DNA of 64,000 nucleotides, taken from positions 372,001 to 436,000 of the forward strand of contig NZ_JAFIMU010000002.1 of assembly GCF_017302985.1 (NCBI RefSeq). Reading direction: 5' to 3'. Of the stretch, positions 1 to 64,000 are shown one piece after another. The notes below the pieces were generated by a model that saw only the letters and a program-made list of their open reading frames with translations, was not told the DNA's origin and ran no database searches. Numbering within the stretch: the first letter of the stretch is position 1; each line of letters begins with the position of its first letter. This stretch comes from Corallococcus macrosporus. Its GTDB lineage: Bacteria; Myxococcota; Myxococcia; Myxococcales; Myxococcaceae. The position numbers and the translations under genes were made by a program.

Positions 1-300
1 GCGGTCCTTCGCGGCGGCGATGAAGTCCGCGCCGTTCTTCGCGTCGCGCGCGGCGCTGGTGGCGGACACGGCGATGGCTTCCGCGCCCAGCTCGCGGGCC
101 TCGTTGGCGAAGGCCACCAGCACGGACAGCGTGGCCTCCATGCCGTCGGAGGAGAGGACGCGGCTGGTGTCCACGCCCCGGCCCAGGCGGGTGATTTCGG
201 CGCGCTCCACCACGGCCTCGAAGCGCCCGTCCGGCTGGCGGTCCGCGACGAGCAGCAGCACGGAGTTGGTCCCGATGTCGATGGAGGCGTAGCGCGGCAT
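1..300 (-). CDS. Ppx/GppA-family phosphatase, N-terminal part (runs off left edge)
   Basis: Only the first 100 codons are inside the window; the gene reads leftward from an ATG at 300-298. The N-terminus carries the ASKHA phosphate-1 loop (YASIDIGTNSVLLLVAD), followed by a GRGVDTS segment and AVSATSAARDAKN, the pattern of exopolyphosphatase/guanosine pentaphosphate phosphohydrolases. Such enzymes hydrolyse inorganic polyphosphate or pppGpp in the cytoplasm. Which substrate is used cannot be decided from 100 residues. It lies 14 bp downstream of the aminotransferase gene on the same strand and may be cotranscribed with it. Confidence 0.85.
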   Translation of the reverse strand, partial: MPRYASIDIGTNSVLLLVADRQPDGRFEAVVERAEITRLGRGVDTSRVLSSDGMEATLSVLVAFANEARELGAEAIAVSATSAARDAKNGADFIAAAKDR

Positions 301-314
301 GCCGCGCACACTAC

Positions 315-1511
315 TCAACGCAGCAGCGCTTCCAAAGCGCGCTCCAGGGACTCGTAGTCCGCCGGGGTGTTGTAGAGCTGCGCGGACAGCCGCAGGTGCC
401 GGCGGGGCGCCCGGGGCCAGGCCGTGACGGGGATCTCGATGCGGTGCTCCTCGAACAGGCGCACATGGAGGGGATCCACGTAGAGCGGCGGCTCGGGACG
501 CTCCGGGAAGCCGTCCGGCAGGGCCACGCACGCCATGCTGCCCACCATGGATTCCGGGCACAGCGGCTCCGTGTTGCCCAGCTTCGCGTTCAGCCGCTGG
601 CGGGCGGCCAGGGCCTTTGCCCGGTTGGACGCCATCACCTCCGGCCACCCGCCCGGCACGAGCCCGCCCATGAAGCGGATCACCGTGGGGATGCACAGGA
701 AGGGCGTGGGGTCGACGGTGCCCACCCAGTCGAACTCCAGCCGGAAGCGCGAGCGGTCCGTGCGCGGCGAGTTGTGCCCGTGGCTCACCACCATGGGCTT
801 GAAGCCCCGCTGCAGGTCGCGGCGCACGTACAGGAACGCGGCCCCCTTGGGCGCGCACAGCCACTTGTGGCAGTTGCCGGTGTAGTACGCGACGCCCAGC
901 TCCTGGAGCGCCAGCGGCACCATGCCGGGCCCGTGCGCGCCGTCCACCAGCGTCTCCACGCCCCGCTCGCGCAATCGGCGCACCAGCTCCGCCACCGGCA
1001 GGATCAGCGCCGTCTGGCTGGTGATGTGGTCGATGAGGACCAGCCGCGTGCGCGGCGTCACCTGCGCCATCACCGCGTCCACCACCGACTCAGGCGACGT
1101 GACGGGCCAGGGCAGCTTCGCCACCACCACCTTCACGCCCTGCTCGGCGGCGGCCACGTCCAGCGCGTTCCTGGACGCGTTGTATTCGTTGTCGGTGACG
1201 AGCAGCTCGTCGCCCGGCTGGAAGCGCAGGTTGCGCAGCACGGTGTTCACGCCCGTGGTGGCGTTGGGCACGAACGCCAGGTCCTCCGCGTCCACGCCCA
1301 CGAAGGCCGCGAGCGCGGCGCGCGCCTCGTTCAGCAGCGGCTCCAGCTCCCGGGCGAGGAATCGCACGGGCTCCGACTCCAGCCGCGCCCGCAGCTCCGC
1401 CTGGTGCTGGAGCACCGGCGTGGGGCACGCGCCGAACGAGCCGTGGTTGAGGAAGACGACCTGGGGGTCCAGGCCCCAGTGGGTCCTGAGGGCGGGGAGG
1501 GGAGCGCTCAT
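315..1511 (-). CDS. PLP-dependent class V aminotransferase / isopenicillin-N-epimerase-like protein
   Basis: A 398-residue fold-type I PLP enzyme. The N-terminus has VFLNHGSFGACP, typical of the CefD (isopenicillin N epimerase) branch. TTGVNTVLRN follows near residue 87, then the PLP-ring aspartate in LVDGAHGPG, and the Schiff-base lysine in NCHKWLCAPKG near residue 217. Family members act as epimerases, desulfurases or aminotransferases on amino acids. No beta-lactam biosynthesis genes are nearby, so the CefD name describes only sequence style and the substrate is unknown. It starts at an ATG 57 bp downstream of tolB, so readthrough from the Tol operon is possible. Confidence 0.85.
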   Translation of the reverse strand: MSAPLPALRTHWGLDPQVVFLNHGSFGACPTPVLQHQAELRARLESEPVRFLARELEPLLNEARAALAAFVGVDAEDLAFVPNATTGVNTVLRNLRFQPGDELLVTDNEYNASRNALDVAAAEQGVKVVVAKLPWPVTSPESVVDAVMAQVTPRTRLVLIDHITSQTALILPVAELVRRLRERGVETLVDGAHGPGMVPLALQELGVAYYTGNCHKWLCAPKGAAFLYVRRDLQRGFKPMVVSHGHNSPRTDRSRFRLEFDWVGTVDPTPFLCIPTVIRFMGGLVPGGWPEVMASNRAKALAARQRLNAKLGNTEPLCPESMVGSMACVALPDGFPERPEPPLYVDPLHVRLFEEHRIEIPVTAWPRAPRRHLRLSAQLYNTPADYESLERALEALLR

Positions 1512-1568
1512 GGGGCGCGCAATGCACCCCGGCGCGTCCCCCCTGTCAACGGCACCCGCCGTCCGCTG

Positions 1569-2858
1569 CTACTTCGCCGCCGGAGCGGTGCCCCAGTCCG
1601 GGGTCAGCCAGCTGCCCTTCTCCATGGGGAGCGGCACCTGGTTGTTGCCGTCGGCGGTCATCACCCACAGGTGCGCGGCGCCGTTGCGGTTGGTGCTGAA
1701 CATGATGAGCCGGCCGTTGGGGGAGAAGGTGGGCTCCTCGTTGTTGCCCTGGTCCTGCGTGAGGCGCGTCACCTTGCCCGTGTCCACGTTGACCGTGAAG
1801 AGGTCGAAGGCGTTGCGCTCGTCGCGCGCGGTGAAGGCGATGAGGTCCCCGCGCGGCGACCAGTCCGGCGTCTGGTTGTAGTTGCCCTGGAAGGTGAGCC
1901 GCTTCACGCCGGAGCCGTCCGCGTTCATCACGTACACCTGCGGGCTGCCGCCCCGGTTGGACACGAACGCGATGCGCTTGCCGTCCGGCGACCAGGTGGG
2001 GCTGGTGTTGAGGCCGTAGGGCGTGTCGGTGACGGCCTTCGCGCCGGAGCCGTCCGCCGCGGCGACGTAGATCTGCGCGCTCTCACCCTCCGCCAGCGCG
2101 TACGCGATTCTCTTGCCGTCCGGCGAGTACGCGACGCCCGTGGCCATCTGCCCGTCCGTCACCAGCGCCTTCGCCTCGCCGCCGGGGGACTGCACGTAGA
2201 TGTCCGGCCGGTTCTTCCGGTAGGACGTGAAGGCCACCTGGCCGGAGGGGCTGAGCGTGGGGAGGATGTGCGTGCCGCCCTTGGTGAGCGCCTGCGCGCC
2301 CATGCCGTCCCAGTCCGCCACGTACACGTCGCGGTTGGAGCCCGCCTTGCGCACGTAGGTGATGCGCGACAGGAAGGGGCTGGGCTCGCGGGTGAAGTGC
2401 CGGTAGAGCGCGTCCGCCAGCGCGTGCGCCAGCCGCCGGGGCTCATTGGCCGGCGCGTCCTTGGCCACCTTCAGCTCCTCCTTGCCCGTGGCCACGCTGA
2501 ACAGGCGCAGCTCGCCGCGCAGCGCGCCGCCGTCCTGCGCGAGCGACACCTTCACCAGCGACTCCGCGCCCACGTCCGCCCAGCGGCTGAAGTTGATGCT
2601 GCCCGCCGTCATGCCCTCCTTCGCGTCCGCGGTGAAGCTGTTGCGGTCCAGCACCTGGAAGATGCCGGAGGCGGTGAGGTCGTACGTGAAGGCGGAGTCG
2701 AACGTCTGGGCGGACTTCCTGTCCGCGCCCTCCTGCACCACGGGCGCGGGGGCCGCGAGCGGCAGCGGGCGGAAGTTCGCGCCGGAGATTTCGATGACGG
2801 GTGCCTGCGCCAGCACCAGCGCGGGGACGAGGAGGAGCGACAGCAGGAGGGCTTTCAT
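1569..2858 (-). CDS. tolB: TolB, periplasmic beta-propeller of the Tol-Pal system
   Basis: 429 residues with a signal peptide (about residues 1-18, ending VLAQA). An N-terminal TolB domain follows (about 20-150), then a WD40-like propeller with repeated YSPDGKRIAY, WSPDGKRIAF, WSPRGDLIAF and FSPNGRLIMF blades, the DPP/TolB hallmark. TolB works in the periplasm, binding Pal and linking the inner-membrane TolQRA motor to the outer membrane during envelope constriction. The ATG overlaps the TGA of the TonB/TolA-like gene (ATGA), so translation is coupled. It is the last gene of a tolQ-tolR-tolA-like-tolB operon. No pal gene follows; the next gene is an unrelated PLP enzyme. Confidence 0.95.
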   Translation of the reverse strand: MKALLLSLLLVPALVLAQAPVIEISGANFRPLPLAAPAPVVQEGADRKSAQTFDSAFTYDLTASGIFQVLDRNSFTADAKEGMTAGSINFSRWADVGAESLVKVSLAQDGGALRGELRLFSVATGKEELKVAKDAPANEPRRLAHALADALYRHFTREPSPFLSRITYVRKAGSNRDVYVADWDGMGAQALTKGGTHILPTLSPSGQVAFTSYRKNRPDIYVQSPGGEAKALVTDGQMATGVAYSPDGKRIAYALAEGESAQIYVAAADGSGAKAVTDTPYGLNTSPTWSPDGKRIAFVSNRGGSPQVYVMNADGSGVKRLTFQGNYNQTPDWSPRGDLIAFTARDERNAFDLFTVNVDTGKVTRLTQDQGNNEEPTFSPNGRLIMFSTNRNGAAHLWVMTADGNNQVPLPMEKGSWLTPDWGTAPAAK

Positions 2859-3625
2859 GGGCTGAACACCAGGACGACGCCGTTCTTCTGGAGCGCGTCG
2901 CGAAGCGCATCGGGGGGAGGAGAGAAGGGGGATGCCTTGCGCACGGCGGCCACCACCGCCGCGTCGAACAGCTCGTTGCCGCTGGCCTTGGCCAGGCTCA
3001 CGTCCAGCACTTCGCCCGCGCGGCCCAGCTTCATGGCCACCTGCGCCTTGAGATACAGGCGCTCCGCGTCGGGGATGGTGTCCGCCACGTTGTAGTGACG
3101 GCGCACCTGGGACTTCAAAAGACCGTAGTACCGCTCGCCCTCCGCCACCGCGGAGTCACCGTCGGGGTCGCCGTCCTCGGCCCCCTCCAGCTCCTCCGGC
3201 TCGCTGGGCTTCGCGGACTTGTCGAACGCGCCGAACAGCTTCTTGCGCCGGTCCTCCGCGTTCGCTTCCCCCTTCTGGGGCGCGGGCGACGGCGCGGGCT
3301 TCACGCCGGGCACCGCCACCGCGGCGGGGGAGGGCGCGGGCGCGTCCGCGGGAGGCGTGGGCGTGGGCTTCGCCACGACCTCCTTGGGCGGCGGCTGCGC
3401 CACTTCCTTGCGCGGCAGGAGCTTGGGGTCGCGCGGCTTGCCCAGGCGCACCAGCGACGCGTTGATGGGCTTCTGGTCCAGGTCCACCTTCGGCGCGGAC
3501 GTGAAGCGCGCGTACAAGAGCGCCGCCGCCAGCACCGCCACGTGCCCGACGACGGAGACGACGAGGAAGCGCGACAGCCGCGTGGGCCGGCTCACCAGCA
3601 GGCTGTGGGTCACCGCGGAGCTCAT
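2855..3625 (-). CDS. TolA/TonB-type energy-transducing protein
   Basis: 256 residues. One N-terminal transmembrane segment (about residues 22-42) is followed by a long proline/alanine/lysine-rich periplasmic linker. The C-terminal domain (about 165-256) contains LYLKAQVAMKLGRAGEVLDVSLAKASGN and AAVRKASPFSPPP, the TonB/TolA C-terminal pattern. Sitting between tolR and tolB, it should be the TolA-equivalent that transmits TolQR force to the outer membrane. The linker is PxPxP-rich rather than the long alanine/lysine helix of enterobacterial TolA, so it resembles TonB more in sequence. It starts 3 bp downstream of tolR. Confidence 0.85.
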   Translation of the reverse strand: MSSAVTHSLLVSRPTRLSRFLVVSVVGHVAVLAAALLYARFTSAPKVDLDQKPINASLVRLGKPRDPKLLPRKEVAQPPPKEVVAKPTPTPPADAPAPSPAAVAVPGVKPAPSPAPQKGEANAEDRRKKLFGAFDKSAKPSEPEELEGAEDGDPDGDSAVAEGERYYGLLKSQVRRHYNVADTIPDAERLYLKAQVAMKLGRAGEVLDVSLAKASGNELFDAAVVAAVRKASPFSPPPDALRDALQKNGVVLVFSP

Positions 3626-3628
3626 GGG

Positions 3629-4120
3629 CTAGCGCTTCGCCTCCTTGGGCTTGCCCTTGCCGCTGGACGCGGGGGCGGCCTTGCCGGAGTTGGACGCCTT
3701 GGAGCCCGTGGCCGGTTCCGTGATCATCCCCACGTTGGAGATGCCCGCGCGCTGGGCCGCGGCCATCACCTCCACCACCACGCCGTACGGCACGTCCCGG
3801 TCCGCGTGGAGATACACTTCCTTGTCGGCCTGCGCCTTCGCGTTGGCGGCGAGCTTCGTCTCCAGCTCCTCCAGCGCCACCTCCGCGTCCCCGATGTAGA
3901 CCTTCTTGCCCGCGTCGATGGAGAGGACGACCTTCTTCTCCGTCGCCTCCACCGGGGCCGCCTTGGTCTCCGGCAGGTTCACCTTCACGCCCTGCTGGAT
4001 GAGGGGCGCCGTCACCATGAAGATGATGAGCAGCACCAGCATCACGTCCACCATGGGCGTGACGTTGATCTCGCTCATGGTGGTGCGGCCACCGCCGCCC
4101 TTGCCTCCGCCCATGCCCAT
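3629..4120 (-). CDS. tolR: TolR/ExbD-family proton-channel subunit
   Basis: 163 residues: a glycine-rich cytoplasmic N-tail, one transmembrane helix (about 20-42) preceded by SEINVTPMVDVMLVLLIIF, and a periplasmic domain ending in a Lys/Ser-rich tail. The aspartate in MVDVML is the conserved proton-pathway residue of ExbD/TolR. With TolQ it forms the proton-motive-force-driven stator of the Tol system. The gene lies 12 bp after tolQ and 3 bp before the TolA-like gene. The C-terminal 30 residues (from about 133) are low-complexity and probably disordered. Confidence 0.92.
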   Translation of the reverse strand: MGMGGGKGGGGRTTMSEINVTPMVDVMLVLLIIFMVTAPLIQQGVKVNLPETKAAPVEATEKKVVLSIDAGKKVYIGDAEVALEELETKLAANAKAQADKEVYLHADRDVPYGVVVEVMAAAQRAGISNVGMITEPATGSKASNSGKAAPASSGKGKPKEAKR

Positions 4121-4132
4121 GTGACGGGTCCC

Positions 4133-4852
4133 CTAGCGGAAGAAGTGCCGCTTGATGATGTTGAGGAAGTCCGCGGAGAAGTTGGACATCTCCGTGTCGA
4201 AGACCTTGATGCGGCTGACGAACGAGTTGTACGCGACCACCGCCGGGATGGCCGCGAACAGCCCCGCCGCCGTGGCGAAGAGCGCGTTGCCCACCGGCGC
4301 GGCCACCGTGGCCAGCGTCGCGTTGCCCTGCTCGGCGATGTTGTTGAACGCGCCCAGGATGCCAATCACCGTGCCGAACAGGCCCACGAACGGCGACGCG
4401 GCGCCCACCGTGCCCAGGAAGGACACGCGGTTCTCCAGCTCGGTGATCTGCGCCGTGGCCGCGCGGTTGAGCGCGCGCTCCACGTTCTCGATGCCGCCCA
4501 GCTTGGCGCTCATCGCGGCCTCGGCGCCGCCGCCCTCCTGGTTACCCGTCTGCGCCAGCTTGCTCAGCTCCTCGTAGCCCGCGCAGAACACCTTCGACAG
4601 CGGCGAGCCCTCCAGCTTCTGGGCGGACTGGTAGATGGCCTCCAGCCGGGACGCCTTCCAGAAGGTGTCGAGAAAGGTGAGCGACTGGGCGCGGGCGCGC
4701 GACAGCTGGGTGGCCTTCATGGCGATGAGGGCCCAGGAGGCGACCGAGACGGCCATGAGGAGCAGGAGCACCGCGAGCTCGATGAACGACGCGTCGCGGA
4801 TGATCTCCACGTAGTTCATGGCGCCAAAGGCCAGGGGCAGGTGGGGTATCAT
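4133..4852 (-). CDS. tolQ: TolQ/ExbB-family proton-channel subunit
   Basis: About 239 residues with a three-helix MotA/TolQ/ExbB layout. There is one N-terminal helix (SFIELAVLLLLMAVSVASWA) and a cytoplasmic loop. Two C-terminal helices around LGTVGAASPFVGLFGTVIGI and TAAGLFAAIPAVVAYN carry the conserved Thr/Pro residues lining the ion path. The start is uncertain: ATG at 4852 adds MIPHLPLAFGA before a second in-frame ATG at 4819, and neither has a convincing ribosome-binding site. First gene of the Tol operon, divergent from the lipoprotein gene at 4997. The reading frame stays open far upstream, but that part is not protein-like. Confidence 0.92.
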   Translation of the reverse strand: MIPHLPLAFGAMNYVEIIRDASFIELAVLLLLMAVSVASWALIAMKATQLSRARAQSLTFLDTFWKASRLEAIYQSAQKLEGSPLSKVFCAGYEELSKLAQTGNQEGGGAEAAMSAKLGGIENVERALNRAATAQITELENRVSFLGTVGAASPFVGLFGTVIGILGAFNNIAEQGNATLATVAAPVGNALFATAAGLFAAIPAVVAYNSFVSRIKVFDTEMSNFSADFLNIIKRHFFR

Positions 4853-4996
4853 GGGGTCCAGCGCGTAACATTCCGTCCTCGGGTGGGTCAAACCCGCCGT
4901 CGCTGCCCGGTTGCTTTGGACGGCACTGAATAATTCCCAGGGTCGGTCGTCTGGACGGTTGTTACGGGCCGACGACCTCAACTTCCCGAAACACGG

Positions 4997-6016
4997 ATGC
5001 CCACCATGAACGCGAGAACGCTCGCCGCATTCCTCTGCCTCTCCTCTGGACTCACCGGCTGCATCGTCGAAAGCAACCACCCGCGCTACCCCGGCGACGT
5101 CCGGATGTCGTGGAGCTTCGATGGCGCCACCTGCGGTCAGATGCGGGACGTCCGGGGCGTGGACATCTACATCGACGGCGAGATCCTGGAGAACGACGGC
5201 CAGTATCCCTGCACGGCGAACGGCTTCGACGGCATCGTGCTGCACGACTTCGCGCCCGGCACGTACTCCTTCAGCGCGGAGGCGGTCGACTACGACGGCG
5301 TCGCGGTCTACTCGTACCGCGGCAACTTCACGGTGGACGGCAACGTGGCCGTGCCCATCAACTTCTCCACGGGCCGCACGGGCGCCACGTCCTACGCCTA
5401 CGTGAACTGGCTGTTCCCGACGGAAGCGGGCACGAGCTATCCCACCTGCGGACAGGCCGGGGTCGCCTACGTGGACGCCCGGGTGGATGACGGCGCGTGG
5501 GGGCGCTTCAACTGCAAGGAGGGCAGCGAAGGGCGCTACGTGGAGACGCCGGAGCTGGCCCCCGGGCAGCACTACCTGGAGGTCGTCGCCGTCGACGCCT
5601 TCGAGAACCCCGTCTACTACTACGGCGGCGGCTTCACCTCTCAGGCCGGCATCCCGGCCTCCATCACGGCGAACACCTGGGTCATTGGCGGGGCCGCGGT
5701 GGGCTGGAAGCTCTACGAGGACAGCGTGTCGCTCAGCTGCGCCCAGGCCGGCGTGAGCGAGGTGGGCCTCAACTTCAAGGACATCCACACGGGCGAGTGG
5801 GTCTACGGCGATGAGGGCCAGTGGTTCGCCTGCAACGAGTCCCCGGCCATCTTCGAGTTCCTGCGCCCCGGCGAGTACTTCGTCTCCTTCAAGGCCTCGG
5901 GCACGGGCGGCCGCGCCTACTCGTCGCGCAGCGACCTGGCTCCCATCCGCGTCTATGCCCATGACTTCCCAGGCGTGAAGGACGCGATCTACGCCCCGCT
6001 GTACCGCATCCAGTAG
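4997..6016 (+). CDS. Lipoprotein built of three related Trp/Cys-containing modules
   Basis: 339 residues. A type II signal peptide ends in the lipobox LTGC (Cys22), so the product should be lipid-anchored. The mature part contains three similar units of about 95 residues, beginning near MSWSFDGATC, VNWLFPTEAG and VGWKLYEDSV. Each has an aromatic start, a C-x-Q pair and a stretch describing a beta-rich fold (VDIYIDGE, AYVDARVDDG, VGLNFKD). I do not recognise a named family and no enzymatic motif is visible. It is transcribed divergently from tolQ with 144 bp between. A second ATG three codons in is also possible. Function unknown; an envelope or extracellular binding role is a guess. Confidence 0.8.
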   Translation: MPTMNARTLAAFLCLSSGLTGCIVESNHPRYPGDVRMSWSFDGATCGQMRDVRGVDIYIDGEILENDGQYPCTANGFDGIVLHDFAPGTYSFSAEAVDYDGVAVYSYRGNFTVDGNVAVPINFSTGRTGATSYAYVNWLFPTEAGTSYPTCGQAGVAYVDARVDDGAWGRFNCKEGSEGRYVETPELAPGQHYLEVVAVDAFENPVYYYGGGFTSQAGIPASITANTWVIGGAAVGWKLYEDSVSLSCAQAGVSEVGLNFKDIHTGEWVYGDEGQWFACNESPAIFEFLRPGEYFVSFKASGTGGRAYSSRSDLAPIRVYAHDFPGVKDAIYAPLYRIQ

Positions 6017-6046
6017 GCCGCGGTCCCGGCAGCACCGGCGAGCAAG

Positions 6047-6081
6047 GAAGGGTCGGAGGCCATCCAGGCTTCCGGCCCTTC
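6047..6081 (+). terminator. Hairpin after the 4997-6016 lipoprotein gene
   Basis: GAAGGG/CCCTTC, CGGA/TCCG and GCC/GGC pair in register around a short loop, about 30 bp after the stop codon. No T-run follows, so it may be a weak or Rho-assisted terminator, or only an mRNA-end structure. Confidence 0.5.
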
Positions 6082-6134
6082 GTGCGTTCCGGGGGCAGGG
6101 GGCGTTGGCATCAAACGTGATAGGGACTCCCCCC

Positions 6135-6950
6135 ATGCGGCAAGACAGCCACGGTCCCATCGGCGTGTTCGACTCCGGCATCGGAGGCCTCACGGTCCTC
6201 AAGGCGCTCATGGCGCGGCTCCCCCACGAGCGCACGCTCTACCTGGGGGACACCGCCCGGGTGCCCTACGGCACCAAGTCCGGCGAGGTGGTGACGCGCT
6301 ACTCGCTGAAGAACGCGGAGTTCCTCCTGGAGCGCGGCATCAAGCTGCTGGTGGTGGCGTGCAACACCGCCTCCGCCGCGGCGCTGCCCGCGCTCCAGGC
6401 CGCGCTGCCGGTGCCGGTGCTGGGCGTGATTGAACCCGGGGCCCGCACGGCGCTCCAGCGCACCCGGGGCGGCGGCGTGGGCGTCATCGGGACGCCGGGC
6501 ACCGTGCGCTCCGGCGCGTACCAGCGGGCGCTGGAGGCGGGCAACCCGAGGGTCGCGGTGAAGGCCACGGCGTGCCCGCTCTTCGTGCCCCTGGCGGAAG
6601 AGGGGTGGACCACGGGCGACGTGCCGCTGCTGGTGGCCCGCGAGTACCTGGCCGGCTTCGCGCGCGACGGCGTGGACACGCTGGTGCTGGGCTGCACCCA
6701 CTACCCGCTGCTCAAGGGCGTCATCGCCGAGGTCGTGGGGCCGCACGTGTCGCTGGTGGACTCGGCGGAGGCCACGGCGGAGGCGGTGGCGGAGCTGCTG
6801 GGACAGAAGGGCCTGCTGGCGCCGGAGTCCGTGGGCACGCCGGAGCACGCCTTCTTCGTCACCGACGTGCCGGAGCGCTTCGTGGAGGTGGGGGCCCGCT
6901 TCCTGGGGCGCCCCATCCCTTCCGCGGAGCAGGTGGACCTGCGCTTCTAG
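6135..6950 (+). CDS. murI: Glutamate racemase
   Basis: 271 residues, the normal MurI length. It interconverts L- and D-glutamate for peptidoglycan precursor synthesis in the cytoplasm. Both catalytic cysteines are present: Cys76 in VVACNTASA and Cys187 in LGCTHYPLL. The N-terminal IGVFDSGIGGLTVLKAL, the GDTARVPYG loop and the C-terminal DSAEATAEAV are also present. I chose the ATG at 6135, which places FDSGIGG at the usual distance; an upstream TTG at 6105 would add ten residues not typical of the family. The gene is convergent with carF, with 22 bp between the stops. Confidence 0.96.
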   Translation: MRQDSHGPIGVFDSGIGGLTVLKALMARLPHERTLYLGDTARVPYGTKSGEVVTRYSLKNAEFLLERGIKLLVVACNTASAAALPALQAALPVPVLGVIEPGARTALQRTRGGGVGVIGTPGTVRSGAYQRALEAGNPRVAVKATACPLFVPLAEEGWTTGDVPLLVAREYLAGFARDGVDTLVLGCTHYPLLKGVIAEVVGPHVSLVDSAEATAEAVAELLGQKGLLAPESVGTPEHAFFVTDVPERFVEVGARFLGRPIPSAEQVDLRF

Positions 6951-6972
6951 ACGGGACTGCCGCCCCGGCCCC

Positions 6973-7836
6973 TTACGGAACGGGGCGGGTGGACACGGCG
7001 GGAGCGGGCTCCTCGGCGGAGGCCTGGAGCAGCTCCTTGGCCGCCTGGAGCACGGGCAGCGGCTGCGCGTCGTCCACGGCGACGAGCGCCTCGGCGGCCT
7101 CCGTGCCGATGTCGTCCTGGCGCGGCAGCTGGCCGGTGGCCCAGGTGATGAGCCGCTCCATCAGCGGGAAGAAGCGGATCAGCTTCAGCGGCCGGTTCAT
7201 CCAGCCCACGGTGATGCAGTAGTACTGGTTGAAGGGCGCGGTGTGGTGCACGCGGTGGTGGTCCGGCGGCAGGATGAGGTGCACGCGCTGCAGGAAGTTG
7301 ATGAGCGCGGGCGGCTGGTCCAGGTGCGACCACTTGTGGAACTGGTTGGTCGCCATCACCCAGAAGATCATCGCGCCCAGGAACGCGGCCAGGAACACCC
7401 AGCCCGGGCCGTTGAGCGGCACCGCCACCGCGAGCGCCGCCACGGGCAGCGACACCAGGCAGTTGTTGCCGTTGGTCTCCACGAAGTCGTGGCGGGTGAT
7501 GGCCTTCTCGTCGACGTGGTGCTCGCGGAAGGGGCGGATGAAGGCCTTGCCCAGGATGGGCATCTCCGTGGAGCCCCACGTGTCACCCATCCAGTGGACC
7601 ACGCCGGACACGAAGTCCGCGGCCAGGTAGCCCAGCACCACCGCCAGGGTCAAAAGCCACGGGCCGGTGTGGTGGGTGCTCCAGAGCTTGTAGACGAGCG
7701 CGCCCTCCAGGCCCACGAACGCGATGATGGAGGCGATCTCCATGGCGCGGATGGCGGGCGAGTACCCCTGCGCGAGCGTCTGGGCGTCCTGCAGGCGGAC
7801 CTTCTCCGCGATGGTGTTCGGCTTCTTCATCGGCAT
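6973..7836 (-). CDS. carF: CarF/TMEM189-type plasmanylethanolamine desaturase
   Basis: About 287 residues, an integral membrane protein with four or so hydrophobic helices and histidine clusters FREHHVDEKAITRHDF, QFHKWSHL and PPDHHRVHH. This is the pattern of the CarF/TMEM189 (PEDS1) family. CarF of Myxococcus xanthus makes the vinyl-ether bond of plasmalogens and is needed for singlet-oxygen signalling to carotenoid genes. The histidines are expected to hold a di-iron centre. The start was taken at ATG 7836 (a second ATG is at 7830; an in-frame TTG at 7851 is less likely). The last 45 residues are Ala/Pro/Glu-rich and probably disordered. No carotenoid genes are adjacent. Confidence 0.9.
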   Translation of the reverse strand: MPMKKPNTIAEKVRLQDAQTLAQGYSPAIRAMEIASIIAFVGLEGALVYKLWSTHHTGPWLLTLAVVLGYLAADFVSGVVHWMGDTWGSTEMPILGKAFIRPFREHHVDEKAITRHDFVETNGNNCLVSLPVAALAVAVPLNGPGWVFLAAFLGAMIFWVMATNQFHKWSHLDQPPALINFLQRVHLILPPDHHRVHHTAPFNQYYCITVGWMNRPLKLIRFFPLMERLITWATGQLPRQDDIGTEAAEALVAVDDAQPLPVLQAAKELLQASAEEPAPAVSTRPVP

Positions 7837-8095
7837 TTCCGCCCGGGGCAAGGGATGGAGGGACTGACGGCGCGAACGTCAGAACGGTTTACGTACCCCA
7901 GCCTGTTTCGGCTTTTCAACAGAGCTCCCCATGCCCGCCAGGCTGGTATGCGCGTGCGGATCCGTACACCGCGGGTGGCGGAAGGTGGCGGACGCACACC
8001 CGCGGGAGCGGGCAGGCACGCGAAAAGAGGCGAGGGGCGCGTGACGCTTGCCTTGTGAAGCCTGGACCCCGCTGCTACGGTGCCCGACCTCGGCA

Positions 8096-8668
8096 ATGGC
8101 GAAAACCTTCGAAAAAGCCGTCACCGGCTTCAATCACAACATCAAGCACAAGGGGAAGGTCTACCACGTCCAGACCGAGGACTCGGGCGTCAACAACCCC
8201 CACATCATCACCCACCTGTTCGTGGGCGGGAACATCCTCGCGTCGAAGAAGACGTCCTACGCGGACATCCTCAACGCGGAGAACCTGGCGGAGGTCGTGC
8301 GCGAGTTGATGGAGGAGCAGCACAAGGAGATGCTGCGCAACCTCATCAACGGCGTGTACGACAACTACGAGTCCACGGTCCGTTCGTACCAGCCCGGCCA
8401 GCTCGCCACGGACGCGGAAGTGGCCGCGCAGCCGAAGCTGCCGCCGCAAGCGCCCGCGCAGCCGCGTCCGCCCACGCCGCCCCCGCCTCCCGCCGCCGCC
8501 TCCGGCTCGCACCTGCCTCCGGAAGTGGCCGCCGCGCGCGCCCTCAAGGAGAAGCCGCGCATCAACGAGGTGGGCGTGGAGACGCTCTTCGGAGAGGACC
8601 TCATCTCCGAGAAGAGCCTGGACGAGGTCATCCTCAGCTACCTGGCGAGCGAGGGCGAGCCCTCGTAG
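8096..8668 (+). CDS. Conserved protein of unknown function with a proline-rich linker
   Basis: 190 residues in three parts. A well-formed N-terminal domain (1-85) holds FNHNIKHKGKVYHVQTEDSG, HIITHLFVGGNILASKK and a helix-rich end. A Pro/Ala-rich linker spans about 105-145, and a short acidic C-terminal segment (150-190) contains ETLFGEDLISEKSLDEVILSYL. I do not recognise a named domain; the N-terminal block looks like a family kept in delta-type bacteria, but that is from memory. No signal peptide, so it is probably cytoplasmic. ATG at 8096 was chosen because the 16 residues upstream in frame look non-coding. It precedes ftsE by 87 bp and may share its transcript. Confidence 0.75.
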   Translation: MAKTFEKAVTGFNHNIKHKGKVYHVQTEDSGVNNPHIITHLFVGGNILASKKTSYADILNAENLAEVVRELMEEQHKEMLRNLINGVYDNYESTVRSYQPGQLATDAEVAAQPKLPPQAPAQPRPPTPPPPPAAASGSHLPPEVAAARALKEKPRINEVGVETLFGEDLISEKSLDEVILSYLASEGEPS

Positions 8669-8755
8669 TCCCCGCACCTGGAGCCGCGCCCGGCCCGTTC
8701 CTGGGCGGGCCCTGGGGGCGGTGGTACGCTCACCGGCAGCCCCTCGCTTCCGGTC

Positions 8756-9448
8756 ATGATCCAGTTCTTCCACGTCTACAAGGCGTATCCCGGCGATCCG
8801 CCGGTGTTGCAGGACATCAACCTGAACGTGGAGAAGGGCGAGTTCGTCTTCCTCACCGGCCCGTCCGGCGCGGGGAAGACGACGCTGCTCAAGCTCATCT
8901 TCTGCGGGGAGAAGGCCACCAAGGGTCAAATCCTGGTGGGCGGCAAGAACATCGCGCGCATCCGCGAGTCGGCCGTGCCGTACCTGCGCCGCAACATCGG
9001 CGTGGTGTTCCAGGACTTCAAGCTGCTGCCCCACCGCAGCGTCGCGGACAACGTGGGCTTCACGCTGGACGTGCTGGGCGTGCCCCGCGCGGAGGGCCGC
9101 GAGAAGGTGCACCGGATGCTCAAGCTGGTGGGGCTGGAGCACAAGGCGAACTCGCTGCCCCTGCGGCTGTCGGGTGGAGAGCAGCAGCGCGTCGTCATCG
9201 CGCGCGCGCTCGTGAATGATCCCACCATCCTCCTGGCGGACGAGCCCACGGGCAACCTGGACCCGGCGCTCACCGTCGAAATCATGGACCTGCTCACGGA
9301 CATCAACATCCGGGGCACCACGGTGATGGTGGCCACGCACGACGCCACGCTGCTGTCGCGCTACCAGAAGCGCACGGTGCGCCTGGAGCGCGGGCTCATC
9401 GTCTCCGACGAGGACGGCGTCAAGGCGGCGCGGCGGATGCTGGTATGA
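8756..9448 (+). CDS. ftsE: FtsE, cell-division ABC ATPase
   Basis: 230 residues with a complete ABC nucleotide-binding domain: Walker A GPSGAGKTT, Q-loop VFQDFKLLPHRSV, signature LSGGEQQRVVIARAL, Walker B ILLADEPTGNLD and switch histidine ATHD. The MIQFFHVYKAYPG opening and VVFQDFKLLP are typical of FtsE. FtsE pairs with FtsX at the division site and uses ATP to control periplasmic murein hydrolases. The stop overlaps the ftsX start (ATGA), and the EnvC-like partner is the third gene, so the whole signalling chain is encoded together. Confidence 0.96.
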   Translation: MIQFFHVYKAYPGDPPVLQDINLNVEKGEFVFLTGPSGAGKTTLLKLIFCGEKATKGQILVGGKNIARIRESAVPYLRRNIGVVFQDFKLLPHRSVADNVGFTLDVLGVPRAEGREKVHRMLKLVGLEHKANSLPLRLSGGEQQRVVIARALVNDPTILLADEPTGNLDPALTVEIMDLLTDINIRGTTVMVATHDATLLSRYQKRTVRLERGLIVSDEDGVKAARRMLV

Positions 9449-10347
9449 GCGTGCTGTCGAAGGCGGCCTACTTCTGGCGCTCGGCGGCCGGGGGGCTGAA
9501 GCACGCGCCCTTCGTGCACTTCATCGCCGTCTCCACCATCGCCATCGCGCTGTTCGCGGCGGGGCTGGCGCGCGGCGCGTCGCACGTGGTGGACAACCTG
9601 CTCGCGTCGCTGGGCGGCGAGGTGGAGGTGACGCTCTACCTGGCGCCGCAGCTGGGCGAGGACGAGGTGCACGGCGTGCACACGCGCGTGGTGGAGCTCT
9701 CCCACGGCGAGGTGACGGTGGTGCCGCCGGAAGCGGCGCTCAAGCGGCTCAAGCAGGAGCTGGGCGACCTGGGCGAGGCGCTGTCGGAGCTGCCGGAGAA
9801 CCCGCTGCCCGCGACGCTGGAGCTGCGCGTGCCGGAGGCGCGCCGGTCTCCCGCGGCGCTGGCGGCCCTGGCGAAGGAGCTGCGCGCGCTGCCCGGAGTC
9901 ACCGGCGTGGACTACGGCGAGGCCGCGGTGGAGCGGCTGTCCGCCATCGCCCGCGCGCTGAGCTTCGGCGCGCTGGTGGCGCTGGTGGTGGTGCTGGGGA
10001 CGACCGTCGTCATCGTGGCGGCGACGCTGCAACTGGCCATCTACTCGCGGCGCGAGGAGATTGAAATCCAGAAGCTGGTGGGCGCCACCGACCGCTTCGT
10101 GAAGGCGCCGTTCCTCCTGGAGGGGCTGCTGCAGGGGCTGCTGGGCGCGCTGGTGGCGGTGGGCGGGCTGTGGCTGTTCGGCCGGCTGCTGGGGCCCACG
10201 CTGGGGTCGCTGTTCGCGTTCCTCCTGGGGCCGGGCGTGGCCGCGCCGTGGGTGGAGACGCGCACCGCGGTGGAGCTGCTGGTGGCCGGCTGCGCCCTGG
10301 GCCTGGGCGGCAGCTTCGTCGCGGTGGGGCGCTTCCTGCGCGTATGA
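9445..10347 (+). CDS. ftsX: FtsX, cell-division ABC permease
   Basis: 300 residues with the FtsX/MacB-type layout. One N-terminal helix (about 28-48, VHFIAVSTIAIALFAAGLA) is followed by a periplasmic extracellular domain (about 50-170, VEVTLYLAPQL). Three C-terminal helices come next, with REEIEIQKLVGATDRFVKAPFLLEG as the coupling segment to FtsE. The protein transmits ATPase-driven shape changes of FtsE across the membrane to the hydrolase activator encoded next. It overlaps ftsE by 4 bp, and the EnvC-like gene starts on its stop codon. Confidence 0.95.
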   Translation: MSVLSKAAYFWRSAAGGLKHAPFVHFIAVSTIAIALFAAGLARGASHVVDNLLASLGGEVEVTLYLAPQLGEDEVHGVHTRVVELSHGEVTVVPPEAALKRLKQELGDLGEALSELPENPLPATLELRVPEARRSPAALAALAKELRALPGVTGVDYGEAAVERLSAIARALSFGALVALVVVLGTTVVIVAATLQLAIYSRREEIEIQKLVGATDRFVKAPFLLEGLLQGLLGALVAVGGLWLFGRLLGPTLGSLFAFLLGPGVAAPWVETRTAVELLVAGCALGLGGSFVAVGRFLRV

Positions 10348-11480
10348 GGCGGCTCGTCTGGCTCATGGCGCTCCTGGGCGCGACCGCCGCGCTCGCCCAG
10401 CAGGACGAGGAGGCGGAGCGCGCGGCCATCCGTGAGAAGCTGGCCGCGCAGCGCGCCACGCTCGCGCTGGTGGAGGCGAAGAAGCTCTCCGTGCTGGAGG
10501 GCATGGAGCTGATGGAGGACATGGCCGCCTTCTCCCGCCGCCGCGTGCGCGCGCTGGAAGGAGACCTGAACCTCTTCCGCCGCCGCGTGGCGCTCGCCGA
10601 GCGTGAGGAGGCCGTGCTGCGCGAAGCCCTGCGCGCCCAGCTTCGCCGGCTGTCCCCGCGCCTGCGCACCCTGTACCGGCTCCAGCGCCGCCGGCCGCTG
10701 GAGGTCCTGCTGTCCGCGGACGACTTCGCCGCGCTCATGTGGCGGGCCCGCGCGCTGGAGGCCAGCATGGCGGGCGACCTGGAACTGCTGCGCACCGTGC
10801 AGCACGTGGCGACCCTCCAGCGCCAGGCGACGCTGGAGCTGAAGCGGCTGCACACCTCGCTGTCGCAGCGCGTGGCCTTCCTCCAGCAACAGTCGAAGCA
10901 GGCCCAGGCCCAGCAGGAGGCGCTGGAGGAGGTCGTCGGGAAGCTGGCTGGCGAGGCGGAGCTGGCGAAGCGTGCCGTGCGCGAGCTGGAGGGCGCGGAC
11001 GCGGAGCTCACCCGCATGCTGGCGGACCTGCATGAAGCCCCCGCGACGAGCGGCTTCGGCGCGCTGAAGGGCAAGCTGCCCCGGCCCGTGGCGGGCATCG
11101 TGGAGGTGGGCTTCGGCCGCGTGGTGAACCCGCGCTTCAACACCGTCACCGTGCAGAAGGGCGTGGACATCCGCGCCGCCGCGGGCACCCCGGTGCATGC
11201 CGTCGCCGAGGGCACCGTCGTCTACGCGGGCTGGCTGCGCGGCTACGGCAACCTGCTCATCGTCGACCACGGCGATGACTTCCACACCCTGGTGGCCCAC
11301 CTCTCCACCATCGCCGTCGCCGTGGGCGCCCGCGTGGCCCCGGGCGACGTGGTGGGGGAGGTGGGCGACACCGGCTCCCTCAAGGGCGCCTACCTCTACT
11401 TCGAGGTCCGCCGCGCCGGGCAGGCCGTCGACCCGGCGCCCTGGCTGGCGCCCGCCACCGCCGCCGCCGGGACGCCCTGA
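10344..11480 (+). CDS. EnvC-like murein hydrolase activator with LytM/M23 domain
   Basis: 378 residues: a signal peptide (about 1-19, ending ALAQ), a long coiled coil (about 20-235, rich in Arg/Leu/Glu heptads) and a C-terminal LytM/M23 domain (about 250-370). In LytM enzymes the zinc site is H-x3-D plus H-x-H. Here the first histidine position reads VQKGVDIR, so the metal ligand is replaced by Gln, while VAHLS keeps one later His. The domain is therefore probably non-catalytic and works as an activator, as known for EnvC. It starts on the ftsX stop codon (ATGA), which fits a periplasmic partner whose coiled coil is regulated by FtsEX. Confidence 0.9.
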   Translation: MRRLVWLMALLGATAALAQQDEEAERAAIREKLAAQRATLALVEAKKLSVLEGMELMEDMAAFSRRRVRALEGDLNLFRRRVALAEREEAVLREALRAQLRRLSPRLRTLYRLQRRRPLEVLLSADDFAALMWRARALEASMAGDLELLRTVQHVATLQRQATLELKRLHTSLSQRVAFLQQQSKQAQAQQEALEEVVGKLAGEAELAKRAVRELEGADAELTRMLADLHEAPATSGFGALKGKLPRPVAGIVEVGFGRVVNPRFNTVTVQKGVDIRAAAGTPVHAVAEGTVVYAGWLRGYGNLLIVDHGDDFHTLVAHLSTIAVAVGARVAPGDVVGEVGDTGSLKGAYLYFEVRRAGQAVDPAPWLAPATAAAGTP

Positions 11481-11568
11481 CTCTGTCTGCTTTGATGCGC
11501 TGCGTCCAAGACGCGGAGGCATTAAAAGGTGCAGGGCAGCGGTCGTTGGTGAGGAAGGAGCCCCGCGC

Positions 11569-12429
11569 GTGGACCTGATGGGTGGGATGCAGAAGGCGAT
11601 GCGCCGTGTGCTGGTGGCGCGTGGCGTGGTGTCGGAGACGGTGACTGTCGGCGGTCAGGCGGTGCACCACTACGCGCTGGAGGGGCAGGGCAAGGGCCCG
11701 CCGGTGGTACTGGTGCACGGGCTGGGCGGCTCCGCCAACGGCTTCGGGCGCACGTTCTTCGGGCTGTCGAAGCGCTTCTCCCGCGTGCTCGCGCCGGACC
11801 TGCCGGGCCACGGCTTCTCCGGCGAGTACTGCGGCGGCCCCACCTGCGTGTCGAACCAGTTCGACGTGCTGCGCGCCTACTTCCGCGACGTGGTGAAGAC
11901 GCCCGCCGTCGTGGTGGGCAACTCGCTGGGCGGGGCCATGGCCGTCAACCTGGCCTCCGAGCATCCGGCCCTGGTGAAGGCGCTCGCGCTGGTGGCTCCC
12001 GCGGGCGCGGAGCTGACGCCGGACGCGCTGGCGGCGCTCCTGGGCCACTTCGCGGTGAAGTCGAACGCGGACGTGCGCGCCCTGACGAAGCGCCTCTTCC
12101 ACCGTCCGCCGTGGGCGGCGATGCTGCTCGCGTCGGAGCTGCGCAAGTTCTACACGACGCCCACGGTGCAGGCGCTCGCGGCGGATGCGCTCGCGACGCA
12201 GGCGAGCATCGCGCCCCAGGCGGTGCGGGACTTGAAGATGCCGGTGCTCTTCCTCTGGGGCGGCAGCGAGCGGCTCCTGCCCCCGGAGATATTGGCCTGG
12301 TACCGGCAGCACCTGCCCGCCCAGGCGGAGGTGCACGTGGTGGAGGGCTTTGGCCACGTGCCGCAGATGGAGCGGCCGGACGCGTTCGTGTCCCACCTGG
12401 TGGGCTTCGCGGACCGGGCGGGCCTCTAA
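11569..12429 (+). CDS. Alpha/beta-hydrolase fold protein
   Basis: 286 residues. The nucleophile elbow is GNSLGGAM; the oxyanion region is VVLVHGLGGSANGFGRTF; an acid candidate lies near LFLWGGSERLLPPE; and the catalytic His is in EGFGHVPQMERP, so a full Ser-Asp/Glu-His triad is available. No signal peptide is obvious, so it is probably cytoplasmic. The sequence resembles the broad lipase/epoxide-hydrolase/dienelactone group and the substrate cannot be told. GTG at 11569 was chosen because GAGGAAGGAG ends eight bases upstream; an ATG at 11578 is the alternative. It stands alone between the FtsEX operon and the S41 protease. Confidence 0.85.
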   Translation: MDLMGGMQKAMRRVLVARGVVSETVTVGGQAVHHYALEGQGKGPPVVLVHGLGGSANGFGRTFFGLSKRFSRVLAPDLPGHGFSGEYCGGPTCVSNQFDVLRAYFRDVVKTPAVVVGNSLGGAMAVNLASEHPALVKALALVAPAGAELTPDALAALLGHFAVKSNADVRALTKRLFHRPPWAAMLLASELRKFYTTPTVQALAADALATQASIAPQAVRDLKMPVLFLWGGSERLLPPEILAWYRQHLPAQAEVHVVEGFGHVPQMERPDAFVSHLVGFADRAGL

Positions 12430-12513
12430 GGGCGGGAATCGTCCGGCGGGCCGGGTGTAGACTCGGGGGACTTGCGACGGCCCCTCTCACCCGACCCCCA
12501 AGGACGCGCTCCC

Positions 12514-13860
12514 GTGACCCGTTTCCCGAAGCCGTGGCGCATGGGACTCGCCGCGCTCCTCCTGTGGAGCGGGCCCGCGTTCGCGCAGAAGCCCGCGGGC
12601 GCGGCCGGCCGGGAGGAGTCCGCGTACCGCCAGCTGGAGCTGTTCGCGCGGGTGCTCTCCTACGTGGAGAACAACTACGTGGAGCCCGTGGACCGGAAGA
12701 CGCTCATCCAGGGCGCCATCCAGGGGATGCTCGACACGCTGGATCCGCACACCGTCTACATGCCCCCGGAGCTCTTCCGGGAGATGAAGATCGACACGTC
12801 CGGCGAGTTCGGCGGCCTGGGCATCGAAATCGCGCGCAAGGGCGACCGGCTGGTGGTGGTGGCGCCCATCGACGACACGCCCGCCGCGCGCGCCGGCATC
12901 AAGGCCGGGGACGAGCTGCTCGCCATCGACGGGGAGAGCACCCAGGGCATGGACCTGGGCCGCGCGCTCCAGAAGATGCGCGGGCCCGCGGGCGGCCGCG
13001 TGCTGCTCACGCTCATGCGCGCGGGCTTCAACGCCCCCCGGGAGCTGGCCATCCTGCGCGACCACATCCGCATCGTGTCCGTGGAGGGCGCGCTCTACGA
13101 CGGCATCGGTCACGTGAAGGTGAAGAACTTCCAGGACCGCACGGACGTGTCGCTGAAGAAGGAGCTGGACCGGCTGCGCGCGCTCAACGGCGGCAGGGAG
13201 CTGGACGGCGTGGTGCTGGACCTGCGCAACAACCCCGGCGGCCTGTTGGATCAGGCCGTGGCCATGAGCGACCGCTTCCTGCCGGGCAACCTGCCCATCG
13301 TGTCCACGCGCGGGCGCGACGGCCGCAACGCCTCCGAGGAGAAGAGCCGCGACCGCGACACGGAGAAGGACTACCCGCTGGTGGTGCTGGTCAACGCGGG
13401 CAGCGCCTCCGCGTCCGAAATCGTCGCCGGCGCGCTCCAGGACCACGGCCGCGCGGTCATCATGGGCACGCAGACCTTCGGCAAGGGCAGCGTGCAGACC
13501 ATCATCGAGCTGGAGGACGGCTCCGGCCTGAAGCTCACCATCGCGCGCTACTACACGCCCAAGGGCCGCAGCATCCAGGAGAAGGGCATCACCCCGGACT
13601 TTCTCGTGCCGGAGGATTCCTCCGGGAAGACGGGAAGCGACGCGCCCCGGGAGAAGGACCTGCGGCGCCACTTCAAGGCGGAGCCCTCGCAGGCGACGTC
13701 GGAGGTCGCCGCGCCGCCGCGCACCCTGCCCGCGAACCTGAAGGACTGGGCGGTGACGGCGAAGCTCGCGGATCCACAGCTCAAGGTGGCGCTCAACTAT
13801 CTCCATGGGTTGGCGGCAGGACCCGCGTCCCGGTCCTCCGGGAGCACCGCGGGTCGCTGA
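12514..13860 (+). CDS. S41-family C-terminal processing protease (CtpA/Prc-like)
   Basis: 448 residues: a signal peptide (about 1-27, ending AFAQ), an N-terminal helical part, a PDZ domain (about 95-175, SGEFGGLGIEIARKGDRLVV) and a tail-specific protease domain. The Ser/Lys dyad is Ser299 in NAGSASASE and Lys324 in TFGKGSVQT, with the 25-residue spacing of the family. The enzyme should cleave periplasmic proteins at their C-termini. GTG 12514 was preferred to an upstream TTG (12472) because it follows AAGGA and begins the signal peptide directly. The C-terminal 90 residues past DFLVPED are charged and variable. Confidence 0.92.
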   Translation: MTRFPKPWRMGLAALLLWSGPAFAQKPAGAAGREESAYRQLELFARVLSYVENNYVEPVDRKTLIQGAIQGMLDTLDPHTVYMPPELFREMKIDTSGEFGGLGIEIARKGDRLVVVAPIDDTPAARAGIKAGDELLAIDGESTQGMDLGRALQKMRGPAGGRVLLTLMRAGFNAPRELAILRDHIRIVSVEGALYDGIGHVKVKNFQDRTDVSLKKELDRLRALNGGRELDGVVLDLRNNPGGLLDQAVAMSDRFLPGNLPIVSTRGRDGRNASEEKSRDRDTEKDYPLVVLVNAGSASASEIVAGALQDHGRAVIMGTQTFGKGSVQTIIELEDGSGLKLTIARYYTPKGRSIQEKGITPDFLVPEDSSGKTGSDAPREKDLRRHFKAEPSQATSEVAAPPRTLPANLKDWAVTAKLADPQLKVALNYLHGLAAGPASRSSGSTAGR

Positions 13861-13927
13861 AACCCCCTTTCGAGGTGGCGTTCCGCCTCGCAGTGCGTGT
13901 AATGCGCACAGCAACGAGGGAGACCGG

Positions 13928-15811
13928 ATGCGACGTCCTTTCAATCGCGCGCTGCACGCGACGCTCAGTGGCTGGCTGGTGGGAATGCTGGCCGTGGGCC
14001 CCGCCGCCGCGCAGCAGCAACACGTATCGCTGCGGCTGATGCCGCGAACGCTGCCGGCGGCGGCGGGCCCCCGCGTGGCGGTGGTGGCCATTCCCGTGGA
14101 TGCCTCGCTGGAGGGGGAGGCGCTGGCGCTGGCGCACTGGGCCGAGCAGGCCGTGGCCCGCTCCGGGCGCCTGGAGCTGGTGCGCCTGACGGACGCGCTG
14201 GACGCCCAGGGCGCGAGCGCGCGCCAGGCGAAGGCGGTGGAGGGCAACGCCGCGTTCAAGGACGGCGCGAAGGCGTACGACGAGCTGGACACCGTGAAGG
14301 CGCTCCAGAGCTTCGACAAGGCCGTGAAGGACTACGAGCAGGCGGACCTGTCGCGCGCGTTCCCGCTCTTGAGCCGCGCGCGGGTGATGAAGGCCGCGAC
14401 GCAGGTGGCCAACGGGGAGAACAAGGCCGCGGAGCTGGAGATGCGTGGCGTGCTCGCGGTGGATCCGCGCGCGACGTTCAACCCCAACTACTTCCCCCCG
14501 GAAGAAGTGGCGTTCGTGGAGAAGGAGCGCAAGGCGCAACTGGAGGGCGCGCAGGCGACCCTGTCGGTGCGCACGCAGCCCGTCGTCGCGCAGGTGTTCG
14601 TGGACGGGACCTACCGGGGCGTGTCCCCGCTGTCGCTCACCGGCCTGACGCGCGCGGACCACTACGTGACGCTGGTGGCGCCGGGCTACGCGGTGACGGA
14701 AGGCCGGGCGCGCGAGGGCGAGTCCTCCTTCACGCTCACGAAGCTGCCGGTGCAGCAGCGCTACGCCGCGCTCGTGGAGCGCATCGCGAAGAACCCCGAC
14801 GATGACGAGCGCGACAAGGCGCTGCAGGAGCTGGGCGCGCTCGCGGGCGTGCCGCAGGTGCTGGCGCTGGTGGTGCGCGGCGGCCCTGGCAACGCGCCCT
14901 TGAGCGTCACCGGCCTGCGCATGGACGTGGCGGATGGCCACAACCAGGCGTACGCCCTGGGCCAGGTGCCGCGCGGCGACGCGATGGCCACGGGCTCGGA
15001 AGCGCTCCTGACGGGGCTCGTCGCCCAGGACGCGGCGCGCGTCGACGGCAAGCCGGTGAAGCACTTCGCCAGCGGCGGGGGCGTGAGCCGCCGCACCGCG
15101 GGCTACGTGCTGCTGGCCACGGGCGTGGCGCTCCTGGCGGGCGGCATCTACTTCGGCCTGGAGGCCTCCTCCAAGTCGGACGCGTTCAAGACCGCGCCGC
15201 AGGGCAGCACGCGCGCGGAGGACCTGAAGAGCACCGGCAAGACGTACGCACTGGTGGCGGACATCGGCGTGCTGGCGGGCCTGGTGTCGGCGGGCGCCGG
15301 CAGCTACCTGGCGTTCTACAAGAAGGGTGGGGGCTCGTCGTCCAGCGCCCCCGCGAGCACGCCCTCCGAGCGCGCCGCGCCGGCCCGTGAAGAGAAGCCC
15401 ATGAAGGAGGCGCTGCCCATGCCGCCGCCTCCGCCCCCCGCCAAGACGGAGCCCGCCCCCAAGGCGAACGCCACGTCCACGCCGCCGGCCCCCGAGCCGG
15501 CCCCGGCGAACACGCCCCCGCCGGCCGCCTTCGAGCCGCCCCCGCAGGCCCCGCCCCCTCCGCCCGCGAAGAAGATGACGCGCAAGGAGCGCGAGGCCGA
15601 GGCCCGGCGCCAGCGTGAAGAGGCGGCCCGCCTCAAGCGCGAGGAGGAGCAGCGCAAGAAGGACGAGGAGGCGCGGCGCAAGCAGGAGGAAGAGGCGAAG
15701 CGCAAGGCGGACGAGGAGGCGAAGCGCAAGGCGGAGGAAGACGCCCGGCGCAAGCGCGAGGAAGAGAAGAAGCGTCCCAAGCTCGACGAAGACGATCTCC
15801 GGAACTACTAG
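13928..15811 (+). CDS. PEGA-domain envelope protein with proline-rich and Lys/Glu coiled-coil tail
   Basis: 627 residues. A signal peptide (about 1-29, ending AAAQ) is followed by an alpha-helical region with TPR-like character (about 90-200). A PEGA-like domain covers about 215-275 (TLSVRTQPVVAQVFVDGTYRGVSPLSL). Two hydrophobic helices lie near 390-415 and 440-460, then a PPPPP-rich stretch, and finally about 80 residues of KR/E repeats (REEAARLKREEEQRKK). The pattern suggests a membrane-anchored scaffold with a charged tail. I know no specific function. The following lipoprotein gene begins 2 bp after its stop, so the two form an operon. The charged repeat tail could also be confused with TolA-like helices. 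Confidence 0.8.
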   Translation: MRRPFNRALHATLSGWLVGMLAVGPAAAQQQHVSLRLMPRTLPAAAGPRVAVVAIPVDASLEGEALALAHWAEQAVARSGRLELVRLTDALDAQGASARQAKAVEGNAAFKDGAKAYDELDTVKALQSFDKAVKDYEQADLSRAFPLLSRARVMKAATQVANGENKAAELEMRGVLAVDPRATFNPNYFPPEEVAFVEKERKAQLEGAQATLSVRTQPVVAQVFVDGTYRGVSPLSLTGLTRADHYVTLVAPGYAVTEGRAREGESSFTLTKLPVQQRYAALVERIAKNPDDDERDKALQELGALAGVPQVLALVVRGGPGNAPLSVTGLRMDVADGHNQAYALGQVPRGDAMATGSEALLTGLVAQDAARVDGKPVKHFASGGGVSRRTAGYVLLATGVALLAGGIYFGLEASSKSDAFKTAPQGSTRAEDLKSTGKTYALVADIGVLAGLVSAGAGSYLAFYKKGGGSSSSAPASTPSERAAPAREEKPMKEALPMPPPPPPAKTEPAPKANATSTPPAPEPAPANTPPPAAFEPPPQAPPPPPAKKMTRKEREAEARRQREEAARLKREEEQRKKDEEARRKQEEEAKRKADEEAKRKAEEDARRKREEEKKRPKLDEDDLRNY

Positions 15812-15813
15812 CC

Positions 15814-16131
15814 ATGCGCCGCCTTTCATCGCTCATCGTTCCCTCGGCCCTGGTCCTGGGACTGTCCGCCTGCAGCCTGCTCGTCGACTTCGACCCCGAG
15901 GGGCAGCCGTGTGACCGCGGCCAGTGCCTGGAGGGCTACGTCTGCCGCGACGAGGTCTGCGTCTCCGACGACGGCACCCCGGCCGGTGACGCCGGCACCA
16001 CCGACGCCGGCACCAGCGACGCGGGCACGTCCGACGCCGGCGCCACCGACGCCGGTGACGGCGCGGACGCCGGCCTCACGGATGGCGGTCTGTCGCCCGA
16101 CGCCGGCCTCGGCACCCGCGACGGGGGCTGA
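15814..16131 (+). CDS. Small lipoprotein with Thr-Asp-Ala-Gly repeats
   Basis: 105 residues. A lipobox LSAC (Cys20) gives a lipid-anchored N-terminus. A short cysteine-containing segment (PCDRGQCLEGYVCRDEVC) follows, with spacing that suggests two disulfides. The remainder is a DAG/TDAGTSDAG repeat tail, a low-complexity style common in secreted myxobacterial proteins. No function is recognisable. It starts 2 bp after the PEGA gene. Confidence 0.75.
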   Translation: MRRLSSLIVPSALVLGLSACSLLVDFDPEGQPCDRGQCLEGYVCRDEVCVSDDGTPAGDAGTTDAGTSDAGTSDAGATDAGDGADAGLTDGGLSPDAGLGTRDGG

Positions 16132-16385
16132 GGTCCCCAGGCCGGTTCCACCGCCGCGCCTTGAGGCCCCTGTCTCCCGGGGCCCGGGGCGCGGCGCCCT
16201 GTAAACACTCCCGCACGTGGCCGCCGGGCCGCGCCGTGTCCCCGCGGACACGGCTGCCTGCCCTCGGGCGCCAGCGCGAAACCCCTGTCATTCCAGTCAC
16301 TTGCACGCGACGTCCGCGCCGGGGACCACGGCCGGTGCGTGGCATCATCCGTGCTCTGAGGCGGGCCCAAGGAGGCATCAACGAC

Positions 16386-17354
16386 ATGGGCAAGCGCGTG
16401 GGAGTGCTGATGGGCGGGTGGGGCGAGGAGCGGGAGATTTCGCTCAAGACGGGGGAGGCCGTGGTGGCGGCCCTGGAGACCCTGGGGCACACCGTCACCC
16501 GCGTCTTCGCGGGCCCGGGCCTGGACCGGGCGCTGCGCGCGGCCGACATCGAGGTGGCCTTCCTCGCGCTGCACGGCCGCATGGGCGAGGACGGCCGCGT
16601 GCAGGGCCTGCTGGAGCTGCTGGAGATTCCGTACACCGGCTCCGGCGTGCTGGCCTCCGCGCTGGCCATGGACAAGCCCATGGCGAAGAAGCTCTTCCAG
16701 CTGCACAACCTGGCCACGCCCCGGGGCTACCGGGTGGGCCGCGAGGACGCGGAGCGCGCGCTGGAGCTGCACGGCGACAGCGGCTTTCCCTGCGTGGTGA
16801 AGCCCGCGAAGGGCGGCTCCTCCGTGGGCCTGTCCGTGGTGCACGACGCCGGGGCGCTGGTGCCCGCGGTGGCCCAGGCGTGCCGCTTCGGCGGCGAGGC
16901 CCTGGTGGAGCGCTTCGTGAAGGGCCAGGAGGTGACGGTGGGCATCCTGGGCGACAGCGTGCTGGGCAGCTGCGAGGTGGCCTTCCCGCGCGAGGGCTTC
17001 GACTACGACGCCAAGTACAAGAACGGCGGCGCCCAGTACTTCCTCCCGCCCCGCCTGTCCGACACCCGCCGCGTCAACGTGGAGACGCTCGCGCTCGCGG
17101 CGTACCGCGCCCTGGGCTGCCGGGGCTACGGCCGCGTGGACCTGCTCTGCTCGGACACGGAGAACGACGTGGTGCTGGAGGTGAACACCCTGCCGGGCTT
17201 CACCCCCACCAGCCTCCTGCCGAAGATCGCCGCCCGCGCCGGCCTGGACTTCCCGGCGCTGGTGCAGGGCGTGCTCGACCGCGCCACCCGCGACGAGTCC
17301 CACGTCGCCGAGGGCGTCCCCGCCGCGCCCGTGCCCCTGCGAATCGCCCGCTAG
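16386..17354 (+). CDS. ddl: D-alanine--D-alanine ligase
   Basis: 322 residues, ATP-grasp. VGVLMGGWGEEREISLKTG and FLALHGRMGEDG at the N-terminus are Ddl signatures. YTGSGVLASALAMDKPMAKKLF, VVKPAKGGSSVGLSVV, the EVTVGILGD segment and ending VLEVNTLPGFTPTSLLPK complete the ATP-, Mg- and substrate-binding elements. It joins two D-alanines for the peptidoglycan pentapeptide in the cytoplasm. ATG 16386 places the first strand at the residue expected for the family; the long upstream open frame is non-coding. It stands alone with 254 bp free upstream. Confidence 0.96.
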   Translation: MGKRVGVLMGGWGEEREISLKTGEAVVAALETLGHTVTRVFAGPGLDRALRAADIEVAFLALHGRMGEDGRVQGLLELLEIPYTGSGVLASALAMDKPMAKKLFQLHNLATPRGYRVGREDAERALELHGDSGFPCVVKPAKGGSSVGLSVVHDAGALVPAVAQACRFGGEALVERFVKGQEVTVGILGDSVLGSCEVAFPREGFDYDAKYKNGGAQYFLPPRLSDTRRVNVETLALAAYRALGCRGYGRVDLLCSDTENDVVLEVNTLPGFTPTSLLPKIAARAGLDFPALVQGVLDRATRDESHVAEGVPAAPVPLRIAR

Positions 17355-17671
17355 GTCCTGCGGCGCCCGGAGCACCCGGGACGTCGTCCCAGCAGCCACT
17401 GGACGCAGGGAAGAGGGGGGTAACATCCTGCGTCAAAACCGTCCTGCAAGGCCTCTCGAATCCGGGGAATAGTTTGACACGACCCGGGTCGCTCCCTATT
17501 GTCCGCCGGCGATCAGTAGCCGGAAGGTCAAAGCCCTGTCTTTTCGGGCACATACGGGGCGGGGCTCAGCAGACCCACAGGCGGCGGTCAGCGTGAGCGG
17601 TCGGTCGGCATGCCGCCACGTCTGGTAGGACCGCTGGCGCCAGTGCCAGCGGGAGGGGCTGAGCGTCACCG
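17355..17671. other. 317-bp intergenic region with promoter upstream of the glycosyltransferase
   Basis: Contains the ddl 3' flank, the sigma70-like promoter at 17474-17502 and about 160 bp of presumed 5' untranslated leader before the ATG at 17672. No ORF with coding character was found. The leader is long, but I could not recognise a riboswitch in it. Confidence 0.5.
17474..17502 (+). promoter_or_regulatory. Sigma70-type promoter with a palindrome in the spacer
   Basis: TTGACA at 17474-17479 (perfect -35) and TATTGT at 17497-17502 (-10, 4 of 6), separated by 17 bp. The spacer contains the perfect 12-bp palindrome CGACCCGGGTCG (17480-17491), well placed to be an operator. It reads toward the glycosyltransferase gene. 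Sequence match only. Confidence 0.65.
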
Positions 17672-19195
17672 ATGACCACCGTCGAGATCATCTTCCTGGC
17701 AGTCTACTTCAGCCTGCTGAGCGTGCTGGGCGTCTATGGCTCCCACCGCTACCGCATGGCGTTCTTGTACTACCGCCACAAGTTCAAGCTGCCGACGCCC
17801 AACGGCACGCTCCCGGCGCTGCCACGGGTAACAATCCAGCTGCCCATCTTCAACGAGATGTACGTGGTGGAGCGGCTGGTGGAGTCGGTGTGCCGCATCG
17901 ACTACCCGCGCGAGCTGCTGGAGATCCAGGTGCTGGACGACTCCACGGACGAGACGTGCGCCATCGCGCGCGCGTGCGTGGAGCGCCACCGCCAGAAGGG
18001 CCACGACATCGTCTACATCCACCGCGTCAACCGCCAGGGCTTCAAGGCGGGCGCGCTGGAGAACGGCCTCAAGCTGGCCACCGGCGAGTACGTGGCGGTG
18101 TTCGACGCGGACTTCGTCCCCAGCCCCGACTTCCTGATGCGCACGGTGCCCTTCTTCGCGGACGCGAAGGTGGGCATGGTGCAGGTGCGCTGGGGCCACC
18201 TGAACCGTGAGTTCTCCATCCTCACGCAGGCGCAGAGCATCTTCCTGGACGGGCACTTCATCATCGAGCACACCGCGCGCAACCGCGCCGGCTGCTTCTT
18301 CAACTTCAACGGCACCGCGGGCATCTGGCGCCGCGGCACCATCTCCGACGCGGGCGGCTGGCAGCACGACACGCTCACGGAGGACCTGGACCTGTCCTAC
18401 CGCGCCCAGCTGAAGGGCTGGCAGTTCATCTTCCTGCCGGAGGTCATCTCCCCGGCGGAGGTGCCGGTGGACATGAACGCCTTCAAGAGCCAGCAGCACC
18501 GCTGGGCCAAGGGCTCCATCCAGACGGCGAAGAAGCTGCTCCCCACCATCCTCAAGAGCGACCTGCCGCTGCTGGTGAAGCGCGAGGCCTTCTTCCACCT
18601 CACCAACAACATGGCCTACCTGTTGATGGTGCTCCTGTCCGTGCTGATGCCCATCAGCATGGTGGTGCGCTTCCAGCACGGCCTGTACGGCACGCTGTTC
18701 CTGGACCTGCCCTTCTTCATCACCGCGACGGCCAGCGTCTGCGTCTTCTACGTGGCCGCCCAGCGCGAGCGCGGCGTGAAGGGCTGGGAGCGCTTCAAGT
18801 ACCTGCCCTTCCTGATGAGCCTGGGCATCGGCCTGGCCATCAACAACGCGAAGGCCGTGGGCGAGGCGCTGCTCAACCAGCAGTCGGGCTTCGCGCGCAC
18901 GCCGAAGACGGGCGCCGAGGGCAAGAGCGTCAAGGCCGTGAAGAAGAGCTACCGGGGCAGCAAGACGCTGATGCCGGTGGTGGAGCTGCTCTTCGCCGCC
19001 TACTTCACCGGGGCGCTGTGGTTCGCCATCGACTCGCGCATCTACACGTCGGTGCCCTTCATCATCCTGTTCCTGGCGGGCTTCCTCTATGTGGGCGTGT
19101 CCAGCCTGCTGCAGGGCCTGGCGGGCCGGGTGAAGGCGCCGGACGCCGCCCCCGCCGTGCCGGCCTCCGAGGAGCAGCCGCGTCAGGCGGCCTGA
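17672..19195 (+). CDS. Membrane family-2 glycosyltransferase (CslA/cellulose-synthase-like)
   Basis: 507 residues. An N-terminal transmembrane helix (1-22) is followed by a GT-A catalytic domain with the D,D,D,QxxRW set: DDSTDE near residue 90, DADF near 148, TEDLD near 239 and QQHRW near 274. At least four C-terminal helices follow (about 310-345, 350-370, 440-480). This architecture belongs to processive beta-glycan synthases; TVQLPIFNEMYVVERL-type openings are typical of the glucomannan-synthase-like branch. The product should be polymerised and exported through the inner membrane. Partner genes such as BcsB-like proteins are absent. The gene has its own promoter and a downstream hairpin. 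Confidence 0.88.
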   Translation: MTTVEIIFLAVYFSLLSVLGVYGSHRYRMAFLYYRHKFKLPTPNGTLPALPRVTIQLPIFNEMYVVERLVESVCRIDYPRELLEIQVLDDSTDETCAIARACVERHRQKGHDIVYIHRVNRQGFKAGALENGLKLATGEYVAVFDADFVPSPDFLMRTVPFFADAKVGMVQVRWGHLNREFSILTQAQSIFLDGHFIIEHTARNRAGCFFNFNGTAGIWRRGTISDAGGWQHDTLTEDLDLSYRAQLKGWQFIFLPEVISPAEVPVDMNAFKSQQHRWAKGSIQTAKKLLPTILKSDLPLLVKREAFFHLTNNMAYLLMVLLSVLMPISMVVRFQHGLYGTLFLDLPFFITATASVCVFYVAAQRERGVKGWERFKYLPFLMSLGIGLAINNAKAVGEALLNQQSGFARTPKTGAEGKSVKAVKKSYRGSKTLMPVVELLFAAYFTGALWFAIDSRIYTSVPFIILFLAGFLYVGVSSLLQGLAGRVKAPDAAPAVPASEEQPRQAA

Positions 19196-19223
19196 GCCGC
19201 CCCACCGCATCCGCGCCGGACCT

Positions 19224-19279
19224 CGCGCCGCCGCTTCCCACCTGGAATTTCCGGGCGGGGAGGGCGGCGCGGTGCTTTT
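19224..19279 (+). terminator. Intrinsic terminator after the glycosyltransferase gene
   Basis: CGCGCCGCC (19224-19232) pairs with GGCGGCGCG (19263-19271), with further complementarity inside (CTTCCC with GGGGAG). It is followed by GCTTTT. It lies between convergent genes, so it may also limit transcription of the lipoprotein gene from the other side. Confidence 0.6.
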
Positions 19280-19290
19280 CGCCCGGGAGG

Positions 19291-19818
19291 CTACAGGCCC
19301 GCGTCGGGCGCGCCGCGCAGCAGCACCTGCTCCTGGCGCACCGGGGCGGGGCCGGCGGTCGCGGTGCGGCAGCCCTCGTCGATGGAGGTGCTGGACGCGG
19401 CCCTCAGCGTGAGGCCGGCGTCGGTGCAGGCCACCGCCTCCGTGGGGAAGGTGACGGGGCAGGGCGTCCCGGAGGCGCTGAAGCCGGTGGCGCGCGTCTC
19501 CCCCACGAAGCCCTCCGGCGTGCGGGTGAGGATGATGCCCACCGAGCCCGCGTCCGGGGACTCCACGCCGCCGTCCGCCCAGGCGCGCACCACCGCGAGC
19601 GACAGCGTGCGGCCGTCGTCCTGGCCCAGGTAGCGGAAGGCCGGGTTCTGCGCGTGGTGGTAGTCGCCGGACTGGTCCTTCTCACAGCCGGGCGGCACGT
19701 GGATGGGCGGCGGCCGGGAGGCCGTGGCGGTCTCCACCCGGGGTGGGGCCTTGCCCGGACAGGCCGCGAGCGAGAGGACACAGAGGCCAAGGGGGAGGGT
19801 GACGAGGGCGCGGTGCAT
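19291..19818 (-). CDS. Lipoprotein of unknown function
   Basis: 175 residues from the ATG at 19818 (a longer frame opens at 19839, but this start puts the signal peptide at the very N-terminus). Lipobox LAAC, lipidated Cys20. The mature protein has a YHHAQNPAFRYLGQDDG segment and three cysteines (GCEKDQ, GTPCPV, VACTDAG), with a fourth near the end (EGCRT). No family was recognised. It is divergent from the PEGA gene at 19902 with 83 bp between, which should hold both promoters. Confidence 0.7.
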   Translation of the reverse strand: MHRALVTLPLGLCVLSLAACPGKAPPRVETATASRPPPIHVPPGCEKDQSGDYHHAQNPAFRYLGQDDGRTLSLAVVRAWADGGVESPDAGSVGIILTRTPEGFVGETRATGFSASGTPCPVTFPTEAVACTDAGLTLRAASSTSIDEGCRTATAGPAPVRQEQVLLRGAPDAGL

Positions 19819-19901
19819 GGGGCGCGGATATTCTCCCAACGGACGGCCGGGTGGGACGGTGTTTGCTTCCCCTGGGATGACTCTCTAACCTTCGGTCCGA
19901 C

Positions 19902-20936
19902 ATGAGTCTTCGCCGCTTCGCCATCCTGTCGCTCGTCGCCGCCCTGGCGCTGCCCTCCGCCGCGTTCGCCCAGGACATTGATGATCTCCTCGGCCCCTCG
20001 GAGGAGACGAAGCCCTCGAAGCCCAAGGGCAAGCCCAAGACCGCGAAGCCGCCGAAGGCGACGGCGAAGAAGAAGACGCCGCCCAAGGACAAGAAGGTCA
20101 CCACGCGCAAGGGCAAGGCGGGCAAGGGCGCCGCGACGGCCACCGCCGAGGACGCGGCGCCGGCCAAGGCCACGCTCGTGCTCAAGCTGGGCAGCAACGC
20201 GCGCGGCGCGAAGGTGACGGTGGACGGTCAGGAGGTGAACCCGCAGACGCCGCTGGAGCTGACGCCGGGAGATCACACCGTCGTCGCCCGCCGTCAGAAC
20301 TACTCGGACTTCAACCAGCAGGTGACGCTGGCGCCGGGCCAGTCGGCGGAGCTGACGCTGGCGCTGGACGCGGCGACGGGCTTCGCCACCCTGCGCGCGG
20401 ACGTGCCCCGCGTCACCGTGTACGTGGACGGGGCGCGCGTGGGCCCCACCCCCGTGGAGAACCACCCCCTGGCCCAGGGGCAGCACGAAATCGAGTTCCG
20501 CGGGCCCGCGGGGCTCAAGGACGTGAAGAACATCAACGTGCGCGCCGGCCAGCTCTACGTCGTGGAGGGGCGCCTGCGCCCGTCCCAGGAGCCGGTGGCG
20601 TCCGCGACGACGCCGGTGTCCCAGCCGGACGACACGCCGCGCTCGACGGTGCTGGAGCCCTCGAAGCCCTCGCAGCCGGTGGAGCAGCCGGGGCTGGCGC
20701 TGGGCACCGAGCAGCCGCCGGAGGTGAAGGAGAGCACCAGCAAGGCCTGGTACCAGAAGTGGTACGTCTGGGTGGGCGTGGGCGTGGTGGCCGCCGCGGC
20801 GGGCGCCGGGGCCTACGCGGTGACCAAGAGCCCCGCGGAGCTCACCCCGGGCCAGGTGTGCGGCGGGGAGTGCGACGGCTCCATCGGGTTCTCGGGCCTG
20901 CGCCCGGTGATGCCCGCGCCCGGCATGCGCTTCTGA
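19902..20936 (+). CDS. Secreted protein with two PEGA domains and a C-terminal membrane helix
   Basis: 344 residues. A signal peptide (about 1-23, AAFAQ) is followed by a Lys/Pro/Ala-rich linker (about 35-85). Two PEGA units follow: VLKLGSNARGAKVTVDGQEVNPQ near 95 and ATLRADVPRVTVYVDGARVGPTPVENHPL near 165. A Pro/Ser linker, a hydrophobic helix (about 288-306, WVGVGVVAAAAGAGAYAV) and a short tail come next. PEGA domains are often found in surface or S-layer-like proteins. Layout is similar to the product at 13928 (signal, PEGA, helix) but in a different order. Confidence 0.8.
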   Translation: MSLRRFAILSLVAALALPSAAFAQDIDDLLGPSEETKPSKPKGKPKTAKPPKATAKKKTPPKDKKVTTRKGKAGKGAATATAEDAAPAKATLVLKLGSNARGAKVTVDGQEVNPQTPLELTPGDHTVVARRQNYSDFNQQVTLAPGQSAELTLALDAATGFATLRADVPRVTVYVDGARVGPTPVENHPLAQGQHEIEFRGPAGLKDVKNINVRAGQLYVVEGRLRPSQEPVASATTPVSQPDDTPRSTVLEPSKPSQPVEQPGLALGTEQPPEVKESTSKAWYQKWYVWVGVGVVAAAAGAGAYAVTKSPAELTPGQVCGGECDGSIGFSGLRPVMPAPGMRF

Positions 20937-20985
20937 CGCTGTCTGGGGCGGACGTGCGCGTCCGCCCTTCGGACCTCGGGGCCCC

Positions 20986-21582
20986 TCAGTGGCCTCGCAG
21001 GTCGTCCTCGGCGCGGCCCGCGCCCGGCTCCAGGCGCAGGAAGACGTTCGTCACGCGGCCCACGCCCCAGTAGTCCAGCGCGGTGGCGCGGACGCGGAAG
21101 GGCTCGGACTCCGGCAACAGCGCCGTGACGTCCACCTCGTTGGGCTCGAAGCTGAAGGCGCGCCGGCCCACGTTGTCCACCTGCTCGTTGCCAATGAAGA
21201 CGCTGTCCGTGAAGCCCACGGCGGCGCGGCGCGACACCTTGCCCTTCGCGTCCAGCACCTCCAGCAGCAGGAAGTTGTCCACGGCGAAGCCCTGCGTGCA
21301 GTCCGCGTCTCCGCACAGGCGGGCCTGGGCGCCGTCCAGCCGCAGTGACGGCGTCTCCGCGGTGGCGACGACGCGCGGCGTGCGCTCGCCCTCGCGCGTG
21401 TCCACCTCCACGTCCTCGCGCCGCTGCTCCAGGCGCCCCGTCTCGCGCTCCGGCGTGGCGGTCAGCAACTGGACCGAGCGCGGCTTGGACGGCGCGGCGG
21501 CGGTGGACGGCGGAACCTGCTTCGCGCAGGCCAGGAGGCTCAGCGCGGCGGCGGAGAGGGTCAACGTTCGCGAGTGGCGCAC
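20986..21582 (-). CDS. Lipoprotein of unknown function
   Basis: 198 residues. Lipobox LLAC (Cys19) follows a short hydrophobic signal. The mature protein has a Pro/Ser/Ala-rich N-part, then a beta-rich domain with LRLDGAQARLCGDADCTQGFAVDNFLLLEVLDA and FRVRATALDYWG. Two close cysteines in LCGDADC could form a disulfide. No family recognised. The gene is convergent with the PEGA gene (49 bp) and divergent from the peptidase gene (42 bp), so its promoter must overlap that of the peptidase. Confidence 0.72.
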   Translation of the reverse strand: MRHSRTLTLSAAALSLLACAKQVPPSTAAAPSKPRSVQLLTATPERETGRLEQRREDVEVDTREGERTPRVVATAETPSLRLDGAQARLCGDADCTQGFAVDNFLLLEVLDAKGKVSRRAAVGFTDSVFIGNEQVDNVGRRAFSFEPNEVDVTALLPESEPFRVRATALDYWGVGRVTNVFLRLEPGAGRAEDDLRGH

Positions 21583-21624
21583 CCAAAGGCTTGTAGCGAG
21601 CGGCCCTGGACGGGGTCAATTAGC

Positions 21625-23466
21625 ATGCCCCCCATGCGGACCCTCCCCGGCTGGTGGCTGCTGTGCGCGCTGCTCTCAGGCCCTGCCTCCGCGGCCCCTC
21701 CCGCCGCGCCCGCCGTCCCGGGCGCGACCAGCGTGGCGCCAGAGGTCCAGCTGTGCCTCCAGCACCTGAAGCCGGCGGAGCGGGACCGGGCCGCGCGGGC
21801 GCTGGGGCCGCTGGAGTCCGTGCCGCTCTACCGCGTGCAGCTGGAGGTGGAGCCGAAGGAGCGGCGCGTCTCGGGCAAGGTGCAGGTGCAGTGGGTGGCG
21901 AAGGGCCCCCGTCCGCTGACGGAGCTGTACCTGCGGCTGACGCCCAACACCCGCTCCCGCCAGGTGACGCTGTCCGGCGCGAAGCTCAACGGCAAGGCCG
22001 TGGCGCTGGAGCTGGGGCCGGAGCCCACGCTGCAGCGCATCGCCGTGGAGCCGCCCGTGGCCCCTGGCGGCACGGTGTCGCTGGAGGTCGCGGTGAAGGG
22101 CACGGTGCCCAAAGCGGCGCCAGGCGCGGAGTCGCTCATGGGCGCGGGCGGGCTCCTGGGCGGCGGAGGGAAGGGCGGCGCGGAGGACCACGGGGCCTTC
22201 TCCGCCACGGCGGACGTGGTGAGCCTGGTGGGCGTGGTGCCGCAGGTGCCTCCGGTGGATGACCAGGGCCAGCCGTGGGCCGGTCCGCAGGGCATGGGGG
22301 ACCTGGCGCTGTACGAGCCCGCGCACGTGCTGGCCACGCTCACCGTGCCGGCGGGCTGGGCGGCGCACGCCACCGGAACGCCCCTGGGCGAGGTGCCCGA
22401 GCGCGACGGCCGGGTGCGCTACAGCTTCGCGGCGGCGGCGGTGCGCGACTTCCCGGTACTGGTGACGCGCGGCTACCAGTCCGCGACCTCCACGGTGAAC
22501 GGCGTCACGGTGGAGAGCCACTTCGCCGCGCAGGACGCGGCCACGGGCAAGCGCGTGCTCAAGTACGCGTCGCAGGCCCTGACGGAGTTCGAGAAGCGGC
22601 TGGGCCCGCTGCCCTACACCCACTTCCGCGTGGTGCAGGCGCCCTTGAGCGGGGGCGCGGGCGGCATGGAGTTCCCGGGCCTGGTGACGGTGGGCACGTC
22701 GCTCTACCGCGCGAAGCAGGACCCCCTGAAGATGCTGGCGGGCATGCCCGGCATGGAGGCCTTCCAGGAGCTGCTGGACGCGCAGGGCGCGAGCCTGCTG
22801 GCACAGGTGGGGGCGCAGGTGGGCGAGTCGCTGGAGCGCACGCTGGAGTTCACCGTCGCCCACGAGGTGGCGCACCAGTACTTCGCGGGGCTCGTGGGCT
22901 CCGACCCCATCCACGACCCGGTGGTGGACGAGTCGCTGGCCCAGTACGCGGCGCTCCTCTACATGGAGTGGGCCCATGGCCCGGAGGCCGCCGAGTCCCT
23001 GCGCAACGAGGCGCTGGTGATGCCCTACCAGTTCTTCCGGATGTCCGGCGGCAGGGACGGCCGCGCGGACCGGCCCACGGGCGACTTCGACGGCGGCGAG
23101 CTGGAGTACGGCGCGCTCGTGTACGGCAAGGCGCCGCTGCTGCACCACGCGTCGCGCAAGCTGGTGGGGGACACCGCCTTCTTCAAGGCCCTGCGCGCGT
23201 ACGTGGACACGTACCGCTTCAAGTGGGCGTGCAAGGCGTGCTTCACGCAGGAGCTGGCGAAGGCGAGCCCCGCGAACGCGAAGGCGCTGGGACACCTGCG
23301 CACGCGCTGGTGGGAGGAGGCCCACGGCGACGAGGACCTGGGCGCGGCGGACCTCCAGGGGCTGATGGAGGCCCTGGGCGGCGGCATGGGCATGGGCGGC
23401 GTGAAGATGGACGCCCAGACGCAGGAACTGCTGGAGCAGCTCTTGCCCCAGCTCATGGGGCAGTAG
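21625..23466 (+). CDS. M1-family zinc metallopeptidase (gluzincin), exported
   Basis: 613 residues. A signal peptide (about 1-20, PASAA) precedes an N-terminal beta-sandwich typical of M1 peptidases. The catalytic domain follows with H413-E-V-A-H417 and the third zinc ligand Glu436 at exactly 18 intervening residues (HEVAH-x18-E), the gluzincin spacing. The exopeptidase loop reads GGMEFPG instead of GxMEN, and a tyrosine candidate lies in GALVYGKAP. It should cleave peptides in the periplasm or outside. ATG 21625 is preferred over the frame start at 21574 because the signal peptide then starts correctly. The C-terminus has a Gly/Met-rich stretch. Confidence 0.88.
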   Translation: MPPMRTLPGWWLLCALLSGPASAAPPAAPAVPGATSVAPEVQLCLQHLKPAERDRAARALGPLESVPLYRVQLEVEPKERRVSGKVQVQWVAKGPRPLTELYLRLTPNTRSRQVTLSGAKLNGKAVALELGPEPTLQRIAVEPPVAPGGTVSLEVAVKGTVPKAAPGAESLMGAGGLLGGGGKGGAEDHGAFSATADVVSLVGVVPQVPPVDDQGQPWAGPQGMGDLALYEPAHVLATLTVPAGWAAHATGTPLGEVPERDGRVRYSFAAAAVRDFPVLVTRGYQSATSTVNGVTVESHFAAQDAATGKRVLKYASQALTEFEKRLGPLPYTHFRVVQAPLSGGAGGMEFPGLVTVGTSLYRAKQDPLKMLAGMPGMEAFQELLDAQGASLLAQVGAQVGESLERTLEFTVAHEVAHQYFAGLVGSDPIHDPVVDESLAQYAALLYMEWAHGPEAAESLRNEALVMPYQFFRMSGGRDGRADRPTGDFDGGELEYGALVYGKAPLLHHASRKLVGDTAFFKALRAYVDTYRFKWACKACFTQELAKASPANAKALGHLRTRWWEEAHGDEDLGAADLQGLMEALGGGMGMGGVKMDAQTQELLEQLLPQLMGQ

Positions 23467-23473
23467 GGGCGCG

Positions 23474-25030
23474 TCAGTCGAACAGCGCCTTCACGAACTC
23501 GCGCGGCTCGAAGCGGCGCAGGTCGGCGACCTTCTCGCCCACGCCCACCCAGACCACGGGCAGCTTCAGTTCGTCGCAGATGCCGATGATGACGCCGCCC
23601 TTGGCGGTGCCGTCCAGCTTGGTGAGCGCGATGGCGCTGACGCCCACGGCCTCGTGGAACTGCTTGGCCTGCTGGATGGCGTTCTGGCCGTTGGTGGAGT
23701 CCAGCACGAGCAGGATTTCATGGGGCGCGCCGGGCAGCGCCTTGTCCATCACGCGCTTGACCTTCTTGAGCTCCTCCATGAGCGGGGCCTTGGTGTGCAG
23801 CCGGCCCGCGGTGTCCGCGATGATGACGTCGGCGCCTTCCTCCTTCGCCTTCTTCACCGCGTCGAAGATGACGGAGCTGGGGTCGCCGCCCTCCGGCCCC
23901 GTCACCAGCTGGGCGTTGGCGCGGCCGGCCCACACGTCCAACTGCTCCGTGGCGGCGGCGCGGAACGTGTCGCCCGCGGCGAGCACCACCTTCTTGCCCT
24001 GGCCGGTGAGCTGCGCGGCCAGCTTGCCGATGGTCGTCGTCTTCCCGGCGCCGTTGACGCCCACCACCATCACCACGTGCGGTGGGCCTCCGCCCTCCAG
24101 CGAGCGCGGCACCGGCAGGTCCACCATGCGCGCCACCTCGTCGCGGATGGCGCCCTTGATGCGCTCCGGGTCCTTCAGCTCGTTGCGCTTGAGCTTCTCG
24201 CGCGCCACCTCCACCAGGTGGTCCGCGGTGCGCACGCCGATGTCGGCGGTGAAGAGGATCTCCTCCAGCTCCGACAGGACGGACTCGTCCATGGTGCGCT
24301 GGCCGCCGAACAGGCCGTTGAGCCGCGCCATGAAGCCCTGGTTGCGCGTGCGGTCCAGCCCCTGCGCCAGGGTGCGGCCACCCTCCGCCTCCACCTTGGC
24401 GCGCGCCGCGGCGGCCTCCGCCTGACGGGCGGCCTCCGCCCGGGCGGCCTCCTGGGCAAGGGCCTCCTCGCGCAGGCGCACGGCCTCCACCTGCTCCCGC
24501 TTGCGGCGCTCGCGCGTCTCGTCGTCGACGGCCTTCTTGGCGCGGTACTCGACGCGCTTGGCCTCTTCTTCCTTCTCCTTGAGGGCGCGGACCTGCGCCT
24601 CCAGGCGGGCCTTCTCCGCCGGGTCCTTGGCGGCGTGGGCGGCGAAGGAGGCCGTCTCGCGCTCGCGGCGCAGCTCGTCCATGCGCGCGTGGGCGTCGTC
24701 CAGCTCGCGGCGCCGGGCCAGCTCCGCCTCGTTGGGCGGCAGCTCCACGCGCAGCTCGGGGCGCTCCGCGGGCAGCTGGGGCGCCTCCACCTCCGGCTTC
24801 CGGGGCGCTTCCGGCACGCGCTTCTTGCCGAAGAGCCTCCGCGCCCCGACGAGCGCGAGGATGACGGCCAGGACGGCGCCGCCAATGCCCACCACCTCGC
24901 CGCCGCTGAGCCCGGTGTCCGGCGGGGTCCCCGTGCCCGGCTGCGTCGTCCCGCCGCCGGGAGTGGGGGCGGGGGAGGGGGCGGGGGGCACCTGCGCCAG
25001 GAGTGCGTCGAGGGAGGTCGGGGTCTTCAT
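23474..25030 (-). CDS. ftsY: FtsY, signal-recognition-particle receptor, with an N-terminal membrane helix
   Basis: 518 residues. The C-terminal NG domain (about 215-518) has SRP-GTPase motifs: G1 GVNGAGKTTT, DTFRAAATEQL, G3 DTAGRLHTK, G4 TKLDGTAKGG and the closing GVGEKVADLRRFEP. FtsY docks the ribosome-SRP complex at the membrane. The N-terminal A domain is unusual: a Pro/Thr/Gly stretch, a hydrophobic helix (about residues 45-63, EVVGIGGAVLAVILALVGAR) and then about 150 residues of Glu/Arg/Ala coiled coil. The helix suggests direct anchoring rather than the amphipathic contact of E. coli FtsY. Convergent with the M1 peptidase gene (7 bp). Confidence 0.95.
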   Translation of the reverse strand: MKTPTSLDALLAQVPPAPSPAPTPGGGTTQPGTGTPPDTGLSGGEVVGIGGAVLAVILALVGARRLFGKKRVPEAPRKPEVEAPQLPAERPELRVELPPNEAELARRRELDDAHARMDELRRERETASFAAHAAKDPAEKARLEAQVRALKEKEEEAKRVEYRAKKAVDDETRERRKREQVEAVRLREEALAQEAARAEAARQAEAAAARAKVEAEGGRTLAQGLDRTRNQGFMARLNGLFGGQRTMDESVLSELEEILFTADIGVRTADHLVEVAREKLKRNELKDPERIKGAIRDEVARMVDLPVPRSLEGGGPPHVVMVVGVNGAGKTTTIGKLAAQLTGQGKKVVLAAGDTFRAAATEQLDVWAGRANAQLVTGPEGGDPSSVIFDAVKKAKEEGADVIIADTAGRLHTKAPLMEELKKVKRVMDKALPGAPHEILLVLDSTNGQNAIQQAKQFHEAVGVSAIALTKLDGTAKGGVIIGICDELKLPVVWVGVGEKVADLRRFEPREFVKALFD

Positions 25031-25098
25031 CGCCGCTCCGCATACACCAACGCGCAGTTGGATGCAGCGCCCGTGGCCGGGTAGAACGGCCCTCCGTC

Positions 25099-25662
25099 AT
25101 GCGCCTTCCGCCCCTGAACGTCCTGCTGTCCGCTTCCGTCCTCCTGGGCACGTCCAGTGCCTGCATCGTGGAGGCCCCCGGAGGGGCCAGCCCCGCGGAG
25201 CGCCGCGCGGCCACCGTCGCCCAGGTGCCCCCCCTGGCCATCCGCAGCGGCGCCAACCTGGGCGGCAAGGTGGAGGTGGTGGGCGCGTCGGTGCAGCCGG
25301 GCCGCATCCCCGCCGGGGACCAGGCGCGCGTCACCGTCTTCTTCAAGGTGCTCCAGCCCCTGGAGGAGGACTACCTCGTCTTCGTGCACCTGGAGGACGC
25401 GGACGGGCGCATGGAGCGCATGAACGTGGACCACAAGCCCGCGGGCGGCATGTACCCCACGACGCAGTGGAAGGTGGGGGAGACGGTGAAGGACGAGTTC
25501 GTCATCGCCCTGCCGCCGGGCGCCTCGCCGCGCGCCATCAACGTGTGGATGGGGCTGTGGGAGCCGCGCAACGACGCCCGGCTGCCCATCACCAACCCGG
25601 AGGCGGTGCGCAACGATGGCCGGGGCCGCCTCTTGCTGGCGCAGGTCCCCGTGGGCGGGTGA
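25099..25662 (+). CDS. Lipoprotein of unknown function
   Basis: 187 residues from ATG 25099. The signal peptide ends in a SSAC lipobox (Cys20). The mature region (about 60-187) is beta-rich: VEVVGASVQPGRIPAGDQARVTVFFKV, DYLVFVHLEDADG, DEFVIALPPGASPRAINVWMGLWEP. This resembles an Ig-like domain of the kind seen attached to some membrane glycosyltransferases, but I cannot name it. Divergent from ftsY with 68 bp between, and convergent with rnpB. Confidence 0.72.
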   Translation: MRLPPLNVLLSASVLLGTSSACIVEAPGGASPAERRAATVAQVPPLAIRSGANLGGKVEVVGASVQPGRIPAGDQARVTVFFKVLQPLEEDYLVFVHLEDADGRMERMNVDHKPAGGMYPTTQWKVGETVKDEFVIALPPGASPRAINVWMGLWEPRNDARLPITNPEAVRNDGRGRLLLAQVPVGG

Positions 25663-25675
25663 CAGGGCAAAAAAA

Positions 25676-26070
<395 letters not shown>

Positions 26071-26240
26071 ACTCCGGGGATACAACAGCCAGCCCGGGCG
26101 GGTCCACCTTCAGGATGGGACGATGTCGCGCGGGCAGCGCCGTGAGCCCCGGCGGGTGAGCGTCCGGGGGCCTGTCCGGTTTCCCCGCGCCTGAGCGTCC
26201 CGGAGTCCCGCGAGCGTTGGCTCGGGAGGGGAGGGACGGC

Positions 26241-26690
26241 ATGGAAGCGGTCATCTTCACGGGCATCCAGGGGACGGGGAAGAGCAGCTTCTACCGGGAG
26301 CGCTTCTTCACCACGCACGTCCGCCTGAGCCTGGACATGCTGAAGACGCGGCACCGGGAGAAGGTGCTGCTGCGCGCGTGCCTGGAGGCGAAGCAGCCCT
26401 TCGTGGTGGACAACACCAACCCCACGGTGGCGGAGCGCTCCCGCTACATCGCCGCCGCGAAGGGGTTCGGCTTCCGCGTGGTGGGGCTCTACTTCCAGTC
26501 GAAGGTCGCGGACGCGCTGCTTCGGAATGATCAGCGCCCGGTGGAGCAGCGCGTGCCGCTGGTGGGCGTGCTCGGCACCTACAAGCGCTTGCAGGTCCCC
26601 AGCCCGGAAGAGGGCTTCGACGCACTGTTCTTCGTCCGGCTGTCGCAGGACGGTTTCACCGTGGAGGAGTGGCAACGTGAAGTTCGATGA
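26241..26690 (+). CDS. P-loop kinase/ATPase, polynucleotide-kinase-like (AAA_33 type)
   Basis: 149 residues. Walker A is GIQGTGKSSFYRERF. A LSLDMLKTRH segment matches the substrate/phosphate-binding region of small P-loop kinases, VVDNTNPTVAERSRYI the Walker-B-like strand with the DNTN motif, and a lid-like Arg stretch (RNDQRPVEQRVP) follows. These features are those of 5'-OH polynucleotide kinase-like domains such as the Pnkp kinase, though zeta-toxin-like kinases look similar. ATG 26241 follows GGAGGGGAGGGA. The next gene starts at GTG 26677, inside this frame (14-bp overlap), so the two are translated together. Role inferred from context: preparing an RNA end for the Thg1-like enzyme. Confidence 0.78.
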   Translation: MEAVIFTGIQGTGKSSFYRERFFTTHVRLSLDMLKTRHREKVLLRACLEAKQPFVVDNTNPTVAERSRYIAAAKGFGFRVVGLYFQSKVADALLRNDQRPVEQRVPLVGVLGTYKRLQVPSPEEGFDALFFVRLSQDGFTVEEWQREVR

Positions 26691-27444
26691 GCTCGACCAG
26701 AAGATGCGCGTGTTCGAGACCGCGCATGACCTGTGCGTGCTGCCCGGGGTGTTCATGGTGGCGCGCATCGATGGACGCGGCTTCACGCGGCTGACGAAGG
26801 AGGTGCACGCCTTCGAGAGCCCCTTCGACGTGCGCTTCCGGGACCTGATGGTCGCGACGACCGGGCACCTGATGGACTGCGGCTTCCGGGTCCTCTACGG
26901 CTACACGCAGAGCGATGAAATCTCGCTGCTGTTCCACCCGGACGAGGACACCTTCGGGCGCAAGACGCGCAAGCTCAACTCGCTCCTCGCGGGAGAGGCG
27001 AGTGCGAAGTTCTCGCTGCTGTTGGGGGACCTGGCCGCGTTCGACTGCCGCATCTGCGAGCTGCCGAATGCGGGGCTCGTGCGCGACTACTTCCGCTGGC
27101 GCAGCGAGGACGCGCACCGCAACGCGCTGAACGCGCACTGCTACTGGAGCCTGCGCCGCGAGGGAAAGGGCGTCGCGGAGGCGACGAACACGCTCATGCG
27201 CCTGTCGGTGGCGCAGAAGAACGAGCTGCTCTTCCAGCGGGGCGTGAACTTCAACGACCTGCCGAACTGGCAGAAGCGCGGGACGGGGCTCTACCGGGAG
27301 ACGTACGCGAAGGAGGCGCTCAACCCGAGGACGGGAGAGACGGTCCTCGCCGAGCGCCGCCGCCTCAAGGTGGACTCCGAGCTGCCGATGAAGGACGCGT
27401 ACGACGCGTTCATCCTGGCGTTGCTGGAGGGTGTGGAGCGATGA
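26677..27444 (+). CDS. Thg1-like protein (3'-5' nucleotide polymerase)
   Basis: 255 residues with the Thg1 palm motifs. RIDGRGFTRL has Asp32 (first metal ligand), and TQSDEISLLF has Asp80-Glu81, with the 48-residue spacing expected from Thg1 (29 to 77 in the human protein). A DAHRNALNAHCYW helix corresponds to the conserved HxNN-type segment. Thg1 proteins add nucleotides in the 3'-to-5' direction; the eukaryotic enzyme adds G-1 to tRNA-His, and bacterial Thg1-like proteins are known to repair 5'-truncated tRNAs. GTG 26677 is preferred to a frame start at 26527. It overlaps the downstream gene by 4 bp (ATGA). Confidence 0.9.
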   Translation: MKFDELDQKMRVFETAHDLCVLPGVFMVARIDGRGFTRLTKEVHAFESPFDVRFRDLMVATTGHLMDCGFRVLYGYTQSDEISLLFHPDEDTFGRKTRKLNSLLAGEASAKFSLLLGDLAAFDCRICELPNAGLVRDYFRWRSEDAHRNALNAHCYWSLRREGKGVAEATNTLMRLSVAQKNELLFQRGVNFNDLPNWQKRGTGLYRETYAKEALNPRTGETVLAERRRLKVDSELPMKDAYDAFILALLEGVER

Positions 27445-27908
27445 GCGTGGACCTGGACCGTTTGATGCGTCAGTACCGGGAGTGCGCCCGGCACGTGTGG
27501 AACACGTACTTCCAGCCATTGCAGGACGGGTGGCACGAGTTCATCGGCGTGGAGCAGGCGCTCCTCTCGGGCCTTGTCCTCGAACAGGCGGGCATCGACT
27601 CCACGCGGAAGTCTCTCGAGTACATCCAGGGCCTTCGCGTCCGCCCGGTCATCCCTCCCATGGGCTACCTGGACGTGTTCCTCGCTCCGGCGCGGGTTCC
27701 GGAGGATCGCGTGACGCGCTGGCGCCAAGGCGTCCTGAAGCCCGGGGAAGTGGACCTTCGGTTCCTCTGCTTCTTCGACTGGGCCGGGATGAACGACCCG
27801 CAGGACTATCGCTACGTGAGGGCACGGGTCCTGGCGACCGGACAGCCAGAGTTGGAAGGCTGTGACGTACTCCTGGAGTTCCAGGCCGTCTCCTTCGAGC
27901 GGGTGTAA
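27441..27908 (+). CDS. Unknown protein in the kinase/Thg1-like cassette
   Basis: 155 residues, overlapping the Thg1-like gene by 4 bp (ATGA). Content is alpha/beta: LMRQYRECARHVWNTYFQPL at the start, GVEQALLSGLVLEQAG, PVIPPMGYLDVFLAPARVPEDR and LRFLCFFDWAGMNDPQDYRYVRARV. There is no signal peptide, no transmembrane segment and no motif I can name. The overlap with the polymerase gene suggests a shared pathway, perhaps a regulator or substrate-binding partner. Codon use is like the neighbours. Confidence 0.75.
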   Translation: MSVDLDRLMRQYRECARHVWNTYFQPLQDGWHEFIGVEQALLSGLVLEQAGIDSTRKSLEYIQGLRVRPVIPPMGYLDVFLAPARVPEDRVTRWRQGVLKPGEVDLRFLCFFDWAGMNDPQDYRYVRARVLATGQPELEGCDVLLEFQAVSFERV

Positions 27909-28006
27909 GGCTTTACGGGCAATGCCACTCCTTGACCGTGAGGCGCTGTCCTACCCGGGGGATGGGGGATTGCGCGGCTTCGCCCGGGTGCCGCAGGATT
28001 CGCGCT

Positions 28007-28037
28007 CGCGCCGCCGGGTGCCCTGCGGCACGGCGCG
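28007..28037 (+). terminator. Possible hairpin between the Thg1-like cassette and the next gene
   Basis: CGCGCC (28007-28012) can pair with GGCGCG (28032-28037) and GTGCC with GGCAC inside. No T-run is present, so this may be only local secondary structure. Confidence 0.3.
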
Positions 28038-28058
28038 ACGGTTTCGAGGGGGAAGCAC

Positions 28059-28559
28059 ATGGTCATCTTTGGTTCGAGGCTCTACGGCAAGGTCGATGCG
28101 GTTCCGGGCCTGGGCTACGTGGCGACGAAGTTCGGTCACATCAACTTCGTGCCACTCATCCCGCTGGAGGGCTGGCTCGTCGTCGCCGAGGAGGGCAACG
28201 GCTGGAGAGGGCAGGCCATTGGCATGAGCGGCAAGTCCGTGCTCGTCGCGTGGGCGCGCTTCTTGTTCATCGTCGTGGGGCTCGGCTCGCTCGCCTTCGG
28301 CTTCATCGGCAGCACGAGCCACGATTCGGGCGGCATCCTCCTGCCGGGCGTGCTCGCGCTGGCGTGCATTGGCGGGCTCATCGCTTCGTACACCTGGAAG
28401 TGGGTCACCCACGCGTCGCCGGAGCGCGCGCTGGAGATCGCCCGGGAGGCGGGAGTGGGCGAGGCGGGGCTGGAGCAGCTGCGCCGCATGTACCTGATGC
28501 CCGAGGCCGCCGCCGCCGTCGCCGCGCCCGCTCAGCCGTGGACTCCGCCGGAGTCCTAG
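28059..28559 (+). CDS. Small membrane protein of unknown function
   Basis: 166 residues. The N-terminal 55 residues are soluble (GSRLYGKVDAVPGLGYVATKFGHINFVPLIPLEGWLV). Two transmembrane helices lie near 68-88 (FLFIVVGLGSLAFGFIG) and 92-112 (ILLPGVLALACIGGLIASY). A cytoplasmic C-terminal helix follows. ATG follows GGGGGAAGCAC. It ends 32 bp before the Hsp70 gene and might be cotranscribed with it. No family recognised. Confidence 0.7.
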   Translation: MVIFGSRLYGKVDAVPGLGYVATKFGHINFVPLIPLEGWLVVAEEGNGWRGQAIGMSGKSVLVAWARFLFIVVGLGSLAFGFIGSTSHDSGGILLPGVLALACIGGLIASYTWKWVTHASPERALEIAREAGVGEAGLEQLRRMYLMPEAAAAVAAPAQPWTPPES

Positions 28560-28591
28560 TCTTCGCCGAAAGGCTTTTGGGTTCTCCTCGC

Positions 28592-30355
28592 ATGAGTCAT
28601 GTCGTTGGCATCGATCTGGGCACCACGCATTCCCTGGTGGCCGCGCTCGACGGCGCGGGCCGTCCCAACCTGCTGACCAACCGGTTGGGGCAGCGGCTCA
28701 CGCCCTCGGTGGTGGGGCTGGACGCGGAGGGGCGGCTCCACGTGGGCGAGTCCGCGCGAGCGCAGTTGCTCGTGCATCCGGAGCGCACCATCGCGGAGGT
28801 GAAGCGGCGCATGGGCCGCGACCTGCCGGTGACGCTGGGTGACCGCCGCTACAGTCCCACGGAGATCTCCGCGCTCATCCTGCGCGCGCTGCGTGAGGAC
28901 GCGGAGCGGGCGCTGGGCGGCGCGGTGACGGAGGCCGTCGTCACGGTGCCTGCGTACTTCAGCGATGCGCAGCGCCAGGCGACGAAGGATGCCGGTGAGC
29001 TGGCGGGGCTCAAGGTGGAGCGGTTGCTCAACGAGCCCACCGCCGCGGCGCTCGCGTACGGCGTGAACCACCTGGACGCCGAGCAGTACGTGCTCGTGTA
29101 CGACCTGGGCGGCGGCACGTTCGACGTGTCGGTGCTGGAGATGTTCCAGGGCGTGCTGGACGTGAAGGCCTCCGCGGGCAACAACCAGCTCGGAGGCAGC
29201 GACTTCGATCAGGCGCTGGCCGCGTGGCTGGGCGCGGAGTTCGAGCGCACCCACGGCGTGTCGCTGACCGGGAACCTGGCGGCACAGGTGCGGCTCAAGG
29301 CGGCGGCGGAGGCCGCGAAGATCGCGCTCACGGCTGTGGATGCCACGCCCGTCATCGTGCCGTTCCTCGCGCCGGGGCGGGGAGGCACGCCCGCGTCGCT
29401 GGAGGTGGAGGTGACGCGCGCGCGGTTCGAGGCGTTGATCACGGACCTGGTGCGCTCCACGCTCGAGCCGATGGAGAGCGCGCTGCGCGACGCGAAGCTG
29501 TCGAAGAAGTCCATCGCGGAGGTGGTGCTGGTGGGCGGCAGCTCGCGCGTGCCGTTGGTGCGCCGGCTGGTCGCGGAATACTTCGGGCGCGAGCCCCGCG
29601 AAGGCGTGCACCCCGACGAAGCGGTGGCGCTGGGCGCCGCGCTGCAGGCGGGGCTGAAGACGGGCGCGGTGAGCGCCGCGCACGGCATCATGATCACGGA
29701 CGTGTGTCCGTTCACGCTGGGCGTGGAGGTGCAGGCGACGGTGGGGCGCGAGCGGGTGGGGGGCGTCTTCTCTCCGCTGATCCCGCGCAATACGACGGTG
29801 CCGGTGTCGCGCACGGAGACCTTCGCGACGACGGCGGACGGTCAGCGCGCGGTGGAGATCCGCGTGTTCCAGGGCGAGGCGCGGCTGGTGAAGGACAACC
29901 TGCTGCTGGACGCGTACACGGTGGAGGGAGTGCCGCCAGGCCGTGCAGGGGCGGAGAAGGTCGCGGTCACGTTCACGTACGACATCAACGGCATCCTCGA
30001 CGTCACGACGCGAGTGGTCTCCACGGGCAAGGAGGCCACGCTCGTGGTGGACAAGCGCTCGCAGCGCCTGGGGCCGGAGCAGCGGCTGGAGGCGAAGGAG
30101 CGGCTGGCGCGCGAATGGGGAGCGGCACCAGGAGCACCCGTGCCCGTGGCGGCGCCGCAACCTGTGTCTCCGGAGGCCGATGCGGATGCCCTGCTGACCG
30201 CCGCGACCGAGCGGATCGCGACCGCGCCCGCGGGAGTGCGTCCCCGGCTGGAGTCGCTGTGCAACGCCCTGCGTGAGGCCCGAGCCAAGGGAGACCGCGC
30301 CGCCGCGGCCCGCCTGGATGCCGAGCTGACCGACCTGCTGTTCGACCTGGGCTGA
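28592..30355 (+). CDS. Hsp70-family chaperone (DnaK/HscC-like)
   Basis: 587 residues, shorter than DnaK (about 640). The ATPase domain (about 1-370) is complete: GIDLGTTHSLVAAL, PAYFSDAQRQATKDAGELAGL, NEPTAAALAYG, VYDLGGGTFDVSVL and VVLVGGSSRVPLV. The substrate-binding beta-domain is present (DVCPFTLGVEVQ, NTTVPVSRTETFAT). The C-terminal helical lid is short and the tail ends DLLFDLG with no EEVD-type end. This suggests a specialised Hsp70 of the HscC sort, not the housekeeping DnaK. It precedes a TPR-Lon protease and a J-like protein, its likely partners. The start is ATG 28592 just before SHVVGIDLG. Confidence 0.93.
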   Translation: MSHVVGIDLGTTHSLVAALDGAGRPNLLTNRLGQRLTPSVVGLDAEGRLHVGESARAQLLVHPERTIAEVKRRMGRDLPVTLGDRRYSPTEISALILRALREDAERALGGAVTEAVVTVPAYFSDAQRQATKDAGELAGLKVERLLNEPTAAALAYGVNHLDAEQYVLVYDLGGGTFDVSVLEMFQGVLDVKASAGNNQLGGSDFDQALAAWLGAEFERTHGVSLTGNLAAQVRLKAAAEAAKIALTAVDATPVIVPFLAPGRGGTPASLEVEVTRARFEALITDLVRSTLEPMESALRDAKLSKKSIAEVVLVGGSSRVPLVRRLVAEYFGREPREGVHPDEAVALGAALQAGLKTGAVSAAHGIMITDVCPFTLGVEVQATVGRERVGGVFSPLIPRNTTVPVSRTETFATTADGQRAVEIRVFQGEARLVKDNLLLDAYTVEGVPPGRAGAEKVAVTFTYDINGILDVTTRVVSTGKEATLVVDKRSQRLGPEQRLEAKERLAREWGAAPGAPVPVAAPQPVSPEADADALLTAATERIATAPAGVRPRLESLCNALREARAKGDRAAAARLDAELTDLLFDLG

Positions 30356-30363
30356 GCGCGCGG

Positions 30364-30707
30364 ATGCCGCCGACCGAACTCCCGTGCCTCACCGGTTCGT
30401 TGATCCTGGCCGCGATACCGCTTCAGGAGCACGCAGGTGCTTGAGCAAACTCAAGCGCACGGTGGAGCCACGCCCGGCCGGAACGTCAGGGGCGATGGGC
30501 CTGTGTGCGATGCAGATTCAGGAGCCGGCATGCTCCTGACTGAGTTGAGCTTCGCGATGGTGCCGCGTCCGGCCGGAATGCCGGGGGCGATGAGCCTGCA
30601 TGTGCTGCTGCCTCAGGAGCACGCATGCTCCTGACCGAACTCAAGCGCGCGGTGGTGCTGCGTCCGGCGGAGCCCTCGGCGCGTCTGGCATTGGCCGAGG
30701 CGCTCTT
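30364..30707 (+). repeat. Degenerate 95-bp tandem repeats covering the start of the TPR-Lon gene
   Basis: Three copies begin with TCAGGAGC at 30423, 30518 and 30613. Spacing is exactly 95 bp, and the third copy contains the ribosome-binding site and first codons of the TPR-Lon gene. Copy 2 reads ATGCTCCTGACTGAGTTGAG and copy 3 ATGCTCCTGACCGAACTCAA. A partial, weaker match (GAACTC 13 bp after an ATG at 30364) may be a fourth copy out of register. Copies 1 and 2 match along their whole length; copy 3 matches for about 57 bp and then diverges into the gene. Because 95 is not a multiple of three, each copy has a different frame. Confidence 0.8.
30530..30634 (+). CDS. Possible upstream peptide ORF overlapping the TPR-Lon start
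   Basis: A 34-residue frame from the ATG of repeat copy 2, preceded by AGGAG. Its TGA (30632-30634) lies inside the first codons of the TPR-Lon gene (ATG 30625), giving a 10-bp overlap. The first residues MLLTEL repeat those of the protease. Could be a translational coupling peptide or simply an echo of the duplication. Confidence 0.3.
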   Translation: MLLTELSFAMVPRPAGMPGAMSLHVLLPQEHACS

Positions 30708-32145
30708 CCAGGAGCGCGACTTTCGCGGCGCCGCGGAGCATGCGCGCAAGGCACTGGACCTGGGCGGTGGCGGTCCCGCGCGTCGCCTCCTGTGCGGAGC
30801 CTGGGCTCGTGATGGCAAGCGGGCCGACGCGCTGAAGATGCTGGAGACGTCCGTTCGTGAAGCTCCGCGCGATGCATCCCTGCGCGCTGAGCTGATCACG
30901 TTCCTGGCGGAGGAACGGCCGGACGACGCGCTCGTGCATGCGCTCGAGGCCGCCGAAGCCGCACCCGGTGAACTGGAGGCCTGGCGCGCCATCATCCGGC
31001 TGTGTGAACGCACGAACCGTCCCTCCGAAGCCATGCCCGCGCTCAGGCGTGCGCGGCTGCTCGCGCCGGAGGATCCGCGCCTCGCGGAGTCAGTGCTCAG
31101 TGCACGTTCCGCGCTCGGACTTCCGGCCACCACCGCCATGCTGGATGCGCCTCCCCTGGAGCAGGCCGCGTTTGCGCTCAAGCTGCCCACGGCGCGCGCC
31201 GCGCTCTCCCAGGCAAAGCTCGAGGCCGCCGTGGATGCACTCTCCCGAGGTGCGCTCGCGGAGGCGAAGCGGCAGCTCGTGGTCGCGCCCGCTTCGACCC
31301 GGACCGGCGCCGCCGCGGCCCTGCTTCGCGCGGAGTTGCTGTGGCTGGAGGGACGTCCCGCCGCTCAGGTGGAAGAGGCCCGTCGCGCCGTGGTGGACAT
31401 GCCCGGTGCACCCGGGGCCGCCGCGCTGCGCCTGGGTGATCACCTGCTCGAGGCCGGCGCGCTGGATGAAGCGCGAGAGCTCTATGCCATCGCGGCGGCG
31501 AACGGAGAGTCCCTGGCGGCCGCGGGCCGCGAGGCCGAAGTCGCCGAACGTCGCCGGCTGCTCGCGCGCGACCTGCCCGCGGTGGGCCGCGTGGGTGTGC
31601 TCGGCTGGCATCCGGGGGGCGGGCATGTCTCTCCGCTGGAGGCGGTCGCGGTGCCAGGGCGCGGCGTGCTGCGGTGCAGTGGCCACGTGGGCCCCGAGGG
31701 CCAGGAGGCCGCGGACGTGGCCTTCAGCGTGGTGCGTGCCCGCGCGCCCGCGCTGAGCCTGGGCACGCTCACGACCCGCTACGACCTTCACCTGCACTAC
31801 ACGGACACCGAGGTGGGCAAGGACGGCCTCTCCTCGGGGCTCGCGCTCTCGCTCGCGGGCCTCTCCGCGTACACGCAGCGGCCTCTGCCCGCGCGGCTGG
31901 CCGTGACGGGCGAGGTGACGTTGAACGGCGAGGTGCGGCGGGTGGGCGGCGTGCACGAGAAGCTGGTGGCCGCGTACCTCGAAGGCATGCGCGTGGTCGT
32001 GCACCCGCGCCGCAACCTGGATGACGTGGCGGCGCTGCCGCCCGAGGTGGCCGGGCGCCTGCGCCTGATCGCCGTGGACAGCTTGGATGAGGCGTGGCGG
32101 CTCGTGAACGCGGCCGTGAACACGCCAGGACTGGAGCGAAGGTGA
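30625..32145 (+). CDS. TPR protein with a C-terminal Lon-type (S16) protease domain
   Basis: 506 residues. Residues 1-330 are helical and Ala/Leu/Arg-rich with TPR-like repeats (LRPAEPSARLALAEALFQERDFRGAAEHARKAL). The C-terminal 165 residues are a Lon proteolytic domain: HLHYTDTEVGKDGLSSGLALSLAGLSA holds catalytic Ser403 (KDGLSSG), and VGGVHEKLVAA holds Lys446. The Ser-Lys spacing of 43 equals that of E. coli Lon (679/722). There is no AAA+ module and no ATP motif, so unfolding or delivery must come from elsewhere; the adjacent Hsp70 and J-like protein are candidates. The stop overlaps the J-protein start. The ATG follows AGGAG. Confidence 0.85.
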   Translation: MLLTELKRAVVLRPAEPSARLALAEALFQERDFRGAAEHARKALDLGGGGPARRLLCGAWARDGKRADALKMLETSVREAPRDASLRAELITFLAEERPDDALVHALEAAEAAPGELEAWRAIIRLCERTNRPSEAMPALRRARLLAPEDPRLAESVLSARSALGLPATTAMLDAPPLEQAAFALKLPTARAALSQAKLEAAVDALSRGALAEAKRQLVVAPASTRTGAAAALLRAELLWLEGRPAAQVEEARRAVVDMPGAPGAAALRLGDHLLEAGALDEARELYAIAAANGESLAAAGREAEVAERRRLLARDLPAVGRVGVLGWHPGGGHVSPLEAVAVPGRGVLRCSGHVGPEGQEAADVAFSVVRARAPALSLGTLTTRYDLHLHYTDTEVGKDGLSSGLALSLAGLSAYTQRPLPARLAVTGEVTLNGEVRRVGGVHEKLVAAYLEGMRVVVHPRRNLDDVAALPPEVAGRLRLIAVDSLDEAWRLVNAAVNTPGLERR

Positions 32146-34427
32146 ACAACGAGCCCCGCCAGAACCCCTACGAGGTGCTGGGCGTCGAGAAGGACGCGGA
32201 AGCCCGCGCCATCAAGAAGGCCTACTTCGAGCGCGTCCGGCAGAACCCGCCGGAGACGCACCCGGAGGAGTTCCGGCGCCTGCGCGAGGCCTACGAGCTG
32301 CTCTCCGACCCGGAAGCACGTCAGGCCTTCGACGCCAGCACCGCCGCGCAGGCCGACGGCCCGGAGGCCGCGGGCAACGCGCACCTCAAGGAAGCCATCA
32401 ACCTGTTCGAAGCCGGTGACAAGGAAGGGGGCCGCAAGGTCCTCACCACGCTCCTCACCGAACAGCCGGACTTCCACGACGCGCGCCTCCTGCTGGGCCG
32501 CCACTTCCTCTTCGAGGGCGAGTTCAAGCAGGCGCTGGCGGAGTTCGACGCGCTGCTCGAGCGCGCACCCGAGCACTGGCAGGGGCACCTGCAGCGGGGC
32601 TGGGTGCTGGTCCGCCAGGAGCGGCTGAAGGAGGCCGCGGACGCCTTCTGGCGCGCGGGCAAGCACGGCCCCACGGAGGTGGGCCCACGCGTGGCGTTGG
32701 CCGACTGCCTGGAGGCGATGGGGCAGGTGGCCGACGCGATTGAAGTGCTCACGAAGGCGCAGGAGCTGCCCGGCGTGTCGCGGATGGACGTGCTCGCCCT
32801 CAAGGTGCGGCGCATCGCGACGATGCTGGAGTACGGCCAGGACGCCGACGTCGAGACGGACCTGAAGCAGCTCGACGCGGAGCTACCGGAGAGCGCGGAC
32901 CCCGAGCTGCGCCGGTGGACCGGAGGCCAGCTCTCCTCCGCCGCCGCGCACCTCTTCGCCCAGCAGAAGTCCAAGGCCGCGAACCGGCTGCTCGAGTTCG
33001 GCCGCCGCTTCAACCCGGAGAGCGCCACCGAGGTCGCGTACCCGACCTGCGTCAGCCTGGACGTGGACGCCCTGCCGGCCGTCACGCGCGAGTGGCTGCA
33101 CTCGGAGGCGGAGCGGATTGGCGGGTGGCGCGTCGTGGCGACCTGGGTGATGCCGGCCCTCTTCACGCTGGCGCTCGCCACCGGCACCTGCTTTCTGATG
33201 GCCTCCGTCTTCTTCGGGACCTCCGAGCGCGGCGTCCTGGGTTGGATCGGGTGCGCGCTGTTCGCGGCCATCGCGTTTGGCATCACCTGGGCCCAGGCCC
33301 GTCAGCTCAGGCGGGTGATGGCGAGCCCCTATGGCCGCTTCAACACCATCCACCCCCTGCACCTCATCGAGGTGGCCATCGACCGCATCACCGTGTGGCC
33401 GCTCGTGCACCTGCAGGACATGCAGCTGGTGAATCACCAGAACAACGGCGTCTATCAGCACACGGCGATCGAGATGCGCTTCAACGGCAAGCGCATGACC
33501 CTGACCGTGCGAGGCAAGGACAAGGCGGAGGAACTGGCCAACGAGTTGATTGCCCGCCGCCGCCGGGTGCTGGAGCTGCTCGGCCGGGGCATGCTGGACG
33601 CGGAGAGCGGCGTGGAGCACCTGCCCCCGGCGCTGCTGGCGCGCGCGGACAAGGCGGGCCACGTGCGAGCACAAGCGCCACGTTCGCCCTGGCCCGGCGT
33701 GTTCGCCGCCGCGGGCGTGGGCGTGGTGCTGGTGGGCGCCGCCGTGTGGCCGCAGCAGCGGATCGCGGCGGAGCACTCCTGGACGCGCGTCGCCTTCCAA
33801 GGGGACCTGAGCTCCCTGCTCGAGTACCTGCGCGAGCAGCCCGACCCCCGCTTCGCCCCGGAGATCCAGGCCCGCGTGGACGCGGAGCTGGGCAGGGCGC
33901 ATGCACTGCTCGAAGCGCGGTTGGATCCAGGCAGCCCCGCGGCCCCGTCCCGCGCGTTCTTCACGGGCTTGCTGAAGGGCGTCTCGCGCACGCACAGCCG
34001 CCGTCTGTCCGTGACGTGGGAGGCGCCCAACGGCAAGCGGATGCCGCCAGGGGATGATCCGTCGGAGCTGCTCATTGGTGCGTGGCAACGGACCGTGAAT
34101 GAAGCGCTGGGGCAGGGCGTGCTGGTCGTGGATGGGGGACGGGGCTCGCGCCATGAGGGGCCCTCCCTGCTGACGCTTCGTGTGCGGGAGGACTTGCGTC
34201 CCGGCGCGGGAGGCACGTCGTCCCAGCGTGTCTGGTCGGTGGTCCAGGAGGGGCCTGGCGCGGACGCGGCGGTCCCGCCGTTGGAGCTCGTGGCGGACGC
34301 GGCGGATCCGCGCGCCTCGGAGGTCCTCTTCCATGCGTGGGTGGACCGTTGGCACCTGCCTGGTGCGGGCGATCGCCGCCCGTTGTTGCTGACTGCTTCG
34401 ACGCTTGGCCCGGAGGCCCAGCCGTGA
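32142..34427 (+). CDS. J-like domain protein without HPD, with TPR repeats and membrane helices
   Basis: 761 residues. An N-terminal J-like domain (about 8-66, NPYEVLGVEKDAEARAIKKAYFERVRQNPPETHPEEF) carries NPP where the Hsp70-activating HPD should be. TPR-like repeats follow to about 320. Two transmembrane helices lie near 330-355 and 365-382, a PH-like or beta segment covers 400-460, and another transmembrane helix lies near 510-530. A C-terminal soluble domain ends in KWxxPG-like repeats. J-domains with a YPPE-type segment at this place are known in bacteria and may act as non-stimulating J-like adaptors; function is inferred. The GTG start overlaps the protease stop (GTGA). Confidence 0.82.
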   Translation: MNNEPRQNPYEVLGVEKDAEARAIKKAYFERVRQNPPETHPEEFRRLREAYELLSDPEARQAFDASTAAQADGPEAAGNAHLKEAINLFEAGDKEGGRKVLTTLLTEQPDFHDARLLLGRHFLFEGEFKQALAEFDALLERAPEHWQGHLQRGWVLVRQERLKEAADAFWRAGKHGPTEVGPRVALADCLEAMGQVADAIEVLTKAQELPGVSRMDVLALKVRRIATMLEYGQDADVETDLKQLDAELPESADPELRRWTGGQLSSAAAHLFAQQKSKAANRLLEFGRRFNPESATEVAYPTCVSLDVDALPAVTREWLHSEAERIGGWRVVATWVMPALFTLALATGTCFLMASVFFGTSERGVLGWIGCALFAAIAFGITWAQARQLRRVMASPYGRFNTIHPLHLIEVAIDRITVWPLVHLQDMQLVNHQNNGVYQHTAIEMRFNGKRMTLTVRGKDKAEELANELIARRRRVLELLGRGMLDAESGVEHLPPALLARADKAGHVRAQAPRSPWPGVFAAAGVGVVLVGAAVWPQQRIAAEHSWTRVAFQGDLSSLLEYLREQPDPRFAPEIQARVDAELGRAHALLEARLDPGSPAAPSRAFFTGLLKGVSRTHSRRLSVTWEAPNGKRMPPGDDPSELLIGAWQRTVNEALGQGVLVVDGGRGSRHEGPSLLTLRVREDLRPGAGGTSSQRVWSVVQEGPGADAAVPPLELVADAADPRASEVLFHAWVDRWHLPGAGDRRPLLLTASTLGPEAQP

Positions 34428-36208
34428 GTGCTCCTTCGACTTCCCGCCTTCAGGGTGTGTTGCTGCTGGGTGGCATCGGTGTCTGCGCGGTCGCCATCGT
34501 GGGCGTGACCCGGACGCTCGGTGCCCGTGAAGACGTGCTCTTCGTCAACGGGTTGGACACGCCGGTCACGGTCACCGCGGGCGCCGAGCACTTCACGCTT
34601 GAGGCGAACGGCCACCAGACCCTCACGATGCCGGTCGGTCCCCTGGACGTGGACATCCAGGGTGGGACGGACACGTTGGCCCACGAGACGGTGTTCGTGA
34701 CCGACGAGGGCGGGCTCTTCGTCTACAACGTGCTGGGCGCCGCGCCGCTCTACACGCGGACGGTCCTCTACTCGCGCGCGCAGACGCCCGGCTCCGTTCC
34801 GGAGGTCACTCCCCAGCTCGTGGCGGGCAGGTCCTTCCAGCGGGTGGGGCGCATCGACTACGTGCTCACCGATCCTCCCCAGAGTCTCTCGTCGGACGAT
34901 TCGAGCGGGAAGACCACGTCGCGCATGCATCTGGGGCTGGCGCCCGGAGGCTGGGCCACGAGCGCCAGCTGGCTGTTCGCGATGCACCGCACGGTCGAGG
35001 GGGCACGCCTGGTGGAGGGCCTGTGGAAGGCCCTGCCGGAGCTGCAGGACATCTCGGATGCGGCCTCCACCGCGAGGATCCTGCTCGCGCGCGAGGAGGG
35101 AACCCTGGCGTCGCTCGCCGTCTCACGAGCGGCGCGGGACGCGCGTCCGGACGACCTGGATGGGCATCGGCTGTGGTTGAACGACATGCGCCGCGCCGGA
35201 CGCATGGAGGAGGTCCGTGCCTATTACAAGGCCGCGGTGGAGCGCGATCCAGGCTCTGTCGTCCTGTCCGTGCTGCTCGCGCGCCTCGAGTCAGGGCCCG
35301 AAGCCACGGCGCGGCTTGAAGCGTTGGTGCGGGATCATCCCGGGGAGCGGATCCCCCGTCGGGCGCTGGCGGTGCGCTACACGCGACAGCAGCGCTGGGC
35401 GGACGCGCTCCCGCTGCTGGAGGCAATGGATCGGGACGGCGATCCGGACTACCCGCGCTTCCAGGACACGCACGCCGAAACGCTGGTGGCGCTGGGTCGC
35501 CGCGAAGAGGCCGTGCGCAAGCTGTCGGAGCAACTGCTCGAGGTCGATGACAAGGAGGACCTGCCCCTGGCGTCCGTGGAGCTCTACGCGAGGCTGGTCG
35601 GGCACAGCTCACAGGAGGGCGGCAAGAACGCGACGATGCGGCAGCTGGTGGAGCGGGTGCAGAAGGAGCGCCCCCCGGGGCTCGTGAGCGAGTGGCTCGC
35701 GGCCTCGCTCGGCGAGCCCGTGAATGCAGCGAAGCTGGGCGCCGTGCCCGAGGAGAACTCCCTCGCGATCGCGACGCGGGTGTTGGTGGCGCTGGCCGAG
35801 GAGCCCGAGTTCGCGGCGCGAGCCTGCGCGCAGCTCGACTCCCTGGGTGTCCGGTACCTGAGCCCCGAGGTGGGCCTGTTGCTGGCGGCGGAGTTCGAGC
35901 GGCTGGGGGATGGCGCGCTCGCGGCGAAGATGCTCGACATCTTCGGCACGGAGCTGGGCTACGGCGAGCTGCAGGACGTGGTGAACGGCAAGCTGCCGGT
36001 GGAGTCGCTGGAGACGATGGACTGGGGCGAGCGAGCCGCGCTCCACCTGGTCCTCGCGCGAAAGCTGGACGCGCAGGGGAAGGACTCCCAGGCGGCCTAC
36101 GCGCTCGTGAAGAAGGAGACCCTGCTGCCCGGGCCCGTCACCATCGCGCTCCAGAAGTGGGAACGCCCCAAGCCATCCGGAGCCGTGGCCGGGGACACGG
36201 TGCCCTGA
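34424..36208 (+). CDS. Membrane-anchored helical-repeat (TPR-like) protein
   Basis: 594 residues. One N-terminal transmembrane helix (about 10-28, GVLLLGGIGVCAVAIVGV) precedes a small beta-rich domain (about 35-140: DVLFVNGLDTPVTVTAG, HFTLEANGHQTLTMPVG). Long TPR-like helical repeats follow to the C-terminus (RMEEVRAYYKAAVERDPGS, WADALPLLEAMDRDGDPD). GTG 34424 overlaps the stop of the J-like gene (GTGA), giving three genes (protease, J-like, this one) translated as a chain. The beta domain after the helix would face the periplasm if the N-terminus is cytoplasmic. No named family. Confidence 0.8.
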   Translation: MSAPSTSRLQGVLLLGGIGVCAVAIVGVTRTLGAREDVLFVNGLDTPVTVTAGAEHFTLEANGHQTLTMPVGPLDVDIQGGTDTLAHETVFVTDEGGLFVYNVLGAAPLYTRTVLYSRAQTPGSVPEVTPQLVAGRSFQRVGRIDYVLTDPPQSLSSDDSSGKTTSRMHLGLAPGGWATSASWLFAMHRTVEGARLVEGLWKALPELQDISDAASTARILLAREEGTLASLAVSRAARDARPDDLDGHRLWLNDMRRAGRMEEVRAYYKAAVERDPGSVVLSVLLARLESGPEATARLEALVRDHPGERIPRRALAVRYTRQQRWADALPLLEAMDRDGDPDYPRFQDTHAETLVALGRREEAVRKLSEQLLEVDDKEDLPLASVELYARLVGHSSQEGGKNATMRQLVERVQKERPPGLVSEWLAASLGEPVNAAKLGAVPEENSLAIATRVLVALAEEPEFAARACAQLDSLGVRYLSPEVGLLLAAEFERLGDGALAAKMLDIFGTELGYGELQDVVNGKLPVESLETMDWGERAALHLVLARKLDAQGKDSQAAYALVKKETLLPGPVTIALQKWERPKPSGAVAGDTVP

Positions 36209-36308
36209 CGGAAGCAGTGCTGCCGTACGGGCTGTCAGGGGTGGCTTGGACCCAGCACCCCTTCCCGCCGGATCTCGGGAAGCTGTGAACATTCGGTAGA
36301 GTTGGGAT

Positions 36309-36959
36309 GTGCCTGCTCCCCAGCCGCGCTCCGCGAACTTCGACTTCCTGAGGACCCACGACCCGCTGCTCGTCGCGCTAGGGGCCCAGGCAGAGCGTTA
36401 CTTCGCAGAAGATCCGACCACCTGCCTGATGAAGCTCCGGCAGTTCGCGGAGGTCCTCGAAGAGAGCTACCAGGAACTGCGCAGGCGGCTCGCGGAAGAG
36501 TTGCTGGAGCGCATCAAGGCCTGTGACCCCCGGTTCTTCGAGAAGCTGGTCGTCGATCTCCTCGTCACCATGGGCTACGGCGGCTCCCGCAAGGACGCGG
36601 GACAGGCCGTGGGCCAGAGCGGTGACGAGGGCATCGACGGCATCATCAAGGAAGACCGCCTGGGGCTCGATGTCGTCTACATCCAGGCGAAGCGGTGGAA
36701 CAACACCGTGGGCCGGCCCGTGGTCCAGGCGTTCGCTGGCAGCCTCGAAGGACAGCGCGCTCGCAAGGGCGTGCTCATCACGACCTCGGACTTCAGCCGC
36801 GAAGCCCGTGACTACGTGAAGCACATCGAGAAGAAGATCGTTCTCATCGATGGCGAAGAACTCGCGAAGCTGATGATCGACAGCGGCGTCGGTGTCACCG
36901 AGGTCGCCACGTACACGGTGAAGCGACTGGACCTGGACTACTTCGGCGACGAGGAGTAA
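36309..36959 (+). CDS. Mrr-type restriction endonuclease with an HsdR-like N-terminus
   Basis: 216 residues. Residues 10-55 (FDFLRTHDPLLVALGAQAERYFAEDPTTCLMKLRQFAEVLE) resemble the start of type I restriction subunit HsdR and DUF4145-like modules. From about 56 the sequence becomes the Mrr catalytic domain (LAEELLERIKACDPRFFEKLVVDLLVTMGYGG). The PD-(D/E)xK core reads Asp110 in GIDG and Gln126-x-Lys128 in IQAKRW, the form usual in Mrr. Mrr cleaves methylated DNA. The usual Mrr winged-helix N-terminus is absent, so the gene looks like a natural fusion. GTG 36309 is the only good start. Its 3' half is repeated at 41696-42050. Confidence 0.8.
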   Translation: MPAPQPRSANFDFLRTHDPLLVALGAQAERYFAEDPTTCLMKLRQFAEVLEESYQELRRRLAEELLERIKACDPRFFEKLVVDLLVTMGYGGSRKDAGQAVGQSGDEGIDGIIKEDRLGLDVVYIQAKRWNNTVGRPVVQAFAGSLEGQRARKGVLITTSDFSREARDYVKHIEKKIVLIDGEELAKLMIDSGVGVTEVATYTVKRLDLDYFGDEE

Positions 36960-36990
36960 AGCCCGCGCTCCAGGCTACATCCGCTCTTCG
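36605..36990 (+). repeat. Left direct repeat (Mrr 3' half plus flank)
   Basis: Matches 41696-42079 almost base for base, with a constant offset of 5091 bp to the stop codon. After the stop the match continues through GCCCGCGCT and GCTACATCCG, with a 3-bp length difference. The GCTACATCCG segment is the complement of the last codons of the RNase HI gene, of which only this fragment is present here. Together with the right copy it brackets the island. Confidence 0.9.
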
Positions 36991-37645
36991 AAGCGGCGGG
37001 CTTGCATCCACCAAGGAAGAACCGAATCTCCTGCGCTCCCAGCTCCTCACCCATCCCGGGCTTCACCTCGCAGAAGATGTGTGGCTTCTGTAGCCCGAGC
37101 CCATCTGGCGAGACAAAAGTGTCTACGCCCCGGTCTGGCCCCGGCTCGGACACGCGAGTGCGGTAGCCCATCGCCCGTAAATTGCCCGCGGCCAGTTCCT
37201 GCATTTCGGTCCAGTTCAGCTTGGCGATGCGGTCCTGGACGAGCTGCTCGGCCTTCTCGACCTGCTCCTCGCGGAGCACTGCCTCGGAGCCTTCGTCGGC
37301 TTCCTCTCCCGCCTGTGTAACCGGTGGGTTGCGTCGCCTCTGGGCTGTTGATACCAACAGCCTTCGACCAGGGTTCCTTCGCAGCGTCGGCGCTGTGCTT
37401 GAAGAACGTTGCGATGGGGCCGAGGCCGTTGCGCGTCCCTGCGCTCAACTGGTCGCGGAGCACGCGGTGGGCGCACTTCACTCGCCGGGCGAGTGGTAGC
37501 TGGCCTTCGCGGTGCTCGATACCCGACTTGATGGTACCGAGAATAGAGAGCTTGCTGACCTTGTTCTCGCCGTTGGCGACGTAACCCTCCGACCGAAAGG
37601 ACTCGAAGAACGCGCCACCATGACCGGAACGAACTACAGGCGCTC
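36985..37645 (-). pseudogene. Decayed Mrr-like nuclease gene
   Basis: On the minus strand two frames carry successive parts of one protein family. The first, about 37645-37370, reads VVRSGHGGAFFESFRSEGYVAN and ARRVKCAHRVLRDQLSAGTRN. After a frameshift near 37350-37380, the second frame (37357-36985) reads KLNWTEMQELAAGNLRAMGYRTRVSE, DRGVD, FCEVK and QEIRFFLGG. DRGVD...EVK is a PD-(D/E)xK core. The N-terminal domain seems shortened by an internal deletion, and the end after FLGG is lost, replaced by unrelated sequence that runs into the neighbouring Mrr stop. It is a remnant of a second restriction-type nuclease, not a working gene. Confidence 0.6.
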
Positions 37646-38120
37646 GGAAATCATCGAGGTCAGGGTGCATCTCGCGCTCAGTCTCTTCAAGGTTCTGGCC
37701 GGTCTATTGGGAGCCGGTCCGCTGAGTACAATCTGCCGGTGAGCCACCGGCTCCCCGCTGCCCTTCAGGCCACCCGCGAATCCGTGCCGCACGTTCTTCG
37801 GCACGCGACCCGGCCCAGCACCCCGACGGGCATCACAGAGGCATCCTGTGCATTCCGCGGCGAGAGGGCGGTGGCGAGGACATGTCAGCGGAACGCCCAC
37901 AAGGGCGCACGGTGCTGCTCGGCGGCTTGCCGTCTGCGGGCGCCCCGGACCTGGCGAGCAGCAGCCCGCAGACGAGCTTGCCGAAGTCCTTCAAGAGCTT
38001 CGGAACGCGGAGCAGCGGGTAAACCGAGCCTTGAAGGAATTCGGGCTGCCTTCAACTTCGCTCTAAATACCTGTAGTTCCTCTCGGTCTTGTCAGGCCGC
38101 TCTGGTAAAGACCGGCCTCC
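37646..38120. other. Gene-poor stretch with a possible coding remnant
   Basis: No intact gene. Plus-strand frames near 37890-37965 (DMSAERPQGRTVLLGGLPSAGAPD) and 37962-38066 (ADELAEVLQELRNAEQRVNRALKEFGLP, then stop) look protein-like in adjoining frames, as if a frameshifted 3' end of a lost gene. The latter helix resembles C-termini of type I modification subunits, but this is weak. Confidence 0.3.
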
Positions 38121-39425
38121 ATGGGCTCTCAATCCAGCCTCCACGGTTTAGCCAGCGCGTCCAGCATTGCGGTGGCGCTTGAGCGTCTACCGACGAACAC
38201 CACCACACGTGGCCATCCAGTTCATCGGTGGTTCAACTTCATCGCCGGGTTCTCTCCAGAGCTTGTTCAAGCCTGCGTAGCTGCAATGGGCAGGAGTGCG
38301 TCAGAGCACCCCCGGCTCCTTGACCCGTTTTCCGGATGCGGTACAGCTCTCGTGGCTGCCCGCCTGCTCGGAATCAGGGCGGTGGCGTATGAGCCGCACC
38401 CCTTCTTTGCGACAATCAGCGAGGCGAAGGCCAACAGCTCGCGCTATTGGGCAAGCCTTCCTTCAATTCATGCCGCCATCGGCAGGGGCATCCTCCGAAG
38501 GAACCGCGACACGTTTACGCTTTCTCAGTCGGCAGAGGTCTTCCTCGCGAAGATGTTTCGGCCCGAGGACCTGGCTGCACTGCTGTCGGCACGGAGGGAG
38601 CTGGAGGAGAACGGGCTGGGGGAAAACCCGCTAGCCATTCTTGTGCTGTCGCGAATCCTCGACCACTGCTGCTTTGCCGCCACTGACGGCATCTACAAAG
38701 CACCAACTTCAACAAAACGAGCATTGAGTCCGCAAGAAGCGACGAGCAAGGTGCTCGCCACGCTGCTCGAGGATGAGCGCGAAGCCCTTGCTGGACCACA
38801 TGGCTGCGAGATTCACGAGAAGTCCTCAGAGCTGATGACCGAGTTGGAAGACTCTTCTGTGGATGTGGTGGTTACGTCCCCTCCGTATTTGAACAACTTT
38901 GACTTTGCCGAGATGACTCGGATGTATCTGTACTTCTGGGGACTCGCGGGATCGTGGGGAGAGATTACCGACCGCGTCCGGAGCTTGCTCGTTGTCAATA
39001 CGACCACTGCACTCAAGGGCCACAAGGAACGACAGGCTGATTATCGCTCTTCGCTTCCCCTCGAGGTGCGAGTTGCTGCGGATAAGGCTGTTGCCGAACT
39101 CTCGTCGCGCAAGGCGGAAAAGGCAGGAAAGAAGGACTACGACCTGCTGGTCTACCCGTACCTCAGTCAGATGCAGGCCGTCCTGCGTGAGTGCGTGAGG
39201 ACCCTCAAGCCCGGAGCCCCCTTTCACATGATGGTGTCCGACGCCGCACTGTATGGCGTCCACCTCCCAGCGCCACAATGGTTGGCGTTCATCATGCAGC
39301 ACATTGGATTCGTGGACGTGCATTGTGAGATTGTTCGGCCTCGCGGGCATCGCTGGGTTCTCGAAAAACGTGAGGGCTCAGCCTTGGGTCTTGGTGAGTA
39401 TTACGTCTTTGGGCGAGCTTGCTGA
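38121..39425 (+). CDS. DNA methyltransferase with TSPPY motif (probable cytosine-N4)
   Basis: 434 residues. The AdoMet-binding motif I is Asp68-Pro-Phe-Ser-Gly-Cys-Gly-Thr, and the catalytic motif IV is TSPPYLNNF at Ser253-Pro-Pro-Tyr256. SPPY is the form of many N4-cytosine methyltransferases, though N6-adenine enzymes also use [DNS]PPY. Motif I precedes IV. It should protect DNA from the nuclease encoded next, whose ATG lies inside this stop (TGATG). The gene is visibly less GC-rich than its surroundings, with many A/T third bases, so recent transfer is likely. The TSPPY region is flanked by a long helical insert (about 85-245). Confidence 0.88.
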   Translation: MGSQSSLHGLASASSIAVALERLPTNTTTRGHPVHRWFNFIAGFSPELVQACVAAMGRSASEHPRLLDPFSGCGTALVAARLLGIRAVAYEPHPFFATISEAKANSSRYWASLPSIHAAIGRGILRRNRDTFTLSQSAEVFLAKMFRPEDLAALLSARRELEENGLGENPLAILVLSRILDHCCFAATDGIYKAPTSTKRALSPQEATSKVLATLLEDEREALAGPHGCEIHEKSSELMTELEDSSVDVVVTSPPYLNNFDFAEMTRMYLYFWGLAGSWGEITDRVRSLLVVNTTTALKGHKERQADYRSSLPLEVRVAADKAVAELSSRKAEKAGKKDYDLLVYPYLSQMQAVLRECVRTLKPGAPFHMMVSDAALYGVHLPAPQWLAFIMQHIGFVDVHCEIVRPRGHRWVLEKREGSALGLGEYYVFGRAC

Positions 39426-40429
39426 TGCACACGCTCTATCAGCTTGCTGACGCCGAAATCAGGTCATGCATCGCTGACTATCTCGCCCTCGCGGCCGACA
39501 CGAAGGGACTCACGAGTGTTGGTCAGGACGCCATAGACACTCCGCGCAAGGCGGTCATTCTGCTGGCTGGTCTGAATGCCTCTCCCAACAATGTTTCTCC
39601 GGCGGCTGCTGCGCTTGAGTGGGAACGTCGCCGTGCTGTGCCTTTTGATGTAGAGGCAGGAATTACGGCGGGTGTTTACACGAATATCCGGGGCGCAGGC
39701 ATACGGTTCCTGCAAGAAATCAAGGAAGGCACCGCGAACTTCAGTCACTGGTCCCCTGACTTCATCCGCTCAAACCCGCATACGCTTCCGCTCCTGCAGC
39801 ACCTGGCTGGCATATTCAGCAAGGCCGCACTCAAGAAACAAGTTGGCAGTTTGTCCGACAATAGCATCTCGCTGCCCGCAGCGAAACGTCTCGCGGCGGT
39901 CCTTCAGACTCGCGTGATTCCGAGCGAGGTCAGGGAGGGCGAGATCCTGAAACGACTGGAATCCACGCTCGAGGGTATTGTCCGCGACCTGATTGGTCGT
40001 GTGATGCTGGAGTCAATTGTAGAGAGTGCCCTGAAGTCTGCAAACATCCCCTTCAAGCGCGAGGAGGAGTACGCGAGCCTGTCTGGCGTGGTTTACGATT
40101 TCCGTGCTGACTTTGTTGTGCCAGATGAGCTTTCTCCCAAGGCCTTTATCGAGGTTAGGAAATCATCGTCTCGGCATGCCTCGCTTTATGCCAAGGATAA
40201 AATGTTCTCGGCAATCAACTGGAAGGGAAGGCATCGCGAGATGCTGGCGATTCTCGTCGTTGATGGCGAATGGACGACGGAGACGCTTCGTGTCATGGCG
40301 CGTGTGTTCGATTACGTCGTGCCATTGGCTCATGTGAACGAGCTTGCAGTGTCGATAGCCAAGTACCTTGAAGGCGACTCCACTAAACTGAAGTGGCTCA
40401 TCAATTTCAAAATAACTCCGGCGAGTTGA
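39425..40429 (+). CDS. Putative type II restriction endonuclease partner
   Basis: 334 residues. It starts at ATG 39425, whose A is the last base of the methyltransferase TGA, so translation is coupled. A PD-(D/E)xK-like core is visible late in the protein: VVYDFRADFVVP with Asp225, then AFIEVRKSS with Glu243 and Arg245/Lys246. The usual E-x-K is thus E-x-R or E-x2-K and needs checking. The rest is helical (RLAAVLQTRVIPSEVREGEILKRLE). Position directly behind a DNA methyltransferase and the same lower-GC base use argue for the cognate endonuclease. The family is not one I can name. Confidence 0.7.
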   Translation: MHTLYQLADAEIRSCIADYLALAADTKGLTSVGQDAIDTPRKAVILLAGLNASPNNVSPAAAALEWERRRAVPFDVEAGITAGVYTNIRGAGIRFLQEIKEGTANFSHWSPDFIRSNPHTLPLLQHLAGIFSKAALKKQVGSLSDNSISLPAAKRLAAVLQTRVIPSEVREGEILKRLESTLEGIVRDLIGRVMLESIVESALKSANIPFKREEEYASLSGVVYDFRADFVVPDELSPKAFIEVRKSSSRHASLYAKDKMFSAINWKGRHREMLAILVVDGEWTTETLRVMARVFDYVVPLAHVNELAVSIAKYLEGDSTKLKWLINFKITPAS

Positions 40430-40742
40430 TGCCGGTGCCCGTGAAGACCTGACGCAGTTCGAGGCTGCATGTCGTGAGACGGATGCGCCCGTTCGGACGA
40501 GGCGATTCTTGGCGTCATTGGGTCCGCGTCCCAAGACGAGCGCTGGTCCGCGAGCAGGAGAAGTGATGGGGAAGCTGCGCGCCCGGCGTGGTCCAGTTCA
40601 GCTGACGCATCGTGAAAGCCCGATGCGGCTTCTGGATTACGTGGTGGCCCACGAAATCACGCACCTTCTCCATGACGACCACTGCACGGCGTTCTGATTC
40701 ACGGCTCGGATGAATCCGTCGATGGTGGCGGGTTGAATCTGC
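40430..40742. other. 313-bp segment with a metallopeptidase remnant
   Basis: Between the nuclease gene and the IS630 remnant. It holds the zinc-peptidase fragment described at 40566-40697. The frame running into that fragment from about 40440 (LTQFEAACRETDAPVRTRRFL) is open but I do not recognise it. No promoter or RNA gene is visible. Confidence 0.4.
40566..40697 (+). pseudogene. C-terminal relic of a YgjP/DUF45-type (SprT-like) metallopeptidase
   Basis: The short frame reads RESPMRLLDYVVAHEITHLLHDDH, then a stop just after HCTAF. LDYVVAHEHxHLxxxxH is the zinc-site signature of YgjP/M48-like DUF45 peptidases, which often accompany type I restriction genes. The rest of the protein is missing. 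Present here as a piece of about 44 codons, so not functional. Confidence 0.6.
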
Positions 40743-41695
40743 ATGAGCTGGCTGGAGCTGAGTGAGGAGCAGAGGGGCGAGCTGGAAGCGCGCTTCCGAA
40801 CGACGGAGGACCGCCGATTGCGCGACGGGTGCCATGCGGTGCTGATGACTGCCCGGAGCCGTCCTCGGCAGCAGATTGCCGAAGACCTGGGGACCACGAC
40901 GCGCAACATCCAGTGCTTTGTGGCCCGCTACCGAGCTGGGGGACTGGAGGGGCTGAGGCTTCAGTGGGCACCGGGCAAGACGCCCCTCACCCAGAGGAAC
41001 TGGGGCCCACCCTTCTGGACTGGATACGGCAGGGGCCCCGGGCCTGCGGCCTCAAGCGCGCCAATTGGCCGTACGTGGCCCTGGCCGACTTCCTCCAGCT
41101 GAAGACAGGCATCCCGTGCGCGAAACCGCCATGGGTGACTTCTGTCGCCGCCGAGGAGTCCGACTCTACCGGACCACCTACCGCTTCCTGCGAGCAGACC
41201 CGGCGCGCCAGCGACAGGCCCGGCAGGAGTTGAGCGAGAAAAACTCCAGGCCCGGCGAGGCGACATTGCCCGCTTGAGCCAGGACGAAGCGAGATTTCCC
41301 ATGGTGCCCACGCTGGCTGACAGCCACCCTGGGCCTCAAGGGCGAGCGTCCCGTCATCGGCACCCGCGACTGCCACGACGTAGTGCCCACCTTTGCCTCG
41401 GCCAACGTCACCACCGGCGCGGTGACGAGCCGTCTGTATGGCAGCCGCACCCGCATTCGCCGCAAGCATGGGCCGTCCAAGACGAAGCGCATGCAGGTGG
41501 CCTTTGCCCACCACCTGCTCGACATCGCACGGGCCTATCCAGCTGCGCAGAACCGCGAAGTCATCCTCGTCATCGACAACGCGCCCTGGCACTGCGGCCG
41601 CCCGGTGGATTGGGCGCTGCGGCGCTACCCACGTCTGACGCTGTATCGACTCCCGCCCTACAGCGCGCAGCTTCAGCCTATTAAGCAGCTGTGGC
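40743..41695 (+). pseudogene. IS630-family transposase, frameshifted and 3'-truncated
   Basis: Sequential frames rebuild a transposase. The helix-turn-helix end is MSWLELSEEQRGELEARFRT to GLRLQWAPGKTP. After a shift near 40985 comes LTPEELGPTLLDWIRQGPRACGL and after one near 41115 VRETAMGDFCRRRGVRLYRTTYRFLRADPARQRQ. LSQDEARFPM (first Asp) follows, and after another near 41315 LGLKGERPVIGTRDCHDVVP, then VILVIDNAPWHCG (second Asp) and YSAQLQPIKQLWR. The third acidic residue of the DDE triad, usually NPIE, is replaced by Lys. The frame then breaks off at 41695, where the Mrr copy begins. It cannot encode an active enzyme. Confidence 0.78.
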
Positions 41696-42050
41696 GGCCG
41701 TGGGCCAGCGCGGTGACGAGGGCATCGACGGCATCATCAAGGAAGACCGCCTGGGGCTCGATGTCGTCTACATCCAGGCGAAGTGGTGGAACAACACCGT
41801 GGGACGCCCCATGGTTCAGGCGTTCGCTGGCAGCCTCGAAGGACAGCGTGCTCGCAAGGGCGTGCTCATCACGACCTCGGACTTCAGCCGCGAAGCCCGT
41901 GACTACGTGAAGCACATCGAGAAGAAGATCGTCCTCATCGATGGCGAAGAGCTCGCGAAGCTGATGATCGACAGCGGCGTCGGTGTCACCGAGGTCGCCA
42001 CGTACACGGTGAAGCGGCTGGACCTGGACTACTTCGGCGACGAGGAGTGA
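41696..42050 (+). pseudogene. Truncated second copy of the Mrr 3' half
   Basis: About 118 codons: RGDEGIDGIIKEDRLGLDVVYIQAKWW onwards to the stop, with Asp and QAK retained. Against the left copy there are few changes, for example Arg129 to Trp and Val to Met within RPMVQAF. It lacks the N-terminal region. It reads in frame with the end of the IS630 remnant only through a different frame, so expression is unlikely, although an ATG inside could start a piece. Confidence 0.8.
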
Positions 42051-42079
42051 CGCCCGCGCTGCGGGCGGCTACATCCGTT
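41696..42079 (+). repeat. Right direct repeat (Mrr 3' half plus RNase HI end)
   Basis: Nearly identical to 36605-36990 (see that entry) and joined directly to the truncated IS630 transposase at 41695/41696. It continues past the stop into the end of the RNase HI gene (the ACATCC of the last codons), which here is complete. Confidence 0.9.
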
Positions 42080-42719
42080 CGTCAATCGCGCGGTTGCTCA
42101 TCTCGTCCGCTTCCGCGTTCTGCGCACGGGGGACGTGGGCGAGCTTCACCTTGCCGAAGGTGGCCAGCAGCTTCTGCGCCTCCTGGAACAAGGGCTTCAG
42201 CGTCGGGCTCTTCACCTGGTAGCGCCCACCCAGCTGGCGGATGAGCAGCTCGCTGTCCGCGAACACCTCCACCTCGCGGGCGCCCAGGCTCTTCGCGTGC
42301 TGCAGGCCGATGAGCAGGCCCATGTACTCGGCGTAGTTGTTCGTCTGGTGCCCCAGGAACTTGCCCAGGCGCGCCACCACCGCGCCCTGCGCGTCCATCA
42401 GCACCGCTCCCGCGCCCGCAGGGCCCGGGTTGCCTCGCGCCGCTCCGTCCGAATAGACGCGCACGCTCTTCAGCCCACCCGCCGCCGCGGGGGCCACGGC
42501 CTCGATGCTGGGCACGGTGGACTCGGGCGCCATGACCGGGGCGGGCTCCGAAACGTGCGCCTCGGCCTCGCGCGGACCGCCGCCCAGCTGCTCGGCGGCT
42601 TCGTCCAGCAGCTGGCCCAGGTGTTCGCGGGTGAGCCCGCGAAAGGCTCGCACCGTCGCCGTCAACGGCTCCTCACGGGCGATGTGACGGAGGACGTCGA
42701 CGAGCGAAGGGGTCGGCAT
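42069..42719 (-). CDS. rnhA: Ribonuclease HI with an N-terminal extension
   Basis: 216 residues. The catalytic RNase H domain (about 85-216) has the four acidic residues in order: YSDGAARGNPGPAG (Asp), NNYAEYMGLL (Glu), VFADSELLIRQL (Asp) and NAEADEMSNRA (Asp). It degrades RNA in RNA:DNA hybrids. The first 80 residues (LVDVLRHIAREEPLTATVRAF, then Ala/Pro-rich) are an extra segment, not the known hybrid-binding domain as far as I can tell. Its 3' end lies inside the right direct repeat. The fragment of the same 3' end at about 36970-36990 shows that the site next to the left Mrr copy once carried it. Confidence 0.92.
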   Translation of the reverse strand: MPTPSLVDVLRHIAREEPLTATVRAFRGLTREHLGQLLDEAAEQLGGGPREAEAHVSEPAPVMAPESTVPSIEAVAPAAAGGLKSVRVYSDGAARGNPGPAGAGAVLMDAQGAVVARLGKFLGHQTNNYAEYMGLLIGLQHAKSLGAREVEVFADSELLIRQLGGRYQVKSPTLKPLFQEAQKLLATFGKVKLAHVPRAQNAEADEMSNRAIDERM

Positions 42720-42749
42720 GGATGAGGGGCCCGAAGGAGGGCGCCGCCG

Positions 42750-43484
42750 CTACTTCTCGGCGTTTTCCTTCGGCTCCTGCAGCGCTTCGATGGCGAAGAT
42801 GATGCGGTTGCACGAGGGGCACACGTCGGTGCCCAGCGAGGTGCGCAGCATGTTGTACATCTGCGGGGGCAGGTTCATGTTGCAGCCCTGGCAGGTGCCG
42901 GCCACCACGCCCACCATCGCGGGCAGCTTCTTCTTGCGGATGACCTCGTAGCGGCGGAGCAGGGTGGCGTCCACGTTCGCGGCGACTTCCGCGCGGCGCC
43001 CCTCCAGCTGCTTCACCTGGGACTCGGACTCGCCCAGCTTCCCGCGCAGCTCCGTCATCCGGCCCGACAGGCCCTGCTGCTTGGTGGCGTAGTCCGCCTC
43101 CTTGCCCTTGATGGCCTCGCGAGCCTGGCCCAGCTCCTTCACCTTCTCAGTCAGTGCCTCGGACTGGGTGAGGATGCCCTTCTTCGCGATGTCGATTTCG
43201 CGAGCGAGCGCCGAGTACTCACGGGTGGAGCGCTGGTCGGACAGGCGCGCTTCCCACTTCTTCACCTTGTCCTTCTCGTCCGTGATGTTCTGCTCGAGCA
43301 GGGCCTTCTGCTTCTCCAGGTCGGCCACGCGTGTCCGCTCTGCTTCGATGCCGTTGCGCGCGACCCCCAGCTCCCGCTCCAGCTCGGAAATCTGGCGGGG
43401 ATGCACATCCGCCGCCTTCCGGAGCGAGGCGACCTCGAGGTCCACCTTCTGCAGCTCCGCCAAGGCCTTCAGTTTCTCCCGCAA
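42750..43484 (-). CDS. Zinc-ribbon protein with an N-terminal coiled coil (C4-type, CT398-like)
   Basis: 244 residues. A long coiled coil (about 5-190, LREKLKALAELQKVDLEVASLRKAADVHP) ends in a C4 zinc ribbon: GTCQGCNMNLPP and VCPSCNRIIF, two CxxC pairs. This combination is known as DUF164/CT398; its role in bacteria is poorly known, with links to flagellar sigma factors and to secretion chaperones in some species. TTG 43484 was chosen because GGGAGG lies seven bases upstream; the longer frame adds residues that do not look like protein. It lies 31 bp upstream of the RNase HI gene on the same strand, so the two may form an operon. Confidence 0.82.
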   Translation of the reverse strand: MREKLKALAELQKVDLEVASLRKAADVHPRQISELERELGVARNGIEAERTRVADLEKQKALLEQNITDEKDKVKKWEARLSDQRSTREYSALAREIDIAKKGILTQSEALTEKVKELGQAREAIKGKEADYATKQQGLSGRMTELRGKLGESESQVKQLEGRRAEVAANVDATLLRRYEVIRKKKLPAMVGVVAGTCQGCNMNLPPQMYNMLRTSLGTDVCPSCNRIIFAIEALQEPKENAEK

Positions 43485-43644
43485 GTTGCTGCCTCCCACA
43501 CGGCCGCACCGACGCGCGGCTCGGCTCTTGTACCAACAAGGGTGCTGGGGTTCCAACGCGTAAATGGGGAAGGCTCCATCCCCCTGTTCCCCGCCTGCCC
43601 CTTGAGCGTTTGAATCCGCTTCACGCACCCGTTAGACGGGACGC

Positions 43645-44448
43645 GTGTCCAGCCTCCGCCTCCGCCCCCTCCTGGCCCCCGCGCTCCTCCTCGCCGCCAC
43701 GGCCTGCCGCGAGTCGCCGCCCCCGCCCGCTCCCTCGGCCACGCCCCCTCCCGCCGCTGCCGCACCGCGCCCCACCGGGCCGGTGAAGTGGGGCGAAATC
43801 GAGGGCCGGGTGCTCCTCACGGGAACTCCTCCCCAGACCCCCAGCGCGCCGACCTCCGCCACTGTCGCCAGCGTGTGCGGCGACCAGGCGGAGGACCGCT
43901 CGCTCGTGGTGGGAGGCGAGGGTGCCCTGGTCCACGCCGTCGTCTCGCTCCAGGACGGCGCGGCGCTGCCCGCCCCGGAGACGCCCGCGCCGCAGCCGGT
44001 GCTGGACCAGAAGCAGTGCCACTACGAACCTCCCTCGCTCGCGGCGAGGGCCGGCACCGAGCTGCTGCTGCGCAACTCCGACCCGCTGGTGCACAACGTG
44101 CGCGCCCAGGCCGGGACCAACCGTTCCGTTTTCAACGTGGCCATGCCCCTGGAGGGCATGACCCTGCGCCGCCCCCTGCCCGCCGAACCCGGCACCGTCC
44201 AGGTCCGCTGCGACGTGCACCCCTGGATGCGCGCCGTGGTCCGCACCTTCGACCATCCGTACTTCACCACCACCGCCGCGGACGGCCGCTTCCGGATGCG
44301 CGTGCCCGAAGGGGCCCACACGCTCGTCTTCTGGCACGACCGGCTGCCGGTAGCCTCCCGCACCGTCACCGTCCGCGCGGGGGAAACAGTCCAGGTCGAT
44401 CAGACCTGGGGCGTGGATGCGCTGCGTCAGGCGGGCTCGGGAAAGTAG
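43645..44448 (+). CDS. Lipoprotein with a cupredoxin-like copper site
   Basis: 267 residues. Lipobox TAC (Cys21), then a Pro/Ala linker. About residues 45-200 form a beta-rich domain: VKWGEIEGRVLLTG, LLLRNSDPLVHNVRA and VQVRCDVHPWMRAVV. The His in LVHN, with Cys, His and Met in RCDVHPWM, are arranged like the His-Cys-His-Met ligands of type 1 copper proteins. A second beta part (about 210-260) with DGRFRMRVPEGAHTLVFWHDR looks like a carboxypeptidase-regulatory-like domain. It would be lipid-anchored and could bind copper in electron transfer; this is inferred. GTG start. Divergent from the zinc-ribbon gene. Confidence 0.8.
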   Translation: MSSLRLRPLLAPALLLAATACRESPPPPAPSATPPPAAAAPRPTGPVKWGEIEGRVLLTGTPPQTPSAPTSATVASVCGDQAEDRSLVVGGEGALVHAVVSLQDGAALPAPETPAPQPVLDQKQCHYEPPSLAARAGTELLLRNSDPLVHNVRAQAGTNRSVFNVAMPLEGMTLRRPLPAEPGTVQVRCDVHPWMRAVVRTFDHPYFTTTAADGRFRMRVPEGAHTLVFWHDRLPVASRTVTVRAGETVQVDQTWGVDALRQAGSGK

Positions 44449-44608
44449 GGCGTCCCTGACACGGCTGTCGCGTCGGGCACCGGTGGAACGAAATCACCGG
44501 CCTGGGGTTCCGTATAAGTGCCGGGAAGCACGCCCCTTGTTCAGACTTCTGTCTTGGTGGCAAAATTGCTTTAGCGGAAGCCAACACTTCCGCCCGAGGG
44601 GGACCGTC

Positions 44609-44794
44609 ATGCACCAGTCGAGGAAGCAACCCACGCTGTCCGCGGAGGCCGACCGCCTGCCCCTGGGGTCCCGCCGCAAGGGTGCCCGTCCGGTGGGCAT
44701 GCAGGAGATGGGGCCCAATCTCTACGAGAAGATCCAAAGCGCGCTCACCGAGCTGTCGCTGGTGTCGTCGCACGAGCGCCTGAGCGGCACCTGA
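44609..44794 (+). CDS. Small basic protein of unknown function
   Basis: 61 residues from ATG 44609, after CGAGGGGGACC. The N-terminal half is basic (MHQSRKQPTLSAEADRLPLGSRRKGARP), while the second half is a helix-like MGPNLYEKIQSALTELSLVSSHERL. No membrane segment. Base composition at codon third positions is like neighbouring genes, which supports it being real. No family recognised. Confidence 0.55.
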   Translation: MHQSRKQPTLSAEADRLPLGSRRKGARPVGMQEMGPNLYEKIQSALTELSLVSSHERLSGT

Positions 44795-44892
44795 GGTGAC
44801 GTCCCGGAGCGGTGCGGGCCCCTGCCGAGGGGTCCCCGTTCCGGGCGGGTCGTTCCAGCCCCCGAGCGAACCCGGGCGCGGCGGAAAACGGC

Positions 44893-44925
44893 AAAAGGGC
44901 CCGCCCGAGCAGCTCGGGGGGCCCT
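44893..44925 (-). terminator. Intrinsic terminator of the FYDLN-type gene
   Basis: On the minus strand GGGCCCCCCGAG and CTCGGGCGGGCCC form a GC-rich stem with a three-base loop, directly followed by TTTT and a second T-rich tract. It lies 25 bp past the stop of the gene ending at 44951. Confidence 0.8.
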
Positions 44926-44950
44926 GAATCCTTCAACCCGGGGTGAAACC

Positions 44951-45244
44951 CTAGATGTCGTCGTCCTCGGCGGGCTCGGCGCCGGCCTCGGCGTCCTCGT
45001 CATCCCCGAAGGAGTCGAGGTTCTCCTCGTCCTCCTCGGCGGCCGGCGTCTCCTCGGGCTCGGGCTCGATGACCTTCGGAGCCGCGGCCAGGCGGCCACG
45101 CCGGCCCTCGGCGGGCTTGGCGACCACGTTCTCCCGCTGATCCGCCCCGCACTTGGGGCAGATGGGGTCCGGCTTCTTCATGTCGTAGAACTTCGTCCCG
45201 CACTTGAAGCACGTGTGCTTGGTCCCGAGATCCTTCGCCGGCAT
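44951..45244 (-). CDS. FYDLN-type zinc-ribbon protein with acidic tail (TIGR02300-like)
   Basis: 97 residues from ATG 45244. It opens with [36 protein letters not shown], where two CxxC pairs surround an FYDM (usually FYDLN) sequence, the signature of this small family. The rest is very acidic ([16 protein letters not shown]). Likely a small cytoplasmic zinc protein; function unknown in the family. Its own terminator follows. Divergent from the ZnR-GYF gene with 140 bp between. Confidence 0.85.
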
Positions 45245-45384
45245 GCGCCACCCTCGTAGAGCCTGGAGTGAAACAGAGGGCGGCTGAATAGTTGGGCCGA
45301 AGAACAGAGTCAACCGTGTGTTTGCGCGGGAGATTTCTGGCGGTAGCATCCCCGCCGGTTTCCCCCGAGAGCCGGACGCCCCCT

Positions 45385-46662
45385 TTGAACTTCACCTGCG
45401 ACAATTGCCAGAAGCGGTACTCCATTGCGGACGAGAAGGTCCGCGGCAAGACGGTCAAGGTCCGTTGCAAGAACTGCCAGAACGTCATCACCGTGGAAGG
45501 GCCCGCCGAGGAGGAGAGCACCCGCGTGGTGTCGCTCGCCGACGTGGAGCGCATCCGGGCCCAGGAGCGTTCGTTGGCGGGGGGTGGCGCCGCCGCCGCG
45601 CCTGCGCCCGCTCCGGCACCGGTGGCCGCCGCGGCAGCACCTGCGCCGCTCGCCCGACCTCCTGTGTCGGCTCCCCAGACGCCCTGGGACGATGAGCCCA
45701 CCCGCACCGCGCCTCCCCGCCAGACGGCCGGGGCGCCGTGGTTCGTGATGGTGCGCAACAAGCAGGAGGGCCCGCTGGACGAGGCGGCCGTGGCCGAGTG
45801 GATGGCCGCGGGCACCATCAGCGCGCGCAGCTTCTTCTGGCGCCAGGGCATGCCGGACTGGAAGCGCGGTTCGGACATCCCGGAGCTGGCCGCGCTGCTC
45901 GCGCCCGCCGCGCCGCCGGAGCCGCCGCCTCCGCCCCCCGAGCCGCCGCCGGTGGCCGTGGCGCCTCCGCCGCCCGCGCGCGCCGCGCCGCCCGCCCGCC
46001 GCGAGCCGGAGCCCCAGCAGCCCTTCTACGCGGAGAACGAGCCCGGTCCCTCCGAGGACGACAACGGCAACTTCGAGCGCGACGGCGACGAGGACGAGGG
46101 CACGCTCTTCGGCAACAACCGTCAGGCGTCCGCCCCGGTGCCCACGCCTGCGCCGCGCCGTGCGGTGGCTGCGCCCGTGGACGAGGCGCCCGCGGCGAGC
46201 GGCGCGCCCCTCAACGAGCTGTTCTCCGACCTGGACCTGCCCGGCAACCGGGGCGAGGCCTCGGACGAGGAGGACGCCGGTCAGGACGAGACGCGAGAGG
46301 ATCCGCGTGGCGACGAGGAAGAAGAGGACGCGCGCCAGGTGGACTCGAAGGCCGCGCGCAAGCGTCCGGTGGTGCCCGCGCGCCGTGGCAGCCCGCTGAA
46401 GGTGGTGGCGCTGGTGCTGCTGCTGCTCATCGTCCTGCCGGCGGTGGCGCTGTTCGGCCTGTCGGCGGCGGGCATGCTGCCTCCCGCCCTGGCGGACATG
46501 GTCAACAAGGTGACCGGCAAGGCGCCGCCGCCGCCCGTGGTTCCGGCTCCGGCGCAGCGTCAGGCCGCTCCCGCGCCGGAGGCCGCCGAGCCCGCCGCGC
46601 CTCCGCAGGGCGCCGCGGCGCAGGGTGAGCCCTTGGCTCCGGCGGAAGGCTCCACGCCGTAG
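45385..46662 (+). CDS. Zinc-ribbon, GYF-domain, transmembrane protein (GltJ-like architecture)
   Basis: 425 residues. The N-terminal MJ0042-type zinc ribbon has [34 protein letters not shown] linker follows, then a GYF_2-type domain (about 120-175, [23 protein letters not shown] and [16 protein letters not shown]). A long acidic, Pro-rich stretch comes next, one transmembrane helix (about 355-375, [19 protein letters not shown]), and an Ala/Pro-rich outer tail. This order is that of the myxobacterial gliding protein GltJ, but this protein is shorter and lacks a TonB-like end. TTG 45385 fits the zinc ribbon start. No Glt/Agl genes are nearby. Probably an adaptor at the cytoplasmic face. Confidence 0.8.
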
Positions 46663-46938
46663 ACGCTTGGCTGAAGGTGGGCCTGCTTTCCGCGTCATGC
46701 GGCGGGCAGGCCCTCCCACCGCGTCCTGTTCCGGCCGGCGGACCCGGCACGTCGAGCAGGGCGCTCCCGTTCCCGCAGCCGGGTGGAAGGTGCACCGCGC
46801 GGACGCATCAGCTGCGCGCGCGGGATGCGCCCTGTCCCGGCCCGTCGACGAGGACGCATTGGCGCAGAGGTCGGTGCGTCGCCGCATCAGGCGTGCGCAC
46901 CGGCTGCGCGTTCGATGCGTCGAACCGGAGGCTCCAGC

Positions 46939-47199
46939 TCAGAGGTCGAAGTCGCCTGACGGAGGCTTCTTGCCGCGCATCGCGCGTTCCCTCGCGGCGC
47001 GGACGTCGGAGCGCAGGGACTCGGTGGCTTCGGCGTCCACCGTTCCTGACTCCAGGTCCACGACGTCGCCTTCGCGCACGCCGGAGGGCAGGGTGCTCAG
47101 GGCGCGCGTCACCTGCTGGCCGTCCACCACCAGCACGGCGACGTCGTCCTCGATGCGGTCCACCGTGGCCCTGGACCGGGGCTTCGCCTTCTTCGTCAC
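46939..47199 (-). CDS. DUF3006-domain protein
   Basis: 86 residues. RATVDRIEDDVAVLVVDGQQVTRALSTLPSGVREGDVVDLESG is the DUF3006 pattern, a small beta-barrel often found beside ComEC-like or metallo-beta-lactamase proteins. The GTG start (47199) overlaps the TGA of the upstream MBL-fold gene (GTGA). Cytoplasmic, no signal peptide. Third gene of the operon. Confidence 0.8.
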   Translation of the reverse strand: MTKKAKPRSRATVDRIEDDVAVLVVDGQQVTRALSTLPSGVREGDVVDLESGTVDAEATESLRSDVRAARERAMRGKKPPSGDFDL

Positions 47200-48569
47200 G
47201 GGTCGCAGTCTCCCGCGGGCCTGCGGCCCGACTTCATCGCTTCGTCGCGAGTGCTCCACGTGAGCATGTTCTCCGGGTTGATGAGCTTCACGGCCCGGCA
47301 GCTGGCCTTGTGGAAGATGGGCTTGTGCCTGCTCGCGCGGTAGCCGCCCATGGAGGAGCTGGCCGACGAGCGCACCGCCTTCTCCGGCGCCTCCGTCCGC
47401 GTGCCCTTGCGCGCGACGGGCAGGTCATCCACGTCCATCACGTTGCTGGCGCGGGCCGAGCTGTTTCGCGGCGCTTCGACGACGCGCGCGGGCTCCGTCC
47501 GGACGGCGGGCGGCGGCTCGGTGGGCGGCGGCTTCACCGCCACGGGCGCGGGCTTCGCCGTCCGCACCAGCGCCGGACGCGGATCCAACCCCGGGAAGAT
47601 GCGCCGCGTGGAGGAGGGCTCTCCCGGTGAAGGACGCTGGAGCGAGAGCTCGAACTGCTTGCCGTCGCTCACCGCGTGCACTTCGCCATTCACATCCGTG
47701 CGGAACGCCTTCGCGTCCACGCCGCGCAGCCTCGCGAGGAGCTCCTTCACCTTCGGGTTCTTGCCCAGGCCGTCATCCCCGCTGAGCACCGCCGCCTGGG
47801 GCCGCACCTCCTCCAGGTACGCCTGCGAGTTCGCCCCCTCCACGCCGGGCGAGGCGACCTTCAGCAGCGTGGCGGAGGACAGCAGCCCGCGCTCCAGGAG
47901 CTGGGTTTCCGTCTCACCGCGCGCGCCACCCGCGAAGATGACCGACGTGTCGTCGTACGTCAGCCGCAGCACGATGGAGTTCGCCGCGTTGCGACCCTCC
48001 GCGTCCGAGGCTCCCTTCAGGAGCGGCTCCGCGGGCGCACGAGGCCAGAGCACCGTGAGGTTCACCCCGTCCTCCAGCTTCAGCCGGACCAGCTCCTTGG
48101 GCGTGGACGACGATGGCGCGGGCGAGAAGATCGACACCCCTCGCGACCCCAGGGCCGTCAGCAGCGCGTCATAGGTCTTCGACGTGTCCGGCAGCTGCGG
48201 CTCCATCAACCGCCGCGCCCCCACGCGCTTGAGCACCGCCTCCAGCGCGCCGTGGTGCTTCGGATCCGGCTGCGTGAGGACCACCAGGTCCAGCTCCCGG
48301 CGCAGCAGCTCCGGCAGCCGGTTCACCAGGTGCGACTCGGCGGACGCGGGCCCCGAGTCCACCAGCACCGTGTTGCCCTTGGGCGTGACGATGAGCGCGG
48401 CATCCCCCGCGCCCACGTCGAAGAAGTAGACGTGGAGCTTCCCGTCCGGCGCGCCGCCGAAGTAGCGCGACTTCTCCGGGGCCGCTGGGGCGGGCGGCGC
48501 GGACGGCTGCTGCTGGCAGGCCAGGGAGGCGAGCAGCAGCCCCACTCCCAGCGCGATGCGGGCCTTCAT
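47196..48569 (-). CDS. ComEC/Rec2-like MBL-fold lipoprotein with lost metal site (pseudoenzyme)
   Basis: 457 residues. Lipobox LAC, Cys18. The MBL-fold domain (about 45-290) runs parallel to the next gene's product. Where that has [11 protein letters not shown], this one has TQPDPKHHGAL: the HxHxDH metal ligands are gone. Other pieces are also changed (GDSE becomes AGGA, AHHG becomes ASPG). A Pro/Arg-rich linker follows. The C-terminal 48 residues (YRASRHKPIFHKASCRAV...GDCDP) are a small Ada-like cysteine module also at the end of the neighbour. It is thus a non-catalytic paralogue. Start overlaps the neighbour's stop (ATGA). Confidence 0.85.
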   Translation of the reverse strand: MKARIALGVGLLLASLACQQQPSAPPAPAAPEKSRYFGGAPDGKLHVYFFDVGAGDAALIVTPKGNTVLVDSGPASAESHLVNRLPELLRRELDLVVLTQPDPKHHGALEAVLKRVGARRLMEPQLPDTSKTYDALLTALGSRGVSIFSPAPSSSTPKELVRLKLEDGVNLTVLWPRAPAEPLLKGASDAEGRNAANSIVLRLTYDDTSVIFAGGARGETETQLLERGLLSSATLLKVASPGVEGANSQAYLEEVRPQAAVLSGDDGLGKNPKVKELLARLRGVDAKAFRTDVNGEVHAVSDGKQFELSLQRPSPGEPSSTRRIFPGLDPRPALVRTAKPAPVAVKPPPTEPPPAVRTEPARVVEAPRNSSARASNVMDVDDLPVARKGTRTEAPEKAVRSSASSSMGGYRASRHKPIFHKASCRAVKLINPENMLTWSTRDEAMKSGRRPAGDCDP

Positions 48570-49795
48570 GGATGACAGTCCTCGGCGGGGCGGCGCTCAC
48601 GCAGGGCGTCGGCGCGGCTGGAGTAGACGGTGCGCTCGTTCTTCGAGCGCTTCAAGGTCGAGCAGCTCTCGCGGTGGAACACCTTGCTGCCCTTCAGCGA
48701 CACGTAGCGCTCACCCGTGGCCGAGGGCGCCGCGGGCTCCGCCTGCGTCCGGGGCCGTGACGCGCCGGGCTCCGGTTCCTTCTCCCCGGAGCGGCCGGAG
48801 CGGCCGTGGGGCGTGGGCTCGATGGGGCCCAGCGCCACCGGGCTCCCCGCGCGCTGCGTGCCGGACAGGCTCACGGCCCCGGCGGTGCCCTTCGCCGAGC
48901 GCAGCGTCACCGTCGTGCCGTCGCTCACCGCCATCACCTCGCCGTCCTGGTCGGTGCGGAAGGTGCGCGTGCGCACGTCCTTCAGCCGGCCCAGGACCTC
49001 CGGGCTCGGGTGGCCGTAGTCGTTGCCCACGCCGCAGGAGATGACCGCCGCCTGCGGCTTCACGCGCTCCAGGAAGGCCGCGGTGGAGGAGTGCTTGCCG
49101 CCGTGGTGCGCCACCTTCAGCACCGTGGCCGTGAGGTCCACGGGCTTTTGCAGCAGCAGCTCCTCCGTGGGCGGCTCCGAGTCCCCCGTGAAGAGGAACG
49201 CCGTCTTCCCATACGTCAGCTTGGTGACGATGGAGTTCGCGTTCGCGTCCGAGCGCGTGTCCGCGAGGAACGTCTCCTGGGGCACGCGCGGCCAGAGCAC
49301 CGTGAGCGCCACGCCTTCGCCCAGCCCCACGGTGAGCAGTGTCTGGGGCGAGGCCGGGTTGGGCTCCGGGCTCATCACCTGGCCCACCTCCTTGCCCACG
49401 AAGTCCAGCAGGTCGCGGTACGCCTCGCTCGGGTGGTCGAAGCCCGGGTCCATGAAGCGCTTCGCGCCCACCGCCTTCACCGCCGCGCGCAGCCCGCCCA
49501 GGTGGTCCAGGTGCGGGTGGGTGAGGATGACCAGGTCCAGCGGCCCCTTCACCAATTCGCGCAGCCGCGCCGCCAGCCGCGTGCCGGCCTCCGGGGGCCC
49601 GCCGTCGATGAGCACCGTCTTGCCCGTGGGCGACACGATGAGCGCCGCGTCCCCCTGGCCCACGTCGAGGAAGTAGACCGTGAGCCGGCCCGGAGCGGGG
49701 GAGGGGAGGCCCGAGGCGGCCGGAGCCGCCGCGTGGCCGGGCACCGCCGCGAGGACGAGGACAAGGAGTGCGAGCAGCCGCGCGAAGACCTTCAC
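48566..49795 (-). CDS. ComEC/Rec2-like MBL-fold hydrolase, exported
   Basis: 409 residues. Signal peptide (about 1-22, HAAA). A complete MBL-fold: [35 protein letters not shown] (H-x-H-x-D-H), [11 protein letters not shown] and [11 protein letters not shown]. In ComEC the same fold is the nuclease-like part of a DNA-uptake channel; here it stands alone in the envelope with no ComEC membrane part in the window. After a Pro/Arg/Ser linker, the end holds [26 protein letters not shown] and EDCHP, an Ada-like cysteine segment. GTG 49795 chosen. First gene of a three-gene operon; head-to-head with deoC. Confidence 0.88.
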
Positions 49796-49907
49796 GGGTT
49801 GGAACTCTACAGCCCCGCTCCCCTTCGCGGCACCCCGTGCGTTGCCGGGCGCGCAGTCCGCCCGCGAGCGCTTCCCCGAGCGCCGGGAGTGGGCTAAGGG
49901 GCGCCCC

Positions 49908-50765
49908 ATGCCGTCCGACGCCGAAGCCTTCTTCACCGTCCTGGAAGAGCTGGTCGACCAGGCCCGCCACCGTCTGCACGCCTGGAAGGTCCAGCAGGAA
50001 GCGGTGCCCGCGCCCGCCGCCGTGCTGAACGCCGAGCCTCCGCGTCCTCCTGGCGTGAAGACCGCCACCGCGCGCGTGGATCCGGCCACCCTCCAGAAGG
50101 CCACGGACCTGGCGCCGTACATCGACCACACGCTGCTCAAGCCCGAGGCTCGCGCCGAGGACGTGGTGCGCGTGGCGGAAGAGGCCCGCCAGTACGGCTT
50201 CGCCACCGTGTGCGTGAACAGCTGCCACGTGGCCACCGCCGCGCGCGTGCTGGCCGGTTCGTCCGCCGTGCCCATCGCCGTGGTGGGCTTCCCGCTGGGC
50301 GCCGCGCTGTCGTCCGCGAAGGCCTTCGAGGCGCGCGAGGCCATCCGCGCGGGGGCCCGCGAAATCGACATGGTGATCAACCTGGGCGCGCTCAAGGCGC
50401 ACGACTACCAGCGCGTGCACCAGGACATCGCCGAGGTGGTGCAGGCCAGCCACCCGCTGCCCGTGAAGGTCATCCTGGAGACGGGCCACCTCACGGACGA
50501 GGAGAAGGTCATCGCGTGCGCGCTGTCCAAGGCCGCGGGCGCCGCGTTCGTGAAGACGTCCACCGGCTTCGGGCCCGGCGGCGCCACGGTGAAGGACATC
50601 GAGCTCATGCGCGCGGTGGTGGGGGACGAGGTGGGCGTGAAGGCCTCCGGGGGCGTGCGCTCCGCGGAGGACGCCGTGAAGCTGATCCGCGCGGGCGCCA
50701 ACCGCCTGGGCGCCTCCGCGTCCGTGGCCATCGTCACCGGGCAGATCTCCACCGCGCAGTACTGA
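49908..50765 (+). CDS. deoC: Deoxyribose-phosphate aldolase
   Basis: 285 residues. Catalytic core (about 70-285): [37 protein letters not shown], the Schiff-base lysine in [16 protein letters not shown], and the second lysine in [15 protein letters not shown]. It splits 2-deoxyribose-5-phosphate to glyceraldehyde-3-phosphate and acetaldehyde, the last step of deoxynucleoside catabolism. The first 65 residues ([27 protein letters not shown]) are a helical extension beyond the family's usual start. An internal GTG near 50077 is possible. The thymidine-phosphorylase-like and cytidine deaminase genes lie 9-13 kb away on the same strand. Confidence 0.93.
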
Positions 50766-50788
50766 CCCTCTTTTCCGGAGCACGCACC

Positions 50789-51184
50789 GTGACCCCGAAG
50801 CAGCGAGAGGACTTCCTCCAGCAGTTGCTCGCGCTCCACGCGGAGCTGAGCGGGAAGACGCCCCTGCGCATCGAGCCCAACCGCACCGACGAGGCGCGCG
50901 TGGGCGGCGACGAGGACGAGCAGCCCCTCAACGAGATGATGCAGACCATCGCGTCCAGCCGGAACCGCAACACCGACGGCACGCTGGCGCGCGTGGTGAA
51001 GGCGCTGGGCAAGCTGCGCGAGGACCCGGACTCCTTCGGCGAGTGCGAGGAGTGCGGCGACGAGATTCCGCTGGGCCGGCTCAAGGCCATGCCCTACGCG
51101 GAGTTCTGCGTCGCCTGTCAGAACAACAAGGACGGCCCCAAGGGGCCGGTGCGCCGCAAGCACCTCACCGACTACAAGGGCTGA
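50789..51184 (+). CDS. DksA/TraR-type zinc-finger protein
   Basis: 131 residues. An N-terminal coiled coil (about 1-70, KQREDFLQQLLALHAELSG) precedes a zinc finger FGECEECGDEIPLGRLKAMPYAEFCVACQ with two CxxC pairs. DksA-like proteins insert a coiled-coil tip in the RNA polymerase channel and alter promoter choice, usually with ppGpp. At the end is a Lys/Arg stretch. The GTG follows GGAG. It begins 23 bp after deoC and may be cotranscribed with it. Confidence 0.88.
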   Translation: MTPKQREDFLQQLLALHAELSGKTPLRIEPNRTDEARVGGDEDEQPLNEMMQTIASSRNRNTDGTLARVVKALGKLREDPDSFGECEECGDEIPLGRLKAMPYAEFCVACQNNKDGPKGPVRRKHLTDYKG

Positions 51185-51219
51185 GAGCAGCCCCTTCTCC
51201 AACCACGAGGCAACGCGCG

Positions 51220-52947
51220 ATGGACACGACCGGACTGAGGGAGCGGGCGGAGGCCTGGCGCAAGGCGGACCCGGATCCGGAGACCCAGGCGGAGCTGGCC
51301 AATGTGCTCGCGAAGCAGGACTGGGCGGACCTGGCGGACCGCTTCGCGCAGGACCTGGAGTTCGGCACCGCGGGCCTGCGCGGCGTGCTGGGCGCCGGCC
51401 CCAACCGGATGAACCGCGCCGTCGTGCGCCGCACCACCGCGGGCCTGGCGCGCTACCTCAAGGCCACCGTGCCGGACGTCACCACGCGCGGCGTGGTGGT
51501 GGGCCGCGACGCGCGCCGCCTGAGCAAGGAGCTGGCGGAGGACACCGCCGCCGTGTTCGTCGCGGAGGGCATCCCCGCGCACGTCTTCCCGGAGCCGGTG
51601 CCCACGCCCGTCACCGCGTTCGCCGTGCTGCACCTCAACGCCGCCGCCGCGGTGATGGTGACCGCCAGCCACAACCCGCCCGAGTACAACGGCTACAAGG
51701 TCTACTGGGGCAACGGCGCTCAAATCGTCCCGCCGCAGGACGTGGGCATCGCGGACGCCATCGCGAAGGTGGAGGCCGCGAACGCGGTCCCCCTGCTCAC
51801 GCCCGCCGAAGGCCGCGCGAAGGGGCTGTGGCGCGACCTGCCGGAGGACGTGGGCAACGCGTACCTGCGCGCCATCCTGGACCTGCGCCTGTACCGCAAG
51901 GGCAGCGACACGCTGTCCATCGTCTACACCGCCATGCACGGCGTGGGCGGCGCGTGGGCGGCGCTCGCGCTCAAGGAGGCGGGCTTCCCGCGCGTGACGC
52001 CGGTGGCCGAGCAGCAGCAGCCCGACGGCCGCTTCCCCACCGTGCGCTTCCCGAACCCCGAAGAGCCGGGCGCCATGGACCTGTCGCTCGCCACCGCGGA
52101 GCGCGTGAAGGCGGACCTGGTGCTCGCGAACGACCCGGACGCGGATCGGCTGGCGGTGATGGCGCGGGATGCCTCCGGGAAGCTGCGCCTGCTCACCGGC
52201 AACGAAGTCGGCGTGCTCCTGGGCCACTACGTCCTCACGCAGGGGACGAAGCGCGCGCGCCCGCACGTCGTCACCACCATCGTGTCCTCCACGCAGCTGG
52301 GCGAAATCGCGCGCGGGCTGGACGCCGCGTACGACGAGGTGCTCACCGGCTTCAAGTGGATCGCCAACCGCGCGCTGGAGCGCACCGCGAAGGAAGGCAC
52401 GCAGTTCGTCTTCGGCTACGAGGAGGCGCTCGGCTACACCGTGGGCACCGCCACGCGCGACAAGGACGGTGTGGGCGCGGCGCTGGTGATGGCGGACCTG
52501 GCCGCGTGGTGCGAGGCGCGCGGCGTGACGGTGCTGGGCTACCTGGAGGAGATCCAGCGCCGTTTCGGCCTGCACGTGGGCGCCCAGCGCAACGTGACGC
52601 TGCCTGGCGCCGCCGGGGCGCAGACCATCCGCGCCATCATGGAGGCCTTCCGCGCGTCTCCGCCGAAGGACATTGGCGGCACCCGCGTGAGCGCCGTGCG
52701 CGACTACCAGAAGGGCGAGGGCGGCCTGCCCCCGTCCAACGTCGTCGCCTTCGCGCTGGAGGGCGGCGGCCGCGTCACCCTGCGTCCGTCCGGCACCGAG
52801 CCGAAGATCAAATACTACTTCGAGCACAAGGAGACGCCCGGCCCCGGCGAGCCGCTCCCCCAGGCCCGCCAGCGCGCGGAGGCGAAGCTGGGCGCCCTCA
52901 TCGACGCTTTTCTCGCCCTGGCCCGTGATCGCGGCCAGCCGGCTTGA
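51220..52947 (+). CDS. Phosphohexomutase (phosphoglucomutase/phosphomannomutase family)
   Basis: 575 residues, the length of the bacterial type 2 PGM (PgcA-like). The phosphoserine is in VTASHNPPEYNGYK, the metal site in NDPDADRLAV, the substrate loop in FGYEEALGYTVG, and the phosphate-binding loop in RPSGTEPKIKYYF. Domain I begins LEFGTAGLRGVLGAGPNRMN. It interconverts hexose-1- and hexose-6-phosphate, and related enzymes also convert deoxyribose-1- to -5-phosphate; that would feed DeoC, though the sequence cannot tell. ATG 51220, 35 bp after the DksA-like gene. Confidence 0.93.
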   Translation: MDTTGLRERAEAWRKADPDPETQAELANVLAKQDWADLADRFAQDLEFGTAGLRGVLGAGPNRMNRAVVRRTTAGLARYLKATVPDVTTRGVVVGRDARRLSKELAEDTAAVFVAEGIPAHVFPEPVPTPVTAFAVLHLNAAAAVMVTASHNPPEYNGYKVYWGNGAQIVPPQDVGIADAIAKVEAANAVPLLTPAEGRAKGLWRDLPEDVGNAYLRAILDLRLYRKGSDTLSIVYTAMHGVGGAWAALALKEAGFPRVTPVAEQQQPDGRFPTVRFPNPEEPGAMDLSLATAERVKADLVLANDPDADRLAVMARDASGKLRLLTGNEVGVLLGHYVLTQGTKRARPHVVTTIVSSTQLGEIARGLDAAYDEVLTGFKWIANRALERTAKEGTQFVFGYEEALGYTVGTATRDKDGVGAALVMADLAAWCEARGVTVLGYLEEIQRRFGLHVGAQRNVTLPGAAGAQTIRAIMEAFRASPPKDIGGTRVSAVRDYQKGEGGLPPSNVVAFALEGGGRVTLRPSGTEPKIKYYFEHKETPGPGEPLPQARQRAEAKLGALIDAFLALARDRGQPA

Positions 52948-53026
52948 GTCCTGAGTCCTGAATCACCCTTCAACTCAACCCAACGGGTCGCGTCCCCTGT
53001 CGCGGCCCTTCGCTGAAAGGAACCTC

Positions 53027-53665
53027 GTGAAGCGCTTCATTCCCGGTTTCCTCCTGGCCGTCCTCCTGGCCGTCCCCGGCACCGCGATGGCTCGTGGGCA
53101 GGGCTGGTCCCTGCTGGCGGCGGACACCGTCGGCTCGGGCCGCAACATGTTCAGCGCGCAGATTGGCTTCCCGGGCCTGTCGCTGGGCCTCTTGCACGGC
53201 GGCTCGGACAACGTCGATATCGGCGGCAAGTTCAGCTTCAACTGGGGCCGCGAGGGCCTGGTGGACGCGTCCGACGCGGGCATCAAGCTCCAGGGCTGGC
53301 TGCGCGTGATGATTGCCCAGACGGACAAGGTGTCCCTGGGCATCACCTTCCAGCCGGGGCCGTTCGTCTACTTCCCGCGGGGCAACACGCTCTTCGGCAT
53401 GGCGCTGCCGGTGGCGTTCGTGGTGGGCATCCCCGTGGGCAGCGCGCTGATGGTCAACGCCGGCATCGACGTGCCGTTCAACGTCTACATCGGCGAGGGC
53501 ATCGGGCCGGTCATCCCCATCCTCTTCGGAGGCGGCCTGGAGTACTTCGTGAACAACAACCTCAACGTGAACTTCAACCTGCGGCTGGGGCCCTCCATCG
53601 TCCCGCGCTTCGACGACAGCTACTTCACGATGGAAGCGCTGGCGGGCGTGGCCTACCGCTTCTAG
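53027..53665 (+). CDS. Outer-membrane or secreted beta-rich protein of unknown function
   Basis: 212 residues with a signal peptide (about 1-23, AMARG). The mature part is rich in alternating hydrophobic strands (FSAQIGFPGLSLGLLHGG, VDIGGKFSFNWG, VSLGITFQPGPFVYFP, VNFNLRLGPSIVP) and ends in GVAYRF, a C-terminal Phe as in outer-membrane barrels. It may be a small beta-barrel of about 10 strands. GTG 53027 follows GAAAGGAA. No family named. A hairpin lies just past the stop. Confidence 0.78.
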   Translation: MKRFIPGFLLAVLLAVPGTAMARGQGWSLLAADTVGSGRNMFSAQIGFPGLSLGLLHGGSDNVDIGGKFSFNWGREGLVDASDAGIKLQGWLRVMIAQTDKVSLGITFQPGPFVYFPRGNTLFGMALPVAFVVGIPVGSALMVNAGIDVPFNVYIGEGIGPVIPILFGGGLEYFVNNNLNVNFNLRLGPSIVPRFDDSYFTMEALAGVAYRF

Positions 53666-53673
53666 ACAGGCGT

Positions 53674-53707
53674 CACGCGGGCGGGGACGTGCTTCCCCGC
53701 CCGTGTG
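53674..53707 (+). terminator. Bidirectional hairpin between convergent genes
   Basis: CACGCGGGCGGGGA (53674-53687) pairs with TCCCCGCCCGTGTG (53694-53707) with a single G-T wobble, and a six-base loop. It lies between the outer-membrane-like gene and the REC-ATPase gene, which face each other. No clear T-run on either side. Confidence 0.65.
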
Positions 53708-53720
53708 GTGGCTCCAGCGG

Positions 53721-54893
53721 CTACCAGGACGACGTCTGCTCCGGCAGCTCCACCGTGAAGGTGCTGCCCAGGTTGACGCGGCTCTTCACGGTCAGCTTGC
53801 CGCCCATGCTCTCCACCAGGGTGCGCGCCACCGTGAGGCCCAGGCCCACGCTCTTCTCCGGGGCCTTGGTCGTGTAGTACGGCGAGAAGATGGCCTGCAG
53901 CTCGTCCTCGAAGATGCCGATGCCGGTGTCCTTCACGAAGAGCTGGGGACCGAACTCACCGAACATGTCCGGCAGCTCCACGCCCACGTGCACCACGCGC
54001 GGCCGGTCCTTCACGTCCTCCACGGCGTCCACCGCGTTGCAGACGAGCTCCGTCACCACCTGCTCCAACTGACGGCGGTTGAAGACCACCGCGATGGGGT
54101 CCTCCGGCAGCACCGCGCGCACGTCCGCGCGGCCCAGGCGGCCGGAAGCGCGCAGGCGGGACACCACCTCCGGCACCACCTCCCGCAGGTCGAAGCGCTG
54201 GATGTCCTTGGGGCAGCTGGGGCCCAGCGACAGCAGGTGCTGGCCGTGCAGGCGCATCTGCTCGCCGGCCACGCCCAGCTTGAGCAGCTCCTCGGAGTCC
54301 GGGGGCAGCCCCTGGCCCGCGCGGGCGCGCACGTGCTCCAGCGCGCGCTGCAGGCCCACGCCCAGCTGGTCCATCTGCGTCGCCAGGTCCGCGGCGAGCG
54401 TGCCCACGCGCGCCAGGCGCTCCATGCGCACCCAGCGGGTGCGCGGGTCCTGAAGCACTTCCCGGACGCCGCCCTGCTCGCGGTGCGCCTTGAGCTCCAG
54501 CAGGGTGTGGACGCGCACCTTCAGCTCCAGCGGGTCCAGCGGTTCGGTCGTCAGCAAGTCGTCCACACCTGCCTCCAGCACCTCGCGGCGCGTCTGGCGG
54601 TCCGCGGAAGGCGTGAGCATGAGGATGGGGAACTGCGGCGGGGACAGCTCCTCGCGAAGGCGCCGGTACGCGGCCAGGCCCACCGTGCGGGCGCGGTCCA
54701 CGTCCAGCAGCACCAGGTCCGCGGAGTGGCGGGACACCGCCTCCAGCGCGGCCGTCGTCCCGCTCGCGGGCAGCACGTCGTAGCCGGCCGGCGTCAGGAT
54801 GGAGCGCACCCGCTCCACTCCGCCGGACTCCACGTCGACCGCGATCACGCGCGGGCGCTGGGGTGACGTCGAGCCTGTTCCCGTCGTCTGCAT
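53721..54893 (-). CDS. Receiver-plus-HATPase protein lacking the kinase histidine
   Basis: 390 residues. An N-terminal receiver-like domain (about 10-130) has LVLLDVD as the phosphoacceptor strand, though the paired acidic patch at the front is reduced (VIAVDVESG). A helical region follows where the dimerisation/phosphotransfer motif should be: RVGTLAADLATQMDQLGVGLQ, with Thr where H-box His is expected. The ATPase domain is complete: QVVTELVCNAVDAVED (N box), VKDTGIGIF (G1) and GLGLTVARTLVE (G2). It may bind ATP but cannot autophosphorylate at the normal position. A signalling pseudokinase or an unusual hybrid is likely. ATG 54893 chosen. Confidence 0.82.
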   Translation of the reverse strand: MQTTGTGSTSPQRPRVIAVDVESGGVERVRSILTPAGYDVLPASGTTAALEAVSRHSADLVLLDVDRARTVGLAAYRRLREELSPPQFPILMLTPSADRQTRREVLEAGVDDLLTTEPLDPLELKVRVHTLLELKAHREQGGVREVLQDPRTRWVRMERLARVGTLAADLATQMDQLGVGLQRALEHVRARAGQGLPPDSEELLKLGVAGEQMRLHGQHLLSLGPSCPKDIQRFDLREVVPEVVSRLRASGRLGRADVRAVLPEDPIAVVFNRRQLEQVVTELVCNAVDAVEDVKDRPRVVHVGVELPDMFGEFGPQLFVKDTGIGIFEDELQAIFSPYYTTKAPEKSVGLGLTVARTLVESMGGKLTVKSRVNLGSTFTVELPEQTSSW

Positions 54894-54895
54894 GT

Positions 54896-55027
54896 TCACG
54901 CCACCCCGGCCTGGAAACCGGATCCGCTTCCGCCCGGAGGCGGTGTGTCGAATCCGGGGGACCGCGTCCCGGAACCGGACAGGGCCAGGTGCCGCCCCTG
55001 CTCGATGTCCGTTGCGCAATCCGACAT
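54896..55027 (-). CDS. Possible small ORF upstream of the REC-ATPase gene
   Basis: 43 codons from ATG 55027 behind AAGGGAG, ending 2 bp before the ATG at 54893. The peptide (MSDCATDIEQGRHLALSGSG...) is Gly/Ser-rich toward its end. Good ribosome-binding site and tight spacing favour translation, possibly a leader for the following gene, but coding character is weak. Confidence 0.3.
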   Translation of the reverse strand: MSDCATDIEQGRHLALSGSGTRSPGFDTPPPGGSGSGFQAGVA

Positions 55028-55213
55028 GGGCGCACTCCCTTGCCAGCGCCGTGCCGGACGTCCACCCGAAGCCAGATCAGCCCACACTGGAAACGCAGAA
55101 AAACACGCACCAGTAAGGTCAGGGGGTTGGCGGATCGCCCGGGAATGACCAGACGCATCAGGACAGGTGACCGCTTCAGATTTGACGGGTCGGACCTGAC
55201 CAAAAGTGGAATC

Positions 55214-55225
55214 CGACCCGGGTCC
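55214..55225. promoter_or_regulatory. Imperfect copy of the CGACCCGGGTCG palindrome
   Basis: 11 of 12 bases match the perfect palindrome found at 17480-17491 and 62750-62761. On the minus strand it extends to GACCCGGGTCGGAT, which is identical over 14 bases with the 62751-62764 copy. It lies within 330 bp upstream of the REC-ATPase gene. Function unproven. Confidence 0.4.
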
Positions 55226-55252
55226 TGGAATACCCGGACCCTCTCAAAATGG

Positions 55253-56182
55253 TCAGCGGGATTCCTGCTCGTAGGGGGTGCCCAGCGCGGCCGGGGCATG
55301 GCCCCGCTGACCCTGGAGGGCGAGGACGAGGAGGGTCAACAGGTAGGGCAGCGCGAGCAGGAAGCCCTGGGGGACCAGGTCCAGGAGCCAGGGGGCGCTG
55401 GAGGCCAGGCCGATCCGCAGCGCGTTGCCGAAGGCGAAGAAGAGCGCGGCGGCGAAGGCCCCCAGCGGCGTCCAGCGGCCGAACACCATGGCGGCCAGGG
55501 CCATGAAGCCCAGGCCCGCGGGGGTGTGCTGCTCGAAGCGGTCCAGGACGGCGGTGGACAGCACCGCGCCGCCCAGGCCCGCCATCATCCCGCCGCCCAG
55601 CACCGCGCCCCAGCGCAGCGCGGGCACGGACAGGCCCAGCGTGGCCACCGCGTGCGGCTTGTCACCCACGGCGCGCAGGCGCAGGCCCAGCGGGGTGCGC
55701 GACAGGAGCAGGTGGAAGAGGAAGGGCAGGGTGAGCGCCAGGTACGTGGGCGCCGCGTGGCCGGACAGCGCGCCCACGAGCGGCACGTGGGACAGGCCCG
55801 GGAGGTTCCAGCGCGACAGCTGGGTGATGGCGGGCGTGCCGTTGGGGCCGTAGAGCGACTCCAGGAGGAAGGTGCCTCCCGCCATGGCCACCAGGTTGAG
55901 GGCCATGCCGGAGACGACCTGATCCGACCGCCAGCGGATGCTCAGGAAGCCGTGCACCGCGGCGATGCCCGCGCCCGCGGCCATGCCCACGAGCACCGCG
56001 AGCGGCGTGGGCATCACGAGCGCCGCGACGGCCGCGCAGAAGGCGCCGGTGCGCATCATGCCCTCCACGCCCACGCTCACCACGCCGGCGCGCTCGGAGA
56101 GCATGGCGCCCAGCGCGGCGAACACCAGGGCGGGGGCCGCGTCCAGGGTGGAGAAGAGGAGCGAGTGGAGCACCTCAAGCAC
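55253..56182 (-). CDS. ABC importer permease (BmpD/YufQ-like, nucleoside)
   Basis: 309 residues with about eight transmembrane helices, in the branched-chain/ribose/nucleoside permease style: LGAMLSERAGVVSVGVEGMMRTGAFCAA, SGMALNLVAMAGG and MVFGRWTPLGAFAAALFFAFGN. LSERAGVVSVGVEG is the hallmark of the second permease of BMP-type nucleoside importers. GTG 56182 overlaps the previous permease gene by 8 bp. Last gene of a four-gene operon (binding lipoprotein, ATPase, two permeases). Confidence 0.9.
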   Translation of the reverse strand: MLEVLHSLLFSTLDAAPALVFAALGAMLSERAGVVSVGVEGMMRTGAFCAAVAALVMPTPLAVLVGMAAGAGIAAVHGFLSIRWRSDQVVSGMALNLVAMAGGTFLLESLYGPNGTPAITQLSRWNLPGLSHVPLVGALSGHAAPTYLALTLPFLFHLLLSRTPLGLRLRAVGDKPHAVATLGLSVPALRWGAVLGGGMMAGLGGAVLSTAVLDRFEQHTPAGLGFMALAAMVFGRWTPLGAFAAALFFAFGNALRIGLASSAPWLLDLVPQGFLLALPYLLTLLVLALQGQRGHAPAALGTPYEQESR

Positions 56183-57329
56183 GGGGCACCTCGACTCCCG
56201 CCTGGGGGGCCTGGGGCGGGGCCGGGGGCTGTGCCTGGGCCAGGGCGCGCTTCTGGCGCCGGTCCAGCAGCGCGAGCCACACCATGCGGCCGGCGACGAA
56301 GAGCAGCGCGAAGCCCTGGATGAGCTCCGGGAAGCTCTTGTGCACGCCGAGCAGCTGCATGCGCGTGCCGCCCGCGCGCAGGATACCGAAGACGGCAGCC
56401 GACAGCGCCGCGCCCAGCGGGTGGTTGTTGCCGATGAGCGCGATGGCGATGCCGTCGAAGCCGTAGGGCGCGCCCAGCGAGCCCGGGTAGCGCCCCTCCG
56501 TGCCCAGCACCAGCACCGCGCCGGCCAGGCCCGCCAGCGCGCCCGCGAGCGCCATGGCCCCGCCCGCGCGCCACAGCGTGGGGATGCCCGCGGCCCGGGC
56601 TGCTTCCGGCGTGAGGCCCACGGCGCGCGTCTCGTAGCCGGAGCGCGTGCGGGACAGCCACACCCAGACGCCCAGCGCGGCGGCCAGCGCCAGCGGGAAG
56701 CCCAGGTTGAGGCGCGAGCTGTCCCCCAGCAGCCGGGGCAGCTGCGCGGTGGGGAGGATTTCGGCGGTGCCGGTGATGGACGACGCGCCCTCCGCCACGG
56801 CGCGCAGCGGGCCGATGACGAGCCAGTTGTCCACCAGGCTCACCGCCACCCAGTTGAGCATGATGGTGGAGATGACCTCGTGCACGCCGCGCTTGAGCTT
56901 CAGCACGCCCGCGATGCTGGCCCACGCCGCGCCCGCGACGGCGGCGGCGAGGAGGGCCAGCGGGACGTGGAGCACGCCCGGCAGCGACACGTGCGCGCCC
57001 ACGAGCGCCGCGGCCAGCGCGCCCCAGATCATCTGGCCCTGCGCGCCGATGTTGAACAGGCCGACCTTGAAGGCCACCGCGACTGACAGGCCGGTGAGGG
57101 TGAGCAGCGCGGCCTTCATCGCGGCCTCGCCCAGGGGGCGCAGCACGGCCGTGTCGCTGCCGCCGTCCAGGAACGCGGGCCAGTTGCCCACGCCGCCCCA
57201 GAGCATCTGGAGGTAGGCGCGCGTGGCGGTGTCCGCGTCGCGCGTGAGGGCGATGGTCAGCCAGCACACCGCGAGCGCCAGCAGCACGGAGAGCACCGAC
57301 GGCAGCACCTGCCGCGTCCGCTCACCCAT
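56175..57329 (-). CDS. ABC importer permease (YufP-like, nucleoside)
   Basis: 384 residues, about nine transmembrane helices. KAALLTLTGLSVAVAFKVGLFNIGAQGQMIWGALAA carries FNIGAEGQ-like residues, the typical loop of this permease. IMLNWVAVSLVDNWLV and PYGFDGIAIALIGNNHPLGAAL follow. A Pro/Ala/Gln-rich cytoplasmic tail (about 355-384) ends the protein. ATG 57329 overlaps the ATPase gene by 8 bp. Together with the second permease it forms the channel of a nucleoside importer. Confidence 0.9.
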   Translation of the reverse strand: MGERTRQVLPSVLSVLLALAVCWLTIALTRDADTATRAYLQMLWGGVGNWPAFLDGGSDTAVLRPLGEAAMKAALLTLTGLSVAVAFKVGLFNIGAQGQMIWGALAAALVGAHVSLPGVLHVPLALLAAAVAGAAWASIAGVLKLKRGVHEVISTIMLNWVAVSLVDNWLVIGPLRAVAEGASSITGTAEILPTAQLPRLLGDSSRLNLGFPLALAAALGVWVWLSRTRSGYETRAVGLTPEAARAAGIPTLWRAGGAMALAGALAGLAGAVLVLGTEGRYPGSLGAPYGFDGIAIALIGNNHPLGAALSAAVFGILRAGGTRMQLLGVHKSFPELIQGFALLFVAGRMVWLALLDRRQKRALAQAQPPAPPQAPQAGVEVPRA

Positions 57330-58929
57330 GGCTTCCCTCCGCGCCCAGCATGCGGCGGCCCAGCTCGCGCTCGTCCAGGTGCTCGCGCGTGAAGTGCCCC
57401 GTCACGCGGCCCTCGTAGAGGACGTAGACGCGGTCGGACAGGGCCAGCACTTCCTCCAGGTCCAGCGACACCATCACCACTCCCGCACCCCGGGCCTTCG
57501 CCTCGCGAAGCCGCGCGTGCACCTGCGCCACCGCGCCAATGTCCAGCCCGCGCGTGGGCTGCACGACGACGAGCAGCCTCGGCTCCGCGTCCAGCTCGCG
57601 CGCCACCACGACCTTCTGCTGGTTGCCGCCGGACAGCGCCTGGAGCGCCACCGTCGGGTCGGGCGGGCGCACGTCGTAGGTGCTCAGCAACTGGTTCGTG
57701 CGGTCGCGGCGGCCCTTGAAGTCCACCCACGGCCCGCGAGCGAACGGCGGCTGCCGGTGCCGGCCCAGGGCCACGTTCTCCTCCACCGTCATCGCCTTGA
57801 CCACCGCGCGAGCCAGGCGGTCCTCGGGGACGTGGCCCACGCCGCGCGCCTTGGCCAGCGCCGGGGTGAGCCCCGCGAGGGGACCGCCCAGCAGCGTGCC
57901 CTCGCCGCCGTCCAGCTTGCGCAGGCCCGTGAGCACCTCCGCCAGCTCCCGCTGCCCGTTGCCATCCACCCCGGCGATGCCGACGATTTCCCCCGCGCGC
58001 ACGGTGAGGCTCACGCCCTGGAGCGCGGGACGGCCGCTCTCGCCCGTGGCCCGCAGGTCCTTCGCTTCGAGCACGACCGGGCCCGTCACCGCCGTGGGCG
58101 CGTGCGGTTCCACGGGCGCGGGGGGCAGTGACGCCGTCGCGCCGGTGGTGCCGGTGCCCGCCAGGCCGGCGGTCGCGGCAGCCGTCGCGGGCACGCCGGT
58201 CAGCGCGGCACCCCTCGAACTCTCGCCCACCATCAGCGTGGCCAGCTCGGAGACGGTGGTCTCGCTGGGGCGCACCTCCGCCACGGTGCGGCCCCGGCGC
58301 ATCACCGCCACGCGGTCCGCCACGCCCAGCACTTCCTTCAGCTTGTGACTGATGAGCACCACCGTGCGGCCCTGCGCCACCAGCCCGCGCATCACCTGCG
58401 ACAGCTCGTCCGACTCCTGCGGCGTGAGCACGGCGGTGGGCTCGTCCAGGATGAGCACCTGCGCGCCCCGGTGCAGCGCCTTGACGATCTCCACCTTCTG
58501 CTGCGAGCCCACCGTGAGCGTGTCCACGCGGGCGCGCGGATCCAACTGGAAGCCGAAGCGCTTCGCCGTGGCCGCGACCTCGTCACAGGCGCGGTCCAGG
58601 TCCAGCAGGCCGCGCCTGGTGGGCTCGCGGCCCAGCACCACGTTCTCCGCCACCGTCAGCGTGGGCACGAGCATGAAGTGCTGGTGCACCATGCCGATGC
58701 CCCGGGCGATGGCGTCGCGCGGGCTCTTGAAGCGCACCGGCTTGCCGTCCATGTGAAATGTGCCCGCGTCCGGGTGGTAGAGCCCGTAGAGCACGTTCAT
58801 CAGGCTGGACTTGCCCGCGCCGTTCTCGCCCACCACGGCGAGCAGCTCACCCGGGCGGATGTCCAGCGACGCGTCCTCCAGGGACACGCACGACCCGAAG
58901 CGCTTCGCGATGTGCTGGAGGGAGATCAG
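57322..58929 (-). CDS. ABC importer ATPase with two nucleotide-binding domains (YufO/RbsA-like), CTG start proposed
   Basis: About 535 residues if it begins at the CTG at 58929, overlapping the TGA of the binding-protein gene (CTGA). There is no ATG/GTG/TTG in frame there; the first GTG is at 58887 and would delete strand 1 (ISLQHIAKRFGSCVSLEDASL). Domain 1: VGENGAGKSSLM, LTVGSQQKVEIVKAL, LILDEPTAVLT. Domain 2 has a degenerate Walker A (GVDGNGQRE), LSGGNQQKVVVAREL and VVVQPTRGLD, the D/E variant common in this family. A Thr/Ala/Pro-rich linker joins them (about 240-275). Powers nucleoside uptake. Confidence 0.85.
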   Translation of the reverse strand: MISLQHIAKRFGSCVSLEDASLDIRPGELLAVVGENGAGKSSLMNVLYGLYHPDAGTFHMDGKPVRFKSPRDAIARGIGMVHQHFMLVPTLTVAENVVLGREPTRRGLLDLDRACDEVAATAKRFGFQLDPRARVDTLTVGSQQKVEIVKALHRGAQVLILDEPTAVLTPQESDELSQVMRGLVAQGRTVVLISHKLKEVLGVADRVAVMRRGRTVAEVRPSETTVSELATLMVGESSRGAALTGVPATAAATAGLAGTGTTGATASLPPAPVEPHAPTAVTGPVVLEAKDLRATGESGRPALQGVSLTVRAGEIVGIAGVDGNGQRELAEVLTGLRKLDGGEGTLLGGPLAGLTPALAKARGVGHVPEDRLARAVVKAMTVEENVALGRHRQPPFARGPWVDFKGRRDRTNQLLSTYDVRPPDPTVALQALSGGNQQKVVVARELDAEPRLLVVVQPTRGLDIGAVAQVHARLREAKARGAGVVMVSLDLEEVLALSDRVYVLYEGRVTGHFTREHLDERELGRRMLGAEGSHG

Positions 58930-60122
58930 GGCTGCGCGACCTGGAAGGAGGACAGCTCCGCCTGCGTGCCCGGCACGGAAAGCTTCCCGGCGAGGATCTG
59001 CTGCCGCAGCGCCTCCACCTTCTGGAGCGCCTCCGCCTTGCCCGGGAACTCCACGCGCACGTCCGCCATGCCCACGCCGTTCTCCTTGAGGCCCAGCACC
59101 TGCTCACCCGCCGTCAGCTTGCCGTCCACCAGGTCCTTCGCCGCCTGATACACGGCCAGGTCGCTGTGCTTCACCATGGACGTGAGGATGGCGTCTGGCG
59201 CCAGGTGGGACTGATCCGAGTCCACGCCGATGGCGAACACCGTCTTGCCCGCCGCCCGCGCCTCCTTCACCGCCTGGATGACGCCCAGTCCGTCCGTCCC
59301 CGCCGCGTGGAAGATGACGTCCGCGCCCTTGGCGATGAGGTCCTGCGCCACCTCCTTGCCCGCGGACACGCTGTTGAAGCTGCCCGTGTACACGCCCATC
59401 AGCGCGTCCGCCGCCTTCGCGTTCGTGGTGCGCACGCCCGCGCGGTAGCCCACGTCGAAGCGCTTGATGAGGGGGACTTCAATGCCGCCCACGAAGCCCA
59501 CCTTGTTCGTCTTCGTCACCAGCCCCGCCAGCGCGCCCACGAGGAAGCTGCCCTCCTGCTCCTTGAAGAGCACCGTGCGCACGTTGGGCAGCGACTTGGG
59601 CTTGCCCTGCGCGTCCAGCAACTGGCTGTCGATGAGCAGGAACTTCGCGTCCGGGTTTTCGGTGGCCACGTCACGCACCGCGTTGGCCAGCAGGTATCCG
59701 TTGCCGATGGTCAGCTTCGCGCCCTGCTCCACGAGCAGCTGGAGGTTGGGGGCGTAGTCCTCCTGCGCCTTGCTCTGGAGCACCAGCGGCTGCACCGGCA
59801 GCGGCTTCACTTCCGGTGCGAGCGCCGCGAGGTCGGAGGAGATGGACTGACGCACTTCGCCAGCGGGGGCGTCCACGTACTTGCCGCCCTCGTACTTCTT
59901 GCCGGCGGCCCACAGCTCCAGGCCGCGCAGGGCCGCGTCGTTGAACGAGTGGTCACCCCGGCCGCCCACGTCGATGACGAGCCCCACGACGACGGGTTTT
60001 CCCTCGGAGGGCTTCGTGGCGGTGGAGGCCTGGGCAGGCGCCTTGGGGGCGTCCTCGGACTTCTTGGAACAGGCGCACAGGAGCGCGGCCAGGGCGAGCA
60101 CGTGGAGTCGACGGAGCATCAT
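58926..60122 (-). CDS. BMP-family substrate-binding lipoprotein (nucleosides)
   Basis: 398 residues. Lipobox LLCAC (Cys18), then a Lys/Ala/Pro linker and the BMP/PnrA-like domain: VVVGLVIDVGGRGDHSFNDAALRG, LLVEQGAKLTIGNGYLLANAV, VGFVGGIEVPLIKRFDVGYRAGV, DVIFHAAGTDGLGVIQAV and FAIGVDSDQSHLAPDAILTSM. PnrA-type proteins bind purine or pyrimidine nucleosides and deliver them to the ABC permease. First gene of the importer operon, head-to-head with the pyrimidine phosphorylase gene; the 57 bp between must carry both promoters. Two ATGs (60122, 60119) are possible. Confidence 0.92.
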   Translation of the reverse strand: MMLRRLHVLALAALLCACSKKSEDAPKAPAQASTATKPSEGKPVVVGLVIDVGGRGDHSFNDAALRGLELWAAGKKYEGGKYVDAPAGEVRQSISSDLAALAPEVKPLPVQPLVLQSKAQEDYAPNLQLLVEQGAKLTIGNGYLLANAVRDVATENPDAKFLLIDSQLLDAQGKPKSLPNVRTVLFKEQEGSFLVGALAGLVTKTNKVGFVGGIEVPLIKRFDVGYRAGVRTTNAKAADALMGVYTGSFNSVSAGKEVAQDLIAKGADVIFHAAGTDGLGVIQAVKEARAAGKTVFAIGVDSDQSHLAPDAILTSMVKHSDLAVYQAAKDLVDGKLTAGEQVLGLKENGVGMADVRVEFPGKAEALQKVEALRQQILAGKLSVPGTQAELSSFQVAQP

Positions 60123-60179
60123 GGGGCTGGCTATCTACCAGATGCGGCCAGGGCTTTCCTTCTGCTATGGCCTTGCCCC

Positions 60180-61484
60180 GTGCAACCCTACGAGCTCATC
60201 AAGGCCAAGCGCGACGGCGGCAAGCTGGACCCGTCCGACATCCAGGCGTTCATCCAGGCGTACACCGCCGGCACCGTGGCCGACTACCAGATGGCCGCCA
60301 TGTGCATGGCCATCTTCTTCAAGGGGCTGGACTCCCGGGAGCTGGGGGCGTGGGCCCGCGCGATGCTCCACTCCGGTGAGGTCCTGGACCTCTCCGACAC
60401 GCCGGCCATCAAGGTGGACAAGCACTCCACGGGCGGCGTGGGCGACAAGGTGTCCCTGAGCCTCGCGCCCCTGGCGGCCGCCTGCGGCGTGCCCGTCCCC
60501 ATGATCTCCGGCCGCGGCCTGGGTCACACCGGCGGCACCCTGGACAAGCTGGAGTCCATCCCCGGCTTCAACGTGAACCTGTCCACCGCGGACTACCGCC
60601 GGCTGGTGCGCGAGGTGGGGTGCTGCCTCATCGGCCAGACGGCCCAGGTGGCCCCGGCCGACAAGAAGCTCTACGCGCTGCGCGACGTGACGGCGACGGT
60701 GGACTGCATCCCGCTCATCGCGTCGTCCATCATGAGCAAGAAGCTGGCGGAGGGCATCGACGCGCTGGTGCTCGACGTGAAGGTGGGCAGCGGCGCCTTC
60801 ATGAAGACGGCGGACGACGCGCGCGTGCTGGCCCGGACCATGATTGGCCTGGGCGCGGAGATGAACCGCAAGGTCGTGGCCCTGCTCACGGACATGGATC
60901 AGCCCCTGGGCCGCCAGGTGGGCAACGCCCTGGAGGTCCGCGAGGCCGTGGACATGCTCCGTGGCGACGCGCCCGACGACTACACGGAGATCACCTACGC
61001 CCTGACGGCGGAGATGCTGGTGCTGGGTAGGAAGGCCGCCAACGTGGAGGAGGCGCGCGGGATGCTGCGCCGCTCCGTGGAGGACGGCAGCGCCATCCAG
61101 AAGCTCAAGGAGATCGTCCAGTCGCAGGGCGGCGACCCGCGCTCCATCGACGACTATTCGCTGCTGCCCACCGCGAAGGCCACGACGGACGTGGTGGCGC
61201 CGCGCGACGGCTTCGTCACCGGCATCCACACGGAAGGCGTGGGGCTGGCGGCGGTGGCGCTGGGCGCGGGGCGGCAGCGCGTGGACAGCAAGATCGACCC
61301 GGCCGTGGGCTTCACGCTGCTCAAGAAGGTGGGGGACGCGGTGAAGCAGGGCGAGCCCGTGGTGCAGGTGCACTACAACGACGCGAAGCCCGTGGAGGAC
61401 GTGAAGGCGCGGCTGCTCGCGGCCTACCGGTTTGGCGACCGGGCGCCCGCGGCCCGCCCGCTGGTGCTGGAGCGGCTGGAGTAG
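60180..61484 (+). CDS. deoA: Thymidine/pyrimidine-nucleoside phosphorylase
   Basis: 434 residues, the normal length. N-terminal YELIKAKRDGGKLDPSDIQAFIQAYTAGTVADYQMAAMCMAIFF, the phosphate-binding loop KVDKHSTGGVGDKVSLSLAPL, the family signature GRGLGHTGGTLDKLESIPGF, RDVTATVDCIPLIASSIMSKK, and KVGSGAFMK are all there. It splits deoxypyrimidine nucleosides into base and deoxyribose-1-phosphate. GTG 60180 fits the family start. Whether it is thymidine-specific (DeoA) or broad (Pdp) cannot be read. Divergent from the nucleoside importer. Confidence 0.94.
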   Translation: MQPYELIKAKRDGGKLDPSDIQAFIQAYTAGTVADYQMAAMCMAIFFKGLDSRELGAWARAMLHSGEVLDLSDTPAIKVDKHSTGGVGDKVSLSLAPLAAACGVPVPMISGRGLGHTGGTLDKLESIPGFNVNLSTADYRRLVREVGCCLIGQTAQVAPADKKLYALRDVTATVDCIPLIASSIMSKKLAEGIDALVLDVKVGSGAFMKTADDARVLARTMIGLGAEMNRKVVALLTDMDQPLGRQVGNALEVREAVDMLRGDAPDDYTEITYALTAEMLVLGRKAANVEEARGMLRRSVEDGSAIQKLKEIVQSQGGDPRSIDDYSLLPTAKATTDVVAPRDGFVTGIHTEGVGLAAVALGAGRQRVDSKIDPAVGFTLLKKVGDAVKQGEPVVQVHYNDAKPVEDVKARLLAAYRFGDRAPAARPLVLERLE

Positions 61485-61497
61485 TTAGCCCATCCCC

Positions 61498-62658
61498 ATG
61501 GCCCCCACGTTCCGCGAGCTGCTGTCCGAGGTGAAGAAGGAGATCCGCGAGGTCTCCCACGAGCACGTCCGCCAACTGCTGGTGACGGGCGCGAAGGTGA
61601 AGCTCGTGGACGTGCGCGAGGCCGACGAGTACGCCGGGGGCCGGCTCCCCGGCGCGGTGCACATCCCCCGGGGCTACCTGGAGCTGCGCATCGAGGAGAA
61701 GGCGGACCGCGACGAGGAGCTGGTCCTCTACTGCGCGGGCGGCACCCGGTCCGCGCTCGCGGCCCGCACGCTGCGGGACCTGGGCTACACGCGCGTGTCG
61801 TCGCTCGCGGGCGGCTACAACCGCTGGAGCGACGCGGCCTTCCCGGTGGAGAAGCCCGTCGTCCTCTCCGCCGAGCAGAAGGAGCGCTACCGCCGCCACC
61901 TCATCCTCCCGGAGGTGGGGGAGGAGGGGCAGGCGAAGCTGCTCAAGTCGAGGGTGCTGCTGCTGGGCGCGGGCGGGCTGGGCTCACCCGCGGCGCTGTA
62001 CCTGGCGGCGGCGGGCGTGGGCACGCTGGGCGTGGTGGACGCGGACGTGGTGGACCTGAGCAACCTCCAGCGGCAGGTGCTGCACACCCTGGAGCGCCGG
62101 GGCCAGCCCAAGGTCCAGAGCGCGAAGGCGGCCCTCGAGGCGCTCAACCCGGACGTGAAGGTGGTGCCCTTCCAGGAGCGGCTCACCAGCGCCAACGTGG
62201 AGCGCATCCTCGCGGACTTCGACGTCGTGCTGGACGGCGGGGACAACTTCCCCACGCGCTACCTGCTCAACGACGCGTGCGTGCGCATGGGGATGCCCAA
62301 CGTGCACGGCTCCGTGTTCCGCTTCGAGGGCCAGGTGACGACCTTCGTCCCCGGCCAGGGGCCCTGCTACCGCTGCCTCTACCCCGCGCCGCCCCCGCCG
62401 GAGCTGGCGCCCTCCTGCGCGGAAGCCGGCGTGCTGGGCGTGCTGCCGGGGACCATCGGGATGCTCCAGGCCACGGAGGCCCTGAAGCTGCTGCTCGGGG
62501 TGGGGGAGACGCTCGTGGGGCGGCTGCTCACCTTCGACGCGCTGGGCACGCGCTTCCAGGAGCTCAAGCTGCGCCGGGACCCGGAGTGCCCCGTGTGCGC
62601 GCCGGGGGCGAAGGTGGAGCTCATCGATTACGAGCAGTTCTGCGCCACGGGGGCCTGA
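61498..62658 (+). CDS. Rhodanese-MoeB/ThiF fusion protein
   Basis: 386 residues in the order rhodanese, then E1-like. Rhodanese domain (about 15-115): VKLVDVREADEYAGGRLPGAVHIP and the active-site loop LVLYCAGGTRSAL with the catalytic Cys. ThiF/MoeB domain (about 130-386): ERYRRHLILPEVGEEGQAKLLKSRVLLLGAGGLGSPAALYLAAAGVG, DADVVDLSNLQRQVLH, CYRCLYPAP and CPVC zinc pairs. Such proteins adenylate a sulfur-carrier protein (MoaD/ThiS) and pass sulfur. The usual fused order is E1 then rhodanese; here it is reversed. It begins 13 bp after the phosphorylase gene. Confidence 0.92.
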   Translation: MAPTFRELLSEVKKEIREVSHEHVRQLLVTGAKVKLVDVREADEYAGGRLPGAVHIPRGYLELRIEEKADRDEELVLYCAGGTRSALAARTLRDLGYTRVSSLAGGYNRWSDAAFPVEKPVVLSAEQKERYRRHLILPEVGEEGQAKLLKSRVLLLGAGGLGSPAALYLAAAGVGTLGVVDADVVDLSNLQRQVLHTLERRGQPKVQSAKAALEALNPDVKVVPFQERLTSANVERILADFDVVLDGGDNFPTRYLLNDACVRMGMPNVHGSVFRFEGQVTTFVPGQGPCYRCLYPAPPPPELAPSCAEAGVLGVLPGTIGMLQATEALKLLLGVGETLVGRLLTFDALGTRFQELKLRRDPECPVCAPGAKVELIDYEQFCATGA

Positions 62659-62749
62659 AGGGCGCCGGTGGATGCATTTTCAGGGGCAACGGATTCGACC
62701 GGCCCGCGTATGATGCCGCCAGCCTGGACCCTGGGGCGGTGGTGGAACG

Positions 62750-62761
62750 CGACCCGGGTCG
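62750..62761. promoter_or_regulatory. CGACCCGGGTCG palindrome upstream of the PilZ gene
   Basis: Perfect 12-bp palindrome, 35 bp before the ATG at 62797, identical to the one in the spacer of the 17474-17502 promoter. Could be an operator, or a coincidence in GC-rich DNA. A TATGAT lies at 62709-62714 upstream with no good -35. Confidence 0.4.
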
Positions 62762-62796
62762 GATACGAGAGCGGCAGCGGCAGGGAGACGACGGCG

Positions 62797-63168
62797 ATGT
62801 CCGAGCAGAACGAGAACCAGGACACCAGGACGGGAGAGGACCGGCGCGACTCGCCCCGCGTCCCCATGCGCCTGAAGGTCGGCTGGGACGGGGCGGATGG
62901 TTTCCTGGAGCGTGCGGGGGACCTGTCCCTGGGCGGTGTGGGCTGGGTGGGCGAAGCCCTGGACGAGGGGAAGGACGTGATGGTGCGCTTCACGTTGCCC
63001 TCGGCCTCCGAAGAGGCGGTGGTGAAGGGCAAGGTGCTGGCTCCGAAGGCCGGCATGTCCGGCCCGGTGGTGCGCGTGCGCTTCGTGGACCTGCCGGTGG
63101 AGCTGGAGCTGGCCATCGCCCGGCACCTGGACGAGCAGAGCAAGGACGAACCCCGGGGCGCCCGCTAG
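62797..63168 (+). CDS. PilZ-domain protein (c-di-GMP binding)
   Basis: 123 residues. RRDSPRVPMRLKVGW gives the RxxxR-type arginines and DLSLGGVGWV the (D/N)xSxxG loop; together they clamp c-di-GMP in PilZ proteins. The rest is a beta-barrel (VMVRFTLPSASEEAVVKGKVLA, VVRVRFVDLP). Single-domain form, cytoplasmic. ATG 62797 follows GGGAG; a longer frame from 62668 has no protein-like sequence. Probably a stand-alone receptor acting on motility or surface traits. Confidence 0.9.
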   Translation: MSEQNENQDTRTGEDRRDSPRVPMRLKVGWDGADGFLERAGDLSLGGVGWVGEALDEGKDVMVRFTLPSASEEAVVKGKVLAPKAGMSGPVVRVRFVDLPVELELAIARHLDEQSKDEPRGAR

Positions 63169-63225
63169 GGCGTTATCGGGATGGACGGGCGCCGGTGGAC
63201 GGCGTCCGACGTGAAGGAGGGCGGC

Positions 63226-63630
63226 ATGGCGGACGAGATTCCCTGGGAGCGGCTGTTCGAGGAGGCCCTGCGGGTGCGTCAGCGCGCGCACGTGCCGTAC
63301 TCGAAGTTCCCCGTGGGGGCCGCCGTGCTGTACGCGGACGGCTCCATCGTGGCCGGCTGCAACGTGGAGAACGCCACCTACGGCCTCACCGTCTGCGCGG
63401 AGCGCAACGCGTTCGTCGCGGGCGTGGCCCAGGGCCGTGAGAAGCCGGTGGCCGTGGCCGTCGTCGTGGACACCCCGGAGCCCTGTCCTCCCTGTGGCAT
63501 GTGCCGCCAGGTGATGGCCGAGTTCGCCGGGCCGGACCTTCCGGTGCGAAGCCGCACCCTGAACGGGCAGGAGGCGCGCTATCCGCTCAGCGAGCTGCTG
63601 CCGCACGCCTTCACCCGTTCCTTCCTCTAG
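63226..63630 (+). CDS. cdd: Cytidine deaminase
   Basis: 134 residues, tetrameric-type length. VPYSKFPVGAAVLYADGSIVAGCNVENATYGLTVCAERNAF has the substrate loop and the zinc Cys-Ala-Glu motif; PCPPCGMCRQVMAEF gives the second and third zinc cysteines. It deaminates cytidine and deoxycytidine to uridine and deoxyuridine, feeding the phosphorylase two genes upstream. ATG 63226 follows GAAGGAGG; the earlier ATG at 63181 lacks a good site. Its stop is 12 bp before the amidohydrolase GTG. Confidence 0.95.
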   Translation: MADEIPWERLFEEALRVRQRAHVPYSKFPVGAAVLYADGSIVAGCNVENATYGLTVCAERNAFVAGVAQGREKPVAVAVVVDTPEPCPPCGMCRQVMAEFAGPDLPVRSRTLNGQEARYPLSELLPHAFTRSFL

Positions 63631-63642
63631 GACCTCTCTCAA

Positions 63643-64000
63643 GTGGACTTGCTTCTCACTGGCGCCACCGTCGTCACCATGAACCGCGACCGCGAGGTGC
63701 TGCCTCGCGCGGACGTGCTCGTGCAGGACGGGCGCATCGCGAAGGTGGGCCGGGGCCTGAAGGTGAAGGGCGCCCGCCGCGTCCTGGACCTCGCCGGGCA
63801 GGTGGTGATGCCCGGCCTCATCCACGGCCACCTGCACGCCTGCCAGACGCTCTTTCGCGGCCACGCGGACAAGCGCGAGCTGCTGGACTGGCTGAAGGAG
63901 CGCATCTGGCCCATGGAGGCGGCGCACGACGCGGCCTCCCTGCGCGCCAGCGCGGACCTCACCTTCGCGGAGCTCATCCGCTCCGGCTCCACGGCGGCGC
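63643..64000 (+). CDS. Amidohydrolase of the TRZ/ATZ (5'-deoxyadenosine deaminase-like) family, cut by the right edge
   Basis: 119 codons are inside the window from GTG 63643. VDLLLTGATVVTMNRDREVLPRADVLVQDGRIAKVG is the N-terminal sandwich domain, and MPGLIHGHLHACQTLFRGHADKRELLDWLKERIWPME begins the metal-binding barrel with the first H-x-H. The sequence matches the guanine-deaminase/N-ethylammeline-chlorohydrolase/methylthioadenosine-deaminase branch. Such enzymes deaminate purine nucleosides or bases. It follows cdd by 12 bp, so it belongs to the same nucleoside-salvage unit. The right end is missing, so the substrate remains open. Confidence 0.85.
   Translation, partial: MDLLLTGATVVTMNRDREVLPRADVLVQDGRIAKVGRGLKVKGARRVLDLAGQVVMPGLIHGHLHACQTLFRGHADKRELLDWLKERIWPMEAAHDAASLRASADLTFAELIRSGSTAA

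What the first reader, a model, noticed from the sequence alone, without database searches (positions are those of the whole stretch)
26241..27908. P-loop kinase, Thg1-like polymerase and unknown protein as an overlapping RNA-repair cassette
The kinase frame overlaps the Thg1-like gene by 14 bp, and the latter overlaps the unknown gene by 4 bp. A polynucleotide-kinase-like enzyme could supply 5'-phosphate ends and a 3'-5' polymerase could rebuild 5' ends of tRNAs. rnpB, which makes tRNA 5' ends, lies divergently 170 bp away. Bacterial Thg1-like proteins repairing 5'-truncated tRNA are known; a linked kinase and a third factor are less so.
Basis: partly seen in the sequence, partly recalled or inferred. 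Interest (0 to 1): 0.72.

Follow-up and report, generated by a model that had tools for sequence, protein, structure and literature searches.

The report
Known RNA 5'-end repair gene pair
Two overlapping genes encode a kinase and a backward-growing RNA polymerase that probably rebuild damaged RNA 5' ends, a pairing predicted in 2010; the third gene beside them looks like an unrelated passenger.

Summary
The frames, overlaps (14 and 4 bp) and divergent rnpB (173 bp) are real. The window is from a Corallococcus-like myxobacterium.

The kinase is PNK-like by sequence and predicted fold, nearest the mammalian PNKP kinase domain; zeta toxins score lower. The second gene is a Thg1-like 3'-5' polymerase (TLP).

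The kinase lies directly upstream of the TLP in 48 of 58 TLP loci of the phylum, and beside it in 24 of 80 loci of a cross-phylum scan. In two Nostoc loci and on a Deinococcus plasmid the pair neighbours Hen1, Pnkp or RlaP genes. This supports RNA repair.

That pairing and mechanism were published in 2010 (PMC2904730), so it is not new.

The third gene is no cassette member: intact after the TLP in 3 of 16 Corallococcus genomes, with 4.6-7 times its neighbours' synonymous divergence, and relatives elsewhere. rnpB adjacency was seen only in this genus. This genome encodes G-1 of tRNA-His, arguing against a tRNA-His role, and shows no Hen1 over cut-off.

The parts
26241..26690 (+). PNK-like P-loop kinase, 149 aa; Walker A GIQGTGKS at residue 8, aspartate at residue 32, DNTN at residues 57-60
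   Evidence: AAA_33 E 2.8e-12; PNK profile TIGR01663 E 1.5e-9, far below its full-length cut-off; mammalian PNKP kinase domain E 6e-9 by sequence, Z 18.7 by fold; motif positions
26677..27444 (+). Thg1-like 3'-5' polymerase (TLP), 255 aa; RIDGRGF and YTQSDE motifs
   Evidence: PF04446 E 1.6e-31 and PF14413 E 1.9e-16; best solved structure 5axk, a Thg1-like protein, E 1.1e-28; motifs
27441..27908 (+). unknown 155-aa protein; overlaps the TLP by 4 bp but is a genus-level passenger, not a conserved member
   Evidence: no family over its cut-off; intact after the TLP in 3 of 16 congeners; dS 0.83-0.92 against 0.13-0.18 for the two neighbours between the same genomes
25674..26067 (-). rnpB, class A RNase P RNA; neighbour only
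   Evidence: RF00010, 305.7 bits; beside the pair only in this genus

Best explanation
The kinase and the TLP are a two-enzyme RNA 5'-end repair pair. An RNA (most likely a tRNA) cut or trimmed at its 5' side, with a 5'-OH left behind, is phosphorylated by the kinase using NTP. The TLP then activates the 5'-phosphate and adds nucleotides 3'-to-5', templated by the opposite strand of the acceptor stem, until the end is restored. Shown here: family membership, predicted fold, conserved catalytic motifs, overlapping gene order across phyla, parallel divergence of the two genes, and RNA-repair neighbours in a few distant relatives. Inferred: the substrate, the order of the steps, and direct cooperation. 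The third gene is not part of the system.
For: Kinase: PNK-family profile and fold hits. TLP: Thg1 and Thg1C domains. Pair: 48 of 58 TLP loci in the phylum; 24 of 80 TLP loci in a cross-phylum scan (23 upstream, 1 downstream), or 21 of 75 after leaving out 5 contigs already in the phylum survey; overlapping genes on a Deinococcus plasmid and adjacent ones on an Embleya plasmid. Distance matrices of the two proteins correlate: r 0.83 over 62 pairs, r 0.65 over 16 scan loci, 0 of 2000 permutations as high in either. RNA-repair neighbours: Hen1-kinase-TLP-Pnkp in Nostoc L132, Hen1-kinase-TLP in L143, kinase-TLP followed by Hen1 and two RlaP in Deinococcus L160, RlaP and SIR2 in Chryseobacterium L138. 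The same pairing and mechanism were predicted in 2010 (PMC2904730, passages). TLP repair of 5'-truncated tRNA is reviewed in PMC6471195 (section 3).
Against: The pair is not obligate: two Corallococcus genomes keep a TLP without the kinase; five other TLP genomes have the kinase elsewhere in the genome; 17 genomes have a strong kinase and no TLP. In 56 of 80 scan loci no such kinase was found beside the TLP, though one of them (L099) holds only 99 bases upstream. Nothing that points to RNA repair was found beside the window pair, no Hen1 over cut-off in its genome, and only a Pnkp-like protein matching up to position 421 of 851. Hen1 was found in 3 and RlaP-like genes in 5 of the loci held. 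Correlated distances also arise from shared descent alone.
Confidence: 0.75

Rival explanations
1. The TLP serves tRNA-His maturation: it adds or restores G-1, and the kinase is a side activity.
For: The family name and the Thg1 domain. PMC6471195 reports single G addition by the M. xanthus TLP in vitro.
Against: The one tRNA-His gene found in this genome already encodes G-1 opposite C73, so the step would be redundant. The TLP was found in only 58 of 195 genomes of the phylum.
Confidence: 0.07
2. The TLP adenylylates 5' ends made by the kinase so that an RNA ligase can join them; polymerisation is secondary.
For: Offered in PMC2904730. Hen1 and Pnkp, the latter with a partial ligase domain, flank the pair in Nostoc L132.
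Against: No ligase was found beside the pair in the window. Hen1 was found in only 3 of the loci held, one of them the query's own. Known TLPs polymerise in vitro (PMC6471195).
Confidence: 0.12
3. All three genes form one repair cassette, with the 155-aa protein as an accessory factor.
For: A 4-bp overlap with the TLP and purifying selection. Traces of the gene after the TLP in other congeners suggest it is old at this site in the genus.
Against: Intact after the TLP in 3 of 16 congeners and in none of the 80 scan loci at E 1e-5. Relatives in other genomes lie in unrelated places. dS is 4.6-7 times that of the neighbours between the same genomes.
Confidence: 0.05
4. The P-loop protein is a toxin-type (zeta) or small-molecule kinase beside the TLP by chance.
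For: Zeta chains appear in the fold list (1gvn Z 14.7, 13% identity), as do PFKFB and gluconate kinase.
Against: PNKP ranks above them (Z 18.7, 28% identity). Sequence searches list PNK, PSTK and Pnkp, not zeta. Linkage to the TLP is conserved.
Confidence: 0.04

Closest known systems
Bacterial Thg1 plus PNK-family kinase gene pair (Anantharaman, Iyer and Aravind 2010, PMC2904730; abstract and passages read)
   Same: Same two families, a conserved bacterial neighbourhood, and the same proposed step (kinase supplies the 5'-phosphate). Myxococcus xanthus is in the paper's species abbreviation list.
   Different: The window adds a third, non-conserved gene. The MACRO and RNA ligase partners named in the paper were not found beside the window pair.
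Pnkp/Hen1 bacterial RNA repair system (PMC4411300, start of abstract in a search listing only)
   Same: Hen1, and in one case Pnkp, flank the kinase-TLP pair in two Nostoc loci, and Hen1 follows it on a Deinococcus plasmid. Both use a PNK-type kinase.
   Different: The window locus has neither; no Hen1 over cut-off in its genome; its kinase is a stand-alone 149-aa domain.
Mammalian PNKP kinase domain
   Same: Best sequence and fold match; Walker A and the DNTNP stretch align.
   Different: The window protein is the kinase domain alone; 28% identity.

Membership tests
Thg1-like proteins (TLP) | Thg1 catalytic and C-terminal domains | tested here: met
   PF04446 109.4 bits (cut-off 29.2) and PF14413 60.8 bits (cut-off 26.3)
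Thg1-like proteins (TLP) | metal-binding acidic residues (D21 and D69 of MaTLP in PMC6471195) | tested here: met
   residues 21 and 69 of chain 5axk align with the aspartates of RIDG and SDE of the window TLP (that 5axk is MaTLP is recalled); they are invariant in the 7-row A1
Thg1-like proteins (TLP) | templated 3'-5' addition to 5'-truncated tRNA | not testable with these tools
   needs an enzyme assay
PNK-family P-loop kinases | sequence profile | tested here: met
   AAA_33 47.6 bits (cut-off 27); an 18-row profile finds PNKP at E 2.8e-23; the full-length TIGR01663 and TIGR04075 cut-offs are not reached, as expected for a lone domain
PNK-family P-loop kinases | fold | tested here: met
   1yj5 Z 18.7, rmsd 1.6, 138 residues; model pLDDT 92.0. 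Two fungal chains titled only 'kinase' tie with it (Z 18.4, 18.0)
PNK-family P-loop kinases | phosphorylates 5'-OH ends of nucleic acid | not testable with these tools
   needs an enzyme assay
zeta-type toxin kinases | closest match to the zeta fold or zeta profile | tested here: inconclusive
   zeta chains at Z 14.7 and 13.6, below PNKP at 18.7; Pfam listed only AAA_33 at E up to 1
Pnkp/Hen1 RNA repair operon | hen1 and pnkp genes in the same locus | tested here: not met
   neither among six neighbouring ORFs scanned; no Hen1 over cut-off in the genome; Pnkp matches of the genome are on contig C7, the window is on C2
three-gene repair cassette | the three genes recur together | tested here: not met
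   3 of 16 congeners; none of the other 42 phylum TLP loci or 80 scan loci

The most novel reading that the evidence does not exclude
The kinase-TLP pair is a movable 5'-end module of the Pnkp/Hen1 RNA repair system: where a ribotoxin cut loses nucleotides from the 5' side, kinase and TLP refill the gap from the template strand before Pnkp ligates and Hen1 marks the 3' end, so repair does not need an exact break. The order Hen1-kinase-TLP-Pnkp in Nostoc L132 fits this. Stand-alone pairs such as the window's, whose genome shows no Hen1 over cut-off, would do the first half only.
Probability: 0.25. Interest if true: 0.6.

Novelty: already known. Interest (0 to 1): 0.25.

Why it matters
The natural substrates of bacterial TLPs are still open (PMC6471195, section 3). 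The kinase link is a testable clue that the damaged end carries a 5'-OH, and the Hen1/Pnkp neighbours in Nostoc and Deinococcus point to ribotoxin-type damage. The window itself adds one more example of a published pairing.

Tried and rejected
Third protein: Pfam and NCBIfam gave no family over its cut-off for it; among its 8 aligned relatives the Pfam hits up to E 0.1 were scattered (best 0.0037, one member). A viral contig scan with its alignment found no relative, and plasmids gave one Hymenobacter hit whose neighbours are all 'hypothetical protein'. The single-sequence fold was poor (pLDDT 44.1), so it was not searched.

A role for rnpB was rejected: rnpB lies upstream of the TLP in 16 of 16 Corallococcus loci (13; the other 3, about 1 kb away, in longer stretches) and blastn with the window's rnpB found it in none of the other 42 phylum TLP loci. 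Of those 42, one holds 102 bases upstream of the TLP, 14 about 1.0-1.5 kb and 27 over 3.6 kb. No positive control for rnpB of other genera was run.

Two tRNA-His patterns found nothing: the gene has CTGTG, not TTGTG, at the anticodon. The Rfam tRNA search led to it.

Co-occurrence count: the Fisher p-value there is not used, because genomes are related. Only 20 candidates per genome were scored, so a missing kinase is not proof of absence. G156 counts there as TLP-only, but it has a kinase fragment beside its TLP and was probably not among the 189 genomes. That the other 57 TLP genomes were all among those 189 was not checked.

Rows dropped: L001 (duplicate of L013), L016 (kinase without a P-loop) and L057 (kinase incomplete at its N-terminus). 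Of the 24 scan loci with a neighbouring kinase, 16 went into; L080 (split over two frames), L103 (downstream, cut), L105 and L125 (cut at the contig end), L096, L148 and L149 (contigs already in the phylum survey) and L111 (not carried over into the list) were left out. L016 and L057 are counted in the 48 of 58, so complete kinases number 46.

Phage TLPs (116 records) were not followed up; the phage search with the kinase gave no match.

Full report
What is there. A 149-aa P-loop kinase (26241-26690), a 255-aa Thg1-like protein (26677-27444) and a 155-aa unknown protein (27441-27908) run in one direction with 14- and 4-bp overlaps; rnpB lies divergently 173 bp upstream. The genus is Corallococcus by inference: the contig of congener locus L012 (G079:C59, 21141 bases) has the same length as that of C. 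interemptor L149, and both bear the TLP.

What the proteins are. The kinase hits AAA_33 and, far below its full-length cut-off, the PNK profile. Its best solved relative is the mammalian PNKP kinase domain by sequence (E 6e-9 alone, 2.8e-23 as an 18-row profile) and by predicted fold (pLDDT 92.0; Z 18.7, rmsd 1.6 over 138 residues). Two fungal chains titled only 'kinase' tie with it (18.4, 18.0); bacterial Pnkp kinase (17.7), PSTK (15.4), zeta toxin (14.7), T4 PNK (13.7) and PFKFB (13.7) follow. The TLP carries both Thg1 domains and the acidic motifs, and its best solved relative is 5axk, a Thg1-like protein. The third protein has no family over a cut-off.

Is the pair conserved? Of 195 Myxococcota genomes, 58 have a TLP. 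In 48 of these 58 loci the kinase is directly upstream on the same strand, from 41 bp overlap to 3 bp gap with starts chosen by script; two of the 48 kinases look degenerate (L016, L057). Of the 10 without, one is at a contig end (L046), five have the kinase elsewhere in the genome (G090, G091, G092, G151, G157), and four have no strong match (G069, G071, G080, G083). In 189 genomes 69 have a strong kinase match, 17 of them without a TLP. A cross-phylum scan kept the best 80 TLP loci of 561 (more existed); 24 have the kinase beside the TLP (23 upstream, 1 downstream), in Myxococcota, Bacteroidota, Nostoc, Hahella, Lentisphaerae and relatives, Kiritimatiellae and Lachnospiraceae. Five of the 80 are contigs already in the phylum survey (L079, L081, L096, L148, L149), three of them with the kinase. 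Among the 19 scan loci whose TLP is over 50% identical to the window's, 10 have the kinase. Plasmids of Deinococcus (4-bp overlap) and Embleya carry the pair too. The two proteins' tree distances correlate (r 0.83 over 62 pairs; 0.65 over 16 scan loci; 0 of 2000 permutations as high), which agrees with joint inheritance but does not prove interaction.

RNA-repair context. In Nostoc L132 the order is Hen1, kinase, TLP, Pnkp; in L143 it is Hen1, kinase, TLP (contig held to 88 bases past the TLP); on the Deinococcus plasmid L160 the pair is followed by a DUF705 protein, Hen1 and two RlaP proteins; Chryseobacterium L138 has RlaP, SIR2 and an ATP-grasp protein upstream of the pair; a Thiodictyon plasmid has TLP followed by RlaP, without the kinase. 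Gene calls in unannotated loci are by my own simple ORF chooser. These neighbours are rare in the loci held: Hen1 in 3, RlaP-like in 5, counting the query loci themselves, and many loci hold little flank. Beside the window pair the scanned ORFs are an M1 peptidase, an SRP-receptor-type GTPase, an Hsp70, a Lon-type protease with TPR, a DnaJ-TPR protein and one without a family. The genome has no Hen1 over cut-off and two Pnkp-profile matches, both partial and on another contig.

Third gene. It is intact behind the TLP in the window, G077 and G082, that is 3 of 16 Corallococcus genomes; short matches to its 3' end directly after the TLP remain in others (clear in L007 and L018, weaker in L008, L009, L011 and L026). 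In the phylum 8 of 189 genomes have a relative; the six copies outside those 3 lie in unrelated contexts. None of the 80 scan loci has one at E 1e-5. Between the same pairs of genomes its dS is 0.92 and 0.83, against 0.13-0.18 for kinase and TLP. It is best read as a replaceable passenger.

tRNA-His. The only tRNA-His gene that ARAGORN found in the loci covering the 51 tRNA matches (contig C8) has an encoded G before the acceptor stem and C73 (pairing read by eye). So this genome does not need a TLP for G-1.

Prior art. PMC2904730 (2010; [quoted passage not shown] PMC6471195 (2019; outline and section 3) reviews TLP repair of 5'-truncated tRNA and says the natural substrates are unresolved. 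The jumbo-phage paper PMC7824862 (passages) places Thg1 among RNA-repair enzymes. A search for Hen1 with Thg1 and Pnkp found nothing in the held library; a 2016 paper on RNA damage and repair (Burroughs and Aravind, recalled) was not held under the identifier tried and may describe those links, so no claim of novelty is made for them.

Verdict. The kinase-TLP pair is real, conserved and already known; the mechanism (kinase supplies a 5'-phosphate, TLP rebuilds the end) is well supported by context but untested here. The three-gene cassette and the rnpB link are not supported.

Noticed in passing
L132:3069-8141 and L143:3069-5756 (Nostoc); L160:4516-9775 (Deinococcus taeanensis plasmid): The kinase-TLP pair stands between Hen1 and Pnkp (L132), after Hen1 (L143), or before Hen1 and two RlaP proteins (L160); possibly an extended RNA repair operon.
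   Followed up: partly
G000:C7:2204336-2205547 (L180): 14 of 16 Corallococcus genomes carry a Pnkp-profile match that ends at model position 421-433 of 851 (kinase and phosphatase part, no ligase; two with an in-frame TGA); 6 of the 16 also have a match over the full-length cut-off.
   Followed up: no
L072 and L170 (G023:C38): The third protein's family also matches the C-terminal part of an Rhs-like open frame, E 1e-33 with the A4 profile; the frame contains a masked run.
   Followed up: no
G080 (L179) and G083 (L074): Two Corallococcus genomes lack the kinase between rnpB and the TLP but keep an open TLP frame; short matches to the kinase 3' end remain before the TLP in G080.
   Followed up: partly
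phage collection: 116 phage records encode a TLP (14 of the 20 listed are over 200 kb), while no phage record matched the stand-alone kinase.
   Followed up: no
window 27932-34427 +: Downstream lie an Hsp70 gene, a Lon-type protease domain with TPR and a DnaJ-TPR protein; ORF 28059-28559 before them has only a sub-cut-off Pfam hit.
   Followed up: no
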